NCBI GenBank assembly: GCA_003141195.1
Contig: PLLC01000054.1
Coordinates: 1-43,786 of the forward strand
Direction: 5' to 3'
DNA: 43,786 nucleotides
Origin: Syntrophaceae bacterium
GTDB taxonomy: Bacteria; Desulfobacterota; Syntrophia; Syntrophales; UBA5619
Below the pieces are notes generated by a model. That model made no database searches. It was not told the DNA's origin and was given only the letters and a program-made list of their open reading frames with translations. Shown here piece by piece: positions 1-43,786 of this stretch (position 1 is its first letter; each line of letters begins with the position of its first letter). The translations under genes and the position numbers were made by a program.

Positions 1-53
1 ATTTCCTAAGATAAAGGTCTCGATGTGACGATTCCGCTGCCGTCAAACCTAAT

Positions 54-85
54 AAGCCCCGTTCTGCGGTTAGAGGGGGCTTTTT
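54..85 (+). terminator. Rho-independent terminator of an upstream gene
   Basis: AAGCCCC at 54-60 pairs with GGGGCTT at 76-82 and is followed by a T run. It would end a plus-strand transcript entering from the left of the window. The gene it serves is outside the window. Confidence 0.7.
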
Positions 86-288
86 ATGTGGAAAATTCCT
101 GCGATTTGTTTTAAAACACGACATACAAGGGTGTAGAGCGTTTTCCGCGGGAACCTCGGGAAGGGGAAACAAGCCCTCCCGCAGCACCGCTTTTCTTCGC
201 AAGGGGGGCGTTGAGGGCGGCGGTGTTCCTGGGCAATTAGGTTTGCAATCCAACAGACCCATCAAAAAAGAAGGGAGAGTGGACGAGA
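86..288. other. Leader/intergenic region before the first CoA ligase
   Basis: No gene is visible here. A hairpin at 157-181 (CGGGAAGGG pairing with CCCTCCCG across a GAAACAAG-type loop) sits in what is probably the untranslated leader of the ligase at 289. It matches no riboswitch I recognise. A GGGAG ribosome-binding site lies shortly before the ATG. Confidence 0.4.
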
Positions 289-1980
289 ATGGCTGAGACA
301 AAGTATCAGGAAAAGCTGTGGCTGAAGTCCTACGAAAAGGGCGTCCCGGAATTTATTAAATACGAAGAGATCTGCATGCCGGATATTCTGGACCGGACGG
401 CGAAGCGGTTCCCCGAAAAGCCGGCCCTCCTCTTTCAGGGGACGAGCGTGACCTTCGGGCAGTTTGCGGAGATGGTGAACCGCTTTGCCGCCTGCCTGGC
501 CGATTTCGGGGTCAAGAAGGGGGATGCCGTGGCGATCCTGCTGCCCAACGTGATCCCCTGCGTGATCGCCTACTTTGCGATCCTGAAGGTCGGGGCGATT
601 TCCGTGATGAACAACCCCCTCTATTCTGATCCGGAGTTAGAACACCAGTTCAACGATTCCGGCGCCAAGGTGCTGATCACGCTGGATGTGCTGGCGAAAC
701 GGATGATCGCGCTCCGGCCAAAGACGAAGATCCAGCAGATCGTCCACACCTGCATCGGAGACTACCTGCCCGCCGTCAAGCGCATCCTGGGAAAATGGCT
801 CAAGAAGTATCCCTTCGCCGAGGTACCGGCGGCCCCGGACGTCTATGCCTGGAAGGACTGCCTCGGAAAATACGCCCCCAATCCGCCGGCGGTGAAATGC
901 GGCTTCGAGGACGTCGCCATGTACCAGTACACCGGCGGAACGACCGGCGTTTCCAAAGGGGTCATGCTGACCCATGCAAACCTGAGCAAGCAGGTCCAGC
1001 AGCTTTCGTCGTGGTTCCCCAAGCTCGGGGAGGGCGGGGAGATCATCCTCGGTGCGCTCCCCTATTTCCATGTCTTCGGCCTCTCCTGCGTCATGAATTA
1101 CGCAATTTATAAAGGATGGGCGCAGGTCCTGGTTCCCCGGCCCCAGCCGGAGCCGCTCCTCGAGGCTATCCGGACCTTCCGTCCCACCTTTGCGCCACTG
1201 GTGCCGACGATGTACATCGGGATGCTGAACCATCCGGATCTCAAGAAGACGGACATGAGCTGCATCAAGGGGGCCTTCTCAGCGAGCGCACCGCTCCCCG
1301 TCGAGGTGATCCACGACTTCGAGAAGGCCACGGGGGCGGTCATCGTCGAGGGCTTCGGGCTGACGGAAACCTCGCCCGCGACCCATGTAAACCCGTTCGC
1401 CGGCGGCGCCCGGAAGGTGGGAAGCATCGGTATCCCGATCCCCGACACCCTGGCCCGGATCGTGGATCTGGAGGACGAGACGACCGATGTCCCGGTGGGC
1501 GAGCGGGGCGAGCTGATCGTCAAGGGGCCTCAGGTGATGCTGGGCTACAAGGACCGGCCCGACGAGACAGCCAAAATGGTCCGCGACGGCTGGTGCTACA
1601 CGGGCGATATCGCCACGATGGACGAGGACGGCTATTTCTACATTGTCGACCGGAAGAAGGACATGATCATCTCCGGCGGTTTCAACGTCTATCCGCGGGA
1701 CATCGATGAGGTCTTCTACCTCCATCCGAAGGTCCAGGAGGCCTGTTCCATCGGCATTCCCCATCCGGTCCGGGGCGAGAGCGTGAAGGTTTTCGTCGTC
1801 CTCAAGGAGGGCGAGACGGCCACCCAGGAGGAACTGATCGAATACTGCAAGACCCGGCTTGCCACATACAAGCTCCCGACGGAGATCGAATTCCGCAAGG
1901 AGCTCCCCAAGACGAACGTGGGCAAGATCCTCCGGAAACAGCTCCGCGCGGAGGAGTTGGAGAAGAGAAAGAAGAAGTAA
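289..1980 (+). CDS. AMP-forming long-chain fatty acid-CoA ligase
   Basis: Acyl-adenylate-forming enzyme that activates a carboxylic acid with ATP and CoA to an acyl-CoA, AMP and PPi. At 563 aa it has the usual FadD length. The phosphate-binding loop YTGGTTGVSKG lies near residue 215, GFGLTETSP near 355, and the hinge/A8 region (YTGDIATMDEDGY, then DRKKDMIISGGFNVYP) near 440-465. The C-terminal PKTNVGKILRK carries the adenylation lysine, so all catalytic motifs are present. It stands alone on the plus strand, convergent with the beta-oxidation operon at 2112-7446 and separated from it by a bidirectional terminator. Chain length cannot be read from sequence; the FadD-like motif set favours medium to long acyl chains. 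Confidence 0.93.
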   Translation: MAETKYQEKLWLKSYEKGVPEFIKYEEICMPDILDRTAKRFPEKPALLFQGTSVTFGQFAEMVNRFAACLADFGVKKGDAVAILLPNVIPCVIAYFAILKVGAISVMNNPLYSDPELEHQFNDSGAKVLITLDVLAKRMIALRPKTKIQQIVHTCIGDYLPAVKRILGKWLKKYPFAEVPAAPDVYAWKDCLGKYAPNPPAVKCGFEDVAMYQYTGGTTGVSKGVMLTHANLSKQVQQLSSWFPKLGEGGEIILGALPYFHVFGLSCVMNYAIYKGWAQVLVPRPQPEPLLEAIRTFRPTFAPLVPTMYIGMLNHPDLKKTDMSCIKGAFSASAPLPVEVIHDFEKATGAVIVEGFGLTETSPATHVNPFAGGARKVGSIGIPIPDTLARIVDLEDETTDVPVGERGELIVKGPQVMLGYKDRPDETAKMVRDGWCYTGDIATMDEDGYFYIVDRKKDMIISGGFNVYPRDIDEVFYLHPKVQEACSIGIPHPVRGESVKVFVVLKEGETATQEELIEYCKTRLATYKLPTEIEFRKELPKTNVGKILRKQLRAEELEKRKKK

Positions 1981-2000
1981 CAGCGAAAACACAAGTTAGA

Positions 2001-2040
2001 AGAAGCCCCCCGATCCGAAGGGAACGGGGGGCTTCTTTGT
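2001..2040. terminator. Bidirectional terminator between convergent genes
   Basis: A stem of about 12 bp (AGAAGCCCCCCG at 2001-2012 with CGGGGGGCTTCT at 2025-2036) is followed by T-rich sequence on the plus strand and preceded by A-rich sequence. It can terminate both the ligase at 289-1980 and the minus-strand operon ending at 2112. Confidence 0.85.
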
Positions 2041-2111
2041 TTCGGGAGGGAAATCCTCAGGCGGTGAATCCGGCGCCTCCCTGTTTTTCGGGCATTCGCT
2101 TCCGCCTTCTC

Positions 2112-3260
2112 CTATCTTAAGCCGATCAGCTTCCGGGCCACGACGATCCGCTGGATCTCGTTCGTCCCCTCGTAAATCTGGCAGATCTTTGCGTCGCGCA
2201 TGTGGCGCTCCGCCGGATAATCCTTCATGTAGCCGTTGCCGCCGAAGATCTGGACGCCCTCGATCGCCGCCCGCATCGCCACGTCGGAGGCGTAGTACTT
2301 GGCCATCGCCGCCTCTTTCTCGAAATCGAGGCCGTTGTCCTCGAGCCACGCGGCCCGCAGGAGCATCAGCTCCGCCGCGTCGAGCTCGGTGGCCATGTCG
2401 GCAAGCTTGAACTGGATCGCCTGGAAGGTGGCAATCGGCTTTCCGAACTGGACCCGTTCCCGGGCGTATTCGACGGCGTCCTCGAGGGCCGCCCTGCCGA
2501 TCCCGCAGGCTTGGGCGCCGATGCCGATCCTCCCCGCGTCCAGGCCGGAGAGCATCTGCTTGAATCCCTGTCCGGGTTTCCCGAGGAGGTTTTCCGCCGG
2601 CACCTTGGCCTCCTCGAAGACCAACTCCGCCGTGCCGGAGGCGAGGAGCCCCATCTTCTCCTCCACCTTTCCGACGCGGAATCCCGGGGTGTTCTTCAGA
2701 TCGACGATCAGGTTGATGATCGCCCTGTATCCGCGGGCCGGGTCGGTCGTGGCCGCCAGTACGCAGTAACGGGCGATGTTGCCGCTGGTGATGAAGGTCT
2801 TTACGCCGTTGACGATGTACCGGTCGCCCTTCAGTTCCGCCCGGCACTTGAGCGCCGCGGCATCGGAGCCGGCGGAGGATTCCGTCAGCGCGTAACAGCC
2901 CTCCACCTTGCCGCCCGCCACGGGGACGAGGAACTTCCTTTTCTGCTCCTCCGTGCCGAAGGCCTTCACCGGGTAGCCATAGAGGCTGTTGTTGACCGAG
3001 GTGATGACGCCGCAGCTCGCGCAGGCCTTGGAGATCTCGATCAGGGCCATGACGTAGGTTACGTTGTCCATCCCGGCGCCGTCGTATTCCGTCGGCACGG
3101 CGACCCCCATGAGCCCCATCTCGCCCAACTGCCGGCAGATCTCCTCCGGGTGTCGGTGCGTCCGGTCCAGTTCCGCTGCGATCGGCTTGATTTGCGCCTC
3201 CGCAAATTTCCGGACCATCTCCCGGACCATCTTCTGTTCATCCGTGGGTGCAAAATTCAT
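2112..3260 (-). CDS. Acyl-CoA dehydrogenase
   Basis: FAD-dependent alpha,beta-dehydrogenation of an acyl-CoA to an enoyl-CoA, passing electrons to ETF. The 382 aa match the short-chain/butyryl-CoA dehydrogenase family. CYALTESSAGSDAAA is the FAD-binding signature near residues 120-135, and YEGTNEIQRIV near the C-terminus holds the catalytic Glu seen in short-chain enzymes. A GGAGGT ribosome-binding site precedes the ATG at 3260. It is the last gene of a minus-strand operon (ligase, thiolase, thiolase, dehydrogenase), which points to beta-oxidation or the oxidation arm of a syntrophic acid pathway. No ETF or enoyl-CoA hydratase gene lies in the window. Confidence 0.95.
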   Translation of the reverse strand: MNFAPTDEQKMVREMVRKFAEAQIKPIAAELDRTHRHPEEICRQLGEMGLMGVAVPTEYDGAGMDNVTYVMALIEISKACASCGVITSVNNSLYGYPVKAFGTEEQKRKFLVPVAGGKVEGCYALTESSAGSDAAALKCRAELKGDRYIVNGVKTFITSGNIARYCVLAATTDPARGYRAIINLIVDLKNTPGFRVGKVEEKMGLLASGTAELVFEEAKVPAENLLGKPGQGFKQMLSGLDAGRIGIGAQACGIGRAALEDAVEYARERVQFGKPIATFQAIQFKLADMATELDAAELMLLRAAWLEDNGLDFEKEAAMAKYYASDVAMRAAIEGVQIFGGNGYMKDYPAERHMRDAKICQIYEGTNEIQRIVVARKLIGLR

Positions 3261-3311
3261 AAGGGACCTCCGTCAGTTGATTTCCCCCTTCCCCAGGAGG
3301 GGGAGAATGAA

Positions 3312-4604
3312 TTACACCCGCTCGAGGACGATCGCCATCCCCTGACCGCCGCCGATGCAGAGCGTGGCGAGCCCCAGGTTCAGGTCCCGCTTCCGGAGCT
3401 GCACGGCGAGGCTGTAGGTGATCCGGGCGCCGGTGCAGCCGACAGGGTGGCCGATGGAGATGCCGCTCCCGTTCAGGTTGCAATTGTCGAGGCCGATCCC
3501 CAGCTCCCGCATACAGGCGATGGCCTGGACGGCAAAGGCCTCATTCAGCTCGACGAGGTCGATGTCCTTTATCGTGAGACCCAAGTTGCCGAGGAGCTTC
3601 CGCGTCGCCGGAATCGGTCCCAGTCCCATGTAGGCCGGATCGACGCCGCCCGCCGCATAGCCACGGATCCGGGCGAGCGGTTTGAGGCCGAGTTCTTTGG
3701 CCCTGTCCGCGGCCATGACAACGACCGCCGCCGCCCCGTCATTGATCCCGGAGGCGTTGCCGGCGGTGACCGTTCCGCCTTCCTTCTGGAAGGCGGGCGG
3801 GAGTTTGGCCATCTTTTCGAGCGAGGTGTCCATCGGCCGCTCGTCTGTCCGGAAGGGGACAGGTTCTCCCTTCTTCTGGGGGATCGGTACCGGGACGATC
3901 TCGTCGTCGACGGCGCCGCTCGCGATGGCGGCGCAGGCCCGCTGATGGCTGAGCAGCGCCAGTTCATCCTGCTCCCTGCGGGTGATCCCGTAGCGGGCGG
4001 CGATGTTCTCCGCCGTGAACCCCATGTGGTAGCCGTTAAAGATCTCGTAGAGGCCGTCGAAGACGACCAGATCGGTGATCTTCCCGAAAGGCATGCTCAT
4101 CCGGTACCCCCAGCGGGCGTCCGGGAGGGCGAAGGGGGCGTTCGACATGTTCTCCATCCCCCCGGCCACGACGGCCTCCGCGTCCCCCGCCCGGATGGAC
4201 TGGGCGGCGAGAGAAATCGCCTTCATGCCGGAGGCGCAGACCTTGTTGATGGTGATTGCGTTGGTCTCCTCGGGCAGGCCCGCATAGATGCCGGCCTGGC
4301 GGCCCGGGTTCTGTCCCAGCCCCGCCTGGAGAACGTTTCCCATGATGCATTCGTCGAAATAGACGGGTGTGGCCGTATCGGGATAATCGTAATACTTTTT
4401 CTGGGTCTCCGTCTTGTCGATGTCCCGGAAAACGTCCGGACGGCACGCGCGGACGGCGGCGCTCACATCCGGCCGGAGACCGGCCCTGCGGATCGCCTCC
4501 CGGATGACCCGCGCGCCCAGATCGACGGTTCCGATTCCCTTGAGCGAACCGCCGAAACTGCCGACGGCGGTCCTCGCCCCGCTTACGATCACAACATCTC
4601 TCAT
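3312..4604 (-). CDS. Thiolase (acetyl-CoA C-acyltransferase)
   Basis: Thiolytic cleavage of 3-ketoacyl-CoA, or condensation of two acyl-CoAs. All type-II thiolase landmarks are present: nucleophilic Cys in [27 protein letters not shown] and the C-terminal Cys motif LCIGGGQG. The start is placed at 4604 because AAGGAG lies nine bases upstream; a longer frame would begin at 4625 in the gap after the preceding thiolase. At 430 aa it is slightly longer than typical (about 395 aa), the extra residues lying before the GHYMGF-type cap region. It is cotranscribed with the second thiolase upstream and the acyl-CoA dehydrogenase downstream. Confidence 0.93.
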
Positions 4605-4627
4605 CTGAAACAGTCTCCTTTCCAAAG

Positions 4628-5986
4628 TTACACCCGGATCAGCATTGCGTCGCCCTGGGCGGCGCCGGAGCAGATGCCGCAGACGCCCAGGCCCCCGCCC
4701 CGCCGCCGGAGTTCGTAGGCGAGGGTCATCAGGATCCTTGCCCCCGTCGCCCCGATGGGGTGGCCGTAGGCGATGGCGCTTCCGTTGACGTTGACCTTCG
4801 CGAACATCTCCTCCTTCGTCATTCCGAGGATCGACCGGGCGCTGACGAGGACGACCGCGGCAAAGGCCTCGTTGATCTCGACCAGGTCGATCCGGTCGAG
4901 GGTCAGGTCGTTCTGCTCCAGGATCTTACGAATAGCGAGGCCGGGCACCGTCGCGATGTCCTTCGGCGGCTGCGAAACCTCGGCGTAGTCAAGGATCGTG
5001 CAGAGGGGCTTGATCCCCAGTTCCGCGGCCCGCTCGGCGCTCATCAGGAGGCAGACATCGCCCCCGTCGTTTACCCCGGGAGCGTTCCCAGCGGTGACGC
5101 TCCCCGGCAGGCCTGTGACCGTGCTCTTGTGTCCGAAAACCGGCGGCAGCTTGGCGAGCCCCTCGATCGTCGTCTCCGGCCGGGGACCCTCATCCTGACT
5201 CAAGACGGTGGTTTTTCCCCCGTCCCGGATCTCGACGGGGAAGATCTCGTTGTCCAGCCGCCCCGTCTTCATCGCTTCGACGGCGGCCAACTGGGAATGG
5301 AGGGCCCATTCGTCCTGGTCCGCCCGGCTGAAACCGAACTCGTCCGCCACCTCCGAGCCGTGGAGGGCCATGTGGCGGTTGTAGAAGGCGCACCAGAGGC
5401 CGTCGTTGACCATCAGGTCCAGAACGGGGCGGGATGGGAGACCCATCCGGCTTCCCCAGCGCATCTCTGTCAGGCCGAAGGGGGCGTTGGTCATGCTCTC
5501 CTGGCCGCCGGCGATGCAGATGTCGGCCCGGCCGAGCTGGATCATCTGGACGGCAAGGTCGATCGTCTTGATCCCGGAGGAGCAGACTTTGTTCACGGTG
5601 ATGCTGGGGATCGATTCGGGAAGCCCTGCCAGGATCGTCGCCTGGCGGCTGGGAACCTGGCCGCACCCGGCGGCGACGACCTGTCCCAGGAAGACGTAGT
5701 CCACGTCGGCCGGCCGGACCTTGCCGTCTGTCCGGCGGAGCACCTCTTTAATCGCGAGGGCGCCGAGCTCCGGGGCGGTGAATCCCTTGAGCGCCCCGCC
5801 GAAGCGGCCGTAGGGCGTCCGGCAGGCCTCGACGACCACGACCTCCCGGAGACCTAGGGAGGGCTTTTTCTTCCGTCCCATGGTCGAAAAATCGGGTTTC
5901 CGCCGGCCAAGCTTTGCCACGGGGAGCCCGGCGTATTTCTGCGCCATTTTCTGCTCTAACTTCTGGGGTACCTTTTCCATGCTCAC
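4628..5986 (-). CDS. Thiolase with N-terminal extension
   Basis: Second thiolase of the operon, 452 aa. NKVCSSGIK holds the active-site Cys; NEAFAAVV and GHPIGATGAR are intact. The C-terminal motif is CGICSGAAQG instead of the usual CGGGGQG, keeping the first Cys but changing the glycine loop. The thiolase fold begins only at about residue 47 (REVVVVEACRTPYG); before it lies a Lys/Arg-rich leader with no recognised domain. Translation could start at GTG 5986, overlapping the stop of the upstream ligase, or at ATG 5980; the overlap suggests coupling. Two adjacent thiolases may differ in chain length or one may work in the condensing direction (inference). Confidence 0.9.
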   Translation of the reverse strand: MSMEKVPQKLEQKMAQKYAGLPVAKLGRRKPDFSTMGRKKKPSLGLREVVVVEACRTPYGRFGGALKGFTAPELGALAIKEVLRRTDGKVRPADVDYVFLGQVVAAGCGQVPSRQATILAGLPESIPSITVNKVCSSGIKTIDLAVQMIQLGRADICIAGGQESMTNAPFGLTEMRWGSRMGLPSRPVLDLMVNDGLWCAFYNRHMALHGSEVADEFGFSRADQDEWALHSQLAAVEAMKTGRLDNEIFPVEIRDGGKTTVLSQDEGPRPETTIEGLAKLPPVFGHKSTVTGLPGSVTAGNAPGVNDGGDVCLLMSAERAAELGIKPLCTILDYAEVSQPPKDIATVPGLAIRKILEQNDLTLDRIDLVEINEAFAAVVLVSARSILGMTKEEMFAKVNVNGSAIAYGHPIGATGARILMTLAYELRRRGGGLGVCGICSGAAQGDAMLIRV

Positions 5987-7446
5987 TCACCAATCTCTGT
6001 GACAAATTCGATTTCGCGCGGCACCTTGTAGGAGGATAGGTAGGTCCGGCAGTGTTTAAGCAGCTCCCGCTCCTCGATCTCCGCGCCGGTGTTTTTCACG
6101 ACAATGGCCTTGACGATCTCCCCCCGCAGCAGGTCCTCCTTGCCGACGATGCGGGCCGTCTGCACGGCGGGATGAAGGCCGAGGACGATCTCGATCTCCC
6201 GGGGATATACGTTGAAGCCGCTGGTGATGATCATCCGCTTCTTCCGGCCGGTGAGGAAGATGTAGCCGTCCTCGTCCATCCGGCCGAGGTCGCTCGTGTA
6301 GAGCCAGCCTTCCTTGATGACCTGGGCGGTCGCCTCCTCGTCCTTGTAGTATCCCTTCATGATGTTTTCGCCCTGGAGGACGAGCTCACCGACGCTCCCC
6401 CTGGGGAGCTCCCGGCCCTCCTCGTCGACGATTTTCGCGACGACGCCGGGGATCGGGATCCCGATGGAGCCCGGTTTCTGCGGCATGTCGAGACGGCTGA
6501 AGGAGGAGACGGGCGACGCCTCGGTAAGGCCGTAACCCTCCATGACCTTGGCACCGAACCGCTGTTCGAAGACGGGGATGAACTCCGGAGGCATCGCCGC
6601 CCCGCCGGTGATGCAGAACTTCAGGGAATCGGTCCGGTATTTTTCGGCGCCCGCGTGGAACAGCATGCCGAGGAACAGGCGGGGAACGGCGGCGATATAG
6701 GTTACCCTTTCCTTTTCGATGGCGCCGAAGATCCCGTCGAGGGTGAAGCGCTCCATCAGGACGATCCCGGCGCCGATCCGGAGGGGCAGCAGCATGTTGA
6801 CGGCGGCCCCGAAGGAGTGGAAGAAGGGGATCACGGCGAGTCCGATGTCCTTGTCCTCCTCGGTGCGGTGGCAGACGGTCCGGAGAAGGACCGACTGGGT
6901 CAGGAGGTTGCGGTGGGTGAGCACCGCGCCCAGCGGCTTTCCGGTCAGTCCCGCCGTGTAGATCATGACGGCGGGGTCGTCGCCTTCGAGCTCCGGGATC
7001 TCCGTCGTGAAGGGACCCTTCGCGACGATTTGAGAGAAGGGAGAATCCTCTTCCGGTCCGTTGGTCGTGATGAGGTGGCTGCAGAGGGGAAGTTCCTCCC
7101 GGATCTCCTCAAACCGCCTCGCGAGCATCCCCTGCGTGATCAGGCACCGCGTATCACTGTTCCCCAGAAGGTGTCTCAGTTCATACGGTGTGGACTGGAC
7201 GTTCAGCGTCACGGCGACGCCGCCCATCTTCTGAATTCCGAAATAGGCGATGATGAACTCCGGGCAGTTGGGTAGCATCAGCGCCACCTTGTCCCCCTTG
7301 CCCAGACCGAGCGACCGCAGGTGGTTCGCCAGGGCGCAGGCGGCCTGCTCCAGTTCCCGATAGGTGATTCTGCGGTCGCCATGGATCACGGCCACTCTTT
7401 CCGCATAGGTTCCGGCGTTTTCCGCCAGCATCTTTCCCAGACTCAT
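5983..7446 (-). CDS. AMP-binding acyl-CoA ligase-like protein, motifs degenerate
   Basis: ANL-superfamily adenylating protein of 487 aa, first gene of the minus-strand operon. EGYGLTEASP and the hinge (YTSDLGRMDEDGY, then GRKKRMIITSGFNVYP) are clear. Two key positions are off: the phosphate loop reads YTAGLTGKPLGA, with Leu for the usual Lys, and the protein ends at about FVTEIGE, before the normal C-terminal PK-x-x-x-GK motif carrying the adenylation lysine. The stop codon overlaps the start of the downstream thiolase. It may be a reduced, thioesterification-only or inactive ligase, or may have lost its tail when fused closely to the thiolase. Start chosen at ATG 7446, preceded by AAGG. Confidence 0.82.
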   Translation of the reverse strand: MSLGKMLAENAGTYAERVAVIHGDRRITYRELEQAACALANHLRSLGLGKGDKVALMLPNCPEFIIAYFGIQKMGGVAVTLNVQSTPYELRHLLGNSDTRCLITQGMLARRFEEIREELPLCSHLITTNGPEEDSPFSQIVAKGPFTTEIPELEGDDPAVMIYTAGLTGKPLGAVLTHRNLLTQSVLLRTVCHRTEEDKDIGLAVIPFFHSFGAAVNMLLPLRIGAGIVLMERFTLDGIFGAIEKERVTYIAAVPRLFLGMLFHAGAEKYRTDSLKFCITGGAAMPPEFIPVFEQRFGAKVMEGYGLTEASPVSSFSRLDMPQKPGSIGIPIPGVVAKIVDEEGRELPRGSVGELVLQGENIMKGYYKDEEATAQVIKEGWLYTSDLGRMDEDGYIFLTGRKKRMIITSGFNVYPREIEIVLGLHPAVQTARIVGKEDLLRGEIVKAIVVKNTGAEIEERELLKHCRTYLSSYKVPREIEFVTEIGE

Positions 7447-7578
7447 GACCTTTTTTCAACCCCTGAATTTTTCGTTTTTGCTTAGCACAGGAGGCGAAAA
7501 TATTTCAACAGAATAAAGACAAAAAGGGGATTCAAATGCGTGCAGCCGTGATTGATTCCGATTTTTCTGATTTTTTTC

Positions 7579-7607
7579 TTGATTGAACCCCGCATTTTCA
7601 TTATAAT
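7579..7607 (+). promoter_or_regulatory. Sigma-70 promoter for the YtfJ-like gene
   Basis: TTGATT at 7579-7584 and TATAAT at 7602-7607 with a 17-base spacer. Transcription would begin near 7614, leaving a leader of about 140 bases before the ATG at 7755. The region is AT-rich compared with its surroundings. Confidence 0.7.
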
Positions 7608-7754
7608 ACAAAAACTTCACAAAACCGCCCATCCGGGCACGGAACCGCCATGGCCTTCAAAGACTTCAGGCGTTTCCTGAAAGTCGAGATCAGATCCGCA
7701 GATGTAAACGTTTTCTGTCTTCAACAATGGATCATTCAATCAAGGAGGGAAGGT

Positions 7755-8291
7755 ATGAAGAAGATCGTATTTGCGTTGTTGCTCGTGTTGTTGTGGACCG
7801 TTTCCTCGGCCGTCGCGGCCGAACTCAAGGTCGGGGACAAGGCCCCGGACTTCAAGCTGAAGGATTCGACCGGGAAGGAATACTCCCTGGACCACCCGCA
7901 ATTCATGGGCAAGGTTCTGTACATCGCCTACGTGGATCCCGATGAGAAAGACACGAACAACCATGTGGAGGACGCGCTGAAAAAGGAGAGGGATTCAGGC
8001 GGTCTGGATAAGGCCCGGTACGAAGGTTTCGGGATCGTTAACCTCAAGGCGAGCGCGATGCCCAATTTCCTGATCAAGTCGGCCATCAAGAGCAAACAGG
8101 AGAAGACGGGCGCCATCATTATTCTGGACCTTGATTACACCATCCTCAATCTGTGGGGCGTGAAGAACGACTCCTCCGACGTGGTCGTCCTCGACAAGGA
8201 ACGGATCTGCCGGTATCTCTACAACGGCAAGCTGCCGCAGGAAGAGCTCGTCAAGATGATCCAGATCATCAAGGAGTATCAGGTCAAGTAA
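7755..8291 (+). CDS. ytfJ: YtfJ-family periplasmic thioredoxin-fold protein
   Basis: 178 aa. A signal peptide (MKK start, hydrophobic leucine-rich core, AVAA cleavage region) covers the first 22 or so residues, so it is probably periplasmic. The mature part starts like a peroxiredoxin (KVGDKAPDFKLKDSTG), but there is no CXXC or peroxidatic Cys at the expected position, so redox catalysis is doubtful. The C-terminal half matches E. coli YtfJ, including the DSSDVVVLDKE stretch and the closing helix. The start at 7755 has a strong AAGGAGG site; an in-frame start at 7650 is rejected because the signal peptide would then be internal. Function in this family is not established. A terminator follows at 8319. 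Confidence 0.8.
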   Translation: MKKIVFALLLVLLWTVSSAVAAELKVGDKAPDFKLKDSTGKEYSLDHPQFMGKVLYIAYVDPDEKDTNNHVEDALKKERDSGGLDKARYEGFGIVNLKASAMPNFLIKSAIKSKQEKTGAIIILDLDYTILNLWGVKNDSSDVVVLDKERICRYLYNGKLPQEELVKMIQIIKEYQVK

Positions 8292-8318
8292 TCCTTTTGA
8301 TCGACAAACAATCTTCCG

Positions 8319-8352
8319 AAGGCGGGGATGCTTTCATGCGCCCCGCCTTTTG
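8319..8352 (+). terminator. Rho-independent terminator after ytfJ
   Basis: AAGGCGGGG at 8319-8327 pairs with CCCCGCCTT near 8341-8349, followed by TTTGTTG. It separates the YtfJ-like gene from the polysaccharide locus. Confidence 0.8.
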
Positions 8353-8397
8353 TTGGGATCAATCGGATTTCCCGCTCATGGACGGTGGATCGGGGCG

Positions 8398-9570
8398 ATG
8401 GAAGAGCAACGGAGAATAGCGGTGGTTATCCCCAAATACGGCCTGGTGGGCGGGGCGGAGGGGTTCGCCGCCGAGTTCACCGAACGGATTGCCGCCGACC
8501 CCCGGTTCGAGGTCCACGTCTTTGCCAACCGCTGGGCGGACTCCTCCGGAAGGATCGTTTTCCATCAGGTTCCCATCGTCCGCTTTCCGAAATTTCTGAC
8601 AACGCCGAGTTTTGCCTGGTTCGCCGGACGGGAGATCTCTGCCGCGGGTCCCTTCGACCTCATCCACACCCATGACCGGATCTTCAGGGCCGACGTCTAT
8701 ACCATGCACGGCATCCCCCACCGCTGGTGGGTCCGGGAGGTGCGCAGAAAGAGGATGAGCCTCTTCGACCGCGCGCTCGCCCGCGTGGAAGATCGCCTCG
8801 TCTCCGAAGGGGGTTGCCGCCGGTTCCTGGCCGTATCCGAGCTGACCCGGAAGATCTTTCTTGGTGAATACCCCATCGATCCGGCGCGGGTGACGGTGGT
8901 CCACCCTGGAATCGACGCGTCCCCCTACGCGAAACTGGATCGGGATCGCTGCCGCCGGGAGATCCGGGGCCGCTTCGGAATCGTTCCCGATGAACCTTTG
9001 ATCCTCTTTGTTTCGATGAATTTCGCCATCAAGGGTCTCGATCACATCCTTCGGGGACTCGGTTGCCTCCGGAGGGGGAATCCCGAGGGGCGGTTCCGGC
9101 TCCTCGTGATCGGCCGGGGGGATCAGAAGGCCTGCGGTCGACTGGCTCGGGAGCTGGGACTTGGCGATGCCGTGGTCTTTGCCGGCGCCGTCGCGCGGGA
9201 AAAACTGCCGGAGTTCTACTTGGCGGGGGATCTCTACGTCATGCTCTCCCGTTTCGACACCTTCGGGATGGTCGTCCTGGAGGCGATGGCCGCAGGCCTG
9301 CCCGTTCTGATCAGTGGCTCCGTGGGGGCAAGGGATGTTGTCCGGCAGGGGGAAAACGGATTCGTCGTCGAGAATCCCGCCGATCCGGAAGCCATAGCCG
9401 AAAGAATCGAGACGATGCTGCACGGTGATGCCCGGGAAAGGATGGGCCGGGAGGCGCTGAAAACGGCCGGGGAAAACTCCTGGGATATGGCTGTCGCCCG
9501 GGTTCTAACCGTCTATGAGGAGATCTGGGCGGATCAGCGCCTGGTCATTTCGAAGATGCCGCATCCGTAG
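8398..9570 (+). CDS. Glycosyltransferase family 4
   Basis: Retaining GT-B glycosyltransferase of 390 aa, likely adding a sugar to LPS core or O-antigen on the cytoplasmic face. The N-terminal domain has the GGAEGFAAEF acceptor-side loop. The C-terminal nucleotide-sugar domain begins near LILFVSMNFAIKGLDHIL and contains RFDTFGMVVLEAMAAGLPV, the E-x7-E region in which the first acidic residue is Asp. Start chosen at ATG 8398; an upstream TTG at 8350 would overlap the terminator. No strong ribosome-binding site is seen. Its 3' end overlaps the convergent DUF268 gene by 37 bases. Donor and acceptor cannot be told from sequence. Confidence 0.88.
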   Translation: MEEQRRIAVVIPKYGLVGGAEGFAAEFTERIAADPRFEVHVFANRWADSSGRIVFHQVPIVRFPKFLTTPSFAWFAGREISAAGPFDLIHTHDRIFRADVYTMHGIPHRWWVREVRRKRMSLFDRALARVEDRLVSEGGCRRFLAVSELTRKIFLGEYPIDPARVTVVHPGIDASPYAKLDRDRCRREIRGRFGIVPDEPLILFVSMNFAIKGLDHILRGLGCLRRGNPEGRFRLLVIGRGDQKACGRLARELGLGDAVVFAGAVAREKLPEFYLAGDLYVMLSRFDTFGMVVLEAMAAGLPVLISGSVGARDVVRQGENGFVVENPADPEAIAERIETMLHGDARERMGREALKTAGENSWDMAVARVLTVYEEIWADQRLVISKMPHP

Positions 9571-10295
9571 CGGCAACCGAAGTTTTCGCGGATGGATGCC
9601 TCGTCGAGCGCCGCATCGGAGATGAAGTTCCCCGCGTCATTGATATAGGCGAACGATTCGATGTCGTAGCGTTTTTCCATGAGGTGCAGCAGGTACACGA
9701 CGGAAAAGACGCGGTGGGCGTTGAATTCGATCCTCTGTGCCCCGATGGGAACGGAAAAGTAGAACTTGCCGCCTTTTTTGAGAATCCGGTGCATATTCTC
9801 CCAGCCGACGAGATGGCCGTCGTAGTCCACCGGATCGCCGTAGCGTCCGAGACCGAAGTGCTCCAGCGCGTGGAGGCAAGAGAGGGAGTCACAGTAATCG
9901 GTCAGCGGGAACTCCTTCGCCGAAAGGTCAGCCCGGGTGAAGCGGATGCTTGGGATGGCCAGATGGAGGTCCCGGATGTCCAGAACCTCGATCTCCCGGA
10001 AGGAGGCCACATGGGCGACGAAACCGTCGATGCGGGAGCCGATGTCCACGTGCCGCACGGGGTTGTTCTGAAAGACCTTTCGGGCGACGTAAAGATCCTG
10101 GTAAAAGTAGTGTTCCGTGAGAACCCCACTTTCCTGGTCCTTCTCCTGAAGGCAGGGGTAGAGCTTCCCGAACGGAAAACTTTCCCTGGACGCGCTGGCC
10201 TGACGCCGGATCTCTCCATATTCCTTGAGAAAGACCGGCATCCCCTTCAGATAGGTGAAAAAGGGCATCCCCTGGATGATGATCCTGAAACGCAT
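9534..10295 (-). CDS. DUF268 methyltransferase-like protein
   Basis: 253 aa, similar to the DUF268 family, which resembles SAM-dependent methyltransferases. VDIGSRIDGF near residue 83 stands where motif I would be, followed by LDIRDL, a CLHALEHFGLGRYGDP stretch and ILKKGGKFYFSVPIG, which match methyltransferase strands 4 and 5. GGGAGAG precedes the ATG at 10295. It ends a minus-strand trio with two other methyltransferase-like genes within a glycosyltransferase cluster, so polysaccharide modification is the likely role (inference). Activity is not established for the family. Confidence 0.75.
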   Translation of the reverse strand: MRFRIIIQGMPFFTYLKGMPVFLKEYGEIRRQASASRESFPFGKLYPCLQEKDQESGVLTEHYFYQDLYVARKVFQNNPVRHVDIGSRIDGFVAHVASFREIEVLDIRDLHLAIPSIRFTRADLSAKEFPLTDYCDSLSCLHALEHFGLGRYGDPVDYDGHLVGWENMHRILKKGGKFYFSVPIGAQRIEFNAHRVFSVVYLLHLMEKRYDIESFAYINDAGNFISDAALDEASIRENFGCRYGCGIFEMTRR

Positions 10296-10307
10296 GACGA
10301 CTCTCCC

Positions 10308-10912
10308 TTACGCCCCGTGGATGCGGATGTTGTCATCTTTGACGATGAATCCTGAACGGGGTTTTTCCCCGCCGACGGATTCACGGAGTTCATTCAGCGA
10401 AGGATACCCGTTCTGCCCCAGGAAAAGCCTCGCATCATCGATCAGGATGACGTGATCCCGGAAAGGGTGATCGAAGATGTACTTTATCTCCTTCAGGATC
10501 GGCGTATCCGTATTTCCTCTGCCGGTTCCCTCCCCCGAGTAGTGTGCATCGAGCCGGAACAGTGCGGGTTCGTTTACCGTGTAGAGAATCTCCGACAAGC
10601 AGTTTCCACTGTCGCCGTGATGAAGGTGAATATGATCGATCCCGGAGAATTTCTCCAGCGCCTTCCGATAGAGCGGTTCAAAGATTTCGATGGAATGGAT
10701 GACGCGGAAGCGCTTTTGCATGGCCTCGACCATTTCCCCTTCATACGTCCCCGTTTCGATCAGGATCCTCAAGCGGTGTTTCCGTGCATATTTTCCACCC
10801 CCTGTTTCACATCGCCCGGAGGCGGCAGGGGCCTGCCTTTGAGGATCCAGATCCACTTGTTCCAGGTCTTATGGGGGAGATATCTCTTTTTGAATGTTTT
10901 GAGATTCATCAT
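10308..10912 (-). pseudogene. Methyltransferase-like gene with one frameshift
   Basis: The downstream frame (to 10308) holds most of a class I methyltransferase-like protein: LIETGTYEGEMVEAM as the SAM loop, IHSIEIFEPLYRKA, HHGDSG, LFRLDAHYSG and ILIDDARLF. It lacks a proper start. The upstream frame from ATG 10912 (or 10909) encodes MNLKTFKKRYLP and a PPPGDVKQGVE segment typical of the N-terminus of this family. The two join if one A is added to the A4 run that reads as T4 at 10791-10794 on the plus strand, giving VKQGVEKYARKH. Either a recent single-base deletion or a sequence error; apart from this the gene is intact, about 200 aa. It lies between the FkbM and DUF268 genes. Confidence 0.72.
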
Positions 10913-10941
10913 CTGTCAACGAGGTTTATTTCAGGAAACAG

Positions 10942-11730
10942 CTAAACGCGGTTGTCGATGGCCGCGAAATTGGTTGTTCGGTACTGTTCGTCGATCTCCC
11001 GGTAATCCGGAAGGGGATGAAGATAGCCCCCCGGGGTGATCCGGCAGATGTCCATGCCGTTTTCTTTGAAAAAGTAGAAGAAATCCTTGAAAAAGGTTCG
11101 CGTGTCGATGTTGCAGCCGCCGAATTCGAAGGTGGCCATTCCGACGGCCCGTTTTTCGATCATGTTTTGGGCGCCCAGCAGGAGATCCATCTCGTGTCCC
11201 TCGATATCGACTTTCAGCAGGTGGATATAATCCACGCCATGATCGGCGCAGTAGTTGTCGACGGTATCGATCTTAACCGTCTCCGAATTGGAAAAGGAGA
11301 TGCCTAAAGAATCCAATTGTCGGCGGCTTAAAGAGCCGCCCGATTCCTTCGAATCGAAGAACAGATCGAATTCGCCCTTCTCCCGTCCCAGACCGATATT
11401 GTTCAAGGTTACACGGGGATCATCCTTTGCCCTGTCGGAGAGGGCGCCGAAGACGCTCAACGACGGCTCGAAGCAGTGGATGTGAATATCTTCGCCCACC
11501 AGGGCGGATAAAACCAGTTTCAGATATTGACCCTTGTTGGAACCGACATCAAAGATGCAATAAGGGGGGGGCTTCAGCGTCTTCAGTTTATGCAGGACCC
11601 CTACTTCCCCACTTTCATACACGTTTTCACCGGAGCCGACGCCCATGTAGAGATGGGCCTTGCGGACAATGCGTTCCAGGAATCGCTGACCTCTTTTGTT
11701 GCCGTAAAGATGAATCAAGGTCTTGATCAT
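10942..11730 (-). CDS. FkbM-family SAM-dependent methyltransferase
   Basis: 262 aa. IFDVGSNKGQYLKL near residue 60 is the SAM-binding loop; FEPSLSVF follows as motif II and LLKVDIEGHEMDLLLGA near 170 is the FkbM signature. The family O-methylates sugars or polyketides, and beside glycosyltransferases it most likely methylates a glycan residue. It is the first gene of the minus-strand trio, divergent from the GT2 gene at 11873, so 11731-11872 should hold both promoters. The ribosome-binding site is weak (GGAGAG lies rather far from the ATG). Confidence 0.88.
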   Translation of the reverse strand: MIKTLIHLYGNKRGQRFLERIVRKAHLYMGVGSGENVYESGEVGVLHKLKTLKPPPYCIFDVGSNKGQYLKLVLSALVGEDIHIHCFEPSLSVFGALSDRAKDDPRVTLNNIGLGREKGEFDLFFDSKESGGSLSRRQLDSLGISFSNSETVKIDTVDNYCADHGVDYIHLLKVDIEGHEMDLLLGAQNMIEKRAVGMATFEFGGCNIDTRTFFKDFFYFFKENGMDICRITPGGYLHPLPDYREIDEQYRTTNFAAIDNRV

Positions 11731-11872
11731 GGTTGAAAATTATCATTCTCTCCGTGAGCAGTCAAGGCATATCATGAACATTTTCTGGGATCTTGAGAAT
11801 TAATGGTGAGAAAAGGGCGTTTTTGTGTTAGAAGAATTCCGGATAAATATGACTTTAGGGATACCGATCAAG

Positions 11873-12763
11873 ATGGACTTGCTTGACGTTTCAATCATCA
11901 TCGTTACTTATAATACGGCCGATATGATCGGGAGGTGTCTCGCTTCCCTGGGTCCGGAAATGGGGCCTTCCCGGGAGGTCTTTGTCGTCGACAACGCCTC
12001 GACGGACGGGAGTGCGGACATTGTCCGAAACCGTTATCCCTGGGTCCATCTGACCGTCAATACGGAGAACAGGGGTTTCGCCGCGGCGAACAACCAGGTC
12101 CTGCCCCTCTGCCGCGGGCGCTATCTCTACTACCTGAACCCGGATGCGAAGTTGACCGATTCCCATCTCCTTGAGGAATGCATCCGTTTCATGGATGAGA
12201 GCCCGCAGATCGGCTTGGCCGGCACCCGACTGATCAATCCGGATGGAAGCCGCCAGGAATCGATTTCCTGGAAGTATCCCTGGCAGAAGTTCACGACGTC
12301 GGAGATGGACGGCTTACAAGGCACGATCGCCTGCGTCCTCGGGGCCAGCATGATTGCACGAACCGAGCTGATCCGGCGACTGGGGGGCTTCGATGAGGAC
12401 TTCATCCTCTACGGAGAGGACCAGGACCTCTGTCTGAGGATCCGCAGGGCGGGCTATGAAATCGGCTATATCGGTTCCGTCGCCGTCGTTCACTTTGGGG
12501 GCCAGAGCGAACGGCAATCCGTTCCTGAGGAGGTCTGGAAGAAAAAGACCCGGGCCGAGTACCTGTTCTACCGGAAACACTATTTTCCGGAAACCATTGC
12601 CAAAATTCGAAGGGCCGACCTGCTCAAGACCCGTTTCCGGCTGGTCACACTCACACTGATTATGCCTTTCCTCGGGGATCGGGTTATGGCCGAAGGGAAG
12701 CGGAACAAATACCGTGCCATCTATGAAACGTTGAAATCGGAGAGTCACGGGAAGGGAATCTGA
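11873..12763 (+). CDS. Glycosyltransferase family 2 (rhamnosyltransferase-like)
   Basis: 296 aa GT-A enzyme. VSIIIVTYNTADMIGRC opens the fold, VVDNASTDGSADIV is the nucleotide-binding Asp region, YYLNPDAKL is the DXD-like metal site, and GEDQDLCLRIRRAGY is the ED(Q)D catalytic-base motif. This pattern is common in rhamnosyl- and other O-antigen transferases. The start is uncertain: ATG 11873 fits the family best, with ATG 11849 or GTG 11825 possible. It begins a plus-strand gene run. The donor sugar cannot be assigned. Confidence 0.87.
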   Translation: MDLLDVSIIIVTYNTADMIGRCLASLGPEMGPSREVFVVDNASTDGSADIVRNRYPWVHLTVNTENRGFAAANNQVLPLCRGRYLYYLNPDAKLTDSHLLEECIRFMDESPQIGLAGTRLINPDGSRQESISWKYPWQKFTTSEMDGLQGTIACVLGASMIARTELIRRLGGFDEDFILYGEDQDLCLRIRRAGYEIGYIGSVAVVHFGGQSERQSVPEEVWKKKTRAEYLFYRKHYFPETIAKIRRADLLKTRFRLVTLTLIMPFLGDRVMAEGKRNKYRAIYETLKSESHGKGI

Positions 12764-12767
12764 TCTC

Positions 12768-13611
12768 ATGGAGCGCGCCGATGTAAACTGTATCCTCTGC
12801 GGCAGCCCGGAGCGGGATCTACTCATCCGGCAGGGGGAATGGACCGTCTATCGCTGTGGCGCCTGTGGGCGGGGTTTCCTTGACCCCCGTCCCGATCCAA
12901 TGAACTTGGCGATCTCTACCGTGGCGGCTATTTCGATGACCAGTATGGTCATGGCCTTACATTCGGATCCCCCGAGATGAAAAAGCGCCTTTCACAGGAG
13001 AGCCTCCGTATCCGGTTTTTTAGACGGGTGAAACAATCCGGAAAGGTTCTGGATATCGGTTGCGGCATGGGCTATTTTCTTCTTGCCTGTCGTGATGTGG
13101 GATATGATGTCGAGGGGATGGATCTCTCCCGGGACTCGGCCGCCTACGGCGCAGAGAAATAGGAATACCGGTGGTCGTCGGGACGATCGACGGGATCGAT
13201 TATCCGCCGGAGTCGTTCGATGTCATTACCATGTAGCATTTTTTGGAACACACGCCCGATCCTTGCCCGTACCTGCAGAAGGCTCGACAGTGGCTGAAAC
13301 GGGACGGCGTGCTGGTGGTGGATGTTCCGAATTATGCGGGGACAGACGCCCGGAAGACCTGGGATCGGTGGAAGGGCTGACAGCTTCCCTACCACCTGTA
13401 CCATTCGCCGGAAACCCTGAGGGGGCTCCTCGCGAAACATGGATTCGGCACGATTCGCCGGAAGAGTTACCTCTCGAAGCACATCAAGGAGAGGCTCGAG
13501 CGGACGCTGGTCCTCAAACCGTTCGCGCGAATGATCGTCCGCTGCTATTCGGGACACGGCTTTGCGGTTGTGGCAAAGAAGGTGGAAAATCGTGAACAGG
13601 CATCACCATGA
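12768..13611 (+). pseudogene. Degraded class I methyltransferase (zinc-ribbon type)
   Basis: Reads as one gene only across three frames. Frame 1 (from ATG 12768) gives CILCGSPERDLLIRQGEW and YRCGACGRGFLDPRP, a two-CXXC N-terminal ribbon. Frame 2 gives LYRGGYFDDQYG and KVLDIGCGMGYFLLACRD, the SAM site. Frame 3 gives FDVITM-stop-HFLEHTPDP, then VLVVDVPNYAGT, a second stop after WKG, and LPYHLYHSPETL to the final stop at 13609-13611. Stops at 13234 (TAG) and 13378 (TGA) both stand where relatives have Trp. The frame changes lie near 12905 and 13160. It follows the GT2 gene by four bases, so it was once part of the operon. Either decayed or poorly sequenced. Confidence 0.8.
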
Positions 13612-14569
13612 GGAACGACAGAAATATCTCCGTGAATTGCTGGATGGCGGGGAGTTCCGCTTCGCCAGGCTTGACCTTCCGGACATCGACAACGAACCGG
13701 TCATCCGGATCAACGTGCCTGAAATCGTGGAGCAGGAGACCTGTCTCTTCCATTGCAGCGTGGCGGAAGGCGTCGACTACCCGGAGCTGCTGCACAACTT
13801 TGTGGAGCGGGGCATGACGGAGCGGAGACCGGCCCCGGTGGTCCGTTTTGCGGACGGGGAGTACGCTTTCTACAAACTCACGCTGGGCTGCAACGGCCTC
13901 TATCGGCAGGCCGAATCGGTAGAGGCCATCCGGAAGGCGATGCCCCTGCATATCGACGCCTTCAGAAGGCTGACGGCAAGCGGGAAGATGGCGCCCCTGA
14001 TCTTTCCCGGAAACATCGGCCGCGGATGGAAGCGAGCATTTCTCTCCTTATTCCGACGTTCCGAAGAGGTTTCCTCCGCTTCCTTTCTGAATTTTCTTCA
14101 GGGCCATGGCATCGCATTGACGGGTGAAAATTACATCCCTTTTTACGCCGTCTACGCTTACCTTACTTCGGAAGCCTTTGCCCGCCTCGTCGACGGCAGG
14201 AAGCTGTGCATCCTCAACGCGGATTACAACCCGGATGCCTGCCGCGAGTGGTTCGCCCGCTTCGCGAGCAAGCCGGAAATCGTTTTCATTGAGATTCCGG
14301 CCGAATATGTTGCCACACGGTGGGAAGCGATGCGGGAGGGGATTCTGGGGCGGATTCCACCGGATACCGATCTCTGTCTCGCCGGCGCGGGTGTCGGCGC
14401 CCTGATGGTTTGCGTCGATGCCGCCGCCCGTTACGCGATACCCGTCCTCGACGCCGGGCATGTCCTGAACATGATGAATGGCCGGGAGGACAAGTCGAAG
14501 GGGCTGAGAATGTACACCCTCAGAAAATCAAGGGAACACGTGGCTGGCGCCAAACCCGTACCGTCATGA
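13592..14569 (+). CDS. Conserved protein, possibly GT-D-like glycosyltransferase
   Basis: 325 aa, not firmly recognised. VVRFADGEYAFYKLTLG near residue 88 resembles the RFGDGE motif at the start of the GT-D (DUF1792) glycosyltransferase fold, and VLDAGHVLNMMNG near the C-terminus resembles its closing motif; a central LCLAGAGVGALMVC stretch could be a nucleotide-binding turn. These similarities are by eye only. GTG 13592 is chosen because AAGGTGG lies upstream; it overlaps the end of the methyltransferase pseudogene. The stop overlaps the next start (ATGA at 14566-14569), indicating translational coupling with the CgeB-like glycosyltransferase, which supports a role in glycan assembly. Confidence 0.6.
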   Translation: MNRHHHEERQKYLRELLDGGEFRFARLDLPDIDNEPVIRINVPEIVEQETCLFHCSVAEGVDYPELLHNFVERGMTERRPAPVVRFADGEYAFYKLTLGCNGLYRQAESVEAIRKAMPLHIDAFRRLTASGKMAPLIFPGNIGRGWKRAFLSLFRRSEEVSSASFLNFLQGHGIALTGENYIPFYAVYAYLTSEAFARLVDGRKLCILNADYNPDACREWFARFASKPEIVFIEIPAEYVATRWEAMREGILGRIPPDTDLCLAGAGVGALMVCVDAAARYAIPVLDAGHVLNMMNGREDKSKGLRMYTLRKSREHVAGAKPVPS

Positions 14570-15720
14570 AGGATCCGCTGAAAACATACCGGAGGCGATT
14601 CCGGTCCTGGAAGAACAGGGTGAGGCTCAAGGGAGAGATGGAGAGCTACGAAGCGGCATTTGCCTCCCGGGGGCTTGTGATCTCCGATGATTCCGCCACC
14701 CGCCTGGCCCTGCAGAACCGCTTCCCCGGTTTCAGGCCAAAACCGAAGGGTGCGCTTTCGATCATCGCCATCTACCACAACTACAACTGGGAAGACGGGG
14801 CGCTTAAACCCGCTCTGGAAAAATTCGGAACGGTAAGGCGCTACGACTGGTTCAAGGCGTTCGACCACTCGGGCCCGGACTGGCGGAGCTCCGTGAAGGC
14901 GGAGATGAACCGGGAGCTCGTGGTCCGTATCGGGCAATGGGTTGCAGGGGAACGCCCCGACGTCATCTTCACCTACCTCTCCGGGGAACTCGTTTTTCCC
15001 GAAACCGTCCAAGTCCTCCGTTCCTTCGGCGTTCCGATGATCCACTTCAGCCTCAATGACAAAGAGCATTTCGTCGGCAAGGTGAGAGGCGGTCTGGCCT
15101 TTGGTTCCCGGGACATCTGCCGCTGGTTTGACCTGTGCTGGACCAGCACGGAGGATGCGCTGAAGAAGTACTGCGTGGAGGGGGCGCTGCCGGTTTATCT
15201 CCCCGAAGGGGCCAACCCGGAGCTCCACAGACCCTGGGAACAGCAGAAGACCATCGACGTCTCCTTCGTGGGGCAGTGCTATGGGAACCGCCCTGAAACC
15301 ATCCACCGTCTCAGGGCAGAGGGCATTCGCGTCGAGGCCTTTGGATACGGCTGGCCCAAGGGTCCCCTGTCCACGGAGGAGATGGTCCGCCTCTATTCGA
15401 AAAGCCGGATCAACCTCGGGTTCGGGGGTGTGGAGGGCCATGAAGAGACGTACTGCCTCAAGGGCCGGGATTTCGAGATCCCCATGAGCGGGGGGCTCTA
15501 CCTCACGGAATACCACCCCGATCTGGAGAGGGTCTACGATCTCGGAAAAGAGATCGTCACGTACCGAGGTTTCGACGACCTTCTGGCCAACATCCGCCAT
15601 CTTCTAAGCGATCCGCAGAGGGCGGAGGCGATCCGACAGGCCGGGTTTCGGCGGGCGCGGAAGGAGCACACATGGGAGATGCGGTTCGAGCGGGTCTTCA
15701 CCCTGATGAATCTTGTCTGA
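14566..15720 (+). CDS. CgeB-like glycosyltransferase (GT-B, group 1)
   Basis: 384 aa. The N-terminal half (about 60-220) carries IIAIYHNYNWEDGAL and a long region ending in VPMIHFSLNDKE, as in CgeB/spore-maturation-type proteins. The C-terminal half holds VSFVGQCYGNRPETI, INLGFGGVEG, the RDFEIPMSGGLYLTEY acceptor/donor loop and the HTWEMRFERVF end typical of glycosyltransferase group 1_2. The start at 14566 is set by ATGA overlap with the preceding gene; a frame reaching back to 14320 is antisense-like overlap and rejected. Likely a polysaccharide glycosyltransferase; donor unknown. Confidence 0.82.
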   Translation: MKDPLKTYRRRFRSWKNRVRLKGEMESYEAAFASRGLVISDDSATRLALQNRFPGFRPKPKGALSIIAIYHNYNWEDGALKPALEKFGTVRRYDWFKAFDHSGPDWRSSVKAEMNRELVVRIGQWVAGERPDVIFTYLSGELVFPETVQVLRSFGVPMIHFSLNDKEHFVGKVRGGLAFGSRDICRWFDLCWTSTEDALKKYCVEGALPVYLPEGANPELHRPWEQQKTIDVSFVGQCYGNRPETIHRLRAEGIRVEAFGYGWPKGPLSTEEMVRLYSKSRINLGFGGVEGHEETYCLKGRDFEIPMSGGLYLTEYHPDLERVYDLGKEIVTYRGFDDLLANIRHLLSDPQRAEAIRQAGFRRARKEHTWEMRFERVFTLMNLV

Positions 15721-15795
15721 ATGGGGAAAACCGTTCATGTTTTGCGGATAATATGATAGATATCGACCGGAAGCAAGAGGGAGTGGGAGAAATCG

Positions 15796-16605
15796 ATGAC
15801 TGAAAAAGTATCCCTTTCCGTGGCCATGATCGTAAAAAATGAGGCAGAGAACCTTCCCGATTGTCTGCGCAGCGTCGCCTTTGCCCGGCAGATCGTCGTC
15901 GTGGATTCGGGCAGCAGCGACGAAACGGTCCGGATCGCCGCCGAATTCGGCTGCGAGGTCTTCAGCGAGGCGTGGCGTGGCTTCGGGCCGCAGAAGCAGT
16001 TCGCCGTCGAACAGTGCCGGGAGGCCTGGATCCTCGTCCTGGACGCCGATGAACGGATCCCGCCGGAGACGGCCCGCGTGATCCGGCAGATCATCGACTC
16101 CCCGGGGAACTTAAACGGCTACAGCTTCCCGAGAAAAAATTTCTTCCAGGGCCGGTGGATCCGCCACGCGGGATGGTGGCCGGACCGCGTGGTCCGTCTC
16201 TTCCGGAGAGGGCAGGGCCGCATGACGGGGGCCGCGGTCCATGAGGCGGTCGCCGTCGAGGGGCAGGTCAAAGCCTTGGAGGTTCCCATCGACCATTGGA
16301 CGGAGAGCCGCCTTGGCCCTATTCTGCGGAAGATCGACCGCTATTCCACGCTCGGCGCCCAACAGGCCTTTGCGGAAGGGAGATGGTGTTCGATCGGGTC
16401 GGCGTCTCTGCGGGCGGGATTCACCTTTTTCCAGGATTATCTCCTCCGGGGCGGCCTCCTGGACGGTCCGGAGGGGTTGACGCTCGCCGTGACCGACGCG
16501 GTCAACAAATTCTTCAAGTATGCCAAGCTGAGCGAACTGAACCGGCGGGCGGCGGAACAGGGCCAAAGGGGGCGGATTCCGCCCCCTTCGGGAGCCATCG
16601 GCTGA
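15796..16605 (+). CDS. Glycosyltransferase family 2, WaaE/KdtX-like
   Basis: 269 aa. LSVAMIVKNEAENLPDCLRS and VVVDSGSSDETVRIA open the GT-A fold, VLDADERIPPE is the DXD region, and WWPDRVVRLFRRG plus VHEAV form the conserved middle of the LPS core beta-glucosyl/heptosyltransferase family WaaE/KdtX. A C-terminal helix-rich tail (FFQDYLLRGGLLDGPEGL) is also usual for the family. A cytoplasmic-face LPS inner-core sugar transferase is the best call, matching the heptosyltransferase gene downstream. It is followed after 80 bases by another GT2 gene. Confidence 0.85.
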   Translation: MTEKVSLSVAMIVKNEAENLPDCLRSVAFARQIVVVDSGSSDETVRIAAEFGCEVFSEAWRGFGPQKQFAVEQCREAWILVLDADERIPPETARVIRQIIDSPGNLNGYSFPRKNFFQGRWIRHAGWWPDRVVRLFRRGQGRMTGAAVHEAVAVEGQVKALEVPIDHWTESRLGPILRKIDRYSTLGAQQAFAEGRWCSIGSASLRAGFTFFQDYLLRGGLLDGPEGLTLAVTDAVNKFFKYAKLSELNRRAAEQGQRGRIPPPSGAIG

Positions 16606-16685
16606 GCGTCCGAAAAGGATCTCGCCCTGATGATTCCGTTTTTCGCGGCGTTCGGCCTGCGGGTCAGGCACGGGAATGGCTGGGA

Positions 16686-17600
16686 ATGGATATCTCCATC
16701 ATCGTCGTCAACTGGAATACGCGCGAACTTCTGAGGAAGTGTCTGGATTCGGTCGAGACGACCGTCCGGAGCCTCTCCCATGAAATCATCGTCGTGGACA
16801 ACGCATCGACCGACGGCAGCGCGGCGATGCTGCGGGAGAGGTTCCCCCGGGTCCGTTTGATTGAGAACCTCGAAAATCGAGGCTTCGGAACGGCCAACAA
16901 CCAGGCCCTCCGGGTCATGACGGGCCGCTATGCGCTGCTGCTGAACTCGGATGTGCTCCTGACGGAAAATGCCGTCTCCGAGCTCTTCGCCTGCATGGAA
17001 AACCATCCCGAGGCGGCGATGGCCTGCGGCCAGCTCCTCAACGCCGACGGCAGCCGGCAGAATTCCATCGCTGCCTTCCCTTCGCTGCTCACGCTCATGA
17101 CCAACACGCCTCTGCTCGAATACCTCTTTCCGCGGCGATTTCCCAGCAAAAGGTACAACCATTCGGGGCCTGTTGAGGTCGACTCGGGGATCGGCGCCTG
17201 CCTCATGGTCCGCATGGCGGCGATGGATGCGGTCGGGCTGTTCGACGAGCGTTATCACTTTTTCTTTGAGGAGACGGACTGGGCCTATCAGATGCGACGG
17301 GCCGGATGGAAGGTCCTGCATGTGCCGACCGCTTTCATCTACCATTTCCAGGGGCAGAGCATCGGCCGGAACGTCCGCTCCCGGATCGAGTTTTACCGCT
17401 CCCGTTACCAGTTCTTCCGCAAATGGAGGAGTCGTCCCTGTTATATTGCGGTCTGCGTCGTGATCCTGCTGCGGCTGGTTCTGGACTGGTTTCTGACCTC
17501 CGTCGGGATGCTTCTGACGCTGGGACTGAGGTGGGAGCTGCGCGACAAGCGGGCGGTCTATGGCCGTCTGCTTGTGTGGCACCTCCGGGGATGCCCCTGA
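16686..17600 (+). CDS. Glycosyltransferase family 2 with C-terminal membrane segment
   Basis: 304 aa. ISIIVVNWNTRELLRKC, VVDNASTDGSAAM, LLLNSDVLL as the DXD equivalent, and FFEETDWAYQMRRAGW as the catalytic-base motif identify a rhamnosyltransferase-type GT2. The C-terminal 35 or so residues (CYIAVCVVILL and following) are hydrophobic, suggesting membrane attachment. Start taken at ATG 16686; a much longer frame upstream overlaps the WaaE-like gene and is rejected. It is closely related in design to the GT2 at 11873-12763. The repeated leader motif begins 37 bases after its stop. Confidence 0.87.
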   Translation: MDISIIVVNWNTRELLRKCLDSVETTVRSLSHEIIVVDNASTDGSAAMLRERFPRVRLIENLENRGFGTANNQALRVMTGRYALLLNSDVLLTENAVSELFACMENHPEAAMACGQLLNADGSRQNSIAAFPSLLTLMTNTPLLEYLFPRRFPSKRYNHSGPVEVDSGIGACLMVRMAAMDAVGLFDERYHFFFEETDWAYQMRRAGWKVLHVPTAFIYHFQGQSIGRNVRSRIEFYRSRYQFFRKWRSRPCYIAVCVVILLRLVLDWFLTSVGMLLTLGLRWELRDKRAVYGRLLVWHLRGCP

Positions 17601-17636
17601 ACGCAGGCATGGCAGCGGTTCCCTGCTGATATTACG

Positions 17637-17689
17637 TTGACTTTCCGGGGCGATGGGATTGGCTTTGGCCCGATGTTTACGGAATGAAC
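17637..17689 (+). repeat. 53-bp leader motif, copy A
   Basis: Begins TTGACTTTC and ends CGATGTTTACGGAATGAAC. It aligns without gaps to 18977-19029 at about 40 of 53 positions. It lies 22 bases before the heptosyltransferase start. The two ends are best conserved and the middle least, as expected of a regulatory or structured element rather than a coding remnant. Confidence 0.75.
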
Positions 17690-17711
17690 ACAAGGGCGTT
17701 GAGATGGACCC

Positions 17712-18908
17712 ATGAATATTGCAGATCGCTATGGCAAACCGCCGCAGATGAGGCGCATCCTGATCATCCAGCTCGGCGACATCGGCGACGTTGTATGGTC
17801 GCTTCCCGCCCTTCAGGCCGTCCGCGAAGCATATCCCGGTGCGGAGGTCGCCGTTCTGCTCCGGGAAGGGAGTGGATCGCTGCTCGCGGCGGGTACATTG
17901 CCGCCGAAGATCTTCGAGGTCCGGAAAAAGCTTGGAGAGTCGCTCCGTCTGATCCGGGCGCTCCGCCGGGAGCGGTTTGAACTCGTCTTCGACTTTCGGG
18001 GGGACGAACGAGGAGCCTATACCGCATTTCTGACCGGGGCGCCGATGCGCGTCGCCAGCTACCTGTCGCTTCCCGGTCTGCGGAATCGGCTGTTCACCCA
18101 TCTCGTGGTGCCGACGGGTCTTCCTGTGGCGGTGGGTGCCGCCGACTCATCCCTCCATCTCCTCCAGGCCTTCGGGATCGAGGCCCGGAATGCCGTTCCC
18201 CATCTCGATCTTTCCGATGAGACGAAACGTCGAGCAGAAAAGATTCTCGCCGACGAGGGGATCGCCGCGGCTTCTGAATCGGCGGCTGTTGGAGACCCGG
18301 AAGTCTGTCCCGCCGATGCACAGGAAATGGTCCGGGGGACGAACAGCGGTTCTTTTCCGGTGTGCGGCGGGGAATCTCTCCGGATTCTGTCGACGGGTGG
18401 TAATGTGGGGAAGGCTTGTCCGTGGGTGACGCTGAACCCCTTCTCCCGCTGGTCCTACAAGGAGTGGGGCCCGGGAAAATGGGTGCGAATTATCGACTGG
18501 ATCGGGGAGGAGTTCGGCATGATCGTCGTTGTCGTCGGTTCCCCGGCCGAAAGGGAGAGGGCAGCTGAACTGGCCGGGGCCTGTTCGGGAAGGGTCTGCA
18601 ATCTGGCCGGAAAGACCACGCTTGCGGAGCTGGCGGGCGTCCTCAAGAAAAGCCGCCTCCACCTCGGCGTGGACAGCGCCGCACCGCACATCGCTGCCGC
18701 CGTTGGAACGCCAACGGTCACCCTCTACGGTCCCTCCGACTGGTGTTACTGGGCGCCGCCGGGGGAGCACCACCGCGTCGTCGTCCCCGATATGGAATGC
18801 GTTCCCTGCCATCGAAAGGGGTGCGACGACAGCGGGGTGAGCCGCTGTCTCGACACCCTAACAGTGGAGCGGGTTCAGACCGTCCTCCGTGAGGCCCTTT
18901 CTGCCTGA
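17712..18908 (+). CDS. ADP-heptose:LPS heptosyltransferase (GT9)
   Basis: GT-B enzyme transferring L-glycero-D-manno-heptose from ADP-heptose to the LPS inner core. RRILIIQLGDIGDVVWSLPAL near residue 14 is the WaaC/WaaF N-terminal signature; VTLNPFSRWSYKEW opens the donor domain; LHLGVDSAAPHIAAAVGTPTVTLYGPSD near 315-340 is the GT9 donor motif. At 398 aa it is about 45 residues longer than usual, the excess being a Gly/Ser-rich segment at about 186-236 between the two domains. Start at ATG 17712 is weakly supported; ATG 17748 is possible. The 53-bp repeated leader lies immediately upstream. Confidence 0.9.
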   Translation: MNIADRYGKPPQMRRILIIQLGDIGDVVWSLPALQAVREAYPGAEVAVLLREGSGSLLAAGTLPPKIFEVRKKLGESLRLIRALRRERFELVFDFRGDERGAYTAFLTGAPMRVASYLSLPGLRNRLFTHLVVPTGLPVAVGAADSSLHLLQAFGIEARNAVPHLDLSDETKRRAEKILADEGIAAASESAAVGDPEVCPADAQEMVRGTNSGSFPVCGGESLRILSTGGNVGKACPWVTLNPFSRWSYKEWGPGKWVRIIDWIGEEFGMIVVVVGSPAERERAAELAGACSGRVCNLAGKTTLAELAGVLKKSRLHLGVDSAAPHIAAAVGTPTVTLYGPSDWCYWAPPGEHHRVVVPDMECVPCHRKGCDDSGVSRCLDTLTVERVQTVLREALSA

Positions 18909-18976
18909 CGGTCCACTGCCTACCCTTCGAGCGGTTTCGCCGACCCCCAAGCCCGCGCTACTTTTCCATTTTTATC

Positions 18977-19029
18977 TTGACTTTCAAGGGTAATTTGATT
19001 AGTTTCTGCGCGATGTTCACAGAATGAAC
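18977..19029 (+). repeat. 53-bp leader motif, copy B
   Basis: Ungapped partner of 17637-17689: same TTGACTTTC start and CGATGTTCACAGAATGAAC end. It lies 16 bases before the MarR-type regulator gene and contains no useful open frame of its own. Confidence 0.75.
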
Positions 19030-19045
19030 GTGATGGAGCAAAGGG

Positions 19046-19441
19046 ATGTCCGTTCAATGGCCTGGTCTGCCTGATCGACTCGAAAATGAGGAGGCGCTCC
19101 GCATCTTCCGGGAGATCAACAGATCGCCCGAGATGACCCAGCGTGAATTCTCCTCCCGGCTGGGGATCAGCCTCGGCAAGGTCAACTTCCTCATCAACGC
19201 CCTGATCCAGAAGGGTTTTGTCAAGGTAGAGAATTTCAAAAAATCCAGCAGCAAAAGCAAATATCTCTATTGCCTGACCCCCAGGGGCATCGAGGAAAAG
19301 AGCCGGATGACCTACCTCTTTCTCAAGAGGAAGATGAGGGAGTGCGAACACCTGGAACTGGAGATACAGCGGTTGCGGGAAGAGATGCGGGAGTGCGGCG
19401 TCGATTCCGAGGAACAGGTCCAAAGCGGCAACAGGTTGTAA
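19046..19441 (+). CDS. MarR-family EPS-associated transcriptional regulator
   Basis: 131 aa. A winged helix-turn-helix covers about residues 15-85: EALRIFREINRSPEMTQREFS, then LGISLGKVNFLINALIQKGFVKVENF as the recognition helix, then the wing (KYLYCLTPRGIEEK). The C-terminal 40 residues (FLKRKMRECEHLELEIQRLREEMREC) form a charged coiled coil. This layout matches the small MarR-like regulators found in exopolysaccharide loci of deltaproteobacteria and relatives. It presumably controls the adjacent surface-polysaccharide genes, and the leader motif repeated in front of it and of the heptosyltransferase gene is a candidate target (inference). Confidence 0.85.
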   Translation: MSVQWPGLPDRLENEEALRIFREINRSPEMTQREFSSRLGISLGKVNFLINALIQKGFVKVENFKKSSSKSKYLYCLTPRGIEEKSRMTYLFLKRKMRECEHLELEIQRLREEMRECGVDSEEQVQSGNRL

Positions 19442-19602
19442 GGGTTAAGTAAATTGAATCATCAGATGGTACAGTCGTTACGGCAGGAGAATCCGGATGG
19501 AATCCAGGGAGCGGAGCTGTGACCAATCGGTTCAGGTCGCCATCGCTGGGACCGTTCTCGAACCGTATGGATAGATGAAAATAATTGGATCATTTTCATA
19601 GG

Positions 19603-20823
19603 ATGCCGCAATTGAATGAATTGACAACGAGAGAAAAAATCTTCAAAGGATTGAATCTTGGCATTCCCGCACTCATGGGACTGTTCATCTTTTTAAACCC
19701 TTTCCCTTACACGACGGCCATCAAGGAGATCTGCTTTTACAGCTCCGTCGTCATGATCCTCATCCTGGCCTGCTTCAGGAAGCTCGACTTCTCCTTCAGG
19801 TCGCCGCTGACGATCCCCTTTCTCCTTTTTGCCCTATGGGCCTTCATCGGTCTTTTCTTTGCCCTCGACAAGGGAAACAGCATCCATGATTATCAGATGC
19901 ATCTACTGAAATACATGGTGTTTTATTACATTCTGATCAATTATTTCCATTCCAGGGAGCGCCTTTCTTATCTTTCGTGGATCATCATTGTCTCCGCCAC
20001 CCTGTTTTCCATAGGGGAGATCGTCTACTTTTACGGGATTCTCGGCCACACTCTGTCTACAAAGCTGGTGACGGGGCTCCCTGAAGTGGCGGTCAACTGG
20101 GTCGGCATTATTGCGCTTCCCGCCGCAATCTTTTCCCTCCACAACATCATTGCCGAGAACCGACTGCACGTGAAGGCAGCTTCCGTCATCTGCCTCTTCT
20201 CCACATTGGTCATATGCATTCTGACGCAGGCGCGCAGCGCCGTATTGGCCCTGTTTCTATCGGTCATCATCCTGTGTTTCAAGAACAAGAAAATCATGGT
20301 CGCCTGCCTGGGAATCGTATTGATTTTCACGACGATGACCTCGATCAGGGACCGTTTTACCAGCGAGGACCCGATTAGCGCATTGCGACTGGGCATACAT
20401 TATGTCACATATGAAATCATAAAGGATTACCCCATCATGGGCATAGGCTTCGGAATGGAAACCTACGGCAGCGGAAAGTACATCGATCTTGAGGCCTATA
20501 ACAAACGAATCCCCGAAAAATACAGGGGCTATATCTACACGGATCCTCATTCAATGCCGTTCAGCATCGCCGTGCGGACCGGTCTGATCGGGCTCGTCCT
20601 GTTCCTTTATATATTGTTTGCGTCTTTTAAGATGAGCTGGATCTCGATCAGGCAGGGGAAGGATGATCATTGGGGAAGGCGTTTGATTTCCGCGTTTGTC
20701 GCGGTTCTGGTGATAGGATTTTTTGAGCCGTTCTTCAGTCATGTTCCGGAAGTCGTTTTTTATACATTGCTGGCAATGATCGCCATCGTATGGAAATTGG
20801 GAGATATCAGGGCTGTGCAATAA
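19603..20823 (+). CDS. O-antigen ligase / polymerase family membrane protein
   Basis: 406 aa integral membrane protein with about 10-12 hydrophobic segments. The WaaL/Wzy_C domain is recognisable: a run of helices to about residue 230, then the periplasmic loop with FTSEDPISALRLGIHY and IIKDYPIMGIGFGMETYG, the Arg/His-bearing region typical of ligases (ISALRLGIHY, PHSMPFSIAVRTG), then four more helices. It would join O-antigen to lipid A-core, or polymerise repeat units, at the periplasmic face of the inner membrane. Ligase and polymerase cannot be told apart by sequence alone. Start 19603 or TTG 19585; neither has a clear ribosome-binding site. Last gene of the locus. Confidence 0.82.
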   Translation: MPQLNELTTREKIFKGLNLGIPALMGLFIFLNPFPYTTAIKEICFYSSVVMILILACFRKLDFSFRSPLTIPFLLFALWAFIGLFFALDKGNSIHDYQMHLLKYMVFYYILINYFHSRERLSYLSWIIIVSATLFSIGEIVYFYGILGHTLSTKLVTGLPEVAVNWVGIIALPAAIFSLHNIIAENRLHVKAASVICLFSTLVICILTQARSAVLALFLSVIILCFKNKKIMVACLGIVLIFTTMTSIRDRFTSEDPISALRLGIHYVTYEIIKDYPIMGIGFGMETYGSGKYIDLEAYNKRIPEKYRGYIYTDPHSMPFSIAVRTGLIGLVLFLYILFASFKMSWISIRQGKDDHWGRRLISAFVAVLVIGFFEPFFSHVPEVVFYTLLAMIAIVWKLGDIRAVQ

Positions 20824-20984
20824 AAGATCCACCTCCGCGATCTCGTTCGGAATAACGCGCCACCGTGAGGCGAGGACGCCGCCACGCCGGTCCCGCTTCA
20901 AGGCCCCAAATACCAAAGGCATCGTTCTTTATTTTCGCGGCAACGATGGCAGCCTGCGGACCTGTGGCGTCGTGGCCGGGGATT

Positions 20985-22676
<1,692 letters not shown>

Positions 22677-22840
22677 ATCTGCAATTTCCTTTCTTCAACT
22701 CTGAGTCGATCGAACCAGGATATCCTGCTTTTCTCAAGCCTATCGATTCGAACCGCTATGATGTTGTTAGCACATTTTGGGCCGGAATTCCGCCATTTTT
22801 ATTCTTCGGCGCGGCAGAAACCGCGGTACATGAAAACGGG

Positions 22841-22869
22841 TGCAAAAACGGTTCGATCCGGCGTATAAT
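22841..22869 (+). promoter_or_regulatory. Likely promoter of the dehydratase-like gene
   Basis: A perfect TATAAT at 22864-22869 stands 17 bases after a weak -35 (TGCAAA, 22841-22846). Transcription would start near 22876, giving a 60-base leader with GGGAGG before the ATG at 22937. Confidence 0.5.
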
Positions 22870-22936
22870 ACCATCACCACAGGAGGGCTGAGTTGGAAGG
22901 TCTCACGGAAAACAAATACCGGACGGGAGGTTCACC

Positions 22937-24385
22937 ATGATGATGACGGGAAGTCGGTACGAGGAGAGTCTGAGAAGACTGGACCTGAAGGTTTATCTCT
23001 TCGGAGAGAGGGTCCAAAACGTCGTGGACCACCCGCTGATCCGGCCGTCGATGAACGCCGTCGCGTTGACCTACGACCTCGCCCACCGGCCGGAACATGA
23101 GGAGATCATGACGGCCACCTCCCACCTCACCGGCCGGCGAATCAACCGTTTCACCCACATCCACCAAAGCGCCGACGACCTGGTCAAAAAGAGCAAAATG
23201 GGGCGTCTCCTGGGATCGCTCACGGGCTGCTGCTTCCAACGCTGCGTCGGGATGGACGCCCTGAACGCCCTGTCGATCACGACATACGATCTCGACGCCC
23301 GCCGCAAAACGGACTACCACCGCCGTTTTCTGAAGTTCCTGGAATACGTGCAGGAGAACGACCTGACCTGCGACGGCGCGATGACCGACCCGAAGGGAGA
23401 CCGCTCACTGCCGCCGCACGCCCAGGCGGACCCAGACCTCTACCTCCGCGTGGTGGAAAGACGGACGGACGGGATCGTCGTCCGCGGGGCGAAGGCCCAT
23501 CAAACCGGCGCGGTGAACTCCCACGAGATCATCGTGATGCCGACGGTCGCGATGCGGGAGGCGGACCGGGATTACGCCGTCGCCTTCGCGCTCCCCAGCG
23601 ACGCCCCGGGGATCACCTACATCCTCGGCCGCCAGTCCTGCGACACCCGGAAGATCGAGGGGGGGACGTTTGACCGGGGGAACCTTTTCTTCGGCGGCCA
23701 CGAGGCCCTCGTCGTCTTCGACGACGTCTTCGTCCCGTGGGAGCGGGTCTTCCTCTGTGGCGAACATGAATTCGCCGGCGGCCTCGTCGAGCAGTTCGCC
23801 TCCTACCACCGGCAGAGCTACGCCTGCAAGGTTGGGGTGGGGGACGTCTTGATCGGCGCGACACAGACGGCGGCGGAGTACAACGGAATCGCGAAGGCGT
23901 CGCACATCCGCGATAAGATCATCGAGATGAACCATCTGAACGAGACCCTCTACTGCGGCTGCATCGCCTGCGCCGCGGAGGGTCACCGGGAGATGAGCGG
24001 AACCTGGATGGTGGACACGCTCCTCGCCAACGTCCACAAGCAGAACGTGACCCGCTTTCCCTACGAAATCGCCCGGCTCGCCCAGGACATCGCCGGGGGA
24101 CTCCTCGTCACCCTGCCTTCGGAAAAGGACCTGAAAGCCCCGGAGACCGGCCGCTGGCTGGAGAAATACTGCCGGGGCCGGGCCGACGTCCCGGCGGAAC
24201 ACCGGATGCGGATCCTCCGGCTGATCGAAAACCTGACGCTGGGGGCGGCGGCCGTCGGCTACCTGACGGAATCGATGCACGGGGCGGGCTCGCCGCAGGC
24301 GCAGCGGGTCATGATCGCCCGCGAGGTGAACCTGAAGGAAAAACAGGCGGCGGCGAAGCGCCTCTGCGGCATCCCGGAGGAATAA
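22937..24385 (+). CDS. 4-hydroxybutyryl-CoA dehydratase-like flavin/Fe-S protein
   Basis: 482 aa, HpaB/AbfD superfamily. AbfD converts 4-hydroxybutyryl-CoA to crotonyl-CoA by radical dehydration using FAD and a [4Fe-4S] cluster bound by Cys99, Cys103, His292 and Cys299. Here TGCCFQRC puts Cys at 99 and 103, Thr190 is kept, and the Glu257, His292 and Tyr296 equivalents are E256, H291 and Y295. The Cys299-Lys300 equivalents are C297-K298: the loop reads HRQSYACK, one residue shorter between Tyr and Cys. TESMHGAGSP near the C-terminus keeps the catalytic Glu. So all ligands exist but the cluster loop is altered. Best guess is a 4-hydroxybutyryl-CoA dehydratase or a close relative acting on another hydroxyacyl-CoA. 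GGGAGG precedes the ATG. Confidence 0.82.
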   Translation: MMMTGSRYEESLRRLDLKVYLFGERVQNVVDHPLIRPSMNAVALTYDLAHRPEHEEIMTATSHLTGRRINRFTHIHQSADDLVKKSKMGRLLGSLTGCCFQRCVGMDALNALSITTYDLDARRKTDYHRRFLKFLEYVQENDLTCDGAMTDPKGDRSLPPHAQADPDLYLRVVERRTDGIVVRGAKAHQTGAVNSHEIIVMPTVAMREADRDYAVAFALPSDAPGITYILGRQSCDTRKIEGGTFDRGNLFFGGHEALVVFDDVFVPWERVFLCGEHEFAGGLVEQFASYHRQSYACKVGVGDVLIGATQTAAEYNGIAKASHIRDKIIEMNHLNETLYCGCIACAAEGHREMSGTWMVDTLLANVHKQNVTRFPYEIARLAQDIAGGLLVTLPSEKDLKAPETGRWLEKYCRGRADVPAEHRMRILRLIENLTLGAAAVGYLTESMHGAGSPQAQRVMIAREVNLKEKQAAAKRLCGIPEE

Positions 24386-24470
24386 AGGGGAAAGACGTTC
24401 CATCGGAAACGGAAAAGGAGAAGGGAAAGCAGCGGGGAATCATTCCGGAGATCCCCCGGAAGCGGGAGAT

Positions 24471-25352
24471 GTGGCGAAAAGACCTGAATCGCCTGGAAAG
24501 ATCCGGTTTATCATCGAAGTGCATCCTGTGGGAACGGAGGTAAAAGGGTTGCCGGATCCGGAATACCGTCGGGCCATGGATCTGTCCCGGAAGATCGCCG
24601 CTGAGGTCGGGACGCCCCGTTTCTATCTGGAGAGGGAACGGGAAGTGGCTCTCTCCCGGGAACTGTTCGCCGCCGAGCCGCTCGTCGCGGCCGGCATCCG
24701 GCTCGCGGAAGAACGGGGGGATTGCCTCGGCCACGGTCTCATCCACGTCCGGAAGGTGGCCATCGATGTCGGCGCCCTGATCCTCATCGAGGAAGGAGGC
24801 GGACTTCCCGGCGCCCGTGTCCGGCGTCTGGTCCTCCTCGCCCACCTGGCCGGCCTCCTCCACGACATCCGGCGGGCGGAGAAGGACCACGCCGAGCGGG
24901 GTGCGGACGAGGCGGCCAGACTTCTAACTTCCTTCCCGATTCAGGACGATGAATGCGCAGGGATCGCCGGCGCCATCCGGAACCATGAGGCTTTCCGTCC
25001 CTTCCGGACCGAAGCCGGCCCCACGGAGCGGCTCCTTTCCGACGCCCTCTATGATGCGGACAAATTCCGCTGGGGACCGGACAACTTTACGGAAACCCTC
25101 TGGGCGATGATCATCCCCCGCGGTATCCCCCTCCGGTCGCTCCTGCCCCGATTTCTCCCCGGTCTCGAGGGGGTCCGGAAGATCCGCGAGAGTTTCCGGA
25201 CGGCGACGGGACGCGAATACGGACCGGATTTCATCGACCGCGGCCTCACGATCGGCCGGAGGCTCTATGAGGAGTTGACCACTTCATTTTTAACGGACTC
25301 GCAAAAAGTCGAAGATGTCACCCTGCGCTTGTCGAAGGGTGAAGATAAATAG
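24471..25352 (+). CDS. HD-domain phosphohydrolase-like protein
   Basis: 293 aa. HVRKVAIDVG near residue 93 supplies the first metal His, LAGLLHDIRRAEKDHAERGADEAARLL near 126-152 the HD pair and a further His, and IAGAIRNHE the next metal ligand; DALYDADKFRWG near 200 supplies the last Asp. This is a complete HD set, suggesting a metal-dependent phosphohydrolase of unknown substrate. GTG 24471 is preceded by GGGAGAT. The last 20 or so codons and the stop lie inside a palindromic dispersed repeat (25292-25425), so the natural C-terminus has been replaced. Downstream is yjbQ. Confidence 0.75.
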   Translation: MAKRPESPGKIRFIIEVHPVGTEVKGLPDPEYRRAMDLSRKIAAEVGTPRFYLEREREVALSRELFAAEPLVAAGIRLAEERGDCLGHGLIHVRKVAIDVGALILIEEGGGLPGARVRRLVLLAHLAGLLHDIRRAEKDHAERGADEAARLLTSFPIQDDECAGIAGAIRNHEAFRPFRTEAGPTERLLSDALYDADKFRWGPDNFTETLWAMIIPRGIPLRSLLPRFLPGLEGVRKIRESFRTATGREYGPDFIDRGLTIGRRLYEELTTSFLTDSQKVEDVTLRLSKGEDK

Positions 25353-25425
25353 TTGACTTACTTCATGCTTCGACAAGCTCAGCATGACATCAACCCAGAT
25401 TTTGAACTTTTTTTACGAGTTCATC
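25292..25425. repeat. Palindromic dispersed element in the HD gene tail
   Basis: Core arms 25314-25344 and 25361-25391 are inverted copies matching at about 26 of 31 positions (each contains GCTTGTCGAAG or its complement). Imperfect outer arms extend to ACTCGCAAAAAGT and ACTTTTTTTACGAGT. The unit resembles the short palindromic repeats scattered through many environmental genomes. It provides the stop codon of the HD gene. Confidence 0.75.
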
Positions 25426-25445
25426 TTTTTTCAAAGGAGGAAGGG

Positions 25446-25841
25446 ATGACGTCATTCACCCTCAGAACGACCGCCCGGTGCGAAATGATCGATATCACGG
25501 ACCGAGTGGCAGCCCTGGTAAAAGAAAGCGGGATCCAGGACGGAAGCTGCCTTGTCTTTGTCCCTCACACGACCGCGGCCGTCACGATCAACGAAAATGC
25601 CGATCCGGATGTTCCGCGGGACATCCTGGCCTCACTGGACCGGATCATCCCGCTTTCCGACCGTTATCGACACGAGGAGGGAAACGCCGCCGCCCACATC
25701 AAGGCTTCCCTCTTCGGCGCTTCTCAGACGGTCTTCATCGAAAACGGCCGGCTCGTCCTCGGGACATGGCAATCGTTTTTCTTCTGTGAATTCGACGGCC
25801 CACGGACAAGACAGGTAATGGTCGGGATGACGGCAGGATAA
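25446..25841 (+). CDS. yjbQ: YjbQ/UPF0047 family protein
   Basis: 131 aa. VFVPHTTAAVTINENADPDVPRD near residues 37-58 is the family signature with the conserved His and the ENAD segment; RYRHEEGNAAAHIKASLFG supplies further conserved His residues; LGTWQSFFFCEFDGPR is the conserved C-terminus. Members form trimers and some have weak thiamin phosphate synthase activity; the physiological role is not settled. AAGGAGG precedes ATG 25446, so an upstream frame from 25353 is rejected. A strong terminator follows the stop directly. Confidence 0.92.
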   Translation: MTSFTLRTTARCEMIDITDRVAALVKESGIQDGSCLVFVPHTTAAVTINENADPDVPRDILASLDRIIPLSDRYRHEEGNAAAHIKASLFGASQTVFIENGRLVLGTWQSFFFCEFDGPRTRQVMVGMTAG

Positions 25842-25884
25842 AAAAATCCCCCCGGGGGCAATCCCTCCGGGGGGCATAAAACGC
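25841..25884. terminator. Bidirectional terminator after yjbQ
   Basis: CCCCCCGGGGG near 25848-25858 pairs with CCTCCGGGGGG near 25864-25874, with an A run before and AAAA after. It serves yjbQ and, on the minus strand, the former hsp20 gene. Confidence 0.75.
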
Positions 25885-25888
25885 CCGG

Positions 25889-26058
25889 TCATTCCGTCCG
25901 GACGGTGATTTCTTCACCTCGGCCTGCGGCGCCTTGCGCAGGGTCAGCTTGAGGCCCCCGTTTTTCACGACCGCCCCGATCCGCTCCCGGTCCACCTCAT
26001 CGGAGATGGTGAAGGCCCTTTCATAATCGCCGACGTCATCCTCAGCGAGAGCTTTGAA
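25889..26058 (-). pseudogene. Hsp20 small heat-shock protein, C-terminal remnant
   Basis: About 55 codons on the minus strand match the end of the alpha-crystallin domain: YERAFTISDEVDRERIGAVV, NGGLKLTLRKAPQAEVKK. The reading then shifts; adding one A to the A3 run (plus-strand 25909-25911) restores the normal ending KKITVRTE and a stop at 25889. The 5' side is cut at a palindromic repeat beginning at 26041, and no N-terminal part of Hsp20 was found beyond it. Confidence 0.75.
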
Positions 26059-26181
26059 GAATACCCCCACTTTGTCATTCCCGCGTAGGCGGGAATCCAG
26101 AAGGTCTTGAAAGGACTGGATTCCTGCTTTCGCAGGAATGACGATTTGCCGAATTTTAAGAGTAATTCAAAGCTCTCTCAG
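26041..26181. repeat. Composite palindromic element truncating hsp20
   Basis: Inner arms 26074-26100 and 26116-26142 are inverted versions of the widespread GTCATTCCCGCG...GGGAATCCAG repeat. Outer arms share the perfect inverted 12-mer TTCAAAGCTCTC (complement at about 26047-26058, direct at 26166-26177). The hsp20 homology stops at the left arm. Confidence 0.75.
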
Positions 26182-26293
26182 CATAGGCGATGCTCCGCCC
26201 CGGAAAGGCGTTATCGAAGGCCAGTTGCCTGCGGGTCAAGAAGGACGGAGGGAAAGGGGTTGCATTCCCGTCGAATGGCGCGAGATCAAAAAA
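26182..26293. other. Intergenic remainder, nothing recognised
   Basis: The rest of the 450-base gap between yjbQ and the inositol monophosphatase gene, the other parts being the terminator, the hsp20 remnant and the palindromic element. No gene or RNA is evident in it. Confidence 0.4.
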
Positions 26294-27085
26294 TCAGGGG
26301 TTGTAGAGGGGATCGGTCCGGGCGAGCAGGCGGGACATCTCGGCATGGATCAGGCCGTTGGATGCAAGGATGTGCGGAGAATGGAGATCGAAGGGAGCGC
26401 TATGCAGGTCGGTCACAACGCCCCCCGCTTCCTCAACGAGGAGCCAGCCGGCGGCCATGTCCCAGGGCATCAGTTTCATCTCCCAGAAACCGTCGAAACG
26501 GCCTGCCGCCACATAGGCCAGGTCGAGGGAGGCCGAACCCGTCCTGCGGACCGCCTGGGTGTTCAACGCCATCGCCTCGAAGTAATTGATATTGTTGTTC
26601 CGGTCCTCCCGGAGGTCATAAGGAAATCCGGTCGCCAGAAGACTGCGGGACAGTTCCGCCGTCCGGGATACGGTCAGACGCCGGCCGTTCAAAAAGGCGC
26701 CCGCCCTCCTCTCCGCGATGAACAGTTCATCGAGCATGGGGTTGTACACGGCGCCGAAACGGATCATCCCTTCCGTCTCAAGGGCGATGGAAACGCAGAA
26801 GACCGGATATCCGTGGAAGTAGTTCGTCGTCCCGTCGAGCGGATCGATGATCCAGCGGAAACCGAAGCCGTTTGCCGTTTCCGGGGATTCTTCCGACAGG
26901 ATGCCGTGATCGGGAAAGGATCTGCGGATCCGTTCCACAATCAGCGCCTCGGAGAGACGGTCCGCCTCGGTGACGAGATTGATCTCTCCTTTGTACTGGA
27001 CGGTATGGAGGTCGTCGATCCGCTCCCGGAGGAGCGCCCCCGCCTCGCGGGCCGTCGCCTCAATGAATTCCCGGTATCGATGCAT
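26294..27085 (-). CDS. suhB: Inositol monophosphatase family protein
   Basis: 263 aa Mg-dependent phosphatase hydrolysing inositol monophosphates or related sugar phosphates. GEINLVTEADRLSE near residue 40, ILSEES near 67 (metal Glu), WIIDPLDGTTNYFHG near 83-97 (the DPLDGT metal motif) and WDMAAGWLLVEEAGGVVTD near 210-228 are all intact. The start at 27085 follows GGAGGAGG; an upstream extension to 27184 is rejected. It is divergent from the RodZ-like gene. The symbol is by family; a role like E. coli SuhB in transcription is not implied. Confidence 0.9.
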   Translation of the reverse strand: MHRYREFIEATAREAGALLRERIDDLHTVQYKGEINLVTEADRLSEALIVERIRRSFPDHGILSEESPETANGFGFRWIIDPLDGTTNYFHGYPVFCVSIALETEGMIRFGAVYNPMLDELFIAERRAGAFLNGRRLTVSRTAELSRSLLATGFPYDLREDRNNNINYFEAMALNTQAVRRTGSASLDLAYVAAGRFDGFWEMKLMPWDMAAGWLLVEEAGGVVTDLHSAPFDLHSPHILASNGLIHAEMSRLLARTDPLYNP

Positions 27086-27260
27086 GGTCCTCCTCCTTCC
27101 CCAACAGAGTCGGGGCGTCATATCAGCATAAAAAAAGATAAAAAACCAGCAGGAACTGTCCCGCCCCGCATCTCGGCGCCGCAACGTCCCTCATCTTTCT
27201 GTTGCGCAGCCGCTGAAAGGGTGTTAGTAGTATCCGTAGTTTACACGAGGTAGGAAAACG

Positions 27261-28106
27261 ATGGATGAGAAGAAAGACATGACGGTGGAGAGAGCGTCGT
27301 CCCCGCAAGAGACCGTTTTGGACCTGAAGGCCGTACGGGAGGCCTGCGGTCTCTCCTTGCAGGCCATCTTCGAGACGACACGGGTCGGCCTCGTCAATCT
27401 CACGGCCGTGGAAAATGGCGATTTTGACCGCCTCCCGCCTCCCGTTTATGCGCGAAATTTCATCCGGAAATACGCCCGGGCCGTCGGTATCGATGAAAAA
27501 CCGATCCTCGACCGCTATGAAAAGCATCTGGAAAATCTGAAACCGCCGCAGGAGGAGACAGAGGTTCGAAAACCCTGGCCGGAAACCGGCCGGCGTTACC
27601 GTTTCCTTTTTATGAGCCTCGCTGCCGTGATCGCGGCCGGCATCCTGGTCTCTGCCATCTTCCTCTATGACCAGGGCGGGAAACCGCCTTCACCCGCCCC
27701 GGTCGTGGAATCCCCTTCCCCGGAACAGGGCATACCCGTTCCTGCCCAGACAGCGGCTGTCCCGAATGCCCCCGCCCAGATCACGGCATCCAAATCGGCC
27801 CCGGCTCCGGCGGGAAAATCCATCCTTCCGCCCGCCGCCGCTGGGAAGATGTACCATCTTGTCATCGAGGCCCGCGAACTTACCTGGATCCGGATCACGG
27901 AAGACCGGAACCCCTCCTACCAGGCCCTCCTCAAGCCAGGCGAAAAGATCGAGAGGCTGGCCTCCGATTATTTCCAGCTCGATATCGGCAATGCGGGGGG
28001 AATCAATCTCATCTTCCAAGGGAAGCCCCTGGGAAGCATTGGAAAGCAGGGTCAGATCATCCACATGCGTCTGCCGGAAAAAGGGTCGGAGAGAAAATCG
28101 CGCTGA
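27261..28106 (+). CDS. RodZ-like helix-turn-helix membrane protein
   Basis: 281 aa. A cytoplasmic HTH of the RodZ type covers about residues 20-90 (LKAVREACGLSLQAIFETTRV, then YARNFIRKYARAVGID), one membrane helix covers about 113-135, a Pro/Ala-rich linker runs to about 190, and a DUF4115 beta domain follows (LVIEARELTWIRITEDRN, LLKPGEKIERLASDYFQLDIGNAGGI). RodZ links MreB to the envelope elongation complex in rods; this protein has the same order of domains. AGGTAGG lies before the ATG. It may be cotranscribed with tatA, though tatA has its own promoter. Confidence 0.85.
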   Translation: MDEKKDMTVERASSPQETVLDLKAVREACGLSLQAIFETTRVGLVNLTAVENGDFDRLPPPVYARNFIRKYARAVGIDEKPILDRYEKHLENLKPPQEETEVRKPWPETGRRYRFLFMSLAAVIAAGILVSAIFLYDQGGKPPSPAPVVESPSPEQGIPVPAQTAAVPNAPAQITASKSAPAPAGKSILPPAAAGKMYHLVIEARELTWIRITEDRNPSYQALLKPGEKIERLASDYFQLDIGNAGGINLIFQGKPLGSIGKQGQIIHMRLPEKGSERKSR

Positions 28107-28118
28107 AGAAGTTCCCGT

Positions 28119-28147
28119 TTGACAATGCATGGCCGATCGTCTAAGAT
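28119..28147 (+). promoter_or_regulatory. Sigma-70 promoter for tatA
   Basis: TTGACA at 28119-28124 and TAAGAT at 28142-28147 with a 17-base spacer, ending 36 bases before the tatA ATG. GAGGCTGGAAGC supplies a modest ribosome-binding site. Confidence 0.75.
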
Positions 28148-28183
28148 CAGTGCCACGAAAAGAAAGAAAGAGGCTGGAAGCAT

Positions 28184-28378
28184 ATGTTTGGAATAGGCAT
28201 GCCCGAACTGCTGATCATTCTGGTGATCATCCTGATCATCTTCGGCGCTGGCAAACTCCCCGAGATCGGTAGCGCGCTGGGCCGGGGCATCAAGAACTTC
28301 AAGAAGGCCACCCGTGAGCCGAACGAAATCGACGTCACGCCAACCGCCGAGAAGAAGACCGACGAAAAGAAGCCCTGA
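28184..28378 (+). CDS. tatA: Twin-arginine translocase subunit TatA/E
   Basis: 64 aa. The short N-terminus MFGIGMPE precedes a membrane helix ([12 protein letters not shown]), then the conserved hinge [23 protein letters not shown] and an acidic/Lys-rich tail. TatA oligomers form the pore-like element for export of folded proteins. No tatB or tatC is nearby. Small but complete. Confidence 0.95.
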
Positions 28379-28411
28379 ACCCCCCTTACAGCCTGTTGGA
28401 AAGTTGCAGAT

Positions 28412-28537
28412 CCAGGCTGTTCAAAAAGGTCCGGATGCAAGGCCCCCGAAATCCTGAGCCGTGAGGCGTACTTGCTGGTACGTTGAACGGCGAAGAATGA
28501 GGGAAACGCAGCAGACGGGCGTTTTTCAACAGTCTGC
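28412..28537. repeat. 126-bp dispersed element with inverted ends
   Basis: Ends CCAGGCTGTTCAAAAAGG (28412-28429) and, inverted, GCAGACTGTTGAAAAACG (28520-28537) match at 14 of 18 positions. The inside has no gene. It lies in the convergent gap between tatA and the ferredoxin-type gene and looks like a MITE-like repeat of this bacterial group; the only other sequence in this 288-base gap is non-coding. Confidence 0.65.
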
Positions 28538-28666
28538 TAAAGGTCATCATTTCTTACGGGGCAGGGAGGAGCCCGGATCCACGAGCCAGAACGCGGAATT
28601 CAGTCCACCCCTCCACCAGAAGGAACTCCTGCACGCCTGGAAACGATTCATCGAGACGGGCAAGCT

Positions 28667-29416
28667 TCAGGGAGGCGCCGTTCCCCCTTTTTTCTCGCCG
28701 CGGGCGGAGATGACGATGACCTCGAGCGGGATCTTCTTTCCCGCTAGGGCCATCCCCTTCCGGACGATCACGGGGAGTCCCTGACAGCAGGGGACCTCCA
28801 TGACGACGACCGTGACACTTTTGATCGCCGCCATCTCGAAAATGGCGGCGAATTTGTTTACATAGGCCTCCGCGTCGTCGAACTTCGGGCAGCCCAGGAG
28901 GACCGTCTTCCCCCGGAGCAGGTCGTCGTGGAAACGCGGATAGGCGACGGGGGTGCAGTCCGCGGCGACGAGCAGATCGGCCCCGCGGAGAAACGGCGCC
29001 GAGGGCGGGACAAGGCGAATCTGGACCGGCCAGTGGGTGAGGGCGGAGACGCCGGAAACGGTCTGCGAGACCGGGACGTTCGCCCTGTCGCAGGCGGTCT
29101 GCGGGGCGAAGGTCTGCATGAGCGTGGACGGGCAGCCGCAGGGCAGGGACTGGTCGCCGACTGTTTTCCCGGAGGGGTGGACAAGTTCCTTTACGGCCTC
29201 CGCATCGAACGGATCCGCCTCCGCATCGACGACCATAAGCGCGCCCCGCGGGCATTCGCCGAGACAGGCGCCCAGGCCGTCGCAGTACTTCTCCGCCACG
29301 AGCCGCGCCTTGCCGTCCACGATCCGGATGGCGCCCTCCGCGCAGGAGGGGATGCAGAGCCCGCAGCCGTCGCATTTTTCCTCATCGATCCGGATGATTT
29401 TTCGGGTGCTTTTCAT
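28667..29416 (-). CDS. 4Fe-4S ferredoxin-type protein
   Basis: 249 aa. The first 70 residues hold a 2x[4Fe-4S]-like region: KCDGCGLCIPSCAEGAIRI, then CDGLGACLGECPRGAL, where the second cluster has an unusual C-x5-C-x3-C-P spacing. A C-terminal domain follows with several more Cys (PCGCPSTLM, ADCTPVAYPRF, LLGCPKFDD, VPCCQGLP). An electron-transfer or oxidoreductase accessory role is likely; no specific partner is adjacent. The start at 29416 has AAGGAGG; 29437 is rejected. The HcpR-like palindrome at 29493-29508 lies about 80 bases upstream, suggesting nitrosative-stress control (inference). Confidence 0.85.
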   Translation of the reverse strand: MKSTRKIIRIDEEKCDGCGLCIPSCAEGAIRIVDGKARLVAEKYCDGLGACLGECPRGALMVVDAEADPFDAEAVKELVHPSGKTVGDQSLPCGCPSTLMQTFAPQTACDRANVPVSQTVSGVSALTHWPVQIRLVPPSAPFLRGADLLVAADCTPVAYPRFHDDLLRGKTVLLGCPKFDDAEAYVNKFAAIFEMAAIKSVTVVVMEVPCCQGLPVIVRKGMALAGKKIPLEVIVISARGEKKGGTAPP

Positions 29417-29492
29417 GATAACCTCCTTATTCTTCAATCTCTTAGGTTTATTCCATTTTGATTCTTTTATATCACATCATGATAAAAAGCGC

Positions 29493-29508
29493 TTTGACAT
29501 AAGTCAAA
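29493..29508. promoter_or_regulatory. HcpR/FNR-type operator
   Basis: TTTGACATAAGTCAAA is a palindrome of the form WTTGAC-N4-GTCAAW, the pattern known for HcpR, the CRP/FNR-family regulator of hybrid-cluster protein genes in deltaproteobacteria. It lies between the ferredoxin-type gene (minus) and the cupin gene (plus). The remainder of this 303-base gap shows no gene. Confidence 0.6.
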
Positions 29509-29676
29509 GGGATGTGTAATTATTTGGCGGCTTCGGGAAAAGCCCGCAGTGACGCGGCGTTTCTTCAGCAGACTGGGCCGGCGAAAACAGGACGCGGCGC
29601 GTTCCTATTTTCCGGGAAAGGAAACGGATTGCAGGGATGGCAGAGGGCCCCAACTTTCCCTGCGTTCGGCAGGCGT

Positions 29677-29706
29677 ATGAAAATAATCGGGAGCGGTCCC
29701 CCCTTT
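29677..29706 (+). repeat. Short direct repeat before the cupin gene, copy 1
   Basis: ATGAAAATAATCGGGAGC followed by GGTCCCCCCTT. The same sequence with two mismatches lies at 30403-30431, just after the cupin-ABM gene, so the pair frames that gene. Confidence 0.75.
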
Positions 29707-29719
29707 TGGAGGTGAAAAA

Positions 29720-30388
29720 GTGGATGTTATTGATCTGAAAAGCAGAGAGATGTTCAGTCATGAAGGGCGCGGCGTCGCGGCGCTCGTGGAGGAGCCGAAT
29801 TTGAAGATCCGCCAGGTCGGTCTGGAGCCGGGGAAGGAGGTCCCCGTCCACACGGCCGACGCCCCGGTGACCCTCCAGGTGGTCCGCGGCGAGGGGGTCT
29901 TCTCCGCGGGGGAGGAGAGCGTCCGGATGGGGTCGGGGAAACTCCTCCGGATCCCGGAGGGTGCGTCGATGGGCATCCGGAACGAATCGGCGAAGCCCCT
30001 GGTTTTTCTTGTGATCAAGACGCCGCTGGCGGCCGGTCCGGTCCGGGACTCCGCCCTGGCCGGGAGGCCGGGGACGTTCGTCAACCTGATCGATTTCGCG
30101 CCGCTGAAGCCGGGGAAAGAGGAGTCCTTCCGGGAGTGGTTCCACCATTCCAGCGAAATTTTCGCAAAACATCCCGGATTCGTCTCCCGGACGCTCCTCA
30201 GGCCGATCGAGGGCGGCAGCCGCTACGCCGCGGTGGTCGAGCACGAATCGAAAGAGACCTTCATGGATATGCAACTGAGCGACGACCGCGAAGAGCTCTT
30301 CCGGCAGGCGGAGCCCCTCGTCCTCGGCCCGGCCACGCCGCATTTCTACGAGACGCTCCTCTCGTATCGGAAATCGGGGGAGAAGTGA
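29720..30388 (+). CDS. Cupin plus antibiotic-biosynthesis-monooxygenase (ABM) domain protein
   Basis: 222 aa in two small domains. Residues about 28-105 form a cupin barrel (VGLEPGKEVPVHTADAPVTL, VVRGEGVFSAGEE, LLRIPEGASMGIRN) with only one or two of the usual metal His/Glu, so metal binding is doubtful. Residues about 118-215 form an ABM-like ferredoxin fold (VNLIDFAPLKPGKEESFREWF, HPGFVSRTLLRP, SRYAAVVEHESKETFMDM). Such pairs occur in small stress or quinone-related proteins; function unknown. GTG 29720 is chosen for its TTTTGGAGG ribosome-binding site. Direct repeats flank the gene. Confidence 0.75.
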   Translation: MDVIDLKSREMFSHEGRGVAALVEEPNLKIRQVGLEPGKEVPVHTADAPVTLQVVRGEGVFSAGEESVRMGSGKLLRIPEGASMGIRNESAKPLVFLVIKTPLAAGPVRDSALAGRPGTFVNLIDFAPLKPGKEESFREWFHHSSEIFAKHPGFVSRTLLRPIEGGSRYAAVVEHESKETFMDMQLSDDREELFRQAEPLVLGPATPHFYETLLSYRKSGEK

Positions 30389-30402
30389 GGGGGTGAGGAG
30401 GG

Positions 30403-30432
30403 ATGAAAATAATCGGGAGCTGTCCCTCCTTA
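30403..30432 (+). repeat. Short direct repeat after the cupin gene, copy 2
   Basis: ATGAAAATAATCGGGAGC followed by TGTCCCTCCTT, about 27 of 29 identical to 29677-29705. Confidence 0.75.
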
Positions 30433-30544
30433 CGCCTCACCCCTCTCTCCTCACTTTGTACGAGAATTGCAATCATTTTCGGCGTGTGGTAGGGTTCCCG
30501 CAAAAAATATCCGCCCGGTAAGGGGCAGGAATGAGGGAGAGATC

Positions 30545-32722
30545 ATGGATGCAGCGGAGCTGATCCGGAAGGCGAAGGCGGAGGGACGGACCGCCCTGAC
30601 CGAGGCGGAGTCCAAGGAGGTTCTCAGGCAGTTCGGCGTTCCGGTTGTGGCGGAGTTTGTCGCGGCCACGCCGGAAGAGGCCGTCGCGAAGGCGCAGGCG
30701 ATCGGATTTCCTGTCGTTCTGAAGGGCCTCGGGACAAAACTGACGCACAAGACGGAGCGGGGGCTCGTCCGGCTGAATCTCAAGGATGACGGAGAGGTCC
30801 GGCAGGCGGCGGCGGCGGTGGCCGCATCCGCGGGGGCGGATCTGGAGGGATATCTGATTCAGCCGATGCTCTCCAGCCGCCGGGAGTTCGTCGCCGGCCT
30901 CTTCCACGACGCCCAGTTCGGGCCGGTCGTCATGTTCGGCCTCGGCGGCATCTTCACCGAGGCGCTGAACGACGTGGCCTTCCGCATCGCGCCCGTCGAT
31001 GAACAAGAAGCGGAACAGATGATCGACGAAATCCGTTCGCGCAAGCTCCTCGGGCCGTTCCGCGGCGAGCAGGCGGCGGGGCGGGAGCGGCTCATCCGAA
31101 CACTGATGGGCCTCTCCCGGGTCGGCCTGGAGCTTCCGGACGTGACCGAGGCGGACATCAACCCCCTTCTGGTCGGCCCGGACGGACAGGCGACGGCGGT
31201 GGACGCCCTCATCATCCTGGGCGAGCGCCCCGCGGCGCAGATGTCCCATCCGCCGGTGGACGCGACCGCCATCGCGAAGCTCTTCTACCCCCGCTCCATC
31301 GCCTTCGTCGGCGCCTCCGGGACGTTCGGCAAGTGGGGCTATATGCTCTTCTGCAACGTGGCCGCGGGCGGGTTCAAGGGGCCGATCTACCTCGTCAACG
31401 CCAGGGGCGCGGAAATCGCCGGCCGGCCGACGTTCAAGTCGGTGGGCGAAATTCCGGGGCCGGTCGATCTGGCCGTCGTGACCATCCCGGCGGCGAAGGT
31501 CCTCGATTTGATTCCCCAGTTGCAGGAGAAGGGGATCAAAAACATGCTCCTGATCACCTCCGGATTTGCCGAAACGGGCGCCGAGGGGCGCCGCCTGGAG
31601 GAGGAACTTGTCCGAAAGGCGCGGGCGGCGGGCATCCTGATCCTCGGCCCCAATACGATGGGGATCTGCAACCCCCACGACGCCCTCTTCTGCTGCGGCT
31701 CGAACGTCCTCCCGAAGCCCGGGACCACCACGCTCGTCTCTCAGTCGGGAAACCTCGGGGTGCAGCTCCTGGGCTTCGCCGAGCACGAGGGGATCGGCAT
31801 CCGCGCCTTCGGCGGTTCGGGGAACGAGGCAATGATCACGATCGAGGATTACATGGAGGCGTTCGAGGTCGATGAACTGACCCGGACGGTCGTCCTCTAT
31901 ATCGAAAGCATCAAGAACGGCCGGCGCTTTTTCGAGGCCGCCCGGCGGGTGGGGAAAAAGAAGCCCGTCGTGATGCTCAAGGGGGGGCGCACGCAAGCGG
32001 GGAACCGCGCCGCCGCGAGCCATACCGGGGCGCTCGCCTCCAACCTGCGGGTCTTTGACGCCGCCGCCCGCCAGTCGGGGATCGTCGTGGCGGACCAGCC
32101 GATGGACCTCCTCGACCTGTCGGCCGCCTTCTCCTCCCTTCCCCTCCCCCGCGGCAACCGGGTCGCCATTATGACCCTGGGCGGCGGCTGGGGGGTCGTC
32201 GCCTCCGACCTCTGCGTGGAAAACGGCCTGACGATCCCCGAACTCTCTCCGGAACTCATCGCACGGATCGATCAGATCCTCCCCCCCTACTGGAGCCGCT
32301 CCAACCCCATCGATTTGGTCGGCGAGTTCAGCCCCAAAATACCGATGCAGGTCATGGAGGAGTTAGTGAAGTGGGAGGGGTGCGACGCGGTGATCCATCT
32401 GGGAATCGTCGGGCGCCTGACCTTTCTCAAACAGATGATCCGTTCCATCCACGAGGTTGATCCGGTGATGGACCGAAAGTTTCTCGATGCGGTGCCGGGG
32501 GCGCTCGTCGAGTTCGAAAACCGATACACGATCCACACGGTCCACCTCATGGAGAAGTACGGCAAGCCGATCCTCGGAGTGAACCTCCTTCCCGAGGAGA
32601 ACGCCCGCACCATCCTGGATGTCGAGGGGAGCGCTTACAAGGGGGTTTCCTTTCTGACGCCGGAGAGGGCCGTCAAGGCGCTCGCCCGGATGAACGCCTA
32701 CCGTGAGTGGCGGGAAAAATAA
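30545..32722 (+). CDS. ADP-forming acyl/acetyl-CoA synthetase (single-chain)
   Basis: 725 aa NDP-forming acid-CoA ligase interconverting acyl-CoA, ADP and Pi with acid, CoA and ATP; in fermenters it makes ATP from acyl-CoA. The order is reversed from many homologues: an ATP-grasp domain first (about 1-225), then the CoA-binding and succinyl-CoA-synthetase-like domains (about 240-710). GLGTKLTHKTERG contains His68 and AASHTGALAS contains His493, the two phospho-transfer histidines of this family. IAFVGASGTFGKWGY near 257 is the CoA-binding Rossmann motif. GAGGGAGA precedes ATG 30545. Its last 87 bp are duplicated at 36309-36395. Confidence 0.94.
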   Translation: MDAAELIRKAKAEGRTALTEAESKEVLRQFGVPVVAEFVAATPEEAVAKAQAIGFPVVLKGLGTKLTHKTERGLVRLNLKDDGEVRQAAAAVAASAGADLEGYLIQPMLSSRREFVAGLFHDAQFGPVVMFGLGGIFTEALNDVAFRIAPVDEQEAEQMIDEIRSRKLLGPFRGEQAAGRERLIRTLMGLSRVGLELPDVTEADINPLLVGPDGQATAVDALIILGERPAAQMSHPPVDATAIAKLFYPRSIAFVGASGTFGKWGYMLFCNVAAGGFKGPIYLVNARGAEIAGRPTFKSVGEIPGPVDLAVVTIPAAKVLDLIPQLQEKGIKNMLLITSGFAETGAEGRRLEEELVRKARAAGILILGPNTMGICNPHDALFCCGSNVLPKPGTTTLVSQSGNLGVQLLGFAEHEGIGIRAFGGSGNEAMITIEDYMEAFEVDELTRTVVLYIESIKNGRRFFEAARRVGKKKPVVMLKGGRTQAGNRAAASHTGALASNLRVFDAAARQSGIVVADQPMDLLDLSAAFSSLPLPRGNRVAIMTLGGGWGVVASDLCVENGLTIPELSPELIARIDQILPPYWSRSNPIDLVGEFSPKIPMQVMEELVKWEGCDAVIHLGIVGRLTFLKQMIRSIHEVDPVMDRKFLDAVPGALVEFENRYTIHTVHLMEKYGKPILGVNLLPEENARTILDVEGSAYKGVSFLTPERAVKALARMNAYREWREK

Positions 32723-32761
32723 GGGGACAGCCCCATAGTGTCCTGCCAGTCAGAATCCTGT
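32636..32761 (+). repeat. 126-bp direct repeat, copy 1
   Basis: Covers the last 29 codons of the acyl-CoA synthetase with its stop, plus 39 bases (TAGTGTCCTGCCAG, AGAATCCTGT). Copy 2 at 36309-36434 differs at about 8 positions without gaps. Confidence 0.9.
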
Positions 32762-32762
32762 A

Positions 32763-32945
32763 TTGTCAATATTCCATTCGGGCGCCATGATGCTGGAACA
32801 TCTTGAATATCCCGAGGCCGCCCGCGCCGTGGAGATTGCCGTGGATCAGGTTCTGGCCGACGAGAAGCTCCGGACGCCGGACCTTGGAGGAAAGGCATCG
32901 ACGAAAACGGTCGGAATGGCCGTCGCCGCAGGGGTTGCCCGTTGA
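32763..32945 (+). pseudogene. Isocitrate/isopropylmalate-type dehydrogenase, C-terminal remnant
   Basis: About 60 codons matching the end of the TTC/IPMDH/ICDH family: SGAMMLEHLEYPEAARAVE, then TPDLGGKASTKTVG. The full-length gene 60 bases downstream ends with a similar but clearly different sequence, so this is the tail of a paralogue, not a tandem copy. It begins exactly where the 126-bp repeat ends and has no start of its own. Confidence 0.75.
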
Positions 32946-33008
32946 CGGCAGAAAAAGATTGTATTTTCATTTAGAAACTTTATAATTCGCTCATCGGAGG
33001 TGCGACGT

Positions 33009-34082
33009 ATGCGCGACTATCATGTTGCCGTAATTCCCGGCGACGGCATTGGGCAAGAGGTAACGCCGGAAGGCGTGCGTGTTTTGGATAGGGTCGGCGA
33101 GATTACGGGCGCCTACAAGATGCATTACGAATATTTTCCCTGGGGCTGTGAATACTACTTAAAAACCGGGAAAATGATGGCGGAGGACGGATTGGACATC
33201 CTCCGGCCATTCGACGTCATCTACTTCGGTGCGGTCGGTTTCCCCAGCGTCCCCGATCACATTTCCCTGCGCGGACTGCGCCTGCCCATCTGCCAGGGTT
33301 TCGATCAATACGTGTGCCTCCGCCCGAGTTACTTGCTGCCGGGAATTCAGAGCCCGCTTGCCGGCAAGAAGCCCGGCGACATCGACTTCTATGTCGTTCG
33401 GGAAAACACGGAAGGCGAGTACACCGGTGCAGGCGGACGGGCCCACCGCGGCCTGCCGATCGAGCTTGCCATAGAGACATCGGTGTTCACACGCACCGGC
33501 GTCGAACGCGTGATCCGTTATGCATACCAACTTGCGCAGAAGCGGCGGAAAAAACTGATCAACGCGACGAAATCGAATGCACAGCAGCATTCGCTTACCT
33601 TCTGGGATGAGATTTTCACTGAAGTCGGCAAGGCGTTCCCCACAGTTCAAACCGAACGCGTATTGATCGATGCGCTGTCGGCCCGCTTCGTTCTGCATCC
33701 CGAATCTCTCGATGTCGTCGTCGGTTCAAACCTGTTCGGTGACATTCTCACGGACCTTGGCGGCGCGATTTGCGGTAGCCTCGGACTCGCGGCAAGCGGC
33801 AACATCAATCCCGAACGCGCCTATCCCTCCATGTTCGAACCGGTTCACGGTTCCGCGCCGGACATTTTTGGCAAGGGCATTGCAAATCCGATCGGGATGA
33901 TCTGGTGCGGCGCCATGATGCTGGAGTTTCTCGGTGAAAAACCGGCCGGCGAGCTCATCATGAAAGCGATCGAGGCGGTCACCGGTGAAGGCAAGGCACT
34001 CACACCCGATCTCGGCGGCAAAGCGAAGACCTCGCAGGTAGCCGACGAAGTCATCGCCAAGGCGCTTGCATTGGCAAAGTGA
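33009..34082 (+). CDS. Tartrate dehydrogenase / D-malate dehydrogenase (decarboxylating)
   Basis: 357 aa beta-decarboxylating NAD-dependent dehydrogenase. AVIPGDGIGQEVTPEGVRVLD is the family N-terminus. FPWGCEYYLKTG near residue 45 is the substrate-side signature of tartrate/D-malate enzymes rather than isopropylmalate or isocitrate ones. FYVVRENTEGEYTGAGG, the catalytic Lys/Asp segment (KLINATKSNAQQ and NLFGDILTDLGG) and FEPVHGSAPDI complete it. GGAGGT precedes ATG 33009. It pairs with the DASS transporter downstream, fitting uptake and oxidation of tartrate, malate or a related diacid. Codon use is less GC-biased than in neighbours, suggesting transfer. Confidence 0.9.
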   Translation: MRDYHVAVIPGDGIGQEVTPEGVRVLDRVGEITGAYKMHYEYFPWGCEYYLKTGKMMAEDGLDILRPFDVIYFGAVGFPSVPDHISLRGLRLPICQGFDQYVCLRPSYLLPGIQSPLAGKKPGDIDFYVVRENTEGEYTGAGGRAHRGLPIELAIETSVFTRTGVERVIRYAYQLAQKRRKKLINATKSNAQQHSLTFWDEIFTEVGKAFPTVQTERVLIDALSARFVLHPESLDVVVGSNLFGDILTDLGGAICGSLGLAASGNINPERAYPSMFEPVHGSAPDIFGKGIANPIGMIWCGAMMLEFLGEKPAGELIMKAIEAVTGEGKALTPDLGGKAKTSQVADEVIAKALALAK

Positions 34083-34290
34083 ATATTGCGGCAATTGTAT
34101 TATCGTTTGACTTTCAGATTATCCCGTTATAGAAAAACGGTAGAACAGTACCTGAAGTTGTCTTGTCATAAAGTGGCGTGACGCATCCATTTTCATCTCC
34201 TGCCGATCGGTCGGCGTTCTATTGAAGCGGGAGGCGATGTTCGACCCGCCGTGCGGCGGGGAAAAAAATAATGGGACTCAGGGGGGCATT

Positions 34291-35751
34291 ATGAAAATCA
34301 ATTGGAAAATCGTTGTTCCGTTGGCGGTGTGGCTGTTGCTTGCAGCTTATGGGGGGTTGATGGGACCTCCGACAGGTCTCAAGCTTCAAGCATGGTATTA
34401 TTTCTCCTTGTTTATCGCCGTCATTATAGGCTTGATTCTTGAGCCGATACCCGCCGCCGCGATAGGCATGATCGGCATTGCGATTGCCGCAACGCTGGGC
34501 TTGGTGGACGCCAACATGAACAGGTCGATCGCCTGGGCGCTCAGCGGTTTTTCCGACACCACCGTGTGGCTCATCTTCGGAGCATTCGTCTTCTCCATGG
34601 GGTACAACAAGACCGGCCTGGGGCGACGCATCGCCCTCCGCTTGGTAAAATTGCTCGGCGGCCACACGCTCGGTTTGGGGTATGCAATAGCGATTGCCGA
34701 TCTTGTCCTCGCACCCGGCACGCCCTCGAACACCGCGCGCAGCGCCGGCACAATCTTTCCCGTCATCCGCAACATCCCCGGCCTGTACGGTTCGGAACCG
34801 GGCCCGACGGCGCGCAAAATCGGATCGTACATCATGTGGACGGCATTTGCCGCAACCGCCGTTACCAGCTCGATGTTCATCACTTCGCTTGCGCCGAACG
34901 CCGCCGCACTCGCCATCGCCAAGGGCACCACGAAAGTGGACATCAACTGGCTCCAGTGGTTCCTCGGTTTCTTGCCCGTCGGAATCATTTTGTTTCTGAT
35001 CACTCCCTTGCTGGTGTATTGGATCTATCCCCCGGAGATCAAATCGTCCAAGGAGATCCCGGAATGGGCGAGCAGCGAACTGGACAAGATAGGCGCGATC
35101 ACCAAACAGGAAATCACGATGATCGTTCTGGTCCTCATCGCCATCTTTCTCTGGATCGCCGGATCGAACCAGATGATATCGCTGCCGTACGTCGGCAGCA
35201 ACTTCATCAACGCGACTACGGTCGTCCTGGTCGGCATCGCGTTGATGATCGTGACCGGCATCGTCACATGGGAAGAGATCACCGAAAACAAGGGCGCCTG
35301 GAACATTCTGGTATGGTTTGCCACGCTGATTACGATGGCGAACGGCCTGAATCTGGTCGGTTTCGTCAAGTGGTTTGCCGACCTCGCCGCCACACCGCTC
35401 AAAGGACTGAATCCTCTCGTGGCGATGGGTTTCCTGGTTGCACTTTTCTTCTTCATTCACTATTTCTTTGCATCGCTCAGCGCGCACACCGCGGCAGTTC
35501 TGCCGGTTATTCTGGCCATCGGCGTAAATATTCCGGGCATTCCGAGTGTGCCGTTTGCGCTCCTGTGCGTTTACTCGCTCGGTTTGATGGGTGTTATCTC
35601 GCCATATGCGACGGGTCCCGCGCCGGTATACTACGGATGCGGTTTCATACCACGCAATGATTTCTGGAGACTCGGTTTTATTTTCGGCGTCATCTACCTG
35701 GCCATATTGCTGGCCGTCGGCATGCCGTGGCTCTTGACGGTCAAGCTGTAA
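34291..35751 (+). CDS. DASS-family Na+/dicarboxylate or tricarboxylate transporter
   Basis: 486 aa, about 12 membrane segments. TPSNTARSAG near residue 150 holds the first SNT Na/substrate motif and FASLSAHTAAVLPV near 400 holds the second, S-x-H-T type; the inverted-repeat DASS/CitT layout is clear. It would import a di- or tricarboxylate, or exchange one for another as SodiT1/TtdT/CitT do. Start ATG 34291 after GGGGGG. Linked with the tartrate/malate dehydrogenase, its substrate is probably tartrate, malate or a similar acid (inference). A GC-rich hairpin follows. Confidence 0.9.
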   Translation: MKINWKIVVPLAVWLLLAAYGGLMGPPTGLKLQAWYYFSLFIAVIIGLILEPIPAAAIGMIGIAIAATLGLVDANMNRSIAWALSGFSDTTVWLIFGAFVFSMGYNKTGLGRRIALRLVKLLGGHTLGLGYAIAIADLVLAPGTPSNTARSAGTIFPVIRNIPGLYGSEPGPTARKIGSYIMWTAFAATAVTSSMFITSLAPNAAALAIAKGTTKVDINWLQWFLGFLPVGIILFLITPLLVYWIYPPEIKSSKEIPEWASSELDKIGAITKQEITMIVLVLIAIFLWIAGSNQMISLPYVGSNFINATTVVLVGIALMIVTGIVTWEEITENKGAWNILVWFATLITMANGLNLVGFVKWFADLAATPLKGLNPLVAMGFLVALFFFIHYFFASLSAHTAAVLPVILAIGVNIPGIPSVPFALLCVYSLGLMGVISPYATGPAPVYYGCGFIPRNDFWRLGFIFGVIYLAILLAVGMPWLLTVKL

Positions 35752-35774
35752 TGTAGATTCCGCACGACGGGAAA

Positions 35775-35805
35775 ATGCGGCGGCCGACCTATCCGGCCGC
35801 CGCAT
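35775..35805 (+). terminator. Hairpin after the DASS gene
   Basis: ATGCGGCGGCCG at 35775-35786 pairs perfectly with CGGCCGCCGCAT at 35794-35805. The T run after it is poor, so termination may be partial or factor-assisted. Confidence 0.55.
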
Positions 35806-36031
35806 GACAATTGGTTTTCAAGTCGGTAAAAAACTCGCAGAGAGCGGGGAAGCTCTTGCTTGTGCTGACGTCTGTGGACGTATAGACGACCTTCCCCTCC
35901 TGATCGAGGTACTGCATCCTTTCCTGCTTGTGCCCTTCAGGGTAGATGATGTAGCGGGCCAGGTTTTCCATAGCCGTTTCCTCGTCGGGCGAGATGCGGT
36001 TGCCGCAGAAGACGTGGAATCAGGAATGCCG
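35806..36031 (-). mobile_element. IS91-like transposase remnant
   Basis: The minus strand reads FHVFCGNRISPDEETAMENLARYII, with a stop just before it, then ERMQYLDQEGKVVYTSTD and a degraded end near 35806. This resembles the C-terminal part of IS91/IS801-type (Y2) transposases, where the ENLARYII...ERM segment is conserved. No catalytic His or Tyr region remains. It lies in an 894-base stretch without intact genes (35752-36645), whose other contents are two hairpins, repeat copy 2, a promoter and a leader. Confidence 0.6.
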
Positions 36032-36273
36032 CCATTCTTTTTGAACTCGTTGCCCGTTAGCGGAAAGACAATCGGCATCGCGACATATACCCCCCTCTTC
36101 ATCATCCTTTTCACTCCGGGACTGGGGGATCGAGCTCCTGAGCGGAAAGAACGGAAAACCCGCCGCGGCGGAAGAGGATGTCCCGGCCACGACGGCGGAC
36201 GATGATATCCCGTTCTGAGTGTTTGGTTAAGATGCTCAGATTCCGAGCACAGCGGCAGTCATTTCACCCATAC

Positions 36274-36309
36274 AAAGGCATCCCGGGAAATACCGGAGAT
36301 GCCTTTTTT
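36274..36309 (+). terminator. Terminator abutting repeat copy 2
   Basis: AAAGGCATC-CCGG at 36274-36285 pairs with CCGG-GATGCCTTT, followed by T6. Its T run ends at the first base of the 126-bp repeat. The gene it once served is not preserved. Confidence 0.75.
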
Positions 36310-36434
36310 ACAAGGGGGTCTCCTTTCTGACGCCGGAGCGGGCCGTCAAGGCGCTCGCCCGGATGAACGCCTACCGGGAGTGGCGGGAAAAATAGGGGGA
36401 CATTTCCATAGTGTCCTGCCAGCCAGAATCCTGT
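36309..36434 (+). repeat. 126-bp direct repeat, copy 2
   Basis: Contains a copy of the last 29 codons of the ADP-forming synthetase gene (36309-36395) and the 39 bases beyond. Ungapped, about 94% identical to 32636-32761. No start or earlier part of the gene is present here. Confidence 0.9.
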
Positions 36435-36462
36435 TGACACACAGGACTGCGTTCACTATAAT
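36434..36462 (+). promoter_or_regulatory. Consensus sigma-70 promoter of the kor operon
   Basis: TTGACA at 36434-36439 and TATAAT at 36457-36462 with a 17-base spacer, a full consensus match. The -35 begins at the last base of repeat copy 2. Transcription would start near 36469, leaving a 177-base leader before korD; a GGAAGCCGGGG...CCTCCGACC hairpin lies within it, and I recognise no known riboswitch. Confidence 0.85.
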
Positions 36463-36645
36463 GAGCCCAGCCGTGTGCGGGTTTCGCAGTCGTATTGACC
36501 GGACAGGATAGGGGAAGCCTGACAGAATCACGGAAGCCGGGGGATGGGCCTCCGACCTATGATGTTCACGGGGTTGTTTCGTAAATGAGCTGTTGCAGCA
36601 CGGGAAGGCGCCCTCTTGGGGGATCTTGAGCGAACAGGAAAGCCT

Positions 36646-36855
36646 ATGGCAAAGTTGAAACTGAAGGGTCATCTGATCAACCGGGACTGGTGCAAGGGGT
36701 GCGGGATCTGCGTGCATTTTTGTCCCCGGAAGGTGCTGGAGCTGGACGAGTTCGACAAGGTGGTGGCGGTCAGACCGCAGGATTGCGTTTGCTGCAAGCT
36801 CTGCGAACTGCGGTGCCCGGATTTGGCGATCGAGGTACAGACGGAGCAGGATTGA
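36646..36855 (+). CDS. korD: 2-oxoacid:ferredoxin oxidoreductase, ferredoxin subunit
   Basis: 69 aa dicluster ferredoxin. WCKGCGICVHFCPRKVL and CVCCKLCELRCPDLAI each supply C-x2-C-x2-C-x3-CP for one [4Fe-4S]. It carries electrons from the TPP-bound substrate to free ferredoxin. It is the first gene of korDABC, one base before korA. The start has AGGAAA at a suitable distance. Confidence 0.93.
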   Translation: MAKLKLKGHLINRDWCKGCGICVHFCPRKVLELDEFDKVVAVRPQDCVCCKLCELRCPDLAIEVQTEQD

Positions 36856-36856
36856 T

Positions 36857-38005
36857 ATGGGCGGCGAATTGAAGTTTGTTCAGGGGAATGAGGCCTGCGT
36901 GAAGGCGGCGCTGTACGCCGGGCTGGATTTTTTTGCCGGCTATCCGATTACGCCCTCGACGGAGATCGCGGAACTGATGGCGGCGCGCCTGCCCCGGAAG
37001 GGTGGGACGTTTATGCAGATGGAGGACGAGATCGCCTCGATCTGCGCGATCATCGGGGCGTCGCTGACGGGACGCAAGGTGATGACGGCGACGAGCGGTC
37101 CGGGGTTTTCGCTGATGCAGGAGGGACTGGGGTACGCGATCATGGCGGAGATCCCCTGCGTGATCGTCGATGTGCAGCGGGGCGGCCCCTCGACGGGTCT
37201 GCCGACCAAGGTGAGCCAGGGGGACGTGAACCAGGCCCGGTGGGGGGTGCACGGGGATCATGCGATCGTTGCGCTGACGGCGTCGAACCATCAGGATATA
37301 TTTTCGATCACGGTGGACGCCTTCAATTTTTCAGAGACGTACCGGACGCCGGTGATCCTGCTGTTTGACGAGGTGATCGCGCACATGCGGGAGCGCCTGA
37401 AAGTGCCGGAACCGGGAGAGATTGCGCTGGTGGAACGGCTCAAGACCTCGGTCAAGGAGGGGGTGGATTATCACCCTTACCTGCAGCGGGAAGACGGCCG
37501 TTTGCCGATGTCCGATTTCGGGGGCGTGCATCGGTACAATGTGACGGGCCTGTTCCATGACATGTGGGGATTTCCTTCGGAGAATCCGACAGTGGTTCAC
37601 GAGCTTTTGCGGCACCTGACGGATAAGATCGACAACCATGTGGAAAAGATGACGCGTTATCGGGAATATTTTATCGAAGACGCGGAGATGCTGCTGATCT
37701 CGTATGGATCATCGGCGCGCTCGGCGCTGCATCTGGTGACGGACCGTCGTCAGCACGGGGAGAGCGTGGGTTTGCTGGAGCTGCAGACGCTGTGGCCGTT
37801 TCCCTCGGCGCTGGTGAGGGAGAAGACGAGGAATGCCCGCTATGTGGTGGTCGTGGAGATGAATATGGGGCAGGTTCTGCAGTCGGTCAAGGCGTCGGTG
37901 GAAAGGCCTGAACGGGTGTTTCTGGCCAACCGGGTGGACGGGGTATTGATTACACCAGCCGATATTCGCAATATTCTGCGGCTGATCCAGGGTAAAGGAG
38001 TCTGA
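36857..38005 (+). CDS. korA: 2-oxoglutarate:ferredoxin oxidoreductase, alpha subunit
   Basis: 382 aa. AALYAGLDFFAGYPITPSTEIAE opens the pyrimidine-binding fold; MQMEDEIASICAIIGASLTGRKV carries the Glu that activates the TPP ring; TATSGPGFSLMQEGLGYA follows. GGPSTGLPTKVSQGD near 112-126 is the substrate-loop region of KorA/VorB. The C-terminal transketolase domain (about 250-380) is complete. The four-subunit DABC order favours 2-oxoglutarate or branched 2-oxoacids as substrate; 2-oxoglutarate is the best call. It catalyses CoA-dependent decarboxylation, or the reverse carboxylation, with ferredoxin. Confidence 0.92.
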   Translation: MGGELKFVQGNEACVKAALYAGLDFFAGYPITPSTEIAELMAARLPRKGGTFMQMEDEIASICAIIGASLTGRKVMTATSGPGFSLMQEGLGYAIMAEIPCVIVDVQRGGPSTGLPTKVSQGDVNQARWGVHGDHAIVALTASNHQDIFSITVDAFNFSETYRTPVILLFDEVIAHMRERLKVPEPGEIALVERLKTSVKEGVDYHPYLQREDGRLPMSDFGGVHRYNVTGLFHDMWGFPSENPTVVHELLRHLTDKIDNHVEKMTRYREYFIEDAEMLLISYGSSARSALHLVTDRRQHGESVGLLELQTLWPFPSALVREKTRNARYVVVVEMNMGQVLQSVKASVERPERVFLANRVDGVLITPADIRNILRLIQGKGV

Positions 38006-38006
38006 C

Positions 38007-38810
38007 ATGCCCGCAAGGGAATATATCCGCGAGAGGTTTTTCCCGCATATCTGGTGTCCGGGTTGCGGGCACGGTATCGTGCTGAACGGTCTCGTGCGCG
38101 CGATCGAAAATATCGGGTTGAAAAAGAACGACATCGTCATGGTGTCGGGGATCGGCTGTTCGTCGCGGATCGCGGGATACATGGATTTTCATACGCTGCA
38201 CACGATCCACGGGCGGGCGCTGGCGTTTGCAATCGGTGTGAAGATGAGCCGTCCGGATCTGACGCTGCTGGTGCCGATGGGAGACGGAGACGCCCTCTCG
38301 ATCGGGGGGAATCACTTCATCCACGCGTGCCGGCGGAACATCGACATGACGGCGATCGTGATGAACAACCGGGTTTACGGGATGACGGGGGGGCAGTATT
38401 CGCCGTTGTCGGGCTACGGGACGATGGCGACGACGGCTCCGTATACGAATATCGACCAGGCATTCGATGTGGTCAGCATGGCGACGGCGGCGGGGGCCAC
38501 GTTTGTGGCGCGCGCCACGGCGTACCACGTTCAGCAACTGCCCGGTATCCTGGAGGAAGCGATCCGGCACAAGGGTTTTTCGGTGGTGGAGGTCATGACG
38601 CCCTGCCCGACGTACTTCGGAAGGAAGAACAAGGAGGGGAGCGCAGTGGACATGATGGAGAACCTGAAGACCAGGACCACGCCGATCGGTTCGAAGGCGA
38701 AACAGGAGAATCCTTCGCTGATCGAGCGGGGGATTTTCGTGAAGAAGGAGCTGCCGGAGTACTGTGCCGAGTATCAGAGGATCGTCGAGCGGGCGATGAA
38801 GGGGAAGTGA
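38007..38810 (+). CDS. korB: 2-oxoglutarate:ferredoxin oxidoreductase, beta (TPP) subunit
   Basis: 267 aa. WCPGCGHGIVLNGLVRAI supplies two cluster Cys, VSGIGCSSRIAGYMDF a third, TIHGRALAFAIGVKM follows, and MGDGDALSIGGNHFIHACRRNID with MNNRVYGMTGGQYSP forms the TPP-Mg site (GDGD...NN). The C-terminal segment (VMTPCPTYFGRKN) is typical. One base separates it from korA. Confidence 0.94.
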   Translation: MPAREYIRERFFPHIWCPGCGHGIVLNGLVRAIENIGLKKNDIVMVSGIGCSSRIAGYMDFHTLHTIHGRALAFAIGVKMSRPDLTLLVPMGDGDALSIGGNHFIHACRRNIDMTAIVMNNRVYGMTGGQYSPLSGYGTMATTAPYTNIDQAFDVVSMATAAGATFVARATAYHVQQLPGILEEAIRHKGFSVVEVMTPCPTYFGRKNKEGSAVDMMENLKTRTTPIGSKAKQENPSLIERGIFVKKELPEYCAEYQRIVERAMKGK

Positions 38811-38812
38811 CC

Positions 38813-39358
38813 ATGGAGCGATGCAGGATGGTGTTTTCCGGTTCGGGCGGGCAGGGGGTGATCACGGCCGCGATCATTCTGGCCGAGGCTGCCGTGTTGC
38901 ATGAAAACCTCATTGCTGTTCAGTCCCAATCGTACGGTCCGGAGGCGAGGGGCGGCGCGACCCGCTCCGACGTCATCATCGCCGATTCCCCGATTCATTT
39001 TCCGAAGGTTCTCCAGCCCAATGTACTGGTGTGTCTGACGCAGCAGTCGTATGCGAACTATTTTTCCCTCCTCCGTCCGGGCGGGCTGCTGGTTACCGAC
39101 AGCCGGTACGTCAAACTGGGGAAGAAGGTGGATGCGCGTCAGGTGGAACTACCGATGTACGAGACGGTGATGGACAAAATCGGCCGGCCAATCGTTTTCA
39201 ACATCTGCATGCTCGGGGCCGTAATCGGACTGACGAAGCTGGTCCGGCCCGAGTCCATCATGAAGGTTCTGGAAACGCAGATTCCCCCCAGCTTTCTCGA
39301 CATAAACCGGCAGGCCCTCGATCTTGGACTGAAACTGAGCGAAGGCCTCGGCGATTGA
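38813..39358 (+). CDS. korC: 2-oxoglutarate:ferredoxin oxidoreductase, gamma subunit
   Basis: 181 aa. FSGSGGQGVITAAIILAEAAVL is the family start; QSYGPEARGGATRSDVIIAD near 38-57 is the CoA-contact signature; NICMLGAVIGLT near 130 and the C-terminal helices complete it. The start at 38813 lies two bases after korB. No obvious terminator follows. Confidence 0.93.
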   Translation: MERCRMVFSGSGGQGVITAAIILAEAAVLHENLIAVQSQSYGPEARGGATRSDVIIADSPIHFPKVLQPNVLVCLTQQSYANYFSLLRPGGLLVTDSRYVKLGKKVDARQVELPMYETVMDKIGRPIVFNICMLGAVIGLTKLVRPESIMKVLETQIPPSFLDINRQALDLGLKLSEGLGD

Positions 39359-39502
39359 GTCCGCCGGCGTATCCTTCCCTCACGTAAAACAAGTTCTGAT
39401 CAATCAATCGCCTGTATGCATCTTCTCCGAGCGTTGGATGATGGGGAAGCCGAAGCGGAAAGCCGTCGGCCGGCCGGTCTTTAATCAATAAGGAGGGAAA
39501 CC

Positions 39503-41158
39503 ATGCGTTCCGACAGGATGAAAAAGGGATTGGAGCGGGCGCCGCACCGTTCCCTGTTCAAGGCGCTGGGGCTGACGGACCGGGAAATCGAACAGCCGAT
39601 GATCGGTATCGCCAATTCCGCAAACGAACTCATTCCCGGCCACCTTCATCTGCACCAGATCTCCGAGGCGGTCAAGGTGGGCATCCGGATGGCCGGAGGG
39701 ACGCCGATGGAGTTCTTCACAATCGGGATCTGCGACGGGATCGTCATGGGCCACGAGGGGATGAAGTACTCGCTGAGCTCCCGCGAACTGATCGCCGACT
39801 CCGTCGAGTCGATGGCGATGGCCTACCCGTTCGACGGCCTCGTCCTCATCCCCAACTGCGACAAGATCATCCCCGGGATGCTCATGGCTGCGGCGCGCCT
39901 CGACATCCCGACCATCGTGATCAGCGGCGGCCCCATGCTGCCCGGCGAGTTCCAGGGGAAGAAGATCGACCTGATCAACGTCTTCGAATACGTGGGCAAG
40001 GCCAAGATCGGGGCGATGACGATGGATGAGCTCCGCGATGCGGAGGGATGCGCCTGTCCGGGCGTCGGCTCCTGCGCGGGGATGTTCACGGCCAACTCGA
40101 TGAACTGCCTCACGGAGGTCCTCGGAATGGCGCTTCCCGGAAACGGGACCGTCCCGGCCGTCTGGGCGGAGCGGATCCGTCTGGCGAAGGAGGCGGGAAT
40201 GCAGGTCATGGAGCTGGTGAACCGGGACCTGCGACCTTCCGCCATCATGACCGCAGAGGCCTTTGCAAACGCCATTACCGTGGATATGGCCTTTGGCGGA
40301 TCGACGAACACCTCGCTCCACCTGCCCGCCATCGCGAAGGAGGCAGGCGTGCCGCTGACACTCGAGGCCTTCAACGCTTACAGCGATAAAACCCCGCACC
40401 TCTGTTCCATGTCGCCCGGCGGCCCCCACCACTTGAGCGATCTTCACCAGGCCGGAGGCATCCCCGCGCTCATGCAGGAACTCTCCCGCGGGGGTCTGAT
40501 CCATGCCGGCGCCCTGACCGTCACGGGAAAAACGGTCGGCGAGAACCTGGCGGGGAAGAAGGTCCTGAACGCCGAGGTGATCCATCCCCTGGAGAAGCCC
40601 TACCATGCCACGGGCGGCCTCGCCGTTCTCTTCGGGAACCTCGCACCGGAGGGCGCCGTGGTCAAAAGCTCCGCGGTGGATGACTCCATGCTCCGGCACA
40701 CCGGCCCCGCCCGCGTCTTCGACTCGGAAGAGCCGGCCATGCAGGCGATCCTGGACGGAAAGATCCAAAAGGGGGACGTCATCGTCATCCGCTACGAGGG
40801 GCCGAAGGGCGGCCCCGGCATGAGGGAGATGCTCTCGCCGACCTCCGCCATCGTCGGGATCGGCCGGGACCGGGATGTCGCGCTCCTTACCGACGGCCGT
40901 TTCTCGGGCGGCAGCAAAGGCGCGGCGATCGGCCACATCTCCCCGGAGGCGGCGGAGGGGGGTCCCATCGCCGCTGTTCAGGAAGGAGACCGGATCGAAA
41001 TCGACATCCCCGGAAAGAGGCTGAACCTCCTCATCTCTGACCAGGAGCTGAAGGAGCGCCTCGCCCGCTGGAAGCCGATCCGGAAGGAACTGAAGGGCTA
41101 CCTGAAGCGCTACGCGGGCCTCGTCCGCTCCGCCCACACCGGCGCGACGTTCGAATAG
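39503..41158 (+). CDS. ilvD: Dihydroxy-acid dehydratase
   Basis: 551 aa Fe-S dehydratase converting 2,3-dihydroxy-isovalerate and -methylvalerate to the 2-oxoacids of valine/isoleucine synthesis. [10 protein letters not shown] near residue 116, [21 protein letters not shown] near 180-200 (cluster Cys and Mg ligands), [14 protein letters not shown] and [16 protein letters not shown] near 465-480 are intact. AAGGAGGG precedes the ATG. It follows korC after 144 bases with no clear terminator, so cotranscription is possible; an aldonic-acid dehydratase is less likely given motif and length. Confidence 0.93.
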
Positions 41159-41710
41159 CGCGGCTTGTCCCATCATTCCGGGCGGTACCGAACCGGGAAA
41201 TTGATGGAATACTGAGCTTTGAGAATCTCCATCAAGATTAGGCCCCCCTGGACGAGGCCATCCCTCGGGCTGTGAAAAACAAGAAAAAGCCAGCCTGAAA
41301 ATGATGGGAGCCGTCGCAATAGTAATTATTATATCGTATAGATATGTCGTATCAGCGCGTCGATATGACTTCGAGATGGGTGCGGTTCCGGTGGCCCGGC
41401 CGGTGGGTTCACGAAGAAGGAATTTATGGAATCGCTTCCTGAAGTCAAGCGTCCGGAAATTTTGACTGGCATACTTTCTTTCAAATGGCAATAGTTATCA
41501 TCACTCCATCTCTTGCGGTCGTTTTCTTTTGATACACAATCGCTATTTTCATATACTCGGCCCAAAAAAACCGACATTTTATCAAACAAATCTCAGATTT
41601 TAATCGCTAAACCGTAAAGTTGATCCAGTTTTCGGCAAGATATTTTTCATGACCTGTGCAAATCCTTTGCTGTAAAGTGATTGCTGGGATTATTTTTTAA
41701 TCCAACTTTT

Positions 41711-41729
41711 AAAATATGAGTCATATTTT
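41711..41729. promoter_or_regulatory. Perfect 9-bp-arm palindrome upstream of the nuclease fusion
   Basis: AAAATATGA-G-TCATATTTT ends 47 bases before the start at 41777. It could be an operator or a transposase-binding site. Confidence 0.5.
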
Positions 41730-41734
41730 TGGTT

Positions 41735-41747
41735 CCGGCTTTGCCGG
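41735..41747 (+). other. GC-rich hairpin in the leader of the nuclease fusion
   Basis: CCGGC-TTT-GCCGG lies about 30 bases before the start codon, in an AT-rich setting. It could damp translation or transcription of the element, a common device in insertion sequences. Confidence 0.45.
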
Positions 41748-41776
41748 GTTAGGACAATGGTAATTGGGAGACGACA

Positions 41777-43786
41777 ATGCCAATCCCGATATCTGATAGG
41801 TTATTCATCGATTACCTTCGGTGTAAGTACAAAGCATATCTCAAGGTCTCAGGGAAGAGCGGTGTTAAAAGCGACTTTGAGATATATCAAGATGATAAAA
41901 ACGCAGAATATCGCCAACGAGCAAGAGAGCATCTCTTAAGAGCTGAACGCAATACAAAATCATTTATTTTAACCGGTACATTCAAAGATGTTAAAAAGCA
42001 AAACCTTTCTATTGCCACCGCCATTTCGATTTCCAATGACAAAAACTCTCTTACCCTTGATGCAATAGAACTGGCTTTTCAATCGTCCCCTCGCAAACCA
42101 GCCTATCATCCGATTCTCTTTTTACCCCAGCGAAAGATCACCAGGCAGGACAAGCTCTTGCTGGCATTCTGCGGCTTGACCTTAAGCCACGAACAGAAGG
42201 TAGAGCCGACTTTCGGCAAAATCATTTTTGGAGATAATTTCTCTTCATCAAAGGTGCAGCTCGCATCTCTGATCAAGGTGGCAGGCAAAGTAGAAAAAGA
42301 GATAGGCAAGATGTTGGAAACACATACGGCACCGCCATTACGGCTAAATGATCATTGTAAAATGTGCGAGTTTCAAACAGGCTGTATGGCGGCAGCGAAG
42401 GACAAAGATGATCTCAGCTCTCTCAAAGGACTTAGTGGGAAAGAAATCGACGCCTTGAATAAAAGAGGAATTTTTACCGTTACACAATATTCGTTTACGT
42501 TCCGGCCGAGACGAGCCAAGAAACTGATGACGCAAAATATAGTCAAACATCATCATTCACTTAATGCCCTGGCGATTCGAACGCAAACAATTTATATCGC
42601 GGGTAAGCCAGAATTGCCCTCTGAAGCGATACGCGTTTATCTGGATGTTGAAGGGATACCAGACGAGAACTTCTATTATCTGATCGGTCTTCTCATCGAC
42701 GACGGAATAAAAGTGACCTCACATTCACTATGGGCAAATGACAAGTCCGAGGAAATATCAATCTGGAAATCATATCTTGAAATAATCGAACCAATTCAGG
42801 ATTTTCTGATGTTTCATTATGGAAGTTACGAGACTAAGTTCGTAAAACAGATGGGGTCGCAGTATGGCGGTAATACCGAATTGCTTGAAAAGATAAGATT
42901 GCGCTCCTTCAATGTGCTGTCCGCAATATATGGGCACATCTACTTCCCGACGTATTCCAATGATCTGAAAAGTATTGCATCATTTCTAGGGTTTAAGTGG
43001 TGCGAGCCAAATGCTTCCGGTCTCACGAGCGTTCTATGGAGAAAACGATGGGAAAGAAGCCATGATGAGGTATGGAAGAAAAATTTAATTGCATACAATA
43101 ATGATGATTGCGTAGCATTACGAGTTGTGGATGCAGGTCTTCGAAGCATTTCTGCGAATGATAACGCTGCAAATATTACTTACCCTGCGAAGTTCACTGA
43201 TGAGCTAAAAGCAGAAAAGCCACTCGGTATATTTAAACACAATCAGTTCTACTTACCTGAGCTTGAACAAATCAATAAACGATCATATTTCGACTATCAG
43301 AGATCTAAGGTATTTTTGAGAACGAGTTCGGAAGTAAAAAAAGCGATCACCAAAAATAATCGAAAGAAGCAAGGAGGTTATAAAACAAGCAAGGAGATTT
43401 CGTTCGACGTTCCAAAGCGTTGCCCATTGTGCAATGAGTTATCACCGGTTAAACATACGAAACGTTCAAGGATTGTATACGATCTGAAAATATTCAAACA
43501 TGGAATCAAGAGATGGGTAATTAAATATAAGAGTCCCAGGTGTCTCTGCAAAAAATGTAATAGAACCTTCTACCCTCCAGCGTATCAAAAAATATCATCG
43601 TCAAAATATGGACATAATCTTTTTGCCTGGGTCATATATCGGAATATTGGACAGCTATTATCAATGAATACCATTATTGAAGATTTGGGGGAAACTTTTG
43701 GTTATTGGTTTCCATCGCATATTGTTGTAGAGATGAAAACAATTGCTGCACGCTATTATCAGATGGTTATTCCGCTGAAATCGGCC
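41777..43786 (+). CDS. RecB-like nuclease / RNase H-like / ISL3-like zinc-ribbon fusion (3' incomplete)
   Basis: At least 670 codons with no stop before the window edge. (a) Residues 1-210: RecB/Cas4-like nuclease resembling the TM0106 family, with Cys16 and the C-terminal triad Cys194-x2-Cys197-x5-Cys203 for an Fe-S cluster; Asp95 and Gln118-x-Lys120 fit a PD-(D/E)XK site. (b) About 285-455: RNase H-like DEDD domain, with LDVEG (Asp290, Glu292), YYLIGLLIDDG, FHYGSYETKFV, LKSIASFLGF and AYNNDDC (Asp444). (c) About 540-600: zinc ribbon Cys549-x2-Cys552 ... Cys589-x-Cys591-x2-Cys594, followed by a FYPP segment as in ISL3-type transposases. (d) About 605-670: helical, where an HTH would precede a DDE domain lying beyond the edge. 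ATG chosen with GGGAG upstream. Much AT-richer than its neighbours, so probably acquired. Confidence 0.8.
   Translation, partial: MPIPISDRLFIDYLRCKYKAYLKVSGKSGVKSDFEIYQDDKNAEYRQRAREHLLRAERNTKSFILTGTFKDVKKQNLSIATAISISNDKNSLTLDAIELAFQSSPRKPAYHPILFLPQRKITRQDKLLLAFCGLTLSHEQKVEPTFGKIIFGDNFSSSKVQLASLIKVAGKVEKEIGKMLETHTAPPLRLNDHCKMCEFQTGCMAAAKDKDDLSSLKGLSGKEIDALNKRGIFTVTQYSFTFRPRRAKKLMTQNIVKHHHSLNALAIRTQTIYIAGKPELPSEAIRVYLDVEGIPDENFYYLIGLLIDDGIKVTSHSLWANDKSEEISIWKSYLEIIEPIQDFLMFHYGSYETKFVKQMGSQYGGNTELLEKIRLRSFNVLSAIYGHIYFPTYSNDLKSIASFLGFKWCEPNASGLTSVLWRKRWERSHDEVWKKNLIAYNNDDCVALRVVDAGLRSISANDNAANITYPAKFTDELKAEKPLGIFKHNQFYLPELEQINKRSYFDYQRSKVFLRTSSEVKKAITKNNRKKQGGYKTSKEISFDVPKRCPLCNELSPVKHTKRSRIVYDLKIFKHGIKRWVIKYKSPRCLCKKCNRTFYPPAYQKISSSKYGHNLFAWVIYRNIGQLLSMNTIIEDLGETFGYWFPSHIVVEMKTIAARYYQMVIPLKSA

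Follow-up and report, generated by a model that had tools for sequence, protein, structure and literature searches.

As a rule, DDE transposases carry out the processing of their ends themselves. Proteins of the TM0106/COG2251 family were described as a combination of a DUF83 domain with a predicted 3'-5' exonuclease domain, often accompanied by AAA domains (PMC3985635). The only paper found to name both COG2251 and transposase classes those families separately, and a literature search, with most subscription journals and all preprints outside its coverage, returned no description of a protein in which the two are fused. Such a combination, which the initial annotation of the locus treated here had not recognised as a described system, hence seems undescribed, and its novelty is provisional.

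The window, i.e. the whole stretch of DNA analysed, comprises the complete contig G000:C15 with 43,786 bp (1-43786). At its right edge a frame on the forward strand, starting with the ATG at 41777, is open for 670 codons up to the last base (43786) and runs off the contig end, just as had been read from the sequence initially. It constitutes the 5' three quarters of a truncated fusion gene (41777-43786, +; about 73% of about 915 codons), and the chances appear about even that the complete gene would encode a single-chain DNA-processing integrase of roughly 915 residues. In profile searches residues 6-451 of the window protein matched TIGR03491 (205.8 bits, cut-off 97.45, E 1.2e-60), in agreement with the TM0106/RecB-type nature claimed for the first part, and the four cysteines attributed to a cluster correspond to C16, C194, C197 and C203. 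They belong to a Cas4/RecB-fold FeS domain (41777-42400, +; residues 1-208; TIGR03491) with a degenerate PD-(D/E)xK active site, and Cas4 models remained below their cut-offs on the window protein (PF01930, 19.6 vs 22.7; TIGR00372, 13.6 vs 65). The second part (42635-43129, +; residues 287-451) was correctly anticipated as an RNase H-fold DEDD domain: it matched RNase_H_2 (PF13482, 2e-25) and resembles 3'-5' exonucleases, with D290, E292, E352 and D444 as the characteristic residues. The third part (43391-43741, +; residues 539-655) comprises a zinc ribbon (C549/C552...C591/C594) and the N-terminal portion of an IS66-type transposase. It had been taken for the ribbon of ISL3 transposases, but here the start of the IS66 model NF033517 (6e-7, under the curated cut-off) outscored the ISL3 model NF033550 (2e-5; 23.7 bits vs a cut-off of 180), while the further ISL3 model PF14690 reached E 0.31; as NF033550 stayed under its cut-off on the window protein and no match was obtained on full-length relatives, the ISL3 assignment was rejected. 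The contig stops just short of the first DDE aspartate, so that the DDE core falls past its end, and a search of the source assembly did not recover the remaining 3' part; from full-length relatives we infer that the window copy would carry a DDE domain as well. With a GC content of 40.6% and a GC3 of 41% the ORF departs from the contig (GC 59.7%) and from the neighbouring ilvD (GC3 87%), and, with its nearest relatives in Nitrospirota, the gene looks horizontally mobile and acquired, the latter as its base composition had already suggested.

When the single window protein was used as a query, a scan of GTDB contigs gave no match; an alignment-based query recovered 66 loci, of which 37 hold intact ORFs of more than 850 aa. 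Full-length relatives of 850-950 aa were found in about 40 independent genomes from about 12 phyla; archaea are among them, and some of the relatives lie on complete plasmids. The loci are distributed over Nitrospirota, Planctomycetota, Acidobacteriota, Bacteroidota, Pseudomonadota, Cyanobacteriota and Chloroflexota, with further ones in Myxococcota-like genomes, Thermodesulfobacteriota, Omnitrophota and two archaeal groups; a phage collection and viral contigs yielded no match to the fusion. The window protein is about 63-70% identical to Nitrospirota full-length proteins of 865-920 aa. One relative of 953 aa (L002/L046, Syntrophales) belongs to a genome of the window's own genus, another of 911 aa is located on a Calothrix plasmid and annotated as 'transposase IS66, putative', and a third of 906 aa on an Acaryochloris plasmid is annotated as 'TM0106 family RecB-like putative nuclease'; each of the three matches PF03050 and NF033517 as well as TIGR03491. 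Values for full-length relatives ranged from 8e-23 to 2e-36 for PF03050 and from 7e-43 to 2e-57 for NF033517, the gathering score of the former being passed in three relatives and the cut-off of the latter in two of those, and the DDE core is present in the full-length relatives P0002-P0004. Because full-length relatives in about 40 genomes end in an IS66 DDE domain, the fusion is no artefact: a Cas4-like domain, an exonuclease and an IS66-type transposase do form one protein, as had been proposed in outline, and matches to full-length homologues run over the whole protein, past the zinc ribbon and into the DDE domain. In a tree of front ends the window protein groups with five Nitrospirota proteins (100*), phyla are intermixed, and a branch separates the fusions from seven stand-alone TM0106 proteins of the order to which the window belongs; with only these few stand-alone proteins in the tree, the fusions may have had a single origin.

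Conservation of catalytic residues was surveyed in 48-61 aligned fusions, the number varying by position. The FeS cysteines were invariant (C16 in 48/48, C194 and C197 in 56/56 each, C203 in 58/58), as were the DEDD residues (D290 and E292 in 58/58 each, E or D at 352 and D444 in 61/61 each) and the DDE triad (55/55, 53/53 and 49/49), and the ribbon cysteines were mostly conserved in 58-61 fusions, with C or H at one position. Motif III of the PD-(D/E)xK site is gone, its region reading YxP[IT][IL][FV], and D95 is kept in about half of the fusions. Selection, according to this survey, preserves three features, namely the cluster cysteines, the DEDD residues and the DDE triad, and does not preserve the nuclease site of Cas4/RecB. 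Since the residues of the former three are invariant but the PD-(D/E)xK site was lost, one nuclease has to be assumed instead of two, and the front end is probably an FeS scaffold with one live exonuclease site; the two-nuclease front end of the initial annotation was thus abandoned, two live nucleases being ruled out by this survey. An AlphaFold model of the full-length relative L022 (pLDDT 85, pTM 0.68) retrieved with Foldseek the ISCth4 transposase (E 5e-8) and the Cas4 of Cas4-Cas1-Cas2 (E 1e-5, TMt 0.66), with Dna2 matched more weakly. Compared with viral models, its best matches were giant-virus proteins, one of them named RNase_H superfamily protein, and among PDB chains none was similar by sequence.

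On its left, the acquired unit must begin between 41756 and the ATG (41756-41776, +; 0-21 bp before the ATG), because the preceding sequence (41599-41755, +) is a host intergenic repeat that is found elsewhere without the gene (copies in G000:C84 with 95%, in G009:C9 and G014:C35 with 90% identity). A 127-bp own-genome repeat had been considered as the left end of the element and was discarded, being a host intergenic repeat that also occurs without the gene. The repeat at 41599-41755 is about 157 bp long and closes with a GC-rich, terminator-like hairpin, and more own-genome intergenic repeats are located at 41240-41391 (86% to C5:12640-12791) and 41419-41483 (82% to C58). Among the relatives, the sequence common to copies in unrelated contexts with 79-95% DNA identity begins 0-18 bp ahead of the ATG and extends to about the stop codon (groups L069/L071/L190/L080, L042/L072 and L033/L035), with identities of 88.8% for L069/L071, 95% for L033/L035 and 88% for L042/L072. 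A 3.65-kb unit in two unrelated places (L046/L077, 93%) takes in an upstream DUF433/DUF5615 pair, and the unit shared by Nitrospirota ends at the stop of a higBA pair downstream of the fusion. As L047/L087 and L046/L077 share flanks at similar identity, common flanks elsewhere would have been detected. These copies show the gene to spread between phyla as a single-copy unit nearly coincident with the ORF, sometimes together with a toxin-antitoxin pair.

Per subfamily the fusion was single-copy in 22 host genomes, and in a Paraglaciecola host stand-alone IS66 genes with more than 20 near-identical copies occur alongside a single-copy fusion. Three features expected of DDE elements were searched for, i.e. 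terminal inverted repeats (TIR), target duplications (TSD) and multiple identical copies, but neither TIR nor clean TSD nor such copies were found: ungapped and gapped TIR reached p<=0.05 in 3/36 and 2/34 copies, which is chance level, and no direct-repeat signal was detected around the copies. The possibility that cis-acting ends lie within the coding sequence was likewise rejected, synonymous conservation not being raised at either end, and a consistent flanking tRNA as attachment site was not observed, the one tRNA-Cys in L042 lying about 0.24 kb beyond the gene. Comparison of the plasmids L053 and L087 gave a candidate empty site with the 7-bp CCCACAC on both sides, where a host palindrome partly spans the junction and a deletion may equally be the cause. 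Downstream of the fusion gene in L053 a fragment (10908-11012) resembles the DDE part of L042 and L072 and may be what is left of an older, decayed copy.

Within the clade L022-L026 the relationships of the front end and of the recognition/transposase half (residues about 435-710) are discordant. L022 and L023 share 90.7% DNA identity in the front end and only 55.5% over residues 440-705, the corresponding values for L022 and L026 are 85.5% and 91.5%, and L025 is nearest to L026 in front (92.0%) and nearest to L024 behind (72.2%). Judged by these identities, the two halves are modules that have been recombined within one clade. Besides, a 73-bp block covering -13 to +60 of the gene (L055 7973-8045, L059 1379-1451) is about 97% identical in genes otherwise sharing about 65%, which suggests recombination at the 5' end.

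In four of the five close Nitrospirota copies the site of the fusion is the comM 3' end; L023 and L024 carry another such end past the higBA pair, and L026 has a 28-bp comM repeat. A site-specific element whose own fusion protein targets the comM 3' end and restores the gene looked plausible at first, but was then undercut by a control: in a related genome the comM site is occupied by a 7.4-kb two-component/MacAB efflux island and a comM remnant with no fusion gene, and in another related genome the site is empty. Because an island without the fusion occupies the same site, comM is to be regarded as a general island hotspot in this group, and as the remaining clades are not located at comM, targeting by the fusion protein is very improbable. 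Between the full comM and a diverged 94-153 bp remnant of its 3' end the group (L184, L188, L023, L024) carries varied cargo, either MacAB efflux with a two-component system or the fusion gene with higBA, and no recombinase gene was seen in these islands. At a cyanobacterial locus (L071, L078, G215:C7) what lies between the same flanks differs: two different fusion genes, oriented oppositely, or a toxin-antitoxin pair of HigB-like type; an empty site in relatives of L071 was considered and dismissed, the flanks being conserved and the contents swapped (toxin-antitoxin, other cargo). Toxin-antitoxin genes often accompany the fusion, their families recurring close to it and not farther off. In the neighbour sets, which include some mechanical ORFs that are not genes, the families recurrent in 150 proteins located no more than about 0.9 kb from the fusions were Gp49/HigB (6, partly from one lineage), PIN (4 and 2), DUF5615 (2), DUF433 (2) and nucleotidyltransferase (2), none of which was among the recurrent ones in 148 proteins at least 1.6 kb off. 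Neither cas families nor the IS66 accessory family (tnpA/tnpB) recurred (two or more) among the 150 neighbouring proteins.

With about as much confidence as doubt, the fusion is proposed to be an IS66-derived, TIR-less integrase that would shorten 3' ends of DNA ahead of strand transfer and would either mobilise itself or have been recruited as cargo in conflicts. While the order of the domains (Cas4-fold FeS, DEDD exonuclease, zinc ribbon/HTH, IS66-type DDE) and the conserved residues are observed directly, we infer the order of the reaction steps: the Cas4-like module, its nuclease lost, would grip a DNA end or a ss/ds junction, the DEDD domain would cut the 3' strand back until a defined 3'-OH is left, selection of the DNA would fall to the ribbon/HTH region, and the DDE domain would join the trimmed 3' end to the target, whereby the unit could move or integrate without classical TIR. 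Evidence against an integrase is given by the lack of TIR and clean TSD, by the ambiguity of the sole empty-site comparison, by the single copy, and by the comM and cyanobacterial sites, which take other cargo; besides, the window copy is missing its 3' quarter. Self-mobility is preferred over recruited cargo, and only slightly so, because comM is a general hotspot and the cyanobacterial site swaps its contents. A further-reaching version, a new enzyme class with Cas4-like end capture, DEDD 3' trimming and TIR-independent DDE integration, whose recognition half is swapped between lineages, is rather unlikely.

An assembly or annotation error fusing separate genes, to which the stop of the window ORF at the contig edge might point, has practically no chance and is refuted for the family by the identical architecture in about 40 genomes, complete plasmids among them. 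It is possible, if on balance doubtful, that a transposase was recruited or domesticated as an accessory nuclease-integrase, which would attack competing mobile DNA or help to maintain plasmids and would be moved by others as cargo at island and plasmid hotspots with toxin-antitoxin genes. The single copy and the lack of TIR and clean TSD are in line with this, as are the toxin-antitoxin pairs or efflux islands as other occupants of the hotspots, the location on plasmids in complete records, and tyrosine recombinase genes within 3.5 kb of the fusion in 14 loci. However, defence-system models revealed no strong neighbourhood around the fusions, frequent decay and cross-phylum exchange are equally typical of selfish elements, and several unit boundaries lie at the ORF itself, not at a larger island. 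An ordinary IS66 insertion sequence, whose transposase gained an N-terminal domain and which undergoes standard TIR-dependent transposition, would fit the relatives that pass the PF03050 and NF033517 thresholds; it is nevertheless improbable: TIR stayed at chance level in 36 and 34 copies, a clean TSD was not seen, tnpA/tnpB did not recur among the neighbours, the gene is single-copy and non-coding flanks are almost absent.

The putative TIR-less integrase resembles TM0106/COG2251 (TIGR03491; DUF83 + PF13482) in having the same two-domain front end with the cysteines of the FeS cluster and the residues of the DEDD site, and differs from it by a degenerate PD-(D/E)xK site and by a back end that is an IS66 transposase, not a helicase or nothing. 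With IS66 TnpC it has in common the DDE domain (PF03050/NF033517) with invariant D, D, E and a zinc ribbon ahead; unlike TnpC, it possesses a large nuclease front end, is single-copy and lacks TIR, a clean 8-bp TSD and recurrent tnpA/tnpB. Dna2/AddB-type nucleases, of which Dna2 was matched by Foldseek, share the FeS-cluster PD-(D/E)xK fold, but the fusion has no helicase and its nuclease site was lost. That a conserved Cas4-fold FeS domain and a live exonuclease site are fused to a transposase in many phyla, without the usual ends, suggests that the DNA end to be integrated is made or chosen differently, and the fusion may have an unusual mode of moving or integrating DNA. On paper, its division of labour into Cas4-fold end handling, 3' exonuclease and integrase is like that of Cas4-Cas1-Cas2 adaptation with DEDD/DnaQ trimming, and the fold match is to Cas4; the integrase of the fusion, however, is DDE and not Cas1, all parts reside in one polypeptide, and cas genes are absent from the recurrent neighbours. 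The resemblance is one of analogy only, and in its architecture the fusion would represent an independent counterpart of Cas4/exonuclease/Cas1 in CRISPR adaptation.
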